Positions 1-64,000 of a DNA stretch of 64,000 bases are shown piece by piece. A program made the translations under genes and the position numbers. The DNA comes from Tetmemena sp. SeJ-2015. Lineage: Eukaryota > Ciliophora > Spirotrichea > Sporadotrichida > Oxytrichidae. Every line of letters begins with the position of its first letter. The stretch's first letter is position 1. The stretch is from NCBI GenBank assembly GCA_027382625.1, contig JAJKFJ010020792.1:1-64000 (forward strand), read 5' to 3'. The notes beneath the pieces were generated by a model. It was not told the DNA's origin. It made no database searches and was given only the letters and a program-made list of their open reading frames with translations.

Positions 1-740
1 GGGAATCCCCTTTTTTGGCCCCAAAAGCATTTTTCCCATAATTTTCTGGGGAATTTGATTAGGGAGACTGCAAGGAAGTTAAAAAAGGCAGTGTTCTCTT
101 AAATGCGGAGTATTCGCCCTGGCTAAAATCCAGTCAAAGTCTCTTTTCTCATATGTGAAAAAAGCAGCTCAAAGAGTCACCCAAGATCCTTTAAAAAAGA
201 AAAAATGAAAATCTGAAGTTGAGTTTTAAATTGGGCCAAAACCCTGGTAAAAGAGCCCGAGAAAATTTCATGAGCGCGAAAATGACTGAGAAAAGGCCCC
301 CCCCAGGACAGTTGGGAAAACGATCAGCAGGAAGTGGAGCAGACTATACGTTTGGGCAGGGTTGTGATGCATCCAAGGATAAATATGTGGGGCTTGAGCC
401 ATTTTCAATGCAAAAAGCCCAAATTAGATAAAAGTAAAAAGATTAAAACATTTTAATTTAAAAGCTACCAATATTCCGGGTTTTTTTTTAAAAAATTTGG
501 AAAATTTTTAATAAAATTAAAAAAAAGTTGAAAAATGTTTTTTAATTTTCCCCTTTATAAAATTTTTTAATCGTAAAAATTTAAAAGTATATTTCGAATT
601 TTAAAAATTTTTGGTCAACCTTTTAAAGGATTAAATTTTTTTTGGGTTGAAAAAGGTTTGGGGGGGAAGAAAAGGAAAAATTTAAATTTAAATTAAAAAA
701 TATTTTAAATTTTGTTTCAAAAAATTTTCACGGGGTTCCA
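1..740. other. Low-complexity, probably low-quality sequence with a possible coding fragment
   Basis: Bases 430-740 are almost entirely alternating runs of A and T with occasional G runs, unlike the better sequence from 760 onward, and look like degraded consensus. Between about 90 and 430 there are short plus-strand frames rich in Lys, Gln and Ser (for example a 70-codon frame from 219 containing GKRSAGSGADYTFGQ). I do not recognise them. CCCCAAAAG occurs at about 19-27, a single telomere-type repeat unit, too short to mean anything alone. Confidence 0.4.
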
Positions 741-1540
741 AATTTAATTTCATTTTTAGCTCTATACACTGCAAGTTACAAAGGAAGCAGCTCATTACAA
801 ATGATGAATCCCACTTTGAGCGTTGCAAAACATTAATCTTCTCCACCATATCTTTAAAATACTAATCCAGTCTATGCAAATCAGATTGGCTATAACGTAA
901 ATACAAACAAAAATAATTCATCTAATCATACCGTCTCATAAAACTCAATCAACTAATCCCAAGGTAGCTAAACAAATTTTATTTTTTCAACAATTTTTCA
1001 TAGATCCATAAAATTTACAATATAGTAGGAATTTTAATTATAATAGATAATTGGTTAAAATAATTGGAGAGTTGCAATTTCGTGTCAGTTGAAATAAAAG
1101 ATTCCCCCCCCAGATCTGTAGCTTGTTCGATAGTTTATCAAAAATTAATATGATTTTCTTCCTGAATCATCTTCTCAGCATCTCTTAGCAGCGAGATATG
1201 TCGCGCACTCTTCATCCTCTTCATCATAATCTTTATTAAAACTTGTGTCGCTTATAACTCTTGACTGAGAGTTCCCACACAAAAGTTACAAGGATAAAAC
1301 GTTCCTCGAATTTCATGCTGAACTGAATGGTCTAATAATTATTCAAATTTGACACACTTCAGCTTCCATTGATTTATTCCATTTTCATTTAATAATTAAT
1401 TCTCTTTTTTATTAAATTCTCAACTATAATGGGTACAACAATAGCACTGAAGCAAAATTTTTAGGACTTTAATCATCTTCATAAAATTAACCAACTAGAA
1501 TAAACATCATTCAAATACTTCATTTACTTTCATTTTAATC
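741..1540. other. AT-rich spacer, no gene recognised
   Basis: No frame here shows family motifs or a convincing start. The DNA is AT-rich but not the homopolymer noise seen just upstream. It is probably intergenic germline DNA and the 5' flank of the ubiquitin hydrolase gene. Confidence 0.4.
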
Positions 1541-1660
1541 AATGAAGCAAAGTAATTTTCGATAAGCCAGTAGAGCAACAACTATTAGTCTAGTTAGTTC
1601 GGGGATTATTACGGGAAAAGTCGAGGTTTCACATCACAGCAAGAGGAAGACTCAAAAGAA

Positions 1661-3183
1661 ATGGGATACGGTGCAGGCAGCAATTCATATTTGAGTAAGA
1701 ATCCTCAACTAAAACTTGCTCAATTAGGTGCTCACTTTATTATAGACTAGAGTCAAAAGTCAAGTTTAAAAAGCAACACATTGGCAGATAAATCAAGCTC
1801 CGATCTTCATCAGAATTAATCATTTATTGAGATTTTTATCTTCTTCAAATTGTTTAATTCGTCTACACTCTCCAAATCTACTGCATCCACCAGCAATTCA
1901 TTAAGTTCAGGGAAATCAGGTCCACCTCCAGGTCTTCGCAACATCGGGAATACTTGCTTCATGAACTCTATTCTCCAATGCATTTTTGCAACTCCATATC
2001 TAAACGATTACTTCTTACAAGAATATCAGAGAGGAAGTGGAATTGGGAAGGCTAGACTTGCAGATACTTACCATTCGTTGATCAAGCAATTATTTCTCTT
2101 ATTTAAAAGTACTTGTTTAAGATTAGAGCAAGTTAAGTAAGGTTATGAAAATACTATTTCACCAACAGATTTGAAGTATGCTGTCTCAAAACTTTCGGCC
2201 CAATTTTCCGGTTATGGGTAGTAAGACTCTCAAGAGTTTCTAAGCTTCTTCTTAGACGGCTTGCTAAGCAAAATTTTATTTCCATTTGCATGAAGAGTTG
2301 AATAGAGTGAGAAAGAAGCCTGCTTACAAAGAGATGGACTTCGATAAGTTACCAGTTGAAAAGCAAAGCGAAAATTGGTGGAAGTATAATCAGGATCTTC
2401 AATAAATATATGGAACATTTTTAGTTCAAGAATTTTAAGGATAGAGATGATTCAATCATCTTAGATTTGTTCGCAGGTTAGCTCATGAGCAAGATAGAGT
2501 GCCAAAGTTGTAAACATGGAAGTCTTGCTTTCGATAATTTCACAGTCTTGCCTGTATCTATACCACGTAGCGGAGTGAGAATAACTGGTTACCAGACTTT
2601 GGAGCAATGTCTTGAAGCCTTCATCAAAGCTTATTTATATATCCAAATGAAATTCAAATATTTAGCAGAGATAATGGAAGCCTGCGGTTACAAATGCTCG
2701 AAGTGCAAGAAAGTCGACAATTTAAAGAAAGATATGACGATATACCGCTTCCCTAAAATCATGGTGATTCATCTCAAAAGATTCTACAACTCATCTTGGA
2801 TAATTTATAGTCAATTTATTTCTGTGTTATATATCTATGAGAAGAGAGAAGATAAACACGACAATTAAAATTCCTCAAATCCTAGATATGTCTTCATTCG
2901 CACCGCATTCAAGTAAGATTTATGAAATTTAAGCTTATTTAGGCCATTCCTCAAAGAGTAAGGCAAAATATCAGCTTTACGGTATGTCGCATCATAGTGG
3001 AACTTTATATGGAGGACACTATATCGGGTAATAAATTTGTCTTTAATAATCTTTGCTTATAGAGAAATATATAACTTCGATGACAAGAAATGGTATAATT
3101 GCAATGACTCTTGGGTTAAGGCTTGCTCGCCTGATCTTGATAGTGCCTCTGCTTATGTGCTTTTCTACGTGATGACTACTTGA
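1661..3183 (+). CDS. Ubiquitin carboxyl-terminal hydrolase (USP family), interrupted by IESs
   Basis: A cysteine protease that removes ubiquitin from proteins. With TAA/TAG read as Gln, and five short repeat-bounded segments plus one intron removed, the complete USP core appears in order. The Cys box is [13 protein letters not shown] (about 1936-1977). The Gln/Asp box is GYGQQDSQEF (about 2211-2240). A zinc-type CQSC...CSKC follows (about 2500-2710), then HLKRFYNSS, and the His box LYGGHYIGE is completed by joining across an intron (about 3029-3063, GTAATA...TTATAG). The protein ends FYVMTT at TGA 3181-3183. All catalytic motifs are intact, so the gene should be functional after DNA rearrangement. 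The in-frame ATG at 1661 is used, but the frame is open further upstream through Q/S-rich sequence, so the true start may lie near 1540. The 3' end faces the next gene at about 290 bp. Confidence 0.9.
1814..1859 (+). other. IES in the hydrolase gene, pointer AATT
   Basis: AATT at 1814-1817 and 1856-1859. Removing one copy with the interior joins CATCAG to AATTCGTC and yields DLHQNSSTLSK in one frame. Unspliced, the segment reads as an implausible [11 protein letters not shown] run. Confidence 0.75.
2261..2289 (+). other. IES in the hydrolase gene, pointer TTGC
   Basis: TTGC at 2261-2264 and 2286-2289 (25 bp removed). Deletion eliminates an in-frame TGA and produces [11 protein letters not shown], the expected USP sequence after the Gln box. 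Confidence 0.9.
2392..2442 (+). other. IES in the hydrolase gene, pointer AGGAT
   Basis: AGGAT at 2392-2396 and 2438-2442 (46 bp removed). Without removal the frame meets TGA. After removal it reads [17 protein letters not shown], matching the family pattern at this position. Confidence 0.92.
2628..2666 (+). other. Probable IES in the hydrolase gene, pointer AGC
   Basis: AGC at 2628-2630 and 2664-2666. The 36-bp removal is a multiple of three, so frame alone does not prove it. It deletes a Tyr/Leu/Lys-rich insert and leaves [19 protein letters not shown], the normal USP spacing before the second CxxC. Confidence 0.65.
2793..2836 (+). other. IES in the hydrolase gene, pointer ATCT
   Basis: ATCT at 2793-2796 and 2833-2836 (40 bp removed). 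The join switches frame into [18 protein letters not shown], which then runs uninterrupted to the His box. Confidence 0.85.
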
Positions 3184-3471
3184 GAGAAAATAACTTAAGT
3201 GCTATAGAACTAGACTTAAAATTCTAAATGTGTTCAATATACATACCACCTATAAATATACAATTAAATTTTAAGATTTGCTTGCTTAAATTTTTATTTA
3301 GGAAGAATATATGATAATTTACAAGCTTAGTTTAATCTTTAAAAATTATCAATAACTTGCTAACAAACAATCTTCTAGTTGATGAAGCAATTTTAAGTAC
3401 AATTTGTTGAAGGCTCAGTTACCTAAGTGTTGATCATTTTAAGAAACTGAATCCATATATTATTAAAAGTT

Positions 3472-4803
3472 TCAAGCACAAGAGGTGCAAATGTAAGTCA
3501 TACTTTCACCTTGGTAGTCCAAACATAAGTATAAGATATGTTTAATAAAACAGAGAGAGCAAAGCCTGATTTGGCACTTTGAGCACTCGTCCATGCAATT
3601 GTCACAAGTAAATCTCTGACAACCAAGACACTTATGCTTTATGAGTACCTCGACAATCTCTGTTGCAACAGAACCAGACTAGTGAAGATCGAATTTGATA
3701 ACGAGCTAAAATAAATGGGCAATTAAATAGATCCTCATAGTACTTTTGCTTTTGTTCTTCAGTCATCTGAGCTGTCGCCTTGTCATTTTGATCATCAACG
3801 GCCTTGATGAATCTCAAGCATTTGTAGCAAGGAATTCCACTTTCTTTGTCCTTTTAATCTTCAAGCTGCTTTTCTCTCAATCTCTGAGAATCCTTCATGA
3901 GCTGCATAGTCTAGTTGTACATCGAAGTCTGACCAGCACCCAATCTCATTCTGCTCTACAGGGAAGAGCCTGAGTTTTAGGAGCTGTAGGTTTGTGATCC
4001 AAAACTAGTGGTTTAGTGGGAAGGAATGGTTCCCTAAGTTCCTCTTGAGAGAAAAGAGTTCAAAGTCTACTGCGTCTAGAGACCGTTCGAATGACCAGAG
4101 TAGTTAGGCTGTGAATTTTGGGAAGATTAGTGCCCTCTATTAAAAGTGCTGGTGTCGATTTGAACAGAGTAAACTAATTAATTAATCTTTAAAAATTTGC
4201 AGAGCCTTAACTTGAAATGCTCTAACTCTAAACAGTAGAATTTCCATGAGAAAAACTTGCAGCACCTACAGGAAATATAAGCATAAGGTTGAAATGAGTT
4301 CTCTTACCAAAATTATTTTGCTGCTGCTAAAATGGATTTCCTTGAGCGTAATTGGGAAATTAGGGCAAGTTTTGATAGCTGGCTGTCTAGATTTGATTTT
4401 AATAAGAAGCTTGAGGATTTTGCTGGTGACTTTGATTTTAAAATGATCCAGATGAGGAGGCAGGAGCAGTATTCATTCTCATGAAAGTCTAACTTGACTG
4501 CTGATAGTTGGAAAAGCCCTACGAGTAGTTCTAAGTGTTTCCGAATGAGCTGCCCGAAAAGTTTGAATTCCCTACTCCATTGAAAGCTCCATTTTAGAAA
4601 TTTAAAGGCTATTGATTGCTTTAGTCTGGCAAGGCCAAAGTCTAGCTTTTTTGAAGTTACCCTGAGAAATTTTCAGGGTTAAGCTAAAAATTAATGTCTT
4701 AATATGATGTATCAAATTAGAAATTTTGACGATTAGATGAGTTGCTTGAGGTTTCATCAGCAGCATCAAAGGGAGTGCGTCTTACTTGAAGTCCAATTCT
4801 CAT
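3472..4803 (-). CDS. Q/N/S-rich protein with a C-terminal cysteine cluster (uncharacterised)
   Basis: Reads from ATG at 4803 to TGA at 3474-3472. The N-terminal two thirds are low-complexity Gln/Asn/Ser/Gly with no fold I can name. A short helical segment follows (LMKDSQRLREKQLEDQK), then about 100 residues with paired cysteines: IPCYKC, then HKCLGCQRFTCDNC, CSKC, LCSLC and ICTSC at the very end. The pattern suggests a zinc-binding cross-brace of RING or B-box type, but spacing does not settle which. One intron (about 4268-4311, GTAAGA...CCTGTAG on this strand) and two IESs were placed by frame. An overlapping plus-strand frame at 4246-4484 is judged an antisense shadow. A protein-interaction or ubiquitin-ligase role is possible but not shown. 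Confidence 0.75.
3686..3733 (-). other. IES, pointer AGATC (GATCT on the coding strand)
   Basis: AGATC at 3686-3690 and 3729-3733. Removal on the minus strand joins KYYEDL to HQSGSVATEIVEVL and brings the C-terminal cysteine cluster into the same frame as the rest. Confidence 0.88.
4165..4204 (-). other. IES, pointer CAGAG (CTCTG on the coding strand)
   Basis: CAGAG at 4165-4169 and 4200-4204. Removal gives a continuous SQSISSQGSVQIDTSTF frame in the Q/S-rich region. Confidence 0.8.
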
Positions 4804-4904
4804 TTATCTTTAGCTTATATGGTTTAGTATTTTATGATTTTTTGCTCAAATAATTATATTATTCTTCTAGATAAGAAATTGCGGTATAAACTTAAATTTT
4901 CCTC

Positions 4905-5340
4905 TTGTTTTTGAAGGCATTCATTTATGAACAATTTTTTAAAAATTTAAAAAATTTTGTTTCTTACCAAAAAAAATAAAAAAGTTTTTTTTGGTTAATT
5001 TTTTTTTAAAAAATTTTAAAATTTTAAAAAAGGGGTTTTGGGGGACTGTGGTCCCCAAAAGGCAACTTTGTTCACCTTAAAAATTGCGGTAATTCCCATT
5101 CCCAATAAGGGACCTTTAAAAAATTGAAATTTAAAAAATTTAAAACATTAAATTTTGAAAAAACCCCAATTCTGTTTAAATAATTAAAAATAGGGATTGA
5201 TAAGTGGGAAAAAAAAATTCAAAAAGGAAAAAAGGGGTTTTTTTAAAAAGTAAATGAAAATAAAAAGAGCCAAAACCTTTGTGACAAAAAAAAACCCCTT
5301 TTTTTTAAAATTAAAAATTTAAAAATTTAAAAAATATCAA
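4905..5340. other. A/T-homopolymer sequence with one telomere-like G4T4G4 run
   Basis: Dominated by runs of A and T, probably poor consensus. GGGGTTTTGGGGG lies at 5032-5044, followed by CCCCAAAA at about 5053-5060, making a short imperfect palindrome of telomere-type repeats. Isolated C4A4 repeats in hypotrich germline DNA are known at the ends of TBE transposons, but no transposon frame adjoins this one. Confidence 0.4.
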
Positions 5341-5499
5341 AATATCAGTAATTTACTGTAAGGTCTTTCTCTCTCTATCTCACATGATTTTTTAATTTCA
5401 GTCCGTCAAAATCAATAATGATTCTAAAAATCCTATTCTGTTTAACTGATTTAAATTGGCTTATAACAAATTTAATGTTACTTATTTTATGATTATATC

Positions 5500-7650
5500 T
5501 TTTTCATTTTGCTTTGAAAAAATGAGTTCATATTGAGGATATTTTCTCTCCTCATTCTCATCTCCTCTTTCCTTTTCTAGTTTTTTTCTTTCTCTTTTCT
5601 GGATTCACATGCCTATCATTTTTTCTGATTAAGCCTTCCTAATTTATTTGATTCTGCTGAATCCTTACGAACTCTCTGAAATATGCTTGCTGCAAATAGC
5701 ATTTCTTGCAAATGTCCGGCAGAGGATGACTTTCAACATGCTCATTAGGAGGAGGGATTTAAGTTTGGAGTAGTAATTTATTCAAGTCCTAATCCTTTTT
5801 CTTATATCCTTTGCATTTCATCTGATTTTACAGCGAGTATGCTGAATCTTTCCTTTATTTTTGGGGTTAGTTGTAAAAAATGGATATGTTTTGAGGGGCT
5901 TCTGAAGCCGCAATTTGTTCTTATTGAGCCTATCTTGAGACAATAGATCCCATCTCTAGAAACCTAGCCACAGCCTATGATATTGGCATAAACTATTTGC
6001 AAATTTTGCATTCAAGATTGAAAGCCAACTTCTGAGAATCAAACTCAATATTTTAGAAAAGTTATAGGATTGTTTATTTATTAGAAAGTTTAAATGTAGG
6101 ACACTAGATGTGACACCTAAGTCAGATTGGCTGGGGTTGGGAGATTAGCCGGCAATTCCTCAATGCCCCTGCTACGTTGCGTTTATCCCTTGGAGGCGTA
6201 TAGTTTAAAAAATTGAGGAAAGTAAAGTGACGTTTCTAATAGAAAGATTTGTGAATTGTGGCCAAACCCTAAGCGTGCAAGACTGCACTTAGTCCCAAGT
6301 CTCACCCTTTCCTAGTGAAGGAGTTATGGGATTCTAACAAGGAGCAAAGGTTGCAGTAGAAATCCTAAAGATAACTCGGAGAGTTAGGTGCCAGATTATG
6401 TTGCAGTTTGTAGACGCAGCCTATAAAGGTTTGCATATGAGGCCTAACCACGGGCATATGCATTGCTCAGGCTAGTATAAGGTCATTGCCTAACACCAAA
6501 TAATCGACAATTTATAAGCGTTGCATTTTATCCTTTAAGCTCTGTCTAGCAAATTCCGTATTCGAGGTTTATTGCGCTAAGTTAGACCGGCAGATTGAGA
6601 TGTACTCAGAGTGAGAGTAGATGAGAGAATCAGACGTCAAATAAAACAGGGAATCTCTCTCTCCCAAATGAGAGCTGTGTGTCATCTCTGATTACCTGAC
6701 GACAAGGGTTGACACATCTTTATAGACCGGCCACCTATTATGATCATATTTATTTATGCCCCCCAAGGGTTGCTCCTTAATTCCTTATATGATAGTTTAA
6801 AATTTTCTTGAGGGTTTATTGGTATTTTTGAAAAAGATCCTCAGGATTCGCAATATCCTATTGAATTTCATCATCATATAAGTCACACTTAAAAATATTT
6901 TGAATAAAAATTTAAGTCAGCATTTTCTTCTTGCTTCATCATTCGCTTAAATTTCCTTTTAGAGATTGCGAGCAAGTTTTTCTCTTCGTCAAGCTTTTCA
7001 AAACCTAATAGGTTGCCTATTTACAATTTATACGATCTTATATTGAGAAGATTATAATTCTAAATTGTATTTTAGACTTTTTTGTCAATCCTTTTCCTTT
7101 CTTATAGCTAAGCCAAATCTAATACTTATTCAGGCACTTCTCACATCGCTTTGGCATAGAAAATCCTAGTTTTTAAATAATCTATACTTTTTGGCCAGAC
7201 AAATACACTTTCTTCTCACACTAAATGCAAAACATATAAGTACCTAAATGCAAATGAAGGCATAGCCGTAATCATCTTTAAGGCTTAAGACTCCACTTTG
7301 CTCTTCTTCATCATTAAAATTTAAAGCATTTTTATATAATTGCGTCCCAAAAAGCTTTTTTCCTCCTCTTGAATCATTTGATAAGTTTTTGTCTCCTCCT
7401 AAATTCTCTCTTCGAACTCTTGGACAAGTAAAATACTTTGCTCAAGCTCAGAAGTTTGGAAACTTATATCTTTAACTTTCAGAGCATTCATACTCTGATC
7501 ATAGTCTTAAGGATCTTAGCTGAACTAAGAGCTTATATTCTAAAATTTAGATTCCTCAATTAGCTCACTAATCCCTATCACTTCAAAGCTTTCTCTCTCT
7601 TAAAATGGATGAGAAAAAGAATTTCTGTTGCTCTTATTTTAGGATTCCAT
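5500..7650 (-). CDS. Family X zinc-ribbon protein, copy 1 (interrupted)
   Basis: Starts at ATG 7650-7648 (MESQNKSNRNSFSHPF). Order of parts: an acidic helical N-terminus; then a treble-clef or zinc-ribbon-like module CIQCEKKVYLSGQK...GFSMPKRCEKC, reassembled across an IES at 7221-7254; a basic stretch KRKFKRMMKQEE; a second pair CKICKQFMPISQ; and a C-terminal CKKCYLQQAYFREF followed by charged helix. The CxxC...PKRCxxC pattern resembles small zinc-ribbon domains of unknown function. No enzymatic motif is visible. The copy is split by a foreign-looking insert at about 6090-6775. Where copy 2 has its TGA stop (8587), this copy has TAA, so its 3' end is uncertain. It could still be germline-limited or expressed after rearrangement; I cannot tell. 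Confidence 0.6.
6090..6775. other. Insert of different base composition inside X copy 1
   Basis: Copy 2 of the same gene is continuous here (about 9165-9190), whereas copy 1 carries roughly 680 extra bases clearly richer in G and C than its surroundings. I find no long TGA-free frame with recognisable motifs. Weak GATGTG similarity occurs near both ends, but no convincing terminal inverted repeat. It could be a decayed element, a non-coding RNA gene or a captured macronuclear-destined fragment. Confidence 0.5.
7221..7254 (-). other. IES in X copy 1, pointer CTAAATGCAAA
   Basis: An 11-bp repeat at 7221-7231 and 7244-7254 (23 bp removed). Removal joins YAFICIQ directly to CEKKVYL, completing the first zinc CxxC. 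Copies 2 and 3 have IESs at the same codon. Confidence 0.85.
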
Positions 7651-7869
7651 TTGTCCTTAATAATTCTTATCAAAATAAAGCCAAAATAAATTAAAAAATT
7701 CCAGAGTGATTTAAATTTCAAGATCTTATAATTTGGTATGAAGATAAAAACTTCCCATCCTATTTCTGTTTATTGATACAAATTTATCACTTTAACTTCT
7801 GTAATTTGATTCTTATAATTGAAATGCTATATTTTGATTAAAACAGTGAAAAGTATTTTTTGAGAGATA

Positions 7870-8020
7870 TAATTTTTAAAAGAACTCTTCTTTTCAAAAA
7901 CTATTATGTGAAAATTAAAAGATTAAAAACTTTCTTCTTCTATTACTCAAAGAAAGCAGCATTCTTTATCTGATGAAAAATTTAAAGACTTATTTACATA
8001 TGTTTATATCGAAAATTTTA
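7870..8020 (+). pseudogene. Family Y, copy 1 stump
   Basis: Only the first-segment tail is recognisable (LSDEKFKDLFTYVY, cf. YSDEQFIDLLAL in copy 2). The remaining Y segments are absent before unit 2 begins at about 8300. The Met-Gly-Asn start is not preserved. Confidence 0.5.
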
Positions 8021-8586
8021 AGTTGAAAAATTTATTAACATTTTAGATTAGATTTGGAGAAATTAAGTGATAATGAAATTAAAATTTTGAGTCAATCTAT
8101 TGAGAATTAAAGAGCTTTTCAAATTTTAAATAAATTTTAAAGATAAAACACATGATCACTATGAGTGATGAAATAAAAAGAAACTGAAAGTAGTGACCTA
8201 ATTAAAATTATAAAATTGTTTAAACTAAACAAAAATTTAAAGGAAAAAACTATATAAAAATATTTGAATTGTATTTTCCAACCCCTCCAACTATTTCCAA
8301 ACTACTTTTTATATTTTAATGATTAACTTAAATGATCGAATATAAATTTGGACGATTCGCATGCTAGTTGATGTTCTTCAATTATATAAATGCGAATTCA
8401 ATTTTCTTTAAGATAGACTAATATCGGTATAATTTTTCTTTTCCTTTAGTATTAAAATTAAATATTAGCATTAATTTATGAACTGATTTATGTATATTAA
8501 AAGTTAATAAATCACATATTTTAATAGTCAAGTTAATCAAAATTCTTTTTTATCTTGTTTGAGTTAGCGTATTCATAAATTTAATG

Positions 8587-10047
8587 TCACTTATTCTATG
8601 GTTATATTTTGTTCATTTTGTTTTCCTGATCCTCCAGGAGTTCCTTGAGATGCATCTCTCTCCTTTTTCTAATTTCCTCGAGTCTTTGCAAGTTTTGTTC
8701 TCTCTCTTCCAGGCTCACATGGCGATCAATGTTTCTGTTTAAGCCAGCCTAGTTTATCTTATTCTGCTGAATCATTCCGAACTCTCTCAAGTATGCTTGC
8801 TGCAAATAGCATTTCTTGCAAGTGTCCGGCAGAGGCGCACTTCCCACAGGCTCGATAGGAAGAGGGATTTAATTTTGAACTTTTAGTTTATTCGAGGCCT
8901 GCTTCTTAGAACCTTTACCTTTCTTCTGCTTAGGAATATGGTAAGTTGAATCCTTCTTTTGTTTTTGAGGTTATTGATAATAAAAAGAGATGTTTTATGG
9001 GGCCTCAGTAGCTGCAATTTGATCTTGCAACTGAGGCTACCCTGGGCCAGCAGACTCCATTTCTAGAAATTTGGCAATTGCTTAAGATATAGGCATGAGC
9101 TAGTGGCAAATTTTGCACTCAAGAGAGAAAGCTAATTCCTGAGGTTCAAGCGCAATATTTTAGAAAATTAAGATCAATAAATGATTTAAAACTTTCTTGA
9201 GGGTTTCTGGTCCTTTTGATTTAACATCCTAAGGATTCTCAATATCCTCTTGAATTTCATCGTCGTTCTAGTCACACTTAATAAATGAATTTGATCTAAA
9301 ATAAAGTCAGCATTCACCTCTTGCTGCTTCATCATTCGCTTAAATTTCCTTTTAGAAAGTGCAAGCAACTTATCCTCTTCTTCTAGTTAGTCAAAGTCTT
9401 CTAGGTCGTCTATATATAATACATTCAATTTAATTGGAGTATGTTAAATAAGTCTACTTCAGCCTCTTACAAAATCCCTTTTCTCTCCATGTAACGAAGC
9501 CATCTCTAATACTTATTTAAGCACTTCTCGCAACGTTTGGGCATCGCAAATCCAAGTTTTTAAATGAACTTTACTTTCTGACCGGACAAATAAACTTTCT
9601 TTTCGCATTGGATGCACAATTAATTTTTAAAGTATATCTATATTATGCAAATGAAGGCATAGCTGTAATCTACTTTGAGGTTTTAGACTCCACTTTTCTT
9701 TTCTTTATCATTAAAAATTGAAACCTCATTTATAATTAATTGTGCACTGTCCTTTTTTCCTCCTCTTGAATCATTTAATAAGTTTTGGTCTCCTCCTAAA
9801 TTCTCTTTTCAAACTCTTGGTTAAGTATAATGCTTTATTCCAGCTTAGAAGTTTGAGGACTAACTTCTCCAACTTTCTGATATCTCAAGCTCTTTTCATA
9901 TTCTAGAGAGCCTGAGTTCAGTTAAGAATTTATAACTTGGAACTTCTATTCCTCAATTAGATCACTACTTTCAATCACGTCAAAGCCTTCTTCATCGTCT
10001 CTAGGTTGAGAAAGCTTATTTCTGTTGCTTTTATCTAAGGATTCCAT
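8587..10047 (-). CDS. Family X zinc-ribbon protein, copy 2 (best preserved)
   Basis: Starts at the ATG complementary to 10045-10047 and ends at TGA 8589-8587. It contains the first zinc module CIQCEKKVYLSGQK with GFAMPKRCEKCLNKYQRW (restored by the 9612-9649 IES), the basic segment LALSKRKFKRMMKQQE (about 9370), the second pair CKICHQLMPISQAIAKFLEM (about 9110), a Lys/Gln/Ser-rich linker, and the third pair TCKKCYLQQAYLREF with a charged C-terminal helix ending near KMNKIQPQNK. Function is unknown; three separate CxxC pairs suggest zinc-dependent nucleic-acid or protein binding. It diverges from Y copy 2 with about 260 bp between starts, so the two could share a promoter. Frame shifts near 9200-9400 imply further IESs that I did not fix. 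Confidence 0.7.
9612..9649 (-). other. IES in X copy 2, pointer ATGCA
   Basis: ATGCA at 9612-9616 and 9645-9649 (33 bp removed). Removal gives YAFICIQCEKKVYLSGQ, the same join as in copy 1. Confidence 0.88.
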
Positions 10048-10304
10048 TTGACCTTAATAATTCTTATCCAAATAAAATTTAAAGTAAAAAAATTGTAATT
10101 TTAAATTCTACAGAGATTTAAATTTGAAGGATTTATAATTTCATCAGCGAATAAAAACCTAGCCTATTTTTATTATATTTCAGAATCATTAATTTCATAA
10201 TTTGACTCTCAGAATTGGATTCGGAGGAATAAAATATAATTCATTTAGTAAAAAACTCTTTAGGTTTAATAATTTCGATCAGAAATTAAATTTGAAAACA
10301 CTTG

Positions 10305-13300
10305 ATGGGAAACCTCTGCACTAAAAAAACTTATTCAGCTGCTGCTATTACTTCTAAAAATACTACTGCTGCTACTACTTCTAATAAAAAATGGATGTCT
10401 CATTATTCTGATGAACAATTTATAGACTTATTAGCACTTTAATTCATCTAAATCTTTAATTATAACGGGGAATTTATTTGTTAAAGTAATTTTCAGTAAT
10501 TCAAATTGGATTAGATGTACATCTGGGATCTTTGAAAATCTGGCAAATATATAATAGCAAACCTAAGTTCACATTCGTTCAGATTTATAATATGGAATAA
10601 GTAAAAAGAACTTAAAAAAGAAACTCAAAGCTAAAAATTATTTTAAGTCGAAACTAAACAGTTAACAACAAAAGACAATAATGAGAAATTTTCTTTCTTG
10701 ATTTAAATTGTTACTACACTCTCTTTTTATTTTATACAATTAGTCATTTCTATATAAATCACACATATAACAATGCGAGTACTTGTTAAAGCATTGAAGC
10801 TTGAAGGGTTTTAGAGGAACTTAAATTCCAAGCGAAGATGATTACATTCAGAACTATGATAATTTTTTGAAAGGCACTCCATTACTTGAGTATGATCGGA
10901 AATATTAAATTTTCTTCTCCTCTAAAACTAAAAATAAATAGGTTTTAAAAAAATATATTTAACTATTCATTTCAATATTTTTATTACCTCTTCTGAACCA
11001 TTTGAGTTTTTCCTCACACTAGATTATTTTAAGAATTGATTTAATATTTATTTCTTTTATTTGCAGATGTCAATGACTTTAAGGAAGACCCTCAGCTCAA
11101 ATTTAAGATAAAGAGATATTATCTGTTCTGCCTCGATTTTTCACTACTGGTTAGAAAGCCAGATTTTATAATATATAGCCACAGTTTTTAGTATTTTACT
11201 GATTTTAGAGAAGTAGCTTAAAAATCATCCATAATTGGAATGTTGGTCAAGAAAGTTCCCTATAATTGTGGGACTTAATAAAGTACAATTACCTTTTTTT
11301 CTCAATTTTTTTCCTGCAATACTCGGATGACAAGAAGCGCTTACAGTCCCAAGTTTTAATACGGATGAAAAGAATTTCGTCCTCGTTCGTCCAGGCCTTA
11401 CAAAAGGAGCAAACTCAAAATTTTTTGAAAAATCGGGGCTGAACGTAGAATATTGCATGTATAAAAAATTATAAAATTAATTTTGCCATTTAAATGTTTT
11501 CAAAATACTATGTGGAGTAGAAGCAACACAATGTGCAATATATTGAAGCGAAATTTCATAAAATATAAACATGTATAAATATAAGTTTAAAAAATCATGT
11601 GTAATTCAATAATTTAAAATCAGTTAGTTGATATTGAAAATATTAATTCTAATTTGCAAGCAAATTCTTTAAGAATTTAATAACTATGGACTTATTATAA
11701 AGCTGCATATTAATCAATGAATTAATTATAAAAAGCTTATTATTCAATTTATTATAAAATCTCTTTCATAAAAATGAAATTATAATTAACTTTCAATAAA
11801 GTCTAGTTAAAATTAATTTCGAATTAATATAATGCAAAATTATTATATTCATAAAATAATTCCTTTATAAATACATAATTTATGATGCCAATAAAGAGAT
11901 ATTTGACTAAGACTATCAATGAATTTTAGCTTCTTTTCATATATGCATTTTATAAATTTCTATCAATAATTAAAGCTATTTTCTTGTTTATTTTCTTTTA
12001 AATAATCTATGCAGAGTTCATTGAAGCTTACGAAGAATTCCTTCCCTAATTAAAGATTATAAATATAAATTAAAATTCTCAGAGAAGTATAACCAAGACA
12101 TCTAAAAATTAATTAATTCCTGATATTAATTAATAAAAATGAAGAAAATTCAAATTCATAAAGTTGATAATATTGTAGTCCCTTAATTAGTTCAGCTTCT
12201 TATCCCAAAATCTAAATGGAGGAGATTTTAATTTCAAACTAAGCAGGTGAACGTTAGAAATTTCAAGAGAGAAGGAATCTATTGAAAGGATCAAGAGACA
12301 CAGAGCTCATGATTTAGAGAACACTACATGAAAAAATAAGGAAAAAGAAAAAAGGCCAGAGAAAGAAGTTATTATTCGTAATATACAAAAATTTTACATT
12401 TTAAAACTAAATATAAGAAAATTTGCAATATTAATTCAGAATAATTAATATAAGTATAATTTTTGCAATGATTATTAGAAATAGGTAAATAAAATTTGAT
12501 AATGAGGCCTGATAATAAATTGTTATGGTGAAGTGAATTGTTAAATTTTTAGTGCTTGCTCTTCTTTCAAAAATAAATATTATTGTTAATTAATCTCAAA
12601 ATAGAATGAGAGTCATTAAAAATTCCTTATCACTTATTGCTTCTCTGAGTTTTTTTTATTTTTTTCCCAAAATAATGTTAGGATAATGGGAACTTAAATT
12701 TTAAGATTATATTTAAAGCTTGATAGATTTTCTATTTAATAAATTTGTGAAATTAATCATATTTTAAAAGCACGGAGAAAGGATTTACTTAATTTTAACT
12801 AATATATTCCATTATTTAATTGGAAAAAAATATATATCTTGCTAATGTTGTTAACGAGGATAAATTTTAAAGTTGACAGATTTCACGTTTAAAGGAATCC
12901 CTCTTTTTTGCCCCAGCTTCTATAGATTTTTATTTTCTAGAGGAACTTGATTTGCTAAAGCTAAGAGTCATCAAATTCTATGCTAAGCATTACAACATGA
13001 AAGAAATCATGAGCTCATAATTTAAGCACTCTTCTCTCAACAAATTTTTAGGATCACAGTCAGAGTTTCATTTATTCACTTTATGAATAGAAAATATCTT
13101 ATAGTTTACAACTATGGTTCATCATTCAGCGGCAGCACAAGCTTAATAAATATGTTTAAAATTTGAAGCTTATTAAACGATGTTCTACTTTATAGACGAA
13201 TTGGGATTTGATAAACCATTTTACTGAAAGTTTAATTAATTTTGAATGATGATTTAATTTATTGATTTCTACAGGGAAGGAAATAGGATAACAATTCTGC

Positions 13301-13684
13301 ATATGATTGCAAGATATACAAATCAGTGGGAATATTGTGAATACGACAAAAAATACATCAGACTCTTGATATCAAGCTTTATTTTTTTTTCTCAGTCATA
13401 TTAATAAATCAAGGTCAAGCAATCTGTTTGTGAGAAATAACTAAGGCAGAACGATTATTTCTTAAGCTTTTGCAACCAATTTTAAACAAATCATATTTAA
13501 TATAAAATGTTGGATAAGTTTTAATTTAGAAAGCAACGCAGTATTCTTGGAGGAAGAGTTAGGAAAAATTATTGCCGACAAAATGAAAAAAATTATTTTC
13601 TTACTTGGAAAAAGTTTGCATAAAAAGAATGCTAAAATAAACCCTTATATTATTAGAGAAATCATCAAATATATTGACAGTTGA
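10305..13684 (+). CDS. Family Y protein, copy 2 (fragmented by IESs)
   Basis: Starts MGNLCTKKTYSAAAITSKN (ATG 10305). Gly2 followed by Asn and Cys is the classic pattern for N-myristoylation with nearby palmitoylation, suggesting membrane attachment (inference). Conserved blocks follow, separated by AT-rich non-coding pieces: SLKGFRGT near 10800, a block ending IFFSS, FKEDPQLKFKIKRYY near 11080, YYVEQKQHN near 11510, EFIEAYEEFLPQ near 12020, FLEELDLLKLRVIKFYAKHY near 12930, FYFIDELGFDKPF near 13180, REGNRITILHMIARY near 13275, and a C-terminus ending KYIDS (TGA 13682-13684). No known domain was recognised; the LLHMIA block is faintly ankyrin-like. A TGA falls inside the HGSLKGF block (CATTGAAGC where copy 3 has CATGGAAGC), and about 360 bp is inserted near 11120-11480 relative to copy 3. 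Copy 2 may therefore be non-functional. Confidence 0.6.
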
Positions 13685-14280
13685 ATATAATTAAGGACTA
13701 TTTAAAAAATTGAGAATTCAATTTTATGGTTTGATTCAGATTAGTGAATTAAGATATAAATAATTTTATAGCCCAAATGATTTTTGATAACTAAAATATA
13801 AGACCATCAAATCCCTCATATTTTTAAGTAAAAAAATTGAATCAATTTTTTTTTCAAAATTCGAGTTCTGTTGCTGCTTTAATCCTCAAATAATTTTATC
13901 TCTCATTTTTAAAAGCTAAATTAAAAATTAAAATGCTATCATAAAAACGTCTTATTTCAGTTTGGATCAAAAGAAAAGTTTCTTGAGGTCTAATTAACTT
14001 TATTAATTTGATTAATTCTTTCGTTAAGTTAGATTTCAATTTAAATTCGCTTTTAATAGTTTACTTTTTATATTAAATGGAAAACTTATTATAAACTTAT
14101 TTTAATAATTATTTGGATGTAATCTTTTTTCTCCATTTTTACGTTAAAATTTAATATTAGTATTTATTTTTGAACTGATTATTCATTATTTAAAAAAAAA
14201 TAACCATTTATATTTTAATAAATCCAGTAGATCTAAATTCTGATTATTTTTATTCTGAGTGTATCAATCAGAAATTAAAG
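13685..14280. other. AT-rich spacer between units 2 and 3
   Basis: No coding motif was seen. It resembles the spacers after other Y copies. Confidence 0.4.
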
Positions 14281-15115
14281 TTGACTGATTATTTGGTTAT
14301 GTTTTATAATTTTTATCTTAATCCTACAAAAGTTATAAAAAATCCATTTCTCTTTAAATATCATCTTATCTTATTATGTTTATTTTTTCTCTTCTGGGCT
14401 CTCTAGATTTACATTTTTTCTGCTGAATCCTACATATTATATTTCACTCGACTGAATCTGTAAGAACTCCCTAAATTATGCTTTCTGAAAATAGCCATCC
14501 CTGCAATAGTCCAACTGAAGAGCAATCAATTTCTTCTCTACTTCAATTGTGCTAAGATCCTTTTCTCTTCATGTTGTTAAAATCTCTAATACTAATTCAA
14601 GCACTTCTTACTGCGCTTGGCACCTTAAATCCAAGTTTATAAATGATCTTTACTTTCTGATCAGACAAATAAACTTTCTTCTCGAACTAGATGCAAAATT
14701 TATTGATTTTAAATTTATATCTATTATGCAAATGAAGGCTGAGCCTACTTTTAGCTTTTAGGATTAATTTGTCTTTTCTTTATCATTAAAAATTGAAAGC
14801 GTATATTATATATTTAATTTTGTAGTGACTTTTTTCCTCCTCTTGAATAAATGGAAAGTTTTGGTTTCCTCTTAAATTAACTTTTCAAACTCTTGGTTTA
14901 GAAAAATTCTTCACTCAAGCTTAGAAGTTTGGGGAATAATTTCTCCAACTATTTGAAACTCATATACTCATCAAAGTCTTGAGGACATTAGTTGAACTGA
15001 GAGCTGGTAATTTAAGATTTCTACTCCTGAAATAGATCACTGATCTCAGTTACTTCGAATGCTTCTTCATCTTCTATAGGACAAGGAAACTACTGTCGCT
15101 TTTATATAAGGATTT
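14280..15115 (-). pseudogene. Family X, copy 3 (decayed)
   Basis: Homologous to X copies 1-2 over the N-terminal acidic region, the first zinc module and a shortened C-terminal part. The second CxxC segment is missing. After removal of its IES the first module reads CIQFEKKVYLSDQK, with the second zinc Cys replaced by Phe, and the PKRCEKC half is frameshifted. I judge it a pseudogene. Confidence 0.65.
14691..14731 (-). other. IES in X copy 3, pointer ATGCAAA
   Basis: ATGCAAA at 14691-14697 and 14725-14731 (34 bp removed). It sits at exactly the same codon junction as the IESs in copies 1 and 2. Confidence 0.75.
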
Positions 15116-15375
15116 CATTTTAATAATTCCTGTCCGTATAAAATTTATAGTCAAAAAATTGCAATTTTTAATTCTACAGAGATTTAAATTTGAAGGATTT
15201 ATAATTTCATCAGCGAATAAAATAGACTATTCTTTTTATTATTTATACTTCAGAATCATTAATTTTATATTTTGACTCTCATAATTGGATTCGGAGGAAT
15301 AAAGTATAATTAATTTAGTGAAAAACCCTTTGGGTTTATATAATTTCGATCAGAAATTTAATTTGAAAACACTTG

Positions 15376-18300
15376 ATGGGAAACTTTTGCACTAAAAAAA
15401 CTTCTTCAGCTGCTATTACTACTACAAAAACTATTACCGCTACCTCTTCTAATAAAAAATAGCAGTCTCATTATTCTGATGAACAATTTATAGATTTATT
15501 AGCACTTTAATTCATCTAAATTATTATAACGGGGAATTTATTTGTTAAAGTAATTTATATTAAGTAATTCAGATTGGATCAAGTGTACATCTGGGAATCT
15601 TTAAAATCTGGCATATATATTATAGCAAACCTAAATTCACATTCTTTCAGATTTATAATTAGGAATAAGTAAAAAGAACTTAAAAAGAAACTCAAAGTAA
15701 AAATTTATTTTATAGTCAAACTAAACAGTTAACAACAAAAGACAATAATGAGAAATTTTTTAACTGCAGTTAAATTTTTACTTCACTCTCTTTTTATTTT
15801 ATACAATTAGTCATTTTTATATAAATCACACATATAACAATTCTAGTACATGCAAAAGCATGGAAGCTTGAAGGGTTTTAGAGGAACTAAAATTCTAAAC
15901 GAAGGTGATCATTATCACATTAGGAACTTTGCTAATTTTGTGAGAGACTCTCCTGGAATAGATTATAGTCGGAAATATAAAATTTTCTTCTCCTCTTAAA
16001 TTTAAAAATAACTAACTTTAAAAATGTCAAAACTACATTAATATCAATATTTTTATTTCCTCTACTGAACCATTTGATTTTTTCCTCATACTAGATTATT
16101 TTAAGCATTTATTTTTTTTCCTTCTATAATTTGGAAATATCAAAGACTTTTAGGCAGACCCTTAACTCAAATTTAAGATAAAGAGATATGGCATTAATTA
16201 CAAATGATAAGTGAATTATATTGATTTAAATGTTTTGACAATACTATGAAGAGGAGAAGTGACACAATGAAACAGATTTTGTTTAATATCTTGAAAAGCA
16301 ATTTCATAAAATATTAAATTAGGAGAATTGTAAGTTTAAAAAATCAAGTGTAATTCAATAATTTAAAATAGTTAGTTTTTTTAAAAAAAATATAAATTCT
16401 AATTTTTCAGCAAATTCTTGATAATTTAATAACTATGGATTTATTATATAATGATTCAGATTACTTAATGAGTTAATTATAAAAAGATTAATATTCAGTT
16501 TATTATCAATTCTCTTTCCTAAAAATGAAATTATATTTAACTTTCAATAAATTTTTATATAGTTAAATTAATTTCAAATTAATTTAAAAAATTATTATAC
16601 TTCATAAAACAATTCCTTCTAAAAATAATTAATTTATGATGCCATTAAAGAGATATTTAACTGAGACTATCAATGAATTTAAGCTTCTTTTCATGTATGC
16701 ATAATATATATTTAATGCGCTATTTTCTAATTCATTTTATTTTATATATAATATATTTTAAATGCTGAGTTCATTGAAGCTTATGAAGAGTTCCTTCCCT
16801 AATTAAATATTAAGAAAATAGAATTACAATTACAAAATCAACAATTAAAATCATTTAGGACTCCACATTTCAAGTTTTTTTTATTGTCTGTTGCTGAAGA
16901 GAGGTCTAGTTTCTTATTGTAGTTTATTAAATGAGTGGCAGTTTGAAATTGAAGATATATCTGTAAATCAATTATATAATATGGCTTAGCGAACTCTGGA
17001 GAATTATAATATCTGAGATCTAGAAAAGTTTTTCGATAAGTTTGAAATTAGAAATGATTCATTAAAAGTTTGACATTAAAATTAGGTAAAAACATGTGAG
17101 TTGAAGTAAAACTCATTCTGATGTAGTAAAACTCATCTCTAAATTTTGAAACTATCCAATCAAAGACTTAATAATTAAAAATTATTAAGCAAAGCAGAGT
17201 CTCTGATTGGATAGTTTCAAAATTTAGAGATGGAGTTTTACTACATCAGAATGGAGTTTTACTTCAACTGACATGTTTTTACCTAATTTTAATGTCAAAC
17301 TTTTAATGAATCATTTCTAATTTCAAACTTATCGAAAAACTTTTCTAGATCTCAGATATTATAATTCTCCAGAGTTCGCTAAGCCATTTTATATAATTGA
17401 TTTACAGATATATCTTCAATTTCAAACTGCCACTCATTTAATAAACTACAATAAGAAACTAGACCTCTCTTCAGCAACAGACAATAAAAAAAACTTGAAA
17501 TGTGGAGTCCTAAATGATTTTAATTGTTGATTTTGTAATTGTAATTCTATTTTCTTAATATTATAAATATAAATTAAAATTCTCAGAGAAGTATAACCAA
17601 GACATCTAAAAATTAGATTTTTAAATTAATTTAGAAAAATGGAGAAATTTCTTTTATAAAATGTTTATTTAAGTATTCATTTTACCACTATTTTATTTGA
17701 CAACAAATTAAAATTTAATTACAAGCTATAAAAATAATTGAGGCAGATATCTCTATAATGATGCAGCGTCAATTATAACTGGCTTGCTTTAAATTATAAT
17801 TTTTTCTCTTCTTAAATTATCACAAGTAACTTTAATATAAAGATGTATTATATGGCAACTACAATATTTCAAAATGCTCATTATCTTTTCTTGAATTTTT
17901 GAAAAAACTGTGGCAAAATTTTTTCAAGGTTTTGGGTCAGTTAAAATTTAATATTTTATCCTTTAATAAAAATATAGAGACAATTGCCTTCCTACTGACT
18001 TATTTATTTTCTAAATTTGTCCATCTAATTATAGCTGATTATTAAATAAATAATAGAATTAAATTAGATATTAAATTAATATGGATTAAAATCGTGATTG
18101 CTGAAGTATCTCAGATTTGAATAATTATTAGACCATTCGAGAGAGCATTAAATTCTAAGAACTTTTTATCCTTGTAACTTTTGTGTGGGACTGTAAAGAG
18201 TTATAAGCGACACAAGTTTTGAATAGTTTGAAGATGAAGAAGAAGAATAAGAATTCGCGAAGCGCTACTGAAAGGTGCTTAAGAGATGATTTAAGAAGAG

Positions 18301-19368
18301 ACTCATATTGATTTTTTTATTAGCAATAGAACAAACTGCTTATTAGGGGTGAATTAATCATTTCAACTGTCACAAAGTCGCTGCTCCTTTTTATTATTTT
18401 AACCAATCACCGATTTGAATTTAATTCTCAACTATAACGAGGTTTCTTCTGCCTTAATAAAAAATTTAATTAACTATATAAAAAATTTAAATCTAGCTAA
18501 TGCTGTTATCGAAGATCAATTATAGCTTAGATAGGTATAGTTTTTTAAAGGATTCCTCTACGGTACCGCCGCTTCTATATGTTTTTTATTTTCTTGAGGA
18601 ACTTGATTTGCTAAAGCTTAGAGTGATCAATTCTACGCGAAGTACTACAACATGAAGGAAATAATGCAATCTAATTTAATATACTCCAATCATTACAACT
18701 TTAAAGGACTATCGTCAATGTTTCATTTATTAATTTTAAGGAAGAATTTTAATATTTTTAGTTTACAACTATAGTTCATTATTCTGCAAAAGCCTCGGCT
18801 TAATAAAATATGAATTTTATCTTGAAAATTATGCAAATGAAGCTTATCAAACGATGTTCTACTTTATAGACGAATTGGGTTTTGATAAACCATATTCAGC
18901 AAAGTTTAATTAATTTGATGTATAGATTTAATTTATTGATTTCTACAGGGAAGGAAATAAGCTTACGCTTTTGCACATTATCGCAAAACATGCTTGCCAG
19001 AGGAAATTTTGCGATTACGACAAAAAATACATTAGACTCTTGATATCAAATTGTTTTTTTTTTATTAATTCTATTACTGAGTTTAAAATTTTAGATATCA
19101 AGATCAAAGAATTTGTTCCAGAAGACTGACTTAGGCTAAACTATTCTGTAGCTTGCTATATATTGGAATTTAAAACACATTATGTGTTTTTTTTAATTAG
19201 TTAATTATGAATTTAGAGGTTAATACTAAATTCTTGAAGGAAGAGATAAATAGAGTGATTGAGATAAAAATAAGATAAATGCTTTTCTTAGTTGGAAAGA
19301 AATTGCATAAAAAGAGTGCTAAAACCAACCCTTACATACTAAGAGAAATATTCAAATACATAGAGTGA
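15376..19368 (+). pseudogene. Family Y, copy 3 (interrupted by a fold-back element)
   Basis: Starts MGNFCTKKTSSAAITTTK (ATG 15376) and carries the same block series as copy 2: HGSLKGFRGTKILNEGDHYH (about 15860), ADPQLKFKIKRY (about 16150), EFIEAYEEFLPQ (about 16770), FLEELDLLKL (about 18595), FYFIDELGFDKPY (about 18860), REGNKLTLLHIIAKH (about 18950), and a C-terminus ending FKYIE (TGA 19366-19368). In the block equivalent to YYEEEKRYNGHD, a TGA replaces a sense codon (GAG AAG TGA CAC). The 753-bp fold-back element lies between the EFLPQ block and the next one, in a part that is non-coding in copy 2, so it need not disrupt the protein if it is eliminated. Confidence 0.6.
16808..17560. mobile_element. 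Fold-back element: about 360-bp near-perfect inverted arms
   Basis: TATTAAGAAAATAGAATTAC... at 16808 is mirrored by ...GTAATTCTATTTTCTTAATA ending at 17560. The arms match almost base for base over about 360 bp, with a few substitutions and indels (for example around 17098 and 17260), around a roughly 30-bp AT-rich centre. The flanks (AATTAAA left, TATAAATATAAATT right) are contiguous in Y copy 2 at about 12045-12070, so this is an insertion into unit 3. TA lies on both sides, consistent with a TA target duplication and TTAAG termini. No coding frame was recognised in the arms. A transcript would form a long duplex. Confidence 0.85.
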
Positions 19369-19689
19369 TCAATTTAAATAAAGTCAATACAGTCATAAGT
19401 AAATTCAATGTTAAGATATATCTGTAAATTAGCATTAGACGATTATTTCACATACTCGAAGAGAATTAATATAAATTAGAGGAATATTTTCTCTAATAAG
19501 ATTCAAGATTTAAAAAAATTATTATAAGGTAAATAAAACAAAGAATTCATAAAATAAAGGAAAGAGATATAGAAAGAGGAATTTAATTGTTTTCCAAGTC
19601 ATTTATGCTTACCTCGCAATGATTTTCCTAAATATTCACTCTACCTTATCTCGCACATAACTTTGTCTTCTCTTCTTCCACTCTCTTAC
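19369..19689. other. AT-rich spacer after Y copy 3
   Basis: No gene was recognised; includes the boundary between unit 3 and the transposase relic. Confidence 0.35.
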
Positions 19690-20565
19690 AACTACTCACT
19701 ATTAAATCCTCTGTATCGATAGCTTAATCATGCATCAAGTGATAGAGCAGCAGCTTCTTATAGTGTCCCTTAACTAAGTTCCAGATAAAACTCAATGCCG
19801 TTGAACTCTGGCGAGTATGGAACATTAAAAACAGGAGTGATGTTCAACTCAGCGTATGCCTTCTTCGCTTCCTTTGTCTTGTGTACGCTGAGGTTGTCAA
19901 CGAGTAGAACGATCTCACCGTCTGTGATCTCTCTCTGTGCTTCTTAAGGAACGCAGCATACTGCTCTCGCTTGATAGAGCGAGGATGAAAGGACATAAGC
20001 TTCTAAGCCTGAGTCTTCGCTGATTCCTGCAAGTAACGCACTTGTAGTTATATTTACTTTCTACTCGTAAACTTCTATGTTATCGTGCTTCTTGTACCAA
20101 CTCTTCTTCATGAAGGTGTTGTGTGTGAACACAGCTTCGTCAGCACATACAAACTTCACGCTATCCCTCTCACACCTGAGCAGCTAGTCGTAAATATATT
20201 TCAGATTATTATAATAAAATGGCTTAGTGAAGTCTATAACGCGCTTCACTCGATTCACAGTTTTGTAGTTATGCCATTTCAACGATAGATGTTTGCTACA
20301 GTCTACGGAGAGATCTTGAGATAAGGAAACTATCTATGGAAGATCTTCGCGCGCTACTCCAAACTGAAGTGCGCTTAGTGGCGAAGAGTTTGAGGATCAA
20401 TCAAATAATTGATGTGCACATCTTGAAACTTAGAAGTGCGATGAGGAACAGCTGCAACTCTAACTTTCTCATCTGCAAAGCAACTTTCAAATGCGAGAGT
20501 ATAGTGCGCGCTGGCACTCTCAACATTTTTGCGATGGAGTTGATGTTGAGAACTGGCTATTACTA
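19690..20565 (-). pseudogene. Tc1/mariner-IS630-type DDE transposase relic
   Basis: On the minus strand, pieces of a DDE transposase appear in order. A helix-turn-helix-like NINSIAKMLRVPARTILSH lies near 20540-20470. The first catalytic region CADEAVFTHNT...KKSWYKK is near 20150-20090. The second Asp is in LLVDNLSVHKTKEAKKAY near 19915-19865. The terminal Glu is in NVPYSPEFNGIEF near 19835-19795, followed by WNLVKGHYKKLLLYHLMHD. The pieces lie in different frames, with at least two indels (near 19945 and 19795), so the gene is broken as it stands. Arrangement and motifs fit the IS630/Tc1/mariner superfamily, which includes the TBE transposases of hypotrichs. Its codons are richer in G and C than the neighbouring X/Y sequence. 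No terminal repeats were found. Confidence 0.8.
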
Positions 20566-20839
20566 CTGATAAGGGTGACTACATCCATACCTTAGAGTCA
20601 AAATGAAACTGAGATAGGATGGATCATGTAGTTATTTTTGAGTAATTTCGCGTTTGACTCGCATGATTATAAGTATTAATAAAGAAATTAATTATACACA
20701 ACTTATTTTCACTTTCTTATCATATTATGGGGTTTTATTGTTTCATCTTTTACGTTAGAATTAAAAAAAAAAACAGCTCATATTTATATTCAGATTAATT
20801 ATAAATAGATAAAGTTTAAATTTCATTTGAATTTCTTAT

Positions 20840-21125
20840 CAATTATTTATCTCCTCAATCTTTTTTGTTCTTCTCTTTAGGTTTCTAAACTATTCATTGT
20901 TTCTTTTTAAGCTTACCTAGTTTATTTTATTCTGGAGAATTATTACGATTTCTCTGACTTTTACTTGCAAGAATATGGCATTTGAGTATCTTAATTATCT
21001 TAATTTAGCTCGGATTATAAACTTTCCTACCTGCGCTACTTCTCTCGATTGCCTCAAAGCCTTCTCTCTTAAATAGGATGAGAAAACTTATTTCTTGAAT
21101 TTTTATCTATGATTTCCATTGGATT
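20840..21125 (-). pseudogene. Family X, copy 4 relic
   Basis: Short, diverged matches to the C-terminal and N-terminal ends of family X flank a large internal deletion, followed by the same divergent spacer leading to Y copy 4. No complete CxxC module remains. Confidence 0.5.
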
Positions 21126-21371
21126 TTAATAATTCTTATCAAAATAAATTTCATGTTTTAATTTTTGAATACCACAGAGATTAAAATTTCAAGACTTTTC
21201 ATTTCATCAGCGAAAAAATGTTCCCTTGCTATTTCTTATACCTTTATTCTCCAAAATAATTAATTCTATAATTTATTTGCTTAATTCGGAGGAATAAAGT
21301 ATAATTAACTTAGTAGAAAAAACTTGTTGCTCGATATAATTTAATCAGAAATTTAATTTTCACAAATTTAA

Positions 21372-24106
21372 ATGGGAAATATTTGTTGTAACAAATCTTA
21401 TTCAACTACTGCCCCTCATAGAAGGCAGCCTATTTGCTCTGATGAACAATTTAAGAGTTATTTTTATTTTAATTGTTCAAATTATTAAATTATTGATGAG
21501 AATTTATTTCATAACTAAATAATTTAACTTGTCTAAAATAAAAATTAATTCTGCTGAAATTGGTTTTTTTATCAAAATAAATCTGAATAATCTATCTAAA
21601 AGCATTATCATTTAGATCCTTAAACGCATTTATTTTAAAGGAACCACTAATTCTAAATTATTTAAGATATCTAATCAGTTATATAATAAAAACAAACTTA
21701 TAGAATAAAGAAAATTAAATAAATATTAAGATTAAGCAAGGAAAATTAATAGGTAGATAATCGAATCAGATATTTGTAACTGCAATTATTATTTTTCTAC
21801 TCTTTTTGAGATTTAATACAATAAGCAATTTAGAAAGAATTTAAAGTTATAACAATTGAAGGCAAGTCATGGAAGCTTGAAGGCTTTTAGAGGAACCGAT
21901 GTTCAAAGGGACACGATCCTTAAAATGATTACATTTAGTGCTATGCTAATTTCGTGGCATGCACTCCTGGACTTGACAAGAATTAGAGAATTAAAATTGT
22001 TCGCATCTCTTAAATTTAAAAATAACTTAAAATTTGATGAAAATTTTCATTTCAATATTTAAAAATATCTCAACTGAGCCATTTCAGTTTTTCCTCTCAC
22101 TAGATTATTTTTAGAAATTTATTGATTTTGTTTATAATTCAGATATCGAAGACTTTGAGAGCCGACCCTCAGCTCAAATTTAAAATAAGGAGATATTCAA
22201 ATAATAATTTAAGCCTTAAATAACTGATGAATAGTATATTTATTAAAAGTTTTTGCAATACTATGAAGAGGAGAAGCGATACAATGGCCACGATTTAGTG
22301 GAATATCTCGAAACGCAATTTATGAAATATAATTAGAAATATTTAAAATATAAAAAATATTTATACTTTATTTAAAAACAGATAATTTGATATTGACAAA
22401 TATTAATTGATTATCAATGAGTTAGATTATAAAGCTTAAAACTCAGTTTATTATAAATTACTCTCCCTTAAAAAACGAAAGTAACTTAAATTGTAATAAA
22501 TTTGTGTAATGAAAAAGTTATTTTTAAAATTACTCTATCATAAATTATAATGCATTCTTATAATAAATAATTCTAGCTAAAAATAAATAATTTATCAAGC
22601 CAATAAAGAGAGATGCAAAAGTGACTATCAGTGATTATAAGGTTCTTTTCGCATATGCTAAATATAAATTTAGCAATCAATAATAAATATTATTCTAAAC
22701 TCGTTTTTATTTTCTTAATTAAGTAATCAATTATTAATGCTGAGTTCATAGAAGCTTTTGAAGATTTCATCCCCTAATTAAAGATTATTTTTAAAATTAA
22801 AATTTAAAAACAAACAAAAATTTATTTTTTTTTTTTTTTAAAAAAATGGAAAATTTTTTATAAAGATTTTAATTTTTTTTACCACTATTATATTGATGAG
22901 AAAAAAAAAAATTAAGCAATGAACTATGATGCATTATTTTTAAGTCCTTGCAAGGGGTTTTCGAAAATTAAAATTTTTTTGAAATTTAAAAAATTAATAA
23001 ATTTAAAAAATTTTTTAAAAGTAAGTTCTCAAAAGATATATTAAAAATATTGCATTTTATTCTATTATTTCATATCTCACATAATATTTGCTTTAGTACC
23101 GAGCTTTCGCAAATAACTGCATGGACATGAAACTCTTAAAATATATTATAGTATCTATCACTCTAATAAATGTTTTAATTTGAGATAATTATTAAACCTT
23201 TTTTAATTACTAAAGCTCAATTAATTAATAAAGAATAAAAAGTCTATATCTTTAAAAATTTTTTTTTTTTGGGAAAAATTTAAAATCTAGAACTGTTAAA
23301 AAGATAACTTTTTTGGTAAATTTTAAAAAAGGGTTTTTAAATTTTCCCAATTCTAAAAAATTTTTTTTTTTGAAATTATTTCTAAACAAATATCAATTTA
23401 GGGAAGATCAAAGAAAGAAATCATAATTAATTTTAATACACTCAATTCATTACACCTTTAAAGTACTACCGTAAGAGTTTCATTTATTCATATTAAGATT
23501 TTGTAAAATTTTTAGTTTACAACTATGGTTCATCATTCAGCGTCAGCACAAGCTTCATAAATATCTTTTGAATTTGAAGCTTATTAAACAATGTTCTACT
23601 TTATAGATGAACTGGGATTTGATAAACCATTTTCCTTCAAGTTTAATTAAATTGATGTATAGATTTAATTTATTGATTTCTACAGGGAAGGAAATAAGTT
23701 GACAATTCTGCATATGATTGCAAGACATACTAATCAGTGGGAATATTGTGCATACGACAAAAAATACATCTAGCTTTTGATATCAAATTGAATCGTTTTA
23801 ATATTCTATCTATGAAATTGTGTTTATAAATTTTACATATCAAGATCAAACAATCTATTTGTTAAGACTATTTTCGGTAGATCTATTCAAGAATAAGCAA
23901 GTTTTTGGAATTTTAAACACATCATTTCTTAAAATGAGATAATTATGAATTTAGAAAGCAATGCTGAATTCTTGAAGGAAGAAATAAGAACTGTCACTGA
24001 AACAAAAATGAGATAATTTCTTTACTAATTTGGAAAGAGATTGAATAAAAGCAGTGCTAAAACTAACCCTTATATTATTAGAGAAATTGTCAAATACATC
24101 GAATGA
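21372..24106 (+). CDS. Family Y protein, copy 4 (fragmented)
   Basis: Starts MGNICCNKSYSTTAPHRR (ATG 21372), keeping the myristoylation-type start with two cysteines. Blocks seen: HGSLKAFRGTDVQ (about 21867), ADPQLKFKIRRY (about 22160), FLQYYEEEKRYNGHDLVEYL (about 22250), VLFAYAKYK-like (about 22645), EFIEAFEDFIPQ (about 22745), MVHHSASAQAS (about 23528), FYFIDELGFDKPF (about 23595), REGNKLTILHMIARH (about 23687), and a C-terminus ending VKYIE (TGA 24104-24106). The FLEELDLLKL block is not seen: that stretch (22790-23400) is A/T-homopolymer noise, so its loss may be a sequence-quality artefact. The HGSLKAF block changes frame relative to copy 5. Function is unknown. Confidence 0.55.
22790..23400. 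other. A/T-homopolymer-rich, low-confidence sequence inside unit 4
   Basis: Long runs of A and T with almost no other structure, similar to 430-740 and 4905-5340. It replaces the expected middle of Y copy 4. Comparable noise occurs at 24130-24360, 24810-24980 and 26100-26340. Confidence 0.45.
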
Positions 24107-24599
24107 TTAATTTAAATAAAGCCAATACAAACATTAGAATTTTATAATTTTTTTTAAATTTTTAAATAAAAAATTTAAATTTTTCATTTAAAAAATCGTT
24201 AATTCATAAATTAAATCTTTTATATTAGAAACCAATAGTTTAAAAGGTTAAAAAATTTTCTTTCTCAAGAATAAAAAATTTTCAAATTTAAGATAAAAAT
24301 TTTACTTATCAAGAATTATTTATTACCTATTTGAAAAATCAAATAAGTTTTTTTTAGGTTTAATCACTTTATTATGGGACTTTGTCTTACTTCTCTGATT
24401 CCAGTTTTTAAAAATATTTCTAAGGTTTTGTTTTTATGCAAAATAATTATCTATCGATTTAAAATAAAAATTACTGAATCAATTTTTATTACCTTTTATA
24501 TTTAATTTAAATATCAGCATTTTTTAATTAGCTACTTTAAACTAATAGAGTTTATAATATTTATTAAGTAATTAAAGTTAAAAAATTTTCTTTTTTATT

Positions 24600-24830
24600 T
24601 GAGTTATTTTAATTGTAAAGCCACTTATTATCTTTTGTTATTGTTTTCTACTTTATTTTCCTTATCCTTTTTAGAAAGTTATCTATCTTTCGCTAATTTT
24701 CTCAAACTTTATTGTTCTGCAAGTCTATCAATTATCTTGACAAGCTCCAAAAAAATTGCTTCTTACTTATAATTTTTTTCCATTCGTCTAGCAGAGGAGC
24801 GTTTCAATAGATTTTAATTTTTTAAATTCA
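24600..24830 (-). pseudogene. Family X, copy 5 relic
   Basis: Faint traces of the X C-terminal region (the TGCAAGTCTATC and CTAGCAGAGGAGCG motifs match X copies 1-2 in order). There is no continuous frame; the rest is lost or hidden in homopolymer noise. Confidence 0.35.
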
Positions 24831-24990
24831 AATTTTTATTTTTTGGATTTTTTTTTAGTTTTTTTAAAAAATTTAAAATCTTTTTAAATTTTAAAAAGGA
24901 AAAAATTATTTTTCTAATTAAAATTTTTATTTTAGTTGGAAAAAATTTAAATATAATTTTTTAGAAAATTTAAATTTTCAGGAATTTTAA

Positions 24991-27900
24991 ATGGGAAATT
25001 TAGTTAGCAAAAAATCTGAGTCAGCAAATGGTACTGCGTCAACTCATACAATTTAATCTACTTATTCTGATGAAGAATTTAAGAAATTATTGCAGTTTAT
25101 TTCATCTATTATTTTTTTATAGTCTTGAATTTATTGAGTTTGAGTCATATTCTTATTTAAAACAGATAAAAGAGTTCACCTTGCATTCGATTTTAAAATA
25201 AGCATACTCCTTGATTTAAATTATAAATTAATTGGTTTTCTTTCTTGTTGTAAATTTTTTTAAAGGTATTAAAAAGGAGAGTTTGCGCGACATAATTTAT
25301 ATAGTATAATTATTTTTGAGATCTTAATTGTCCTTATCAATCATTAGGCTTCTCAACAGGGGAGTAACTAAAATGTTCTTTTATGGCTCCCCCCTTATAA
25401 TTTGAAACACATTTGACACGTTTAGTAGCAATTAGGTATCCATACTTTTCTTCTATTTTAATAAATTTCAAATTTGAATTTACTTCTTAGTTATAATAAT
25501 TGTCGTACATGGCAGCTCATGGTAATTTGAAAGGCTTTAATGGAAATCAAATTAAATCAGTAGAGGATACTCAGAAGATTAAAGTCAGGAGCTTCGATAA
25601 TTTTGTGAAAAGTACGCCTAAACTTGATGAGAGATAGAGATTAAAGATTATACTCACCTCTAAAAAACAAAATACACAATTTATATTCAACTATTTCTAA
25701 AGAACCGTTCCATTATTATCTGTTTCTTGATATTTTTAAATAATTAGCTTTATATAATTCACATATCGAAGACTTTGAGACCGACCCTCAGCTCAAATTT
25801 AAAATAAGGAGATATTCAAATAATAAAAATTTTAAGCCTTAAATTATTGATGCAATAGTATTTATATGTATTTTGCAATACTATGAAGAGGAGAAGAGGT
25901 ACAATGGCCACGATTTAGTGGAATATCTCGAAAAGCAATTTCATAAAATATTATTAGAAAGATAGAAAATATCTGAAAAAATAAAGTGTTAAATTGCTAG
26001 AAATACTATTAGATTAAGTATAATATAGGTGAAGGTTTTTAAAAATCAAACTAGACTAAAAGAATCAACTTTAGAAATGAAACATAACAATCAGTTTAAA
26101 TTAGTTTTTTTTATTAAAAAAAATTAAAAAAAAAATATAAATTTTTAAATTTATTAAAATTGTTAATTAAAATTTTTTTGATCTTTTTAAAAGACCTGTA
26201 AATATGGATTCCAAAGATTATAAGGTCCTTTTCACATATGCAAAATATAAAATATGTATATAAAGTTAGTAATAGTTTAATTTTTTTTTATTATTTTTTT
26301 TTTAAAAAATTTAACATTAAAAATGAGAATTCATAGATGCTTTTGAAGATTTCCTCCCTTAATTAAAAATTTCTCATTTATTAAAAAATTCTCTGAGAGG
26401 TTTGATCAAGACATCTATAAATTAAATTATTGAAATAAATTCATCTGATACCGAAATGAAATTAAAGACTATTGCTTTTTATTTCTCTCTACTAGAATTT
26501 AAAATTTAATAAAATGAAATTAGCTCTATAATTTATAAATTTGTAAAAAGCTTTCTTTAGGGGCAATTTAAATAAAAATTAATTAATTTTTATTTTTTTA
26601 AAAATAAAATCATTCAAACTATTTTTAAAAATTTAAATTATTGTAAATAATTTTAAAATTTCATTTATTTCTTCACTTGAGGTAATACCGATCATTCCCA
26701 CTTAAAAGATTTAAGTAATAAAATTTTTATTTAAATTAGATTTATTTTCCTCAAAAATAAAGCCTGGAGAATTAATAGATTCTATAAAGAAAAATATTTA
26801 AATCTAGCCAATGTTGATATCCATGATAAACTTTAGTTTCGATAGGGAAGAATACCAAAAGAATCCATCCAAGTTACCGCAGCTTCTTTAACAAATTATT
26901 TTCTTGAGGAGTTAGATTTGCTAAAATTAAGAGTGATCAAATTCTACGCCAAGCACTACAGCTTAAAAGAATTCATGGATTCTAATTTAATGACCTCTTA
27001 CACTTATGCTTTCAGAAATAGAGTAGCCTTAGAGTTTTATTTATTCTTTAAAAGATTTCGCATATCTTTTGAGTATACAACGATGGTTCATTACTCAGCA
27101 GCTGCGTCAGCTTACTATATAGGAAATAATTTTTTATATTGCACATTTAAACTATTTTGAAATACAAATACAAAGCAAATTCTTCATAATGACAAGTATT
27201 TATCATACAGAAAGTTCAGAGAAGCATTATATTTTGAGGATATGTCCACTTTCTGAAGTTTTTTTTTTAAATTTTTTCTGAATTTAAATTTGACCAGCAA
27301 ATTTTCTTAATTCTGTTTCTGTTAAATTAAACCCTAAATTTATAAAATTAATTAATGATTAAATGTTAAGGTTTACCTTTCATCCATCTTTTCTTACACG
27401 ACTCGAACAAGTAATGCTTCCCATAAAATTTTTCGAATGCGCAGTTAGGTTCCATTTAAGCTTCTAATCTTTGTCTCATTTTCATTTGCAATTATAAATT
27501 TTTAACTATTTATATGTTGAAAGAATGAATAGAAAACATTTAATTAAAAAATTTATGATGTCTCTTTTGTAATAAATTTTTATCTATATTATATAAATGT
27601 TTTGAACTTTAATAAAAATTGAATTTTAAGCTTATTAGACGATGTTCTACTTTATAGACGAAATGGGCTTTGATAAGCCTATTTTGCTAATTGCATTATA
27701 TTGATTGTAAATTGCACTAAGTTTATTGACTTCTACAGGGAAGGAAATAAGTTGACACTTTTGCACATGATAGCGAGACTTGTTACTCAGTGGGAGTTTT
27801 GCGAATACGACAAGAAATATATCTCACTCTTGATATCTAATTTATTTCTTCTATATGAATCAATGTAAATAGCTTTATAATTTTAAGATATCAAGATCAA

Positions 27901-28164
27901 ACAATTTGCTTCTGAAGAATAACTTCGGCAGAACAATTCTTTCATAAGCCAGAGCTATGAATTTATTATAAAAGTTGTTTGATCTAAAGCAATTTAAGTA
28001 TGAATTTAGAAAGCAATGCCGAATTCATGAAGGAAGAGATGAGGAAGGCGGTAGCAGGAAAAATGAGATAGCTACTCTTCTTAGTTGGAAAGAGTTTGCA
28101 TAAAAAGAAAGCCAAAATAAACCCTTACATTATAAGAGAAATCATCAAATACATTGAGGGCTGA
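24991..28164 (+). CDS. Family Y protein, copy 5 (most complete)
   Basis: Starts MGNLVSKKSESANGTAS (ATG 24991). Blocks in order: YSDEEFKKLLQF; MAAHGNLKGFNGNQIKSVED (about 25509), continuing TQKIKVRSFDNFVKSTPKLD; DPQLKFKIRRY (about 25787); YYEEEKRYNGHDLVEYLEKQ (about 25883); KDYKVLFTYAKYK (about 26212); EFIDAFEDFLP (about 26330); a long block 26795-27160 with NLANVDIHDKL, FLEELDLLKLRVIKFYAKHY and EYTTMVHYSAAA; FYFIDEMGFDKP (about 27640); REGNKLTLLHMIARL (about 27740); and a C-terminus KVGKSLHKK-like ending KYIEG (TGA 28162-28164). No block contains an obvious premature TGA, so this is the best candidate for a working gene. Exact IES ends were not resolved. Glycine-2 acylation is inferred; no known domain was recognised. 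Confidence 0.65.
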
Positions 28165-28766
28165 ATCTAAATTAAGCAGTTAAGAGAACAAACATAATAA
28201 TTTATCTTTTTACGATATGATCTTAATTTGAAGTTTGAAGCTTTATAAGAATTAAATATAATAAATCAACTTTGTTCAAATCCATTTCAGAATAAAATCA
28301 CTTAAAAATTAATATCAAATAAATTTTACTTTGTAAAGAGGAATTATAAATCATCAGAGAAGATTAATTTAAAACAAAAAAAATAAAAATAGATTTTCAT
28401 TTTAACTTATGAAATAATAATTCCTTTCGTTGAGCCATTATTCAAGGATAGCTCACTTATGCAAGGCGTTTTTTGTCAAAAGAACTAGCTCTCTACTTGG
28501 ATTAAATAATAAAAATTTAACTAAGCTCGATTCGTTGTTTCATTGATAGATAACATTTAATATTTTTAGGAGGTATTGTCTCTTTTATCTATTTTATATC
28601 TTTCTTGTTAACCTTTCTTTTTCTTTTTATTTATTAAATACTTAAAAATTAGATATGAATGCACAGTTTTTTGGAATCCCTGTTTTAATTATTTATGTTA
28701 AGAAGAGAGCTTGATTACTCAATGTTTCTATTAGAATTTAACGTCTCTTTCAAATTTCAATTTCCT
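28165..28766. other. AT-rich spacer, no gene recognised
   Basis: Separates the X/Y array from the Z gene pair. Nothing was identified. Confidence 0.4.
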
Positions 28767-30478
28767 TCAATAGCTATTTTGGTCAAGTTTTTACTCTTCT
28801 TTCGCAAACATTTCTTCTTTCTCAATGATAAATTGCTAATATAAAACGTCTTGAGTAGAAACCTTTCCCATCTTGGGCTTTTTTATCTTATTTTTTCCTG
28901 TTGAAAATTAGTTCATCTCATTAATTAACACTTAATTAAAAATGAAGTGATTTTCTTATTCTCCAAATTGTTTATGACGCTGTTGTATTTTTTCTAAGAG
29001 ATTTTAGCTTCACCTTCTTTAATGAAATCTTGAGTGACGATAATGTCTTTCTTCTACTTATCATCTACTTCATCATCATTCTCTACGAATGATAGTCTCA
29101 TTTAAAACTGTTTGAAATTGGCTTTAGGAAGCCAAGATTTGTATTTCCTAACGACAACTTTCTTGCAAAATCTGTTTATATAAGTCTCTCCAATCTCTTA
29201 TAGATAAAATTTATATCGATATTTAAATGGAGACTTTGAGGATTTAGATTTTTTTAAAAAATAATAAATTAGGTTTAACAAAATAATATGCATAAAAAAA
29301 AGAAGTGCGAGTATCTTAATAAAACTGCCAATACTTTATACCTTTCTTATTTCTTGCTGTCATCTATTTTTTTCTCTTAAAATCTAATCTAAAAATATTA
29401 AATGAAGATCAATAAATAGATCCTCCATGAATAAGATTTTAATTCTTGATTATGGAAGTTGTTTGATAATTTATTGAATTATAATTTTACCTCACCCTAT
29501 GCCAATATTTGTAGGATGTTTTTATGATGCTCATATGCTAATATTACAAAGTCGAGACTAAAAAATAAGGTAACTTCACAAATTATTTAAAGATAACTCT
29601 TTCTATATTCAACTCAAAAACTCCCTATAATTACAACTGATAATTAATATTTCAATTATAATATCAATTTAACTCTTCATGGGTGAACACGTAGCATGAG
29701 GGACAGGTCACACTAGTTATGAGAGTGTTTAAATAAGTGATATAAAAGCCTTTTATATATATATCTTAGCGGAGTGCTTAATTCTGCTAATCTATTCTAT
29801 CAATTTAACCTTTTTGAAATTAATTTTTCAGCTATAATTATTGTGGAACAAATTTTTACTATTTAAATCTAATGAAGAGAAAGTAGGAACAAAATTCAAT
29901 AGCTCAGCAACCAACTTCAAGAGCTGATCTTACAAAGTAAATTCGAAAAGAAACCCGCATTAGAGACATTTAAAAATGATCTAGTCTTAAAATCTCAAGC
30001 AAAAGTGAATTTAATTTAAGTGACATATTTCCTTCTTCACTTTTGGAATGTCAAAATAATTTATTCAAAGTTCAAAATATTTTTTTAATTTATTATGAAA
30101 AGTCTTGTTTGATAATCTGATCTGGAATAGCATGAAGGTTCCCTCCTTGAGAATTTTTGATATTTTGTTTACTCTCATTTTCTCATTATTTTGGAATAGA
30201 AGGCTTTTGATTATTCCTTTTATTATAATGTCTCCTTTTTCTCTCATTTATGACTAAATCTGGCTTTAAGAATCTTTTTTGCTTCTCTATTTGAGAAATA
30301 TCAGCCAAGCTAGCGCCGAGGCTTAGTGTTTCCTCTGATACAGTCAGTGTTTCAAAAAAAGCTGAAAATTTTTTTAGATGCCCCACACTTGACTTTTAAA
30401 TGTGCAAAATTAAATTTATTCATATGTAACATTCAATTTTTTTAACTTATTTTGATTGCTGATTGCTTTCGTAGGCAT
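28767..30478 (-). CDS. Family Z zinc-binding protein, copy 1
   Basis: Minus strand, ATG near 30478 to TGA 28769-28767, with several IES-type gaps. Blocks in order: SSVGHLKKFSAFFETLTVSE (about 30390-30330), a basic stretch, KCLQCGFLFEFTLQDQLLKL (about 29975-29920), FCKKVVVRKYKSWLPKANFK (about 29175-29115), an acidic linker ENDDEVDDKQKKD, and KKPKMGKVSTQDVL...QFIIEKEEMF (about 28900-28800). CLQC plus a following Cys-rich KYKSWLPK segment mirrors the zinc module of copy 2, but here the second half reads FCKK instead of CCKLC, so one ligand may be lost. Function is unknown. Confidence 0.55.
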
Positions 30479-31062
30479 ATTCGTGAGAGTAAGAATTCAA
30501 GGAGAAATCAAAGATTCCTTAAATTTAAATTGGATATTATTTATTTTAGACAATAATTTACTAAGCTCATATCAATACTTAATCTATTCTTAAATAAAAA
30601 TAATCTTGCAATTTTAATAAAGACATAAATATAAAAAATAGTGTTTAAAAAAATAAATTTTTAAAATTATATTCTTTCTTTGTTGCATAAATTATTCTAA
30701 TCTTAATTAAGCTATCGTATAAGTTAAATTTTGGCATTATTAGCTCGATTTTAATGGCCAAAATTTTTAATCATCATGATTCACTTTTCATTTAATTCCT
30801 ATCTTCTTTAGTACTTTAACAAATAGCATTCAAATTGTGGTACCTCTCTGATAAAATCAAAACCTTATTACTTGCTACCTTTCCTCTTTTTTATTATAGA
30901 ATTATCAAAATTTGATTTTTAAATAAATAGTTTGGGGGATCTTTGTAGAGCAAATTTTTAATTTCATTTAACCTAAAATAATTAAATATTATTACAGTGT
31001 TTTAAGAATTTTTGTTGCCATTATTTAAGAGAAGCTCCTTTAAGATTATTTTTTTAAATAAG

Positions 31063-32321
31063 TCATTGTCTCTTTTATGGCTTATATCCTCTTTGGGGTT
31101 TTTTGTTCCTATTTTGCTTTTATGCTATTCTCTTCAGCTTAAACTGTTCGTAAGAATACTACTCTTCTTTCTAAATGATAAATTGCTCTTGCAATACGTC
31201 TTGAGTAGTAGTACATTTTCCCATTTTGGGTTTTTTAATTTTAGTTTTTCTTGTCAGAAATTTCTCTGTCTCCTTCTAAAATAATGAGTAGTTTATTATT
31301 GAATTTTTAATCTCCTCCCTTTGTGTGGGGCTAATAGATTCTATCGAATCAAGCTAAGTATCGCTCTCCTTAGTAGTCACATCTAAACTTACCTCTTCGA
31401 CAGGTGGTTTATTTTCCAGTGGTTAATCTTGAATAACCTCTTGAGATAGGCAGAATTAAAACTCCTTAAATTTAGCTTTAGGAAGCAAACTTTTGTATTT
31501 ACGATTCATGCATAGCTTGCAACATCTTTACAAGTCATTTAACAAATCTCTACCATCTATGTTAAGTATATAAAATTATTTTTACTAAAATCTATTTAGG
31601 ATTTGGAAGGAATATGAGGCAAGAGCTAAATTACCAACTTCTCTAAAAGGTCTTGCTTAGTAAATTAGAAAAGACCTCCGCATTAGAGGCATTTTAGATT
31701 TAGCAAGTTTAAATTAATAGCTGAAAAAGGAAAAATTAAAATTATTCAAAGTCGTGAAACTTACATAGGATAATAACTGATTTTCTAATTCAGTACGATA
31801 AGTGCTGTTTTAAGAAATTGATTATTAATTATATTCCTAAAAATTTTACTTTTACTTTTACTTTACTTTACAAAGTCGTGAAAGACTTCTTTTTCCTCCT
31901 TTGGAAAGTCTAAGGAAAATAATTATGCTTTTATAAAGTTTAAATGATTTCATTTACGAAAAAAGTCTTCCTCGATATTCAATTCTTCGAAATCATCATG
32001 TTTTTCTTGTGGAGGTGGGGTTGAATTTTGGGTGCTCTAATTTTCCTGCTCTGTTGGAAGAGGTTCTTTGATCTAAGCTTTATTATTTTCGGCTTTCTTA
32101 ATTTTTTTCTTTAAGCCTTTGTCAACTTTTTAGAATCTCGCTTTCTTCTCTTTTTCAGAAATTTCAGCCAAAGTTTCTTCAAGGGTTTATACTTCCTCAG
32201 ATACACTTAGAGTGTCGAAAAAAGCTTTGAAATTTTTAAGATGCCCAACACTTGACTTTTAAATATATGTCTATAAAATTATATTTCAAATTTACTTCTC
32301 CTTATTTTTGGATTCTTTCAT
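31063..32321 (-). CDS. Family Z zinc-binding protein, copy 2
   Basis: ATG 32321-32319 (MKESKNKEKQ) to TGA 31065-31063. Blocks: SSVGHLKNFKAFFDTLSVSE (about 32250), a Lys/Glu-rich helix, a Pro/Gln linker, a zinc module KCLQCGGLFQFTKQDLLEKL (about 31695-31640) completed by LQRCCKLCMNRKYKSLLPK (about 31530-31475), an acidic S/T-rich linker, and a basic C-terminus with KKPKMGKCTTTQDVL and QRGYKPQKRQ. The CxxC...CCxxC...KYxxxL layout is strikingly like the first module of family X. Basic ends and zinc ligands suggest nucleic-acid binding, which is inference only. Confidence 0.6.
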
Positions 32322-32654
32322 TCTTAAGTTGCTTAAGATAGAATTCGGAGGAAAAATTTAAGATTCTAAAACTTTAATGTGGATATTTTGGATTTTTAGA
32401 CAATTATATTTGTATGATCTGGTTATATTCTCAAATCAATGCTCAAGTAAATTTTGATTTTAGCTGACGGCCTAAAAGCGTAAAAACAAATTAAATAAAA
32501 TTATAAATGCCTATATCATTATATTGATATTTTCCTATTCATTTAATTTCTTAAATGAATTTTAGTTATGACTTCATTTATTTTTATAAGCAAGCAAAGA
32601 GTAGACTTAAGATTAATAAATCATAAAATATATATATTTGCTTAAAAATACATA

Positions 32655-35600
32655 ATGAAAACAAAGGACATTGTATTCAACTCGCATCTTATCATGCAAA
32701 CTCCAGATATCCTAGAGAAAACTATAGCTTTTGGATCACTCAAAAAAGATGAGAAGGTAAGTTGAAATTTCACAAATGCTACCAAATTTAATGAAATATT
32801 CATTTGACACTATTATTTAGAAAGAAATACTAGCGATGGGAGATCAAAAAGGTACTCTAGAGTTATATTTGTCCATTTCTAAGAATAGATGGCGCTTTTG
32901 CAATCTCAAAGGAACTATATCTGCGATAACCATTGGCTCTTTGTTCAATAACAACGATGTAATTTGAATATAGATTACCTTGAACTTTGTAGAACAGACT
33001 CGTAGTTGTGACTCTAGAAGGCACTCTTTATGTGTTTAACATTTATGAACTTGCTGAGGATTTTGATTCTGAGCGTCACTTAGACAAGTATAATGACATG
33101 CTTCCACAAATATAGCAAAGAGGAGATATCTAGGAATAGGATGCAGAAGAACTTATAAATGAAGTTGATGTTGAAATGGAAGCTGAGTAAATTAATTAAA
33201 GCAAAATTTTATTCTTAATATTTGAGTTTGATTAGAATCTGATATACTATGGGAGAAGTGGGTTATCTACCAATACTCATATGATGGGAAGCAGTAACCC
33301 TCACGATTAAAGTACAAGCACTTTGCATAAAGGTGCGATGGGAAGTAGGGAGGGTGAATAATCCATCAATAATAGCTAAGTAAATCTTCAAAAATCCTAC
33401 TCTCAAGGCCAATTAAAATTAAATTCTATTCAGAAAACATAGTTTTATTTTTCAACTTGGAGGAAATTACGGCGGATTTCTATTCAATTCTAGAAAATCT
33501 TCCTAAGGCACTGCAGCGTTCAATAACGTGAATATCTCACCACAACATCCAACTTAAATGAGAACAAGAGAGTCTGGCAACTTTACTGGGATGAATATCA
33601 GTGGGACCTCTGGCCATGGAAGCGATGGAAAGTAGCTGAGGCATTAAAATAGCAACAACGATACTATGATGAAGATCTCACAAGGAGGAGTGGGAGGAGG
33701 TGACAGTCAATTGAACTTGAGAAAAGGAGCTGGAAATTTCAACTACTTTAAAAAGAGTGGCAGTGACCAAAATTCATAGACAAGCTTTAACTATGACCTT
33801 AAAATGGGTGAGGCAGCAAGCTACAGAGCAAATATGAAAATTGCTGATAAACATCTCTTAGTAAGTTTATTCAATATCACTAGATCTGTGAAGTTTAAAA
33901 ACGTGAAGTCTTTTGAAGAAGATTTCAAAGATCTAGTTCCCTCAAACTGTTGTCTCTTAGAGATCAAGCCTATTTATGACATAAGACAATACTCAGCTGA
34001 ATCTGGGCAACCAATAGCACCCAAGGATACGATATTTCTTGGAACATATGATGGTACTCTCCACGCGATGAGGCTCGAGATTTAAAAGGACGAAAAGGAT
34101 CAAATTGAGATCCTTATCCTCAACCATTTGAGAAAATGGAGCTTCTCTTTTAAAAATATTTCATAATCTTGCTTAACTTATATCTTACCCGATCACTTCT
34201 TTGCTCATCTTCGACTTTCACAAAAAAGGAGAAAGCTCACTCAATCAAAAAGCGAAGGTGCATCAATCAGCTTAGAAGGGTCAGTATGGTCAAGATAAGA
34301 AATATGTATCCTCAGCTCTCGGATATTCCCAACAGACTGAAACTATTCAAAAGCTGGATAATGATAAGGTTTACAATTAGGACTTTTATAATATGCTATT
34401 CTCAGCCTTTCAAGGATAGAACGACATTTAAAAAGGAGAAGGAAGCTAGAGCGCTTAAAATGGAGGTTAGGGATAGACTAGCACAAATTTGAAATCTAAG
34501 GGAACTAAATTTTGGAATGCAAATACTTTAATTTCTAAATTCATTTGAATAAAAGATGATGCAAGAGTCTTGATTTAGGAAATGATTTACAACGACTCTC
34601 TCATGATGATTGCTCTAGCAAATAACACCATCCTTCCTATGTGCTATTCTAGCAAGACTTTTACCGATGGTGATAATATTAAACAATTTTATTTGCTTTT
34701 ATTAATTATTTTTTCCTTAAACAACTAGCCGATATCTGCCCTAAAATGAGTCGTTCAGCTAAACCATTTCTTAGTTACCTTTCTCAGGTCAAGATGCCTC
34801 CTTAATAAAAAAGTAGCATAGATAGAGTTTCTGCAATAAACCCTTTAAGCTTGGATCAAGATTCTACTAAATTTGAAACCCCTCAACTTCACACTATATC
34901 TTCAACTGGCCTAAAAGAGGAGCTTAAGAGTTAGACTCTCAGGTAAGAAGTGAAGCATATTCAACTCTAGTAGCATATGCAATAGTCATTTAGAAATATG
35001 CAAGTGCAAGCTAAATCTACAACAGACAATAAGTAAAAGAAACTCAAATTTGCATGTGCAACTAATGACGGCAACTTGATCAAAATTAAGGCCAAATAGG
35101 TTTTTGAAAAGGATGAACAAAGCAAGGAATAAATTATAAGCAAATGTGTTTTCTTTGAGTTGATAAATAACTCGCTCTGAGTATAAAAGGTCTTGACTCT
35201 GTAGTGTGCTCAAGAAAAGAGACTTTTGCTTTCCCAGAGAATATACAAAGTATCTCGAATGAAACAATAATGATCAAATTAGCAGGGATAGATTCAGAAG
35301 AAGTTTTGACTCTTGATGCTTTGGTTCTTCTATCTTACTCGGGAACTCTCTATTTCAAGATTATAAATTATGATGCCCTAATAAATTAGAGACAAGGATC
35401 TACTGCTGATTAAAGCTCAATTGACCATGGAGCTTTTGCTTTCAGTTCACAATAAGCACTATTGGAAATTCCAGAATGCTTTGTTTTTGAGAGTGAAATG
35501 AGGTTAAAGGCAGCAAAGGTTGGGGATTTAAGACTCTGCGGAAGCAATTAAGAGGCTTCTCAGTGTCTGTTCTTGTTCACATATGAGGGTTTTGCCTTGA

Positions 35601-35879
35601 TCTATTATGACTTCATTTTCGAGATCAATACCTAGCATTTGCAATTCTAGAGCTAGGGAGGATATGGATCTAGTTTTCTGCCACTTGGATCAACCTAAAA
35701 CAGCTTAAGAGAAATGAGAGTAAAGGACTGAATATATAAGGAGCAGGATTGAGTTCAAAATGTCTGAAAATGAGAAGGAAAGTTAAGAACCCTATCATTC
35801 AAAGGCTTTTACAGAGACAATAGACTTAATAAATATGATTGTGCTTAATTCCAAGTTTTTTACTCATTTGCATTTCTGA
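32655..35879 (+). CDS. Beta-propeller-like protein (possibly ITFG2-like)
   Basis: ATG 32655, MKTKDIVFNSHLIMQ. Introns at 32757-32819 and about 32960-32993 (both GTAA...TAG) are placed by frame. The N-terminal 100 residues alternate short beta-type repeats (IAFGSLKKDEKKEILAMGD, KGTLELYL, RLVVVTLEGTLYVFNIYE) much like the first blades of the FG-GAP/WD protein ITFG2, a KICSTOR subunit in animals; this is resemblance by eye only. A Gly/Ser/Gln-rich disordered middle follows (33290-33780), then further blade-like segments (DTIFLGTYDGTLHAMRLEI near 34040, ACATNDGNLIKIKAK near 35055, LLSYSGTLYFKIINYD near 35335, LFLFTYEGFALIYYDF near 35575). A one-base frame change at a T-run near 33440 looks like a homopolymer error; other gaps (34140-34180, 34500-34570, 35170-35200) are probably IESs. 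It ends at TGA 35877-35879. Confidence 0.6.
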
Positions 35880-36115
35880 AATTACTCCTTATCAAATGGA
35901 AATGGGTTGTTGAGAATTAGTAAGTAATATATGCTTTGAAATGATGCTATTTGGCAGATCCTCGTAATTCATTCATTAGATAAGATTTGTGTTTCTTCTG
36001 TAATTATACTTGGTTCAGTTGCTGCTATATTAAACATAATTAGTTTAACCTCAAACCGCAAATTATTTAACAATAGGATTCTTTATCTATATTTTTACTT
36101 CAAATGATGAAATAA

Positions 36116-37744
36116 ATGACGAATGACATGGACTTAAGTACTGTCTCACAAATCAAGACTAAGGTCCACCCGCTCAACATCAACCTCAAATAAAAAGTCA
36201 AGAACCCTGAACTACTTATCTAAGATCGCCCCACTAATTAGATTCATAATTTAATTTTATAGAGATAAGAGTGCTGACATATAACATTCAAATGATCCCA
36301 AAAGTTTTGTCAGGAACTTTCAGATCAGGTCATTAAGAAGATCGTCTTTTGGACATATTTAAAAACCTTGAAGACTACGACGTTCAATTGCAATCGTTCT
36401 AAATTAATGATTACATTATAGCATATAGATTGTGTGCTTCTAGGAGGCATGGGGCTTCTTCTAAGAGATTAAGTTTATGCTTTAGATATATGCTTAGAAG
36501 GCAGGATTCCTATACATAACTGAGACTAGAGACCCAGCATTCGCATCTACTTACTTGGGTGACTCTGGGCTGATGATCGCTAGTAGATTTGAAATTAAGA
36601 AGAGTCATTTCATTCAGTTCTCTTTTGGAATCCATAATGACGGCTGGACGAGAAGAGGAGTGCAGTATGCTCAGATAGCTATAGGTGGAAAGCTTATTGA
36701 GGACTCCCAAGGCAAAAAGAAGGTCAAAGATTCAGCTGTCCTTCACCTCTTTACATCTCATATGCATTATGTATTACAGTTTAGTTTATCATATGTAGAG
36801 TAGCTATTATTTCCCTACTGACGTCGCTCCCTAGATTCTGAGGTAAGCTATTCAGTGCCGAACCGAACAGATTAGGGAACTCAGTTCCTTCATCTCAGAG
36901 TAGATCAAGCAATACGATCTCACCTCTGATGATTTGATAATGCTCACTGGAGACCTAAACATATGTGGCAGGGAGATTGACCCTATAGTAATTCAATAGA
37001 AATTAGCTTCACTCTATACTTGAATTTAAAGTAACTAAGAGATTGATTGCAGAGAACCCTGACTTCCAGCCGATGTTGCGTGAGCTATACATGGAGTACC
37101 GTATTCTACTGGAACTGCTCGCAAACAATTAGAAACACGAAATTATAAACTTGCTTCAACTCGACTAAAAGGAGAAGTATGCCTCTGAAGTGTGCACCTA
37201 TGGAGACTATTACTTGAACGAGATAGGTCAACCAATTCCAATTGATCAAGTACTCACAGTCTATGATTATTATTTTCAGGTTTGATAGTAGCATATATTT
37301 ATTTCACACAGTAACTCATGAGTTTTGCTCAAAGGAGTTACTAGACTACATTTTCTTGGTCAAACCAAACCAAGGACCTAACGGCGCTGCTTCTTCTTCC
37401 TCCTCCCACGGAAGTGGAAATTTCTCTTCCTCGAATATAAACATTGACCTCCTCTCTTAATCAACTTAGATTGAGGATAAGGAGGTTGAGGATTCTGCCA
37501 CAAGAACTAAATATAGCTCAAAGTCAAGCTTGAGGATATTACCTGGGACGTGCTAGGTCAGAAAGTTTTTCATTAAGGGGAGACCCTACACACAACTAAG
37601 TGATCACTATGGAATAAGTATTGACTTAGAATATCTTGAATTCAAAGTTTTTATTGTATTATACTCCAATGGATTATTAATTAATTCAAAGAAGAGAACA
37701 CCTCTGCTCAAAATTCCGATGCAGAGTCCCTTGAATAACTGTGA
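36116..37744 (+). CDS. Endonuclease/exonuclease/phosphatase-family phosphodiesterase (sphingomyelinase-like), copy 1
   Basis: Starts MTNDMDLSTVSQIKTKVHPL. After IES removal the family motifs appear in order: RVLTYNIQMIP (Asn of the active site), VCFQEAWGFFQE (metal-binding Glu), GDSGLMIASRFEI and DGWTRRGVQYAQI (typical of neutral sphingomyelinase-like members), HLFTSHMQSSYY (His), and TGDLNICG, where the usual GDFN Asp/Asn pair is kept. The C-terminal extension VLTVTHEFCSKELLDYIF...RPYTQLSDHYGISIDLEYLE ends at TGA 37742-37744. The predicted reaction is hydrolysis of a phosphodiester, by analogy a phospholipid headgroup. No secretion signal is visible. It lies in tandem with a paralogue 230 bp downstream. 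At least four IESs interrupt it. Confidence 0.82.
36758..36795 (+). other. IES in EEP copy 1, pointer TCATATG
   Basis: TCATATG at 36758-36764 and 36789-36795 (31 bp removed). Removal gives FTSHMQSSYYFPTDVAPQ, matching FTTHMQSTYFTPYEVGPQ of copy 2, which has no IES here. Confidence 0.93.
37018..37036 (+). other. Very short IES in EEP copy 1, pointer ACT
   Basis: ACT at 37018-37020 and 37034-37036 (16 bp removed). Removal deletes an in-frame TGA and gives ASLYTKRLIAENPDFQP. Confidence 0.75.
37255..37312 (+). other. IES in EEP copy 1, pointer CACAGT
   Basis: CACAGT at 37255-37260 and 37307-37312 (52 bp removed). Removal gives QVLTVTHEFCSKELLDYI, aligned with ETVLTFKEEQITKELLDHI of copy 2. Confidence 0.92.
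37639..37691 (+). other. IES in EEP copy 1, pointer AATTCAAAG
   Basis: A 9-bp repeat at 37639-37647 and 37683-37691 (44 bp removed). Removal yields EYLEFKEENTSAQNSDAES and then TGA; without it the frame runs on into AT-rich DNA. Confidence 0.9.
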
Positions 37745-37971
37745 GATTCTATTAAAGTATGAATTAAGTTTCAGATATATAAGGTCATATAATGACTCAA
37801 ACAGAAAGAAAGTGAAACTATAATTACTAAGCTTATCTTAATTACTCAATTTTATTTTGAAAACGATGATGAACTTTAAAGAATAGAGAGGGAAGCAATA
37901 ATTTAATATGTTTGTAGATCCCATTTTGTGCACTATTTTAGTAAAATAAAAGGCATAATTTAGTTTCAGCT

Positions 37972-39558
37972 ATGGACAGAAATGACATGGATCAAAATCT
38001 AAAAATGATTAAAACGAAGATTCATCCCTTGAATAAAGAACTAGCAGAGAAAGTTTAAGACAAGAAACTTATCATCTCAGATATTTTATATTAAAAATAC
38101 TTAGATATGAAATGCTATTTTTTGAAAGATCGATCGAGTAGTAAAGTTCGAATGCTGAGCTACAATATTTTCATGCTTCCAGAGTTGATAAACGATTCAG
38201 GGGTTAAAATATACCAAGAGGAAAGAGCTTTAGATATTTGCGCATAGTTAGCTGACTACGATATAGTTAATAATTTTGATTTCACCTCTCTATAAATTAA
38301 TTTTAAAGTATGCTTCTAAGAGGCATGGAGCTTCTTTCACGAATTAAGATCTAAGATACTTCTATATGCCCAAAAGGCAGGCTTTCTTTACCATCGTAAA
38401 TCAGAGCCACCCGATTTCGGCTCCTCATTTGTTGGAGACTCAGGCCTACTGATACTAAGCAGGTTCCCAATTAAGAACTCACATTTCATGAGATATAACC
38501 ACAGTGTGGACGAGGATCACTGGGTCAGAAAAGGAGTCATGTATGCTTAGATTCAAATAGGCTCTTCAGATATTTATTCGAACTAAATTTCTAATGACAT
38601 TAAAATTAAGATGGGGATGAATTGGTGCATATATTTACCACACACATGCAATCTACTTACTTCACTCCCTATGAAGTTGGACCTCAAGCTCTGCAGTAAT
38701 CGCTGGATAGAAGGCAAGATCATATCGGTTAGCTTGCCTTCTTCATTCAAGAAATGTTCACCCTTTACAATTTATTTAATCTAAGATTAGAAATACTTAT
38801 CATCTTTTCACATATTGCTAATTTGGGCGAATAAGAAGACCCTTTAATCCTGCTGTGTGGGGACTTTAACATAAATTAAAAACCCATAGATCGGTTCATG
38901 GCAGCTCGGCTTTTGTAGTAAAACTAAGGCTTCAAAGAACTCTTTCCCAGATTAAACTAAGAGTACTCGTTTTTAGTTAAATAAAAATTAATAAGAATTG
39001 ATTTAGTATTAGTCAAGACTCTTGAAGATACTCTAGAAGTCCAAGCCATTAATTTGCTAATTAGAGATTATGCCAATTCTGGTTAAGATATGAACGAGCT
39101 GTGCACTTTTGGGGACTATAGAATAAACTTATGATACTTTAAACAATATTTTTTAATAAATTTTAAACTCCTAAAGTCAAGAGCCAGTTGCACTTGAGAC
39201 AGTGCTCACTTTTAAAGAAGAGTAAATAACAAAGGAGCTTCTAGATCACATTATATAACTCAAAGTAAATAAGAATCCGCCCTCAGACGATAAACACTCG
39301 TTCAGAGGAAACCAAATTAAACTTATCGAGGGCAGCACTAAAGTGGAGAAATTTTTGATTGATAAAGCCATGGTATAAAATTTTCCTCATTTAGAGAGCA
39401 GGCCATATAAGCAGCTCAGTGATCACTATGGGATAAGTTTGGAGTTGTAATTAGAGCAAGATTCAATTAGAAAAGCTTTATCGAATGATAAATAAGCCTA
39501 AAAATAAGTATAAGGCCTCATATATGAACATCCTTCCTAGAAAAAGAAGCTTGATTGA
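37972..39558 (+). CDS. Endonuclease/exonuclease/phosphatase-family phosphodiesterase (sphingomyelinase-like), copy 2
   Basis: Starts MDRNDMDQNLKMIKTKIHPL, clearly paralogous to copy 1. Motifs: RMLSYNIFMLP, DYDIV joined to CFQEAWSFFHEL across an IES, GDSGLLILSRFPI, DHWVRKGVMYAQI, HIFTTHMQSTYF, ALQQSLDRRQDHIGQL, LLCGDFNIN, LIRIDLVLV, then the family-specific tail ETVLTFKEE...RPYKQLSDHYGISLEL. The catalytic Asn, Glu, His and Asp positions are all present. The stop is TGA 39556-39558 after a Gln/Lys-rich tail, though an unrecognised IES near 39460 could change the last 30 residues. The separation from copy 1 and the different IES sets show that duplication preceded several IES gains or losses. 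Confidence 0.85.
38265..38309 (+). other. IES in EEP copy 2, pointer AGT
   Basis: AGT at 38265-38267 and 38307-38309 (42 bp removed). Removal gives LADYDIVCFQEAWSFF. Copy 1 also has an insertion at this site (about 36390-36430, likely a GT-ended pointer), giving DYDVCFQEAW. Confidence 0.82.
39125..39169 (+). other. IES in EEP copy 2, pointer AAACT
   Basis: AAACT at 39125-39129 and 39165-39169 (40 bp removed). Removal deletes an in-frame TGA and gives GDYRINSQSQEPVALETVL. Confidence 0.88.
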
Positions 39559-39952
39559 GCATACATTCTCCTACAATAACAACCCACTCACGTTCAGTTT
39601 CTATTTATTTTTTAATCGAGGAAATGAATACAAAATTCAAGAACTAAGTTCCTCTAATTTTGTAATTTTGAAAATAAAAAATAAAATGTAAGTAAATGAT
39701 AATGAGTTGCACTACTACAAAATCTATTGCAACTTATTTGTATACTTTTGTATTATTCTTTTCAAAATATCAAGACCTTAAATGCATTTTCATAACCAAT
39801 TTCTAATAGATTACTACAACAACCAATATGAATCAGCATTAGCAATAACTCAACTAAATCATCATAGTTTCTGAGTTATTCTTTCTTTTCAACTATGACT
39901 ATTTGAGTTTCATTAACATTTCATAAATATTTTAAAAGAAGACTAAAACGCA

Positions 39953-41214
39953 ATGGCTCAATAATAGAACGCCATGATGATGGGGATGATGCAGCAACCA
40001 GGAATGCCCATGATGGGGATGCCGCCAATGCCTATGCAAGGCCTAGGAATGCCTGGTATGAATTCCATGGTGCCCATGACTCCCATCACCATGAGTAGCT
40101 TAACAGCAGCATAACAGGCCATGAATAACTAGTTTAAGACTCAACTCTGCAAGCACTTCAAAGAGTCCAAGCATTCATTAAAAACCTTATTGTAATATTT
40201 TAATTGCTCAATAGCAATTTAATTAAAGGATTGCCACGTGGGGAGCAAGTGCCATTTCGCTCACGGAGAGCACGAACTGCGCAAAGCCGAGGAGGTAACA
40301 TTTTATCAGATATAACTTTTGCTTTTAGCCCATGCCCACTGAGCAGTATATGAAGCTTATTTATTGTCTTCTTACATATTGAAACTCTCTCATCATTATT
40401 TTTGAAGATGATGAACATCCCGTATAACAACTACAAGACGCAGACTTGCAAGTATTTCATCCAAAGCAATGGCAACTGCAAGTTTGGCAAGAACTGCTCC
40501 TTCGCTCATGGCCAGCATGAACTTAGAAATCCTTATGACGCCCTCCCTCTTGACGCGGTAGTCGGAAGCTCCTCCCCTATATATCTTATTAAACATTAGT
40601 ATCTACTCTCAATGTTATTAGTCCTAATGAAGGGCAAAATGGAATGAGCGACATCTCAAATGCTGGAGCATTTACTCAAGCATCAAGTGCAAATGCCTCA
40701 GCTATAAAGCAACAGTCAGAAGTGCAGTTGATTCTAAACGACCCCTCCAGTGACTAATTAAAGCTTAAGATCATCTAGGCTGATAACCTTTTCAAGGGAG
40801 GGAAGAAGTAAGATGCTCTCGCACTAATCAATCAACTGCTCCTTGAAGGAGAAATCAGCTTCTCGGTGCCCGCTCATTACCTGGACAAGATGAACTAGTC
40901 TAAAATGGCGGCTGGAGTTGTCACTTAGAAGTTTCAACCAAGGAGGTTCAAGCAGCATAAGATAGTTTGGCTAGGATGGAGATTCTGGAATAAGCTACAG
41001 ACAAAATCACAAAGCCAATCATATTACTCATTACTTATTTCTTATTATAATTTAGCTTTTAATTTTTGAATGATGGGTAGAGCAATAGTCAAGGCATGTG
41101 GAATTCTCAACAGCAGCAAAATCAGCACTACTCGTAATGGAGCACTCAAACTCAAAGCTAGCATACTCTTAACTATCAGAAGTTAAAATATTTTAATTTA
41201 CTCAGGGCTATTGA
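39953..41214 (+). CDS. Tandem CCCH zinc-finger RNA-binding protein (tristetraprolin-like fingers)
   Basis: Starts MAQQQNAMMMGMMQQPGM, a Met/Gly/Pro-rich leader. Finger 1 is CKHFKESKDCHVGSKCHFAH (C-x8-C-x5-C-x3-H, formed only after IES removal). Finger 2 is CKYFIQSNGNCKFGKNCSFAH (about 40448-40510; C-x9-C-x5-C-x3-H as read). Each is preceded by a KTQ(L/T)C lead-in, as in tristetraprolin-type proteins that bind AU-rich RNA. An intron lies at about 40286-40320. The C-terminal half contains SSANASAIKQQSEVQ, an ILNDPSSDQLKLKI segment with QQADNLFKGG-type sequence, a helical VQAAQDSLARMEILEQATD and a Gln/Ser-rich tail ending NYQGY at TGA 41212-41214. It probably acts in cytoplasmic mRNA control. 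Several frame switches near 40570-40620 and 40900-41080 imply extra IESs. Confidence 0.82.
40169..40228 (+). other. IES splitting the first CCCH finger, pointer AAG
   Basis: AAG at 40169-40171 and 40226-40228 (57 bp removed, multiple of three). The unspliced frame is open, but only removal gives the canonical C-x8-C spacing CKHFKESKDC. Confidence 0.75.
40351..40407 (+). other. IES in the CCCH gene, pointer TGAAG
   Basis: TGAAG at 40351-40355 and 40403-40407 (52 bp removed). Removal gives TEQYMKMMNIPYNNYKTQTC, linking the two fingers. Confidence 0.88.
41176..41205 (+). other. IES at the 3' end of the CCCH gene, pointer TCAG
   Basis: TCAG at 41176-41179 and 41202-41205 (26 bp removed). Removal ends the protein as QHTLNYQGY followed by TGA. 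Confidence 0.6.
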
Positions 41215-41546
41215 GATAGAGATAGCATTCTTATACTTTAGTATAAGCAACCTTTGTGAAATTTGTGGAAGATCAACTTTTTTGTTTGAGTTGAAAATAA
41301 GTTTGAACTAATTAAAAAGAGAAATATAAATATGAGACTTATATTATAAATAGTGATTCAACTAAAAAATTCAACTCAAAGTCTAATCAAATAAATTCAT
41401 AGATTACAGATGTTGATTAATTTTGAATTAGAAAGATAAATTTTATAAATTAATTCATATTTCAAACAGTTCCAAAAAGACATATCAACTTTATTGGGGA
41501 CTATACTTTCTACAGATAGTTATTTATTTAAGAAGGAAGATACCAC

Positions 41547-44500
41547 ATGGATTTAAACTAGCTATCAACTGGCACCTTTGGCCAGAATAATCATGCCTCC
41601 AGCTTCAATCAGCCTTATTTGAGTGAATATTTTTAATACTTTTAGCCTGGTGGTACTCAGGTTCCAAGTCAGCGAGAACTGATGCTGAAGAAACTTTTAG
41701 AATCTCAAGAGAGCTACATCCAAGAACTCGAGTCAAAGAACAAGCAACTCAAAGATCAAATAAGCGAACTCTCCCAGAGTGGAGCAGCAGAGAGACTAGA
41801 AAAAGAAAGAGCAGACGCAAAAGGTCGAAGGACCCAGCTGCTAACTTAGTTTTAAATTACTTACTCTAATATAGGACTATGATATTCAATTTAAATTAGG
41901 GATTGACTTTCAGCTGATGGAGAGGCCTGAGATAGCTTCAGTGGACAAGATCAGCCATCTGCACTCTGCTTTGCAATCTTTTTCACCATTTCTTTGCCAA
42001 GCCCTTTCCTAGCTGAGAGTCTAACTAACTTTGGAGTTACAGCTGCTTAAAGAGTAGATGAAGTACAAAGACACACTCAGCAACCATGGAACTCAGCTGT
42101 TTAAAAAGGAGAGACAAGATATGCAAGAGGAGCTTGATGCTCTCGAATAGCAATATAGACAATAGATTTCTTCTCTGTAGAGTGAATTAAGAATAATGAA
42201 GAGTCTTCAGCTATCAGAGAGGCAAGGCTTAAACGGAATGAAGTAGAGTCAGGGACAAGATATAGCAAGCCAAAGAGTGGCTGAAGAAGTAGAGCAACTG
42301 GTTTCTAGTCACAAAAGAAGTGAGGAGTAGATGGCCAAGGAGATTTAGATTTTGAGACTTAAACTTGACAAGGCTTTCAATTAACTTGAGGACTAAATTG
42401 CTTAGAATGAGACGCAGAAAGCCAGATATGAAAGACTCATGCTTGAAAAGGAATCAACTCACTAACTTCAAACCACCCAACTCCAAAAGCTTCTTAAGGA
42501 CACTATCAAGGAGTTACAGAGAACCAAGCAGGATATCATAATTTATAGAAGTTTAGTTTAAGTTTAAATTATCAATGGTGATAACGAGTTTGCTCAATCC
42601 GTCTCGGGACTTAATTTGGCCAATCAAACTCAACTTATTTAGGCCATTGGTAAAGAAAACTCATAACTCAGAGTGAGCCAAAATCTTTTCCAAGACTAAT
42701 CTAAGAATTTGAATTAGAAATTGCATGATGAAACTGACTTGGCAGTGAGCTTAATATCTTATGTCGATTAATCTTTTAACTTCTTATATTAAAGCTAGCA
42801 GCAGCAAGCCTTATCTGCTTCTCAGAGAGGGGCTTCGAAATAAGAAGATCAGTTTGCATAATCATAGTACCAGACAAAAGCTGGTGGCAACAATGAAAGC
42901 ATCTCGAGCATCTTTGACCCAGCAAAGTTCTTGAAGCAACAGATTGAGCACCTCTAGCAAGAAAGTGACCATTGGAGAGACTGCGTTGCCAAGATGGGAG
43001 AGAAGTTCCAAAATCAGAAAGACATCTATGAGGAGAGGCTTAAAGTAGTCAACTTAGAGCGAAAGAATATGCAAGACCAACTTAAACAAGCAGTTAGTTT
43101 TATTTGATAGAGTTAAGGCTGCTGGTGACAGGGAGTAGATGCTAGAGAAGGAGTTGGAAATTTTAAGGGAGAGCAATTCTAAGCTAATGGGCTTTGGAGA
43201 GCAAAGAGAGAAGACTCTACAAGAGGAGTTGCAATTGATAAAGTCTGAACTCAAGAACATTCAGACCGTGATGGCACAGAGGGAGCTCTAATATTTAAGG
43301 GAAAGAGAAGTTCTCTAGAAAGAACTCACTGAGTACTAAGTATTATCATTTTAAAGATTATTTAAGTATGAATGTAATATGTAGAAGTATTGGTGGACTA
43401 GATTCATCTGCAGATTGAAAACCAGAGAGTACAAGCTTCGAGTGGTAAGCAAATGGGAGAATTAGAAATCATGTAAAACTTAATCTCTAATCTGCAGCGG
43501 CAAGTCAGTGACGCCAATGACCTTCTCGCAAAGAACGGCCTCAGTAACCTTTAAATTTAAGCAGTTTTATAATTTGCAAACTATTAACTCTAAGAGTGTA
43601 AAAGAGCTCTTTATGTCAAAGTTAGACTAGCATATGATAGACTAAAAGCAGCGCTTTGAAGATTAACTCGTCAATGTTAAGTTAATTCTGCAGTAGTAAA
43701 GGGAGCATTTCGAATTCCTTTCTCATGAGAAGGACCACTCTGAATCAATCCATGCTCATAAACTAGATTCCCTCTAGTTACTTAGATGCAGTAACTCATT
43801 AGCGATGTCTAAAATGGAAAGGGTAAATACCAGCCAAAGCCTATGCCTTAGAATTCTGCTAATGCTTCACTTAACTCCTAAAGAAGTGGATAAGGCAAAT
43901 TTAATAAAGCAACATCCACCAAGCCACAATAAAATTAGTATGAGGTTATTGTGTGATTATTTGGAATAGAATGCAGCTGAGTACTACTAAGCTGAGTGTG
44001 AATCCATGTGGGATCATATGCAACTGTTAGAAGCAGAGAAAAAGGCTGCTCTGCAGAATCCACAGCCAATAAATAGTCTTATTACATAGATTTTTAGAAT
44101 GTTGAGAGTGTCAGTGCTTATGTAAATGTGCTTCTGAGATAACAATAAGACCAGCAAGTAAAGTTTGCGGAGTCATTTGATATGCATTAAAAAGCTGTCC
44201 AGACACTATAGCACCTCATTTCAAACTAATTTATGGAATTTGAGGCTCTTCGACTCACAGAACTAAAAGCTCTCATAATAAGGAATTAATTTGTGTTTGA
44301 AGCTTTTGAAGAATCTTATAACTAGCACTTGCTTATGATGTCAAGAGATTCGTCTCAGAAGAGCTTTGGCCCAAAGAAACAGACAAATATTAATTATAAG
44401 CATTTATATATGAAGCCTTATTTTAAATCCTAACTAGAGCAACTCACTGAGTTAAAGTAAGTTTTGTTTATTTTTGAGTGTGGGCTCTCAAAATAACAGT

Positions 44501-46764
44501 GGCAGTTCTCAGCCTCAGCAACACCCTCAGTATCAGAACTGGACAAGGGAAAGGCAGCTGCTTTTTGAAGAGATATCTCTGTTGCGAAACCAAGTAGAAC
44601 TCTTCAACAAGAGCTACTCCCAGATTATGAATATCAGGCAGCAAGAACTCTCTCTACTCCAAAATGAGAGAGGTCAAATGCTAATCATTAATAATCAATA
44701 TGTATGTGAAATATATGTGAAATACTCTATTTTATATTAAGATAATGTTATTGATTTCACAAAATTTAAAAATAAATTAACTTTTAACGGAAGGTAGTTT
44801 AGATACTATTATATCCGAGAAACTATTGGAGATATCTCATTAAAGTTGTTGTTTTATAACAACTGCCAGCTGGAATATTGTATTTCATCACTCGTTCTTG
44901 TCGCTTCCTTCACCTTCTTATGCGTGTTCATTTAAACCTTCTATATTTTCATAAACCAATTTATTTCTTAGCTTCATCCTAACTCTATTCTGATTTTCTC
45001 CTTTCCTCCTCATTCAGTCCCCTCCATCGCACCTAATGGAGGCAGCAAGCCTGGAGGGTAGTTGAGTGGAATCTGTTGAGATTGAATTTTCTGCATGTTC
45101 CACGCATCGGAACTAATCCTGCTCCTTCTCCGGGAGTCAGATGGATTTTTATGGGACATCTCTGGAAATGGTATCTATTAAAATGGCTTTAATTCCAATA
45201 TTTCTTTATCCAAGTAACTGTTACTCTAGACCCATAAGAAGACAATTGCCCAAATAATGATTAGTAATATCCAAAGGTTATTAGGCATACTTCTACTGTC
45301 CACAACTATTTCTCTAGCTCAGATATTCATCAAGGCAATGGAATCATTATAATGTTTGGCTACAAAACCAATCAGGAATTCTTGCCAATTGAGTGTTATT
45401 ATAATTATTATGGTATCTAGATAGTTCACTTTGATAAAAATGGAGTCCAATTCTGGGGTCTGTCTGCACTTGACTTTACTCCACAAAGTTCTTAATCGAT
45501 CGATAGCTAATCGGTCCAAAATAAACAGGAATCTATCATTGATAAGATTGCTTCTGTGTTGTCACTGAATGAAAAGGGTTTGGGAGATATTCCAGGAACT
45601 AAAATTTATATATTGAATTAAAAGAGATTCGCAAATATGACCTTGGTATCAGTCTCCAGTCGCAGCTGTGAGTTGTAATAAAACAATAACTTTAATGAGA
45701 TATCTCCAATCGTCTCCCGGATATAGTATTTAAACTACCTTCCGTTAAAGTTAATTTATTTTAAAATTTTGCGAAATCAATAGCATTATCTTAATACCAT
45801 CTAGGATTAACTGAAGGAATCCCTGACTGAATATGATAGACTAGACCGGAGTTTGAAACAGATGGCTTCAAGAAAGGAGGAGCTACTCCTAGTCAATGAA
45901 AGTGAAGCAGTAAAGGATTTGCAGCTGCAGAATAGTTATCTTCAAGCTAAGATTAGTGAGTTGGGTCGACTACAGTAAGATGAGCTTGTGCAGTTGACTC
46001 TTAATTTTGAAACCAAGGTACTGGAACTTAAAGAGAAAGAAGCCTCTAAGGATTTCATTATAAGCAAGCTCTAAAGAGAATTGGAGGTAGCTCAAAGTGA
46101 CTATCAGATCTACACTCTAAGAAATGATCATGAGAAAATTAATTGCATTTCTTAATGGATTTATTTAATGATCAGACTGTGTCTTTGATGAGGCAAGAGA
46201 TTGAGCGGCTGAGGAAGTTTGCCAACGTGAGATAGCAGGAAACTTAGGTAGAGAGGCAAAAAGCAGTAGCTAAATAAAGAAGATGAAAGATGCTATAAAA
46301 GAAAAGGACAAAGAAGTATCGCAAGTTAAGTAGGACAAGTATTCTCGCTATCTCAAGCTTCTCAACAATGCATTAAATGTAAGTGTAACTTATATGAGAT
46401 TAAATATCCATCAGGATTATCTAATAGTGGAATTTCCTAGTAAAATCAATAACAACTTGAAATTACAAACTCTGAAAGTCAGATACTACAAAAGTAAAAC
46501 AAAAGCTATGGCCTCAACAAAAATCAATCTTTAACTTCAAACAAAAAATTATTTTTTGTGTTAAATTAATCTTAGATTTCACAATCTCAATAATTCGGCA
46601 ATTAAAGTCAGCGAGCTCTATATGGCTAAAACGGTTCAAGTTAGTAGCTATTTGCAAATGCAAACAGTTCTTAACATTTGAACTTAAACAATCCCTCCTC
46701 GTAAAGCCAGCTCTTTAACTAAAATTCAACACTAAGTCTCGGAGGAAAAAAGTTTAATCTATGA
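41547..46764 (+). CDS. Long coiled-coil protein (uncharacterised), split by IESs and a TIR element
   Basis: ATG 41547, MDLNQLSTGTFGQNNHASSF. From about 41690 to 46330 the translation is almost continuous Glu/Gln/Lys/Leu heptad sequence (for example LESQESYIQELESKNKQLKD, LQQEYR-type repeats and LERKNMQDQLKQAV), interrupted by Gln/Ser-rich linkers. The end is Asn/Gln/Ser-rich (NSSQHLNLNNPSSQSQLFNQ) at TGA 46762-46764. No motor, kinase or membrane motif is visible. Such proteins in ciliates often belong to the basal body or cortical skeleton, but that is inference. Interruptions are the 19-bp IES at 43092-43115, the 1.06-kb TIR element at 44735-45796, and several unplaced IESs (41850-41900, 43340-43380, 44090-44110, 44400-44475, 46140-46160, 46370-46440). 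The joined product would be about 1400 residues or more. Confidence 0.72.
43092..43115 (+). other. 19-bp IES in the coiled-coil gene, pointer AGTTA
   Basis: AGTTA at 43092-43096 and 43111-43115, with 19 bp removed. Without removal the frame hits TGA; with it the coiled coil reads LKQAVKAAGDREQMLEKE. Confidence 0.9.
44735..45796. mobile_element. 1.06-kb terminal-inverted-repeat element inside the coiled-coil gene
   Basis: The left end (from TATTAAGATAATGTTATTG, 44735) and right end (complement of ...AATAGCATTATCTTAATA, to 45796) are inverted copies of about 130 bp with several differences. TAACGGAAGGTAGTTTA and GGAGATATCTCATTAAAGTT are shared exactly. TA flanks both ends. Coiled-coil coding DNA lies on each side, so the whole element must be removed with the DNA-rearrangement machinery for that gene to work. 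No transposase motif is present, so it is a non-autonomous element or element-derived IES. It encloses the small gene described below. Confidence 0.85.
45010..45288 (-). CDS. Small predicted membrane protein encoded inside the TIR element
   Basis: ATG 45288-45286 to TGA 45012-45010, 92 residues. It starts MPNNLWILLIIIWAIVFLWV, a strong single membrane-spanning segment. A polar region follows with a helix (DKEILELKPF), an arginine cluster (PSDSRRRSRISSDAW) and a Pro/Leu-rich end (PLNYPPGLLPPLGAMEGTE). A hydrophobic N-terminus with a basic Ser/Arg stretch is consistent with a tail-facing membrane peptide. No family is recognised. The composition is protein-like and the frame has a clean start and stop. 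However, a plus-strand frame over 45205-45685 (MFGYKTNQEFLPIECYYNYY and onward) is also open and partly overlaps, so coding status needs care. It is probably a germline-limited gene carried by the element. Confidence 0.55.
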
Positions 46765-47496
46765 AATTTAAATTGCTTAGAAGAAAATGATTTAAATATT
46801 CTTAATTATCTTATTTGATTTCAGCGATTTCTCTTTTTAATTTATGAGTGTGATTTTTGTTCTAGAATGGTGGAAGGGTGCTTAGTTGTTTGACTCGAAT
46901 CCATTGTAATGACTCTTAAAGTGAGATATTTAAAATATATTTGAGAGATTGAGATAATGAATGATTTAAACGCCTGCCAGTATTATGAAGAATATTCAAA
47001 TATCTGGGCTCTCTTCTATTCTCTTTAGATTATAATTAGCTGTGACTTAATATCATAATCTCGTCGGCCTCCCTCGCTATCTTAGATACTATTAGGTATT
47101 GGATAATTTAGTTTTATTTGCAAGGTCGTCGCAAACTAGCAATAATACATAACAGAATTAATTTAAAATCAATTTTTGTTAAAGTAATTAAGAGGGTTGC
47201 AAATTTAAGGCAGTTGAAATTATTTTGCACACCTGGATATGTATCTAATTCAATTTCTAATAAAAAAATAATGTGAATTTCAAGATATTATCCAAAGCAC
47301 CTCATCTGCTTTTTCATTTAAACTTGGATTGCTTATAACAAGCAAAAGCTACAGGGGTATGAATTCTTTATTTTTGATAGATATAATTGATATAATTTTA
47401 TCAATTATATATAATTCACCATTTTCCTTTACATCTAATTTAGATTCATTTTACAATAAAATGCTAGCAATATTTACTTAATCAATAACTTTAAAA
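46765..47496. other. AT-rich spacer, no gene recognised
   Basis: Between the coiled-coil gene and the J-domain gene. No motif was seen. Confidence 0.4.
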
Positions 47497-50400
47497 ATGT
47501 CAACCACCCCTTTCGCCACCGCCGCCACTTCTAACGCCAACTCAAATGCCCATTCCCAGAAACACACAACCGCTTCTGCAACCAGCTCAAACGCCAACAC
47601 ACCCAACATTTTCAACCAAGCCAACTCCAGTGCTCACATTCAGCAACTCCTCGCCCAAGCCAACGCTAAAAATCTAAATGGATCCGCAAAGCCCACTACT
47701 GCCAGCGCACTACAGAACACCTCTTCATCTATCCTTTCCTTCAAGCCTAAGAACTTTCTATTATAATATGCTTTTCTATAATTCAACTTCAAAAATTAAA
47801 GCTCAAACCAGAATAACTCCTCCAAGACTATTTCTTATCTAAAATTAAATCAATTTTTATATAACTTTATAAGCGTTCAATTTATTTTTAAGACTACTAC
47901 TGAAAACTCAATCTTCGCGCAAGATTCACAAATTGGTCTAAAGACAACCAAAAATCTTGATAAATCTTCTACCAAAGCATATATGTGTATTGTATTACTT
48001 TGAGATCTATGTTATTTTATAGCAAGAAAGCCTAGACAATACATCGTTGTCGAAAATATGGAGCGAAGAAATTCTGAGACACGTAACATCAATGATTCCA
48101 GAAAGATTACAAAATAAAATTATAATTATCTTCTATCTTCATTTTTAAGACTGAAACTAAACGCTCGGAGGTTATCATAGAGCCTCTAGACTCTACCTCC
48201 GTTAGTTCTAACACAAATGAGCAAGGCAACTCTACTTCTATTGGCTCCCACAATCTGTCACCAAGTGCCAGAGAGGAAAGAGGAGTTAGCTTCTGCGATA
48301 CTATTTCATCTTCTAAGAGCAGTGGCAGAGTTAGCAACTCTACCAACTCTATCATTCTAGACGACGGCTCTTCTGATGCTGGCATAAGCAGCCAGGAGGA
48401 TGAGTTCGAGAGAGGAGCTCATTGTTCTAGCGCAATGGACGATGAAGACTTTGACTACAAAATTAAGTGGTTCTTCGATCGTGTCGAACAATAGGAGCAA
48501 GAGGAGGCTAACAAATCAGTCTCATCATTTAAATTTTCAACTTAAAAATAGAGTGAAGATATATTCATCAACATTTTATTGCCTTAGATTTAATAAAACT
48601 TTGGGTAAAAAAATGCTATCTCACTTATTTCAAGAGTTTCTATTGAGAAATTAGAAACTTTCTATAAATGTGGATTAAAATATTTTAAAGCAAGTCTCAA
48701 CTATTCCTGTTTACACTGAAGGTGACCTTTCAATAGACGATGGTCAGAAATGCTTGGGACTAGACTAAGAGCACTCCTTTACAAGCTCTAACTTTTCAAA
48801 ACACCCGATCGAGTCTGACTCTCACTCTACTAATGAGGATTCAGCCTCAAGCGACGAGAAATCCCTCCTCGGAAAGCGTATTCGCAAACCAACTATTGAA
48901 ATAACAGAAGTTGCTGATGATTGTGAAAGAGTTGAGAGAGATCTCTCAGCCAAGGATGTTACAGATAGCAGAGTTGGGTACAAGAGACCTAGAGCAAGCA
49001 GCCATATTGTTGACTCAAGCCCTTCTACTTTAGGCAATAAATAAGGATCCTCTCAAGATTAAGATGGTAAGTTCAAATTTCAATTCTAAATTTTTCGAAA
49101 CAGCCTAAACTCTATCTCTCGATCAATACTTCTCTGTGTGAGATAACACGCTAAAGATGAGGGAGATATCCTCACCCTCTTTATAAATAAGGATTTGCAG
49201 CTTTTTTGCTAAAATAAGGATATTTGGGAAATAAGCGAATCTTTCTTATAAGGAAGGATCCTATAAAATTTCAAATACTTTCTAAAATTGACATCTAATC
49301 GTTAATTTTCTATAGGTTCAGTTAAAAATCAAGCCTTATTTGAGAGTATCTTCCCTCAATTTGCTGGAAAAGACTTTGACTACAGAACTACTACTACCTC
49401 AAACAGAAAGAGAGACCTTAAGCATAAATCCAAATTTGCTTAAAGCCTCTGGACTCCCGATGTACCTACTCAAAAGGATTCATCAACCCTCCTCTAGAAT
49501 GGATCTAAAATCCAAAAAGGATCCAAAACTCCTGATGTCTGCTTCTCGAATGATAAAGAGACCTCTTCTATAAAGGCCTCCTCCAATACTTGCTCTGAGG
49601 CTGAACTCTTTGAGAAGGCCTAACTCCTCGCTAAAAAGTATAAGGGAGAGTGTCTTCAATCTAGCTTCAGCGTCTCCAAGGGAAAGAACTCATTCAAGAT
49701 CAGATGCCTTAACGGACACACCTTCTTCCTGCCAGTCGACGTTCTTGAGAGTATTGATATTCATGTGCTTCCATCTAAGTCAGCTCAAAAGGACACTACT
49801 ACCACTCCCAGAATCTATGTCACCTCCAAGCCAGGATCTTCCTATGGCTGCGATGAGTGGTGCTATAAGTGCAAAAGCTTCTACCAATCCTGTCAGGAGA
49901 CTGCCACCCAACACCAACTTTAAGTTGTGGATGGTCTGTTCAATTCAAAGATTACTCTTAAGTGTGATAGAAGAGGTCATTCTATTAAGATTTCCTACAC
50001 TAAGAAGCTAAACAACCTATCTTGCAGTGATTGTCGCCGCGAAGAGCGCGAAGAATGGAAAGAGCAACTTAAGCAAGAGGAGCAAAGAAAGAATGAGTAT
50101 TATCAACGCCTTCAGAAGGAGATATTTGAATAAGCTAAGCGTGAGATGTAAGGAGGCTTCATTCCTACCTAAAACAGCACACCATCCTCATCTTCTCATC
50201 ATCATAACTCCTGGCAACATTCAGAGCATGGGGCATCTAGAGGAGGGCAAGGAGAGTTCAGAGGCACCAACAGTTTTAGTAGTTCATCATCCTCGTCCTC
50301 ACAGTCGAGAGGTTCTTATTGCACCGGCACTAATCAGCCTAATAATAATTGCATCAATTACTTCCAGCAACTTGAAGAGTAGATAAACCTTCAGGCCTAG

Positions 50401-50726
50401 AAACTTACCCTAGATTACCTTAAAAAGAATAAAGGCAGTAGTATTTGTGAAGAAAGTGAAAAGGTCTTTATTGTCTATAAGTACACACAAACACCGATAG
50501 ACGCACTTGTAGCGGGAATGTAAGTGGCATAATTATATCTAGAAGTCATATTCTAATCCTTCCATATAGGCAACAAATGATGCGTGAGCAAGCGATTCAG
50601 TACTTTAGGAGGCTGGCTAAGCTTTTGCACCCAGATAAGAATCAGCACCCCTTAGCTAAGGAGGCTTTCCAGAAGTTGTCTGAGGCTTTCTAAGCCGTCA
50701 GCGCTAATGGCAGAGCTGCGTGCTGA
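47497..50726 (+). CDS. Large Ser/Thr/Asp-rich protein with C-terminal J domain
   Basis: ATG 47497. The N-terminus is Ala/Thr/Asn/Ser-rich (MSTTPFATAATSNANSNAHS). Acidic Ser-rich stretches follow (STNSIILDDGSSDAGISSQE near 48340; SKHPIESDSHSTNEDSASSD near 48800). Then comes a Cys/His region: CLNGHTFFLPVDVL (about 49707), WCYKCKSFYQSCQ (about 49860) and LKCDRRGHSIKISYTKKL...CSDC (about 49955-50030), which suggests a zinc-binding or treble-clef module. After this are a Glu/Arg helix (RREEREEWKEQLKQEEQ), a Ser run, and finally AIQYFRRLAKLLHPDKNQHP (about 50599-50660) with EAFQKLSEAFQAV, a J domain carrying the HPD signature that stimulates Hsp70 ATPase. Placement of the J domain at the C-terminus is unusual. 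It ends at TGA 50724-50726. Frame changes near 47990-48140, 48540-48690 and 49060-49310 imply IESs. Confidence 0.75.
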
Positions 50727-50773
50727 TTCGCAAACTTTACCCTTGTCTGATTTGTTTGTGACCTTGACCGAGG

Positions 50774-51099
50774 ATGTCAGCAGTGACTGACGAAGCAGAT
50801 GCAATGCGATTTAGACTTTTCTCTGATAGAAGTGAAAACCACTCTTTTCTCTCATTCACAGGGATGAAGCACAAGTCCAGGTTTGGGCTCGTATTTAACA
50901 ACCCTCCGAGAGTTGGATGGATATACTCTCTCTGAGCATAAAATGGTTTTATGCTCAGGGGAGCCACCTAATTGTTGAAGGACTAAATGCGATATCCCAA
51001 TCGCTAGATAAGCGCTAAATTTCCTCTAGTGAGGCTTAAGATAGGCGTGGCTTAACTTTTTCAGAGGGGTCGAAGCTGCAGAGCGGAAGCAACGCCTGA
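50774..51099 (+). CDS. Small uncharacterised protein (strand uncertain)
   Basis: Plus-strand reading from ATG 50774: MSAVTDEADAMRFRLFSDRS, then a Gly/Pro segment FGLVFNNPPRVGWIYS, and, after removing a CTC-bounded segment at 50928-50956, QGSHLIVEGLNAISQSLDKR to TGA 51097-51099. The removed segment includes a perfect inverted repeat, CTGAGCATAAAA with TGG spacer, at 50932-50958. More plus-strand coding-like sequence continues (TSEGVSKQSYGTTPREVSQI near 51108-51180), so the gene may be longer. The opposite strand is also open here. No family is recognised. Confidence 0.4.
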
Positions 51100-51158
51100 A
51101 GCTTGCGCGACCTCTGAGGGAGTGAGCAAATAATCTTATGGGACAACTCCAAGAGAAG

Positions 51159-51600
51159 TCAGTTAAATTCTTGAGGAGCCCCATCTACAGATTAGGGAAT
51201 GTAACAACTGGGCATAAAAGTGAAACACCTCCTAAGTACAAAAATTACATCAAAATCTAAGAAATAGGAGCGAGACTTATTTTGACCAACTATATGGTGA
51301 GGATTATTCAAATGCAGACCTCTGAGTTCATAAGAAATTGAATTGACCTCTCAACATCGAGCAAATAAGTTGGGTCTAAGGAGATATTCATTATATAATC
51401 GAAGATGACCTTCAACTTTGGCTCTACAATAATCTCATAAGATAGAGCTTATAGAGATTTCTAGACCATTTTGTTGCGTGCATAATAGTCATTCGTTTTT
51501 GCTTGTATAGCCTTGTTTAGTTAATTCCCTAATATATTATATAATTACATTCTGTTTAAAGTCCCTCTTGCATTTTCGAGAATATGCTGGGTAGGGATTT
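51159..51600 (-). CDS. Small uncharacterised protein (strand uncertain)
   Basis: Minus-strand reading begins near 51575 (MQEGLQTE), uses a very short intron-like GTAATT...TTAG (about 51537-51556) and a CAAAA-bounded segment near 51490-51520. It then gives a helical block KMVQKSLQALSYEIIVEPKL followed by FDYIMNISLDPTYLLDVERS, and ends after a Ser/Arg/Phe-rich block near TGA 51161-51159. The plus strand is simultaneously open with protein-like sequence (NIEQISWVQGDIHYIIEDDL near 51356), so I cannot decide the strand. Confidence 0.35.
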
Positions 51601-51833
51601 TTAAACTTATACACAAGAGGAGAGATAAATTATTATCATTTCCCTTGCACAGTCAGTGTCGCTTTATTTTTAAATCATACCAGAGTTGTCAAAGATGCAC
51701 TAAAATGAAAAGTTTGATTAGTTTGCACAGATCTCAAATCTTATTTAAAATGCCTTGCATTCTATTTGAATCAATGAAATCATAAAAGAACAATTTAAAT
51801 ATAGGACTACAAATTGTTGGCATAAATTATTTT

Positions 51834-54760
51834 TCAATCAAACTTAGGATTGAAGTTATTTGAGGTTTTCTTTTTGCATTTCTCTACAAAGAAATCTAGA
51901 TCGTTATCTAATTTAGACGCGAGCTCCCTTATTTCTTAATTTTCACACTTAAGTGCTCTATCCCATCCTTGTGCAGTTAGAATTCTCTCAAACTGATTTT
52001 AAGTCAAGTTAATTATAATACAAGTAGTTATTGATCAATCATCATATCTATTTTTTCCATGCGTGATTCTCGTTCTATATCTACTTTATTGCTTACAGTT
52101 ATGCTCTTCGCCTGCACCAGTCTCTATAAAACTTGTCTTTTCAGGAATATAACTTACATCTTGAAACACTTTGAAAATATTGTTATATGCTTTGATAAAA
52201 TATTGTATGGATTAAAATGATATTGATATAAAATGATGCCAGTGTAAAGATGAGTCTCATATTTTGAATTCACTAGCTTCAAGCAATGAGCTAATACTGC
52301 TGGTGTATTTTCCATCGTGAGCACATCTAACTTCAAGTTGTCAGCAAACGTAGCCCCAAAGAAGTCATTCACAACGCTTAAGTCGTTTAGTCTAAGAAAT
52401 AGCTTTATTTTAAGATATCTGAGTGAAAAATAGAAATACAAATTATTCTTTTGCACTTACTGAGTTAAAGTATTGACTGCGCTGTTTACGTTACCTTGAG
52501 ACCACCACTTACTCAAAACTTTTAGGTTTTTCTGTCTTCTGTCCAGAATCTTATCCATAGTTTGGCTTTGTTTCATAGCTTCTTTTAAAATAAAGATGTG
52601 TTTATAATGTTACAACTTCCTGAATGATATCGATATCGTTTCCATTATAGAGTACTTCTTTAGGCTGTAGGAATTTGCCAATGTCAAGATTCAGAGGCTT
52701 ATCTATAGGGATCTCGTACAGCGAATGATAAGTTTGTTCTTGCAGTCATTCGCATTGCATCTTAGTCACTATTTATCTATAGAAGCACACAGATGTTGAA
52801 AAATAATTATTTTCTGTCACTGTTAGGTTTGAGTGTGGACTATCTGGAGGGATTATGGTTAGTGCATTTTGATTAGAAATTGGCTTCAAGCTTGGCATTC
52901 TTATTCTTAGCTTGATTGCTTTAAGAGGAAGAAATTATAGAATTGAAGTCATCTAGTGAATCAGTCAGTACTTTTGAGTTGCTCTAATTTTTTAGATCTT
53001 TAGCTTTCGAATCCGAGTCTATCAAATTAACAAATAATTCAAAATAATCTCAAGCAGAATATTTTGATAAACTCTCAAAGAAAAATTACCCAAATTTTAT
53101 GGGAAATTAAAATTTAAAAACACAAAAAAAGGAAAATCTATAAATTGATAAATAAAGATTTTTTTTCATTAAAGAACTATTTTAAATCAAAGGACTCTCG
53201 TAAACATACCTAACAAATTAAGGGACGATGAAAGCTTAACATACTCGTTCGAAGCTGGTTTATAAAAATTGGTTCCAGTGCCGTTGCCATTTGTTTTCAT
53301 GATGTTGAACCAATTACTTGCCAGAACGTTTGACCTTGGTGCGACCTTACTTGATTGAATATTCTCAATACTACAGTAAATTTTATACTCGCCCAATTAT
53401 GACTTACTATCAGTTAGTGATTTTTATCTATTGCTACATGCTTTGATTCACTTGAATCTTCTAAGTATTCAGATTAGTCTGGCTCTGTCTCCCTTGAACA
53501 GTTTATTTCATTCATGTTTAATTAAATTAATTTCTAACTTCATTCCAGTCTTATTCTAGTTGTAGAAGTCTAGATTATTGCCAGCATTTTGAATTTCCAG
53601 ATAAAGGAGGAAACTTGGAATTCATGTCTGAGGAGCTGATACTCATGACCACTTCATCATTCGGATCTTGGCATTGCAAATTTACCTCAGCAGGCCAATT
53701 TAAGATAAAGTAACACTTGAGCCTCCACTGTGCTACTCAGCAACTATAGTAATTTTAAATCCTAGCTGAAGTTGCTTACTAAAGAGGAAGTCCACGCTTG
53801 GCCTGAATGTCGAAAACTTAAGACTGAGGCTTCATAATTATATCTATCATCTAGGCTTGTTCGATGTCCCACACTTTTATGCTATCACTCATCCCAGCAA
53901 ATATTTTAAATGAATAGGTATTATAACTAAATACTACTTTGCCTTCATCAGTAAACCAAAACTTTTAAACTGGGGTGTTGTCACAAGGGGCTGTTTAACA
54001 AATCTAAAAGGAAAAGTAATGAAAGACCATGATTAATTTATACCATGCTTCCTTGCTCTATGTCCCAGTAGCGAATGAATCTATCCCCATACCCAGCTAC
54101 CAAAGACATCTCCTTTGGGTTAATTGCAACACTTGTCAATCCTGCAATATGATTAGCCCTCATTTAACTTATGCAGCGTCCACTCGGGTTCTCCCACATC
54201 TTTACAAATGTGTTTCTAAATTACTCAATTTTGATAATTATGTGTCTTAAGAGCCGCTTGCAACTACCCTCCCATCACATGAAATATCGACTGTGGTGAT
54301 TGGCTTGGAATGAGATTTGCAGGTCATCATGGATTTCTTAGCCCTGATATCCCAAACTTTGACATTTGTGTCTAGTGATCCAGACACTAAGTAGGGCCCA
54401 TCAAGTCTTCTTTGAGCTGCTAGGCAGTTAACCTAAGAGAGGTGCTCTTTAAAAGTGGTGCACACTATGAAAAAAAGTTGATTGGAAAAAAGAGAATGGT
54501 TTACCTTTTTAGGCTTCTATGTCCCACACTACAATTGTACCAGTTTAACTCCCAGCATAGACATACTACTCACCATAGGAAAAGCAGCAGCTCGTAATAT
54601 CAGAATTAAACCCATTGTATTGCTAAAGAGATGTATAAAATTAAGGAAAAAACTTATGCTTACAAGTATGGGAACGTTTGAGCCAAACGACCAAAGGTTT
54701 AAGAAAGCATTATCATCGCCAGTTACCATTAGCTAGTGAGTAGGTGCTAACCCTGCGCAT
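51834..54760 (-). CDS. KATNB1-like: Katanin p80 (WD40 regulatory subunit of microtubule-severing katanin)
   Basis: Minus strand. The WD40 propeller is recognisable blade by blade: MVTGDDNAFLNLWSFGSNVP (about 54729), a join across a 41-nt intron to LQYNGFNSDITSCCFSYGEQ and YVYAGSQTGTIVVWDIEA, then YLVSGSLDTNVKVWDIRAKK (about 54390), INPKEMSLVAGYGDRFIRYW (about 54120), and VFSYNTYSFKIFAGMSDSIKVWD (about 53930). After a long polar linker, the C-terminal con80 domain follows: LNDLSVVNDFFGATFADNLK and LAHCLKLVNSKYETHLYTGI (about 52390-52230), close to the vertebrate NDLSVVVDLLNIV...LLQSKYESYVQTG pattern. It then reads ILTAQGWDRALKCENQEIRE and ends KTSNNFNPKFD at TGA 51836-51834. It should target and regulate the p60 ATPase at cilia and the cortex. 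The 5' end (before blade 1) is lost in homopolymer-rich sequence near 54770-54900. Confidence 0.88.
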
Positions 54761-55442
54761 TTAAATTTTAAAAATTTAAAAAAAAAAATTTTAAAATTAG
54801 ATTTTTTTTAAAAGGATAACCCAAATTTTTTGGCATTAATAAATTTTATTCTTTTTTTAAAAAAAATTAAACCAAAATTTTAGATAAAATTAAAAAAATA
54901 TTACAGTATGCTAGCGAGAGAGCATCAACAGTATTTTTACCTTATCAAGAAGTTTAACAAGAGGGATGTAAGTAGAGGTTATTTTTTAATTACTCTTATT
55001 CTCGAATGAAGTATAATAAATTAAGTAACCCTTTAGAGAAACCAGCATGAAATAAATTGATGTAAATAACTTATATCCAATTCATTTTTATTGTCAAACA
55101 ACTAATTTTGATGCATTCCAGAGCGATTAAAATTTATTTTTATATAATAAAAACTTGCGCATTTAAACTTGCTTGATTTACTTTAGAATTCCTTAATTCT
55201 CTACACTAGAACTCTTTAGAAATTTGAATCTGAATAAATAAATGGAAGTAATCTATCATCAAATGAATTAAGCTCCTCTCCTTTCAGTCTTACTTTTCTT
55301 TCTCTCATTTGCTCTCATGTTTTAAATTTCAATAAATAATTTATTCTTTAAAAATTCATTTTTAACTTTTGGTTTGATAATATTAAATTTTTTATATTAT
55401 TTTTAATAAAATTTTTAAATAGAGATAAATATCATAATCATC
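54761..55442. other. AT-rich spacer with homopolymer noise
   Basis: 54770-54900 is A/T-run noise that obscures the katanin start. The rest shows no gene. Confidence 0.4.
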
Positions 55443-58400
55443 GTCAATTGTATATGTTGTATTCATTTTCTTCATCCTCCTCTTCAGCAATTACACCCTC
55501 TTCATCTTCATATGCATTTGAATTAACTCCCACCCTTCCATTTTAATCTTTAGAACCTGGTAGGCCAGGGACAGCTGCCTAGTCACTTCTAATTGGATTA
55601 TTGAACCTTTGTAGCCAAAAGCTGCGTATACTCCACCATAGGAATTGTACTAGCTCTCATAGTTATCAGTTCCATCATCTATGTACTCCTCATCATCAGA
55701 GTAAACCAATCCTTGATTCTACTTACTGAGGTGAGCCTCAGCTTCTCCGATATCTCCCTCTCTTCTAAGTTCACCCTCAGCTTAACCTCCTGCAGTTTTA
55801 GTGAACACCTCCATTAATTTATCAACCTTGGTCTTTTTACCATTGCCTTGATTCTTTCTCTTCGGGTTAATCTTACTTTGCTAAACTCTCTCACGAGGGA
55901 AAAGATTTCGACGCATGTTGTTGTACTTACGAAGCGAGTAAGTTTGATTGTGAATACGCTTCTTGGTTTAGTTTATAACTCGTTCGTAGCAGTAGAGCAC
56001 CCTCTTCAGAAAATGACTGCGCATGGATTTTAAAGGTGGCCATTTCGCTTCCTCAGGTTCGTCCTTAGTCTAAGGCAGAAGATAGTCATACCTGCCGATC
56101 AAATCCTTATCGTCTTCGGGATTTTGCTCGGTATTGTCCACAATCATGAGACAAGGATCAAATCCATAGGGCTCTATTACAAACACCAGAGCTATGGAAT
56201 TAGAACGAGAATCAAATTTGAACTAAGTAATTGAAGTCTGGAACTGATTGATCTGTATCCCATCAAATTCCAGCTCATCTTCACTTTCGTTATCAATAAA
56301 AGCCCGCCATGTTCTGTTTTCACTCTCTTGTGCATTATCTCATCGAATGTACTTTGGGCAGCCTCTCTTTTAATGATATCTTAAACTATCTCATGCTTCC
56401 TCTTTACTAAGAGTTCTTGCACTGCCAGAATGCTTGAGGGAAAGCACAAATGCTCCCTTTCTATGAAGATCCTTCTCTGGTATACTGAGGCTACCAAAAT
56501 CAAGTTAGAGTCTAGTTCGTGATTATGAAAAGATCGAAACTTCCAAAGGAAATAAGGATCGCCTGGTACATCTATTTCTTAAATGAGCTCACTGAATTTC
56601 TTATTAGGTCTCTGAAGTAACCTGGCTGGTCTTCATCATCATCCTCGTTCTCTTTAAAATTGAGATCATTTAGCATAGTCTCCTCATCTCCAAAAGCAGT
56701 CATGCTATCTTCTGCTCCTAGAGCTTATCCACGGGGCCGATCTTCTCTCTTCTTATGTAACCTTACTTGTGAAAGATATTACTCTTGTGCTCTATAAATT
56801 TGATGCCTGACTTTCTCAAATAGACCATTTGGAAAGGGCACTAATTCTTGTACCTTGAGTACTTTGTATTAATATCAGGTTTTCCACAACGAGAGCAGTT
56901 CACTGTGAGGAGGGTAGTGGTTATCTCTCGGGTTGACTTACATACTGCAAACTTGCTCGAAACCCTCTGTCTAGCATCATCCTCTTGACCTTCAAGATGA
57001 GGCCATTGCGAGAAGTTATATTGGATATATAATGCGCAAAATCTAAAAAGTCTGGAGTCATGACAATGGTTTTGTCCCCCTTTTAGTATTGATACTTGAT
57101 ATAGCCAATCTCTTTGTGAGCAATAGGTGTTGGACCCAATCATCCCAGGGAATGAAGCCTTGAAGCTGATTATCGAATCTCTTGCTTTCACAGCCCTTGT
57201 ATTGTGGTAAATAAATAGGCAACTCCTTTTTAGTAATTCTATGAAAGTCCTAGGAATAATATGATACTTGTAGACTTAGTCATCCATCTTTATGTTACTG
57301 AACCCTTTTGAATTCTTAGGAATGAATCTTGCCTCTATATCAAGCTCTGTGATACGATTGCCGTTTGGATAACCAGCCCTACCTCCGTTGTATAAATCTT
57401 CTGGATCCTTTTTGAGATAATCACTTGGTCTATTTTAAGCTCCCTTGCCCATTATAGTCTCAGAATTTAGGATGTGGTGTATCTGATCTTAGGCCTCCTC
57501 TAGATCCTCAATGATTTAAGCATTCTCTGCAGAATTGAAATGATGAGAAGTGACTCTGTTTACTTAAAGTTGACCATTTGAGTATATAGGTTGTTGAAGG
57601 GCATGTAAGACTGAGGCTCCTCTCGTTTACCCATCCGATCTTCACTAGCTCTCTTTCTTATATCTTGAAGGCTTTGATATTTATTCTAATAAACCATCTC
57701 TGCTTGTTGCTATTGTAGGATTTACTCAGGGTTCTCTAATTTTATGACAGATTGTGCTGGATTTGTGTAATACTTTTGAGGTAACTGCTCATTTGCAAGT
57801 CTCCTTCTTCCTCTTCCTCTTTTAGGTGCTTACATATTTGCTACTGATTGAGCGCTGTAAGAAAATGAGTTTGCTTCAGGTGGAGGGACAAGCATCTGGA
57901 GTTACTCTTTAGCTTTACTCTCAACTGTTGAAGTTGATTATAAATGCAACTATTCACTGAACTAATTTGACTTTCATCCTTTGTCTTAACCTGGAGCTGA
58001 GCTATCGATATTATTGCTGCCATTGTTTAATTAAGTAGGTATGGAGACTTGAGAGTTCATTCTTTGAATCCTCTCAAGTAAGCTTTGCCCAAATTTAGTC
58101 TAATTCTATTCATAAGCTTGCTCAACACTTTGATTTACACTTGAGAAAGGAACGCTAATGCTGTTACTTGAGTAGCTTTGTCTCGATTCAGGAAAGTCAA
58201 TAGGTATCTTAGCTTCTATTGTCTTGCTGCCATAAGTCCCACCTCCATTATTTTGAATATGCTGCTGTATCTTTTGCTTTTCATTCATTTGTTGAACTAA
58301 TTTATGGCGATTTAGAGAAATTTGTGTCTTCCCTCCATTGGGTTCATCTCCTTAGTGCCATGATTAGTTTCCATTCTTGGCTAGCATGGCTTATATTGAC

Positions 58401-59578
58401 TAAGTTTCATTGTAATTGGCTGTCTCCCTGAGTTGTACTGATGGATATAAGATGTAGGATTCCCCTTGAATTATTTCATTTAGGTGAGTTAATGGTCTGT
58501 CAGGCTGCTTCTCATTTACCATCGAAAAGGCCCTGGGGTCATTTAACTTGTATTGATAAGAGAGGTGATGGAAGTAGCTGACGAGATCTCTGTGCATGTC
58601 TCGATCGAACCAACACTCGTAGGATGAATCTTATCCATAAATGGTTAGATAAATTTAAAATCTTTTAAGTGGCTAATTCTACTAGCTATATATGCTGCTC
58701 TCATTAAAGTCAGTCTTTATTTGCAGTTGAGAGTAGCAATCCTATTGGCTGTTTGAGTAGGGATTAGTGGTTAAGCCTGGATACCCATTGAAGGATTCAC
58801 CTATTCTTTTCGACCTCCCACGAGGTCTGCCTCTTCCACTCATGCTACTGAGCACACTTGAACTATGCTCAGGCCCTCCGACGCTTAGATCTACGTAGCC
58901 TTGGCTTTAAGAGCCGATCATGGATTGTATCTCCGGCAAAAAGTTTTATTAAAAGGTCTCATTGATTCTCTGCTAGTTTTCACTTATCTTCTGTAATTGT
59001 TCATTAGGATTCAAGTTGCCAAGTCCCCTCCCTATGAAAGAGTTGCTCTCTCCGCCGGTACTTAATCCCTAGCCTAACCCTGAATAAGATGGAGCAGTGC
59101 TAAATGGATTTCTAAACTGTTGACTCTACTAAAGAGAGATGGGTTGTTGCGCAGCGTAGTCACCTCTGTAGTTGGTATTGGATCCTAAGCCTAAGCCACC
59201 GTACTACTGCTACTGATTTGAAAACTGTGGTTATTACATTCAAGATTTAAAGAAGTTAATATTAATACTAAAGTAGAACTGAATGAGGAAATTAACTGCT
59301 AAAAGCCCAAATTTTAAGAAATTAGCGCTAAATATTTAACTCATTTGGGTTTTAATTCACCTGCTATAAGTTGGATTAATATCGCTAATAAATTTTATAA
59401 AAGGGCCATAAATATTAGTATTTAAATCGAAGACTATTTGGGGAATAAATAAAATCGAAGAAGCAGAAAGAAGGAAGATTGAATGAGTAAGGTATTATAA
59501 AATATATGTGTGTATATCTAACAAGTCACTGAGTTGAGAGTTGAAAAGTCTGCCTCTGCCGCCAACCTTTGCCTCCAT
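55443..59578 (-). CDS. Large AT-hook protein, probable chromatin/DNA-binding (uncharacterised)
   Basis: ATG 59578-59576 (MEAKVGGRGRLFNSQLSD) to TGA 55445-55443. The first part is Gln/Ser/Gly-rich and carries an AT-hook, MSGRGRPRGRSKR (about 58840-58800). Next comes a folded-looking block (ECWFDRDMHRDLVSYFHHL...PRAFSMVNEKQPDRPLTHL, about 58620-58490) and a second basic hook-like APKRGRGRRRL (about 57830). A conserved-looking core follows (GYPNGNRITELDIEARFIPK, DQVYKYHIIPRTFIELLKRS, TPDFLDFAHYISNITSRNGL, and a Cys-containing NCSRCGKPDINTKYSRYKNQ near 56900). The end is very acidic (NAYEDEEGVIAEEEDEENEY). AT-hooks bind the minor groove of AT-rich DNA, so a nuclear role is likely; I could not name the family. 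Frame changes near 57600, 57070, 56950 and 56300 mark IESs or introns. The joined product would be about 1200 residues. Confidence 0.65.
57963..57989 (-). other. Possible 24-bp IES in the AT-hook gene, pointer TAA/TTA
   Basis: TAA at 57963-57965 and 57987-57989. The 24 bp between contain the only in-frame TGA of this stretch, and the same frame continues on both sides (DSSAPGQ then FSEQLHLQ). The pointer is only 3 bp, so this is tentative. Confidence 0.5.
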
Positions 59579-60275
59579 TGTTTATTGAATTTTGGAGTTA
59601 GACCTGCCACTTTTATCAAAATGAATTGCATTTAGCAATCTTTCTTAGCTTAGTCGGCAATCTAAATAAATTAAGATGAATAGTTAGATAGTATATTAAT
59701 TTTAAGAATCTTGATTTGAAAGCTTTAAGTTCGCTTGATTAATTTATGCTAGCCTTTAAGAGCTATCTTCTCTGTTTGAAAATGAGAAAAATAGTTTAAT
59801 TAAATGGAAAATTAAAGTCTTTATTGGTTAAAATTATGAACAAAGATGCAATTTAGGGTTTAAAATGAGAGAGTCAGCGTGAAGGATATTTCCAAAGAAA
59901 GGACCTCAATTGTGAGAATGAGAGTCACAAACGAGAAGAGGCTCTCTTAAGCTAAGAAGTGGCTGAGTGGTTTGATCTATAATTATAATTTTTGCGCAAA
60001 ATTGTACTCTATGTTCTGACTGTGAGCGACTCTTAGGTAGTTGGGGAGAGCCAGGTGACGTCTCAAGATCCTCAAGAGGAGTTTCTCTCGGGGTGGGGGC
60101 TTCCTTAACGACGTGGAGTTGGCGGCGGATCCCACTTTATTATCGAAGCTTCCCTCCAAACCCCAACTACATATATCCCATTAAATTAAGCATCATCATA
60201 ATATAATGAATGATCCATTGGTGAAAGTCAGTTTCAGAAGCTCAGAAAGGCGGCAAATGCAGTCCTAATCTTTTC
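59579..60275. other. Intergenic region between AT-hook and HMG genes
   Basis: No coding motif. 60020-60170 is unusually G/C-rich (for example TCTCGGGGTGGGGGCTTCC and GGCGGCGGATCCCAC), possibly the subtelomeric end of one macronuclear-destined molecule. A tRNA-like A-box at about 59962 lacks a matching B-box. Confidence 0.35.
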
Positions 60276-61608
60276 TCAACTCATTATGCCTAAGAACTCA
60301 AGTGAATATGGTGCTCGATGACTTGTTAGACAGTTATATACTTCTCAAAATGCTCCTCAAAGATTCTAAGTTCATTATGCCTGAATAAAATAAATGAAGG
60401 TTGAGCAAGTCATCATTATGGTTATCAATAGGAGCAACGACTTGGTTGATTGGGTCGTGATGGTGGATGGCACCACCATTCTAATCTGGAACTACGACGG
60501 GCTCAGCATGATGAACAACGGGGTGATCAACAACTGGAGCAGCAGCAACTGGTCTCATGGGTGTCTTCTTCTTTGCAGCAGCAGGTTCCTCAGCGTTGAC
60601 GTGATGGACTGGGGCGGCTGCTTATTGAACAGGAGGGTGAGCCTCGGGATGTGCAACCTTCTTCACAGCTGAAGCCTTGGCGGGGGCAGCCTTTGCTGCA
60701 GCCTTTCCTACAGACTTTGCTGCGCTCTTCTTTCCCTCGGGAGCTTTGACAGCCTTAGCAGATGCCTTGCCACCCTTGGCGCCCTTTGCTGGTGCGGCTG
60801 ATGCGGGTCTCTTGGTTCCGGCGAGTTGATCTCCACCGGCAGCGGCGGCTGCCTTAGCCTCAGCAGCAGCAACTTTGGCTTGTTTTGCCTTGAAGTCAAC
60901 CATTTGCTTCTTGTATTCTTCTCTGGCTCTGTCGGATTGCTGTTGGTACTGGACCTTCTGAGCGTCATTCATTTGTTTCCACTCCTCACTCATTCTCTAT
61001 AAGAGGGTCAGGTCAGATGCTAAGCGAAGAAAGTGTGCTTGTGCGAAAGTTAAACTTACCTTGATGACATCTTTGTGATCAAGGTTGGGGGCCTCCTGCT
61101 TGAGTCCTTCTCTTCTTGCTTGCTGATAGCAGAAGAAGGCACTCATGGGCTTCTTAGGAGCACCTGGCTGCTTCTTGCCCTTCTTCTTTTCCTTGAGGGC
61201 CTTCTTGGCAGCAATAGCTGCAGCTAAAAGATATAGGTTAGTTCTCAGTGAAAGGCACAAATGGGGCGCTCAGAGTTAAGAATTTGAATAGAAAATTTTC
61301 ACTCTCACCGCTCACAACCCTCATCTTAAATCGAACTCACTCAGAGAATCTCAATATTCATACTAACACATACACATATACCCACATACCCACATACTCA
61401 TGCGTATAAAGGATTGGCAGTTTAAATTCAAACGAAGAAAGAGTGGCTGATGAATAAGCTCAGGGAAGAAAAGAGAACTCGATTACTTACCCTTAGCGTT
61501 GACCTTGGCTAGCTTCTCTTGCTTTTTCTGTTCTTTGGCTGCTGCCTTAGCCTTGCCCTTAGGCAATTTGGCGGGTGCTGCGGCGGCGACGTCCTTTCTG
61601 GGTGGCAT
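60276..61608 (-). CDS. HMG-box chromatin protein with Ala/Lys-rich tail
   Basis: ATG 61608-61606 (MPPRKDVAAAAPAKLPKGKA), a Lys/Ala-rich leader as in linker-type proteins. Intron 1 is 61224-61490 and intron 2 is 60997-61059 (both GTAAG...TAG). The HMG box is complete: APKKPMSAFFCYQQARREGL, HKDVIKRMSEEWKQMNDAQK and YQQQSDRAREEYKKQM, with the conserved Pro, Phe, Tyr and Trp positions. It bends DNA non-specifically. The C-terminal half is histone-H1-like Ala/Lys/Pro repeats and then a His/Val/Pro segment (VVDHPVVHHAEPVVVPD). After removing an IES with an 11-bp pointer the protein ends LFYSGIMS at TGA 60278-60276. High G/C at third positions relative to neighbours suggests strong expression (inference). 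Confidence 0.9.
60281..60382 (-). other. IES at the 3' end of the HMG gene, pointer TCATTATGCCT
   Basis: An 11-bp repeat at 60281-60291 and 60372-60382 (91 bp removed). The unspliced frame would read 20-25 more residues before TGA near 60300; removal gives a short ending GIMS. The repeat length makes chance unlikely. Confidence 0.8.
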
Positions 61609-62973
61609 ATTAGGTAGGTGGGTACGAGTAAGATTCTTTGTCAAAAAATATATTAGATACACAAGCAATAATCTCGCTCTTTAATATTCTCAATAATTTA
61701 AGAACAAACCCTACTATTCTGAATGAGAAAATATACATTCGTATAACATCATTCTATATCTAATGCACATATCTTAATTCGACAATATAATAAGCTTAGT
61801 AATTTAAGAAGCACAAACTATAAATTTCAGATTCAGATAACTCCTTTATCGCAAGTTATCTTTCTGGCGGTGATAACCAGGCACCTACCACAACTCCTTT
61901 TTCCAAATTCATTAATCCATTTCACATCTCAAACATCCCTCACACTAAATCTAAGCAGTCTTCAACATTAAAAACTTATAACAGATCTTAATCTAATCAA
62001 ACTTCTTCATTTATGATCGCATTAATCACCTCATTTCTACCTCATCACTCTTCAACTCAATTTTTAAATGAGGAGGAAAATATTTGTAATTTTTTAATTT
62101 TGCGTGGGAATCTGCCTAGATATGAGATATTGAGTGTGTAAGGAGACGTCATGAAGTTGGGTTGCCCTCTCTGAGCGGTGATCAACGCGCTCCATCGCAC
62201 TTTAATCTATTTAAATAAGTTCTTATTCTGCTTTTCTTCATTATAGATTATGGATTATTAATTACCAGAATGCTTTAAATCTCAAATTGCACTGGAAATT
62301 CTAAAGAGTATTCATATTATAGATTATAATCCACTTCATGTAATATATTCTTTTTTATATAGATTTCTTTCCATCATTTAGAATTATTTAGAGTATTTTG
62401 TTGCAACAAAATACAGTAAAATAAGGTTGATGAAGATTATAAAATTATCAAAGATTAGGATAAACCTCAAGTATTGCATATCAGAGTTAGATGGAAAATA
62501 AATGGAACATGCCCATTTATCTTTTTATCCCTATTTACTTCAAATTCTATCTATATTATTGTCAAAATAATTGAATAATGAAGCTAGCATTTAACATTAT
62601 AACTCATTGTGTGAATAATTTACGCTGTGAATAATCCTAATTTAGAATTATATATTTTTGCTTAAATCTCCCTCTCATAATTATCATCATTGTTACTCCC
62701 TCTACTCTTCTCTCTGTGAGAGTGCTTTCTTCTCCCAACACTATATTTCATCGTCACTATTCTCAACCAAATTATCCGCTCTTCACTCCCACATATATTT
62801 ACTATTCTCATTTATCTTTCATTTGAAAAAGATAGAGGAGTGTATTACGATCAGAAAATAAGTGCTTGAAGGAATATCATAGTGGGTGGTGTAGTAGCAG
62901 AAGATATAAATTAAAAATTTAATATTGAAATAATAGCAGCAGTATTTTAATAAAGCAATAAATCTATATTTCA
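61609..62973. other. Intergenic AT-rich DNA, no gene recognised
   Basis: Contains the divergent 5' flanks of the HMG and N-terminal-C2 genes. One G/C-richer stretch occurs at about 62100-62200. No coding or RNA motif was identified. Confidence 0.4.
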
Positions 62974-64000
62974 ATGGCGAGCACTCCTAAAGTAGGACTC
63001 AACTCTTCCGGCACAGGAAGGGGACTCACAGGAAGGGTTTAGAAGAAGATATCGTTTGAACTTAACATCAAAAGTGTGCGGGTTAACTTGCCAGATCAAA
63101 TACCTGTTACCATCTACTGGGTCAGAGGTAAGTGAACAAAAAATTGGGATTATAATATCCTGTGAAAATCTCCGCGAGTCAAATACTTGTCAAGACATGA
63201 TGAGATGTTAAGATAGAGGACAGAAAAATTCACAACCTTCCTCTCTTAAACTTTATAGCTAAGAGAAATACACACAATTTTGAAGGATACAGGAATGCTA
63301 ATAATTATCTGTAGGTGGAAAGAAAATAGATACCAAGACAAAGTAAATCATGAATAGCAAAGCTACTTTTAATGAGCGGTTTGCTATGAAAACTATTCTT
63401 GATTTCAATGTTTTTGAGGACGACTTCGACCCCAAGCCTGTAAGATCAATTCACTTTCTACCAAATCTAAGTTAATTCTACTTTGTTAGTCCCTTTTGCA
63501 ACTTTATAAAGGCGAACAAGGGCAAAGTGCAAGTGGCTAGTTACCGAATGATTTCGTGGGGGAAGCTGACTTCGACCTTGCAAAGTATGGAAAGTCAGTG
63601 TCTATAATAGAAAGACTGCCTCTGAGGGGAGCGAACTAAAACGTAGTAACAGAAGACTCTTTCATAGAGATCATGGTCAAGACCAAAAGTCTGGACGCAC
63701 CTCAAACTCCGAGCGCAGACGCTTTGAGTGGCGGTAGATCCTCAATGACTATAGAGAACAGAATGTCTCAACAGTAAGTATCCCTAATATTGAATTTGAG
63801 AATGAGCTAACTTTAACTTAGGATTAATCTGATGACGACTCGTAACAGCACTCAAGAGCAGAGCTTTTTCCAAAGAAGGGACTCTGTTACAAGCGATGCA
63901 GATAGTGAATACTTACAATTCAAGGAGGATTTTGAGAAGAAGGAGAAAGAGTATAGGAATCGCATACATACTCTAAAGAAGGAAGTTAATGTAGTCAAGG
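62974..64000 (+). CDS. N-terminal C2-domain (EEIG1/EHBP1-type) protein, 3' truncated by window end
   Basis: ATG 62974, MASTPKVGLNSSGTGRGLTG. Introns: about 63127-63312, about 63440-63490 and about 63775-63821 (GTAAG...AG). The joined exons give FELNIKSVRVNLPDQIPVTI, YWVRGGKKIDTKTKQIMNSK, FNERFAMKTILDFNVFEDDF, FVGEADFDLAKYGKS and SIIERLPLRGANQNVVTED. This matches the NT-C2 pattern: basic strand, VKW-like WVRG, a target strand with F..F, then the LAxY and LPL segments. A Ser-rich linker and then a coiled coil (EDFEKKEKEYRNRIHTLKKE) run to the window edge. NT-C2 proteins link membranes to vesicle or cytoskeletal partners. The first intron at about 186 nt is long for this window and may hide an IES. 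Confidence 0.8.

Follow-up and report, generated by a model that had tools for sequence, protein, structure and literature searches.

A Pack-TIR-like transposon in Tetmemena may carry host-gene sequence captured in spacer-free form

Sequence comparison suggests that a Pack-TIR-like transposon of the ciliate Tetmemena sp. SeJ-2015 captured host genes in a spacer-free, perhaps macronuclear, form, a reading to which we give a probability of slightly under one half (about 0.48). The germline of ciliates is riddled with interruptions and their soma is edited; it is this edited condition that two elements of one transposon family appear to share. The first lies in the window, i.e., the whole stretch of 64,000 nucleotides of contig C1872 that was analyzed, and holds a joined copy of a gene that is split elsewhere in the genome. 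The second, on contig C2853, holds most of an ABC transporter gene.

Results

The window element is 1,062 bp long and is bounded by terminal inverted repeats (TIRs) that are 89% identical and match each other at E 8e-43, far above chance. A sequence-only reading of this DNA had proposed TIRs of about 130 bp around a 1.06-kb insertion in an otherwise coding region; the repeats are present with their outer ends as claimed, and the flanks are coding to the left and to the right.

44735-44872, plus strand: left TIR, 138 bp, tip TATTAAGATAATG
45663-45796, minus strand: right TIR, 134 bp, tip CTTAATA, last base 45796
45543-45796, unstranded: right subterminal region plus TIR, 86% identical to C2580:6670-6917

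The search for related elements that this reading had called for was run at the DNA level against the genome to which the window belongs (146 Mb in 5,213 contigs) and returned a TIR family. It gave at least 66 matches, many of them TIR ends, and 12 two-ended elements, that of the window included, were recognized among the fetched loci. Both tips of the window element are TA, as are those of 10 of the 12; L021 and the element on C2738 have one other tip each. Because a duplicated TA and a tip TA are indistinguishable without an empty site, the TSD expected of a Pack-TIR is read here from TA at the tips. Family members range from 490 to 4,581 bp (11 measured) and include four copies of about 1,047 bp that are 95.0-98.8% identical in different flanks, two copies of about 1,180 bp (98.6% identical), and a 3-kb type with further copies that carry internal deletions. 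No transposase domain was present in the three element frames scanned with Pfam. On C2580 the same TIR occurs (a second TIR was not found there), and 1.2-1.7 kb inward of its tip lies a DDE transposase frame that is degraded and 38.5% identical to the transposase of the window (E 5e-8). The pairing suggests, without proving, a Tc1/mariner-like origin, and the window element is probably a non-autonomous, Tc1/mariner-like TIR transposon with TA as target. The TBE elements of hypotrichs have C4A4 telomere-like ends; the tips of the window element, TATTAAGATAATG, differ from these and speak against membership in that group.

The DNA on both sides of the element is coding once TAA and TAG are read as Q. 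In an exon-intron structure search over positions 41750-46500, the permitted intron lengths were 30-109 and 1000-1249 bp, a choice that admitted a long intron, and the best structure encloses the element in a predicted intron.

41750-46500, plus strand: host coiled-coil gene, TAA/TAG read as Q, short introns (limits are those set for the search, not gene ends)
44702-45804, plus strand: putative host intron holding the element, GTATGT...CATCTAG, 1103 bp, or 43 bp minus the element and one TA

The other predicted introns of the host gene measure 73, 107, 43, 89, 32, and 89 bp, some of them doubtful; the adjoining one (44457-44499, 43 bp) has the size of the element-holding intron when empty. The element thus reads as occupying a 43-bp intron of the coiled-coil gene. 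The sequence-only reading had proposed that the host gene could function only once the element was excised. Given its place in a putative intron, splicing alone would keep the host frame, so that excision during development would not be strictly needed. Apart from the window's own contig, the assembly yielded none that matches the host flanks, and neither an empty site nor a macronuclear copy of the host region.

Between the TIRs lies sequence with relatives elsewhere in the genome.

44874-45108, coding strand undecided: cargo part 1, which matches both C4761 and the 1.5-kb tandem array of C2193 at 73-88% identity
45109-45500, plus strand: cargo part 2, a joined copy of a gene split at C2479, C4677, C2658, C915, C1852, and C1562
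45109-45193, 45188-45330, 45323-45355, 45348-45374, 45370-45423, 45420-45445, and 45449-45500: pieces of cargo part 2

The matches of cargo part 1 point to a source other than that of part 2. The array on C2193 (L026, C2193:155000-164500) consists of about six tandem units of approximately 1,545 bp near the contig end and has 147 bp in common with cargo part 1.

In the six contigs that match cargo part 2, the gene DNA is split into short pieces lying up to more than 1 kb apart, and the spacers between them are AT-rich and mostly pointer-flanked. Seven pieces (A, B, B2, B3, C, D, and E, counting two micro-pieces of 33 and 27 bp) tile the copy in the element, where they are joined in order, with each junction found once and no spacers; a length difference near 45147-45150 introduces one frame shift. 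Pieces A to D occur in order in L009, in the near-identical L010, and in L011. Piece E was placed in L009 and L010 at only 71% identity, which puts all seven pieces in order there, and the corresponding stretch of L009 (6855-7011) aligns to L013 at 86%. L009 and L010 thus hold seven pieces, L011 six, L013 five (A, B3, C, D, and E; pieces B and B2 were not found in it), L014 four (B3 to E), and L012 three (A, B, and B2), the last two loci both ending at contig ends. C2479 and C4677, at 98.4% identity, could represent a single locus. In 200 control stretches the lowest family identity was never reached, whichever piece was compared. The 74% of piece B3 in L009/L010 only equals the best of 50 shuffles, and its assignment therefore rests on order and on 78-81% identity in L011, L013, and L014.

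Pointer-like repeats mark four clear junctions (TTTAAT, with TTGAAT on the other side, AGATA, AATCA, and GATA); the repeat at the B2/B3 junction is unclear, and none was found between pieces D and E. As the spacers at the four clear junctions are without GT...AG ends, they look like IESs rather than introns. In all, at least five AT-rich, IES-like spacers split the other copies of this gene, four of them with clear pointer-like repeats. Protein searches with the plus-strand cargo frame and with a diverged family of the gene gave nothing at E <= 0.01; for the family, a 300-aa stretch of the protein encoded on C3615 and C2046 was compared with 5.8 billion proteins.

The sequence-only reading had assigned a different gene to the insert, i.e., a membrane-protein frame on the minus strand.

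45010-45288, minus strand: 92-codon frame, running antisense to cargo part 2 and through an open stretch of part 1

This clean frame exists, with ATG and stop, within an open stretch at 45010-45318, but its length is expected by chance. When TGA alone counts as a stop, 641 of 1000 dinucleotide shuffles of the element contain an ATG frame of at least 92 codons on the minus strand, and 962 of 1000 contain one on either strand. Conservation at the protein level lies on the plus strand: the frame at 45055-45675 is 31-35% identical in amino acids to the diverged family on C3615, C2384, C2046, and C3750 (E 5e-14 to 2e-9), whereas the minus frame gave nothing better than E 3.5 against the same four loci. 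The membrane stretch corresponds to a conserved plus-strand piece read in antisense, and what the minus frame matches elsewhere in the genome is these same pieces of DNA together with cargo part 1. Its one match in Pfam, Ycf4, is weak (E 6e-4, 19.8 bits; curated cut-off 34.7) and is taken to reflect membrane-like composition. By these comparisons the frame is largely the antisense of a plus-strand gene. The proposal of an element that sits inside a gene and itself carries a gene thus holds for a TIR element with gene cargo in a coding region; for the minus-strand frame as that cargo it is not supported.

On C2853, the 4,581-bp element contains, on its minus strand, the greater part of an ABC-C type transporter gene, with Pfam matches to ABC_tran (1.5e-24 and 4.7e-11) and ABC_membrane (5e-13). 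The gene lies in several frames, and the frame changes may be introns or damage. A protein search with the ABC frame found six relatives, and a DNA search found one other locus, C3470, which lies near a contig end and covers 1.08 of the 4.3 kb at 90-91% identity. This match consists of three blocks separated by spacers of 1.66 and 1.60 kb, both of which are absent from the transposon copy over the compared 1.1 kb. In element coordinates, adjoining blocks share 8 and 6 bp, and the two copies of each overlap repeat in C3470 agree at 6/8 and 5/6 bases. A 37-bp putative intron (L020 2401-2437, GTAAAA...TATAG on the coding strand) joins two frames and lies in an ungapped alignment of both copies. 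Because it is kept in the element and in C3470, the ABC copy would have been made from DNA and not from spliced RNA, which speaks against an RNA-derived processed pseudogene in its case. The outgroup ABC gene on C3113 (59% identity in its best stretch) has no kb-sized spacer in the same domain. The flanks of the ABC element have 24% GC, and a near-identical piece of the window transposase lies beside it at the start of C2853 (L020:3-171). Elements of the L016, L018, and L042 types were also considered as split-gene captures and rejected: the searches returned element copies or relatives and one tandem relative, and no split host gene was found as a source for any of these three types (L019 lay outside the searches).

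The window itself has several features of germline DNA. A repeat of about 400 bp from the spacers of C1562, C2046, C2384, and C3750 recurs at window positions 1011-1428 and 18030-18436; it was found neither in 20 kb of the IES-free contig C3615 nor in the 32-64 kb block of the window that contains the element. The 22 kb between 10 and 32 kb are AT-rich, mostly non-coding by codon score, and include a DDE_3 (IS630/Tc1-type) transposase frame on the minus strand (19731-20396; Pfam E 1e-13). From the spacer repeats at two places and from this AT-rich, non-coding, transposase-bearing block, we infer that the window is germline DNA. Four genes of the window (1.5-3.2, 41.8-46.5, about 52-55, and 60.3-61.3 kb) showed no IES, only short introns. 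C3615, a 24-kb contig without IESs, is either the counterpart of C2046 or closely related to it, with 95-99% identity in the best blocks and 75-93% in others, and the block overlaps between the two are pointer-like, with 5 to 13 bp (L029/L037/L038 versus L031/L039-L041). As these contigs correspond, the assembly seems to mix IES-free and IES-bearing forms. A telomere pattern search of the contigs gave 43 matches, compared with 61 for the reversed control.

Discussion

The structure of the window element is consistent with the following course of events. A non-autonomous TIR transposon would have entered a coiled-coil gene at a TA within a 43-bp intron; the inside of the transposon would have been replaced, as in a Pack-TIR, by pieces of host genes, the main one being a plus-strand fragment of about 390 bp from a multi-copy gene. 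A break or failed excision within the transposon may have left a gap that was filled by copying an IES-free DNA template. Macronuclear DNA is a plausible template because the intron was kept while the IESs were lost.

Timing bears on whether the template was edited or the relatives gained their IESs afterwards. Between the L009/L011 and the L012/L013/L014 lineages the spacers differ by 21-35% and the pieces by 7-12%. A copy drifting freely since the L009 group split is expected to retain about 77-86% identity (uncorrected distances); as the 83-85% seen falls within this range, capture need not predate the common spacers. Window-private changes by codon position (7/10/15) reject neither free drift nor mild constraint, and the divergence argument fails if the copy was constrained for a time.

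An ordinary Pack-TIR with nothing somatic about it would result if capture took place from germline DNA that did not yet have the IESs, and the L009 group and C3470 gained theirs later. We regard this as a serious contender, though not a probable one. IES gain at a pointer and precise IES removal leave an identical trace, the outgroup ABC gene on C3113 is without the spacers, and the diverged C2046 family has no IESs through most of the homologous stretch. However, at least seven spacers (at least five in the window case and two in the ABC case) must then be younger than the captures, and the element has diverged by 15-17%, no more than free drift since a time when the spacers were already common. 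Copying of an edited template therefore stands slightly ahead of later IES gain. Were C1872 and C2853 macronuclear contigs, the absence of IESs from the cargo would be trivial, and the soma would simply have kept the transposon. That IES-free contigs occur in the assembly is shown by C3615, and the examined window genes with short introns only and the 32-64 kb block without the spacer repeat would fit; the mostly non-coding AT-rich 10-32 kb with its transposase, the spacer repeat at two places in the window, and the position of the ABC element in 24% GC flanks next to a transposase piece make such an origin quite unlikely.

A further alternative concerns the site only and is compatible with all other readings: the element could be a pointer-flanked IES of the host gene and not an intron passenger. 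TTAATA occurs at 44688-44693 and at 45791-45796, and removal between the two copies (1,103 bp) restores the host frame equally well. The intron has consensus-like ends and, empty, the 43 bp of its neighbor, and family members elsewhere sit at TA, for which reasons we think a pointer-flanked IES unlikely, if not markedly so. Far less credible is the minus-strand membrane-protein gene of the sequence-only reading, carried as cargo and expressed from the germline nucleus or before excision. The frame has its ATG and stop, there is the sub-threshold Ycf4 match, and a chimeric new frame is possible on sequence alone; yet frames of such length are usual in shuffles, protein homology to the diverged family is confined to the plus strand, and the genomic matches of the frame are those of the underlying DNA pieces.

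The preferred reading, capture of spacer-free host-gene DNA by a TIR transposon, finds its closest parallels in animal Pack-TIRs and plant Pack-TYPE/Pack-MULE elements, which likewise keep TIRs and TSD around host sequence in the accounts given of them (PMC8277862; PMC8903248). In both the window and the ABC case, host-gene sequence with relatives elsewhere lies between the TIRs. According to the portion of PMC8277862 that treats single-copy Pack-TIRs in animals, these are explained mainly by gap filling with microhomology; unlike in the Pack-TIRs and Pack-MULEs, the host genes here have an IES-interrupted form and the captured copies are without the interruptions. The MITIES/BogoMITE of Blepharisma are also non-autonomous TIR elements of a ciliate germline and, in the part of PMC9942856 devoted to them, include many TA-bound IESs in genes as well as nested insertions. 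The same account derives the Blepharisma MITEs from a transposon by deletion and describes them as generally short and free of coding sequence, whereas the inside of the window element is host-gene sequence. Mobile IESs of Paramecium resemble the window element as transposon-derived sequence in germline genes, most of it without coding potential; the passages of PMC8354472 on these IESs do not mention captured host genes, and the site of the window element reads as an intron. Nesting of gene sequence in the germline locus of another gene is shared with the Russian-doll genes of Oxytricha, whose inner locus is, in the relevant part of PMC5940158, the precursor of a somatic chromosome; the window cargo, by contrast, is a frame-shifted fragment of about 390 bp and not an intact inner gene, and it is framed by transposon ends. 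Transcribed germline-limited ORFs of Oxytricha are another instance of coding sequence in germline-limited DNA, as portrayed in sections of PMC8495736, but the cargo frame of the window element is broken. Among the papers listed in the literature searches, no report of host-gene capture by TIR elements of a ciliate appeared, which says no more than that.

In its widest form, the proposal is a soma-to-germline flow, in which germline transposons fill with macronuclear DNA that is already edited, free of IESs but with introns, or with a macronuclear-derived template. We advance this only tentatively and would not call it probable. If it is true, DNA-edited gene copies would be heritable and would spread as transposon cargo. 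Uptake of edited DNA by transposons would open a route for somatic DNA to become heritable; interrupted genes could shed every IES at once, and IES-free gene copies would have a natural source. Whether IESs are present or absent is, moreover, a readable tag for Pack-TIR capture that can tell the template genome, and this tag is missing in organisms without an edited soma.

Additional observations

Several smaller features of the window and of the TIR family were recorded. Weaker copies of spacer repeats occur at window positions 6309-6784 and 11119-11440. An inverted repeat at 16806-17562 has arms of 309 nt that are 99% complementary and lie 139 nt apart. Two similar direct copies of a gene-like stretch, at 5680-5830 and 8770-8900, have the peptide MLAANSISCKCPAE in common. 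The related TIR element on C2738 (L036:1881 to L046:2041) contains a second transposon of 3.45 kb with inverted ends ATTAGTAAAAATCGTAAGAATTTGGAGGG; because this insertion has inverted ends of its own, it is read as a nested transposon and was rejected as an IES. L015 at about 66 and L023 at about 2825 have a common motif beginning CCCCAAAACCCCATAATAT, which we take to resemble telomere-bearing transposon ends. Finally, 80 bp at L047:548-627 (C1990:26047-26126) are identical to the inside of the 3-kb element L042, and the similarity ends on both sides.
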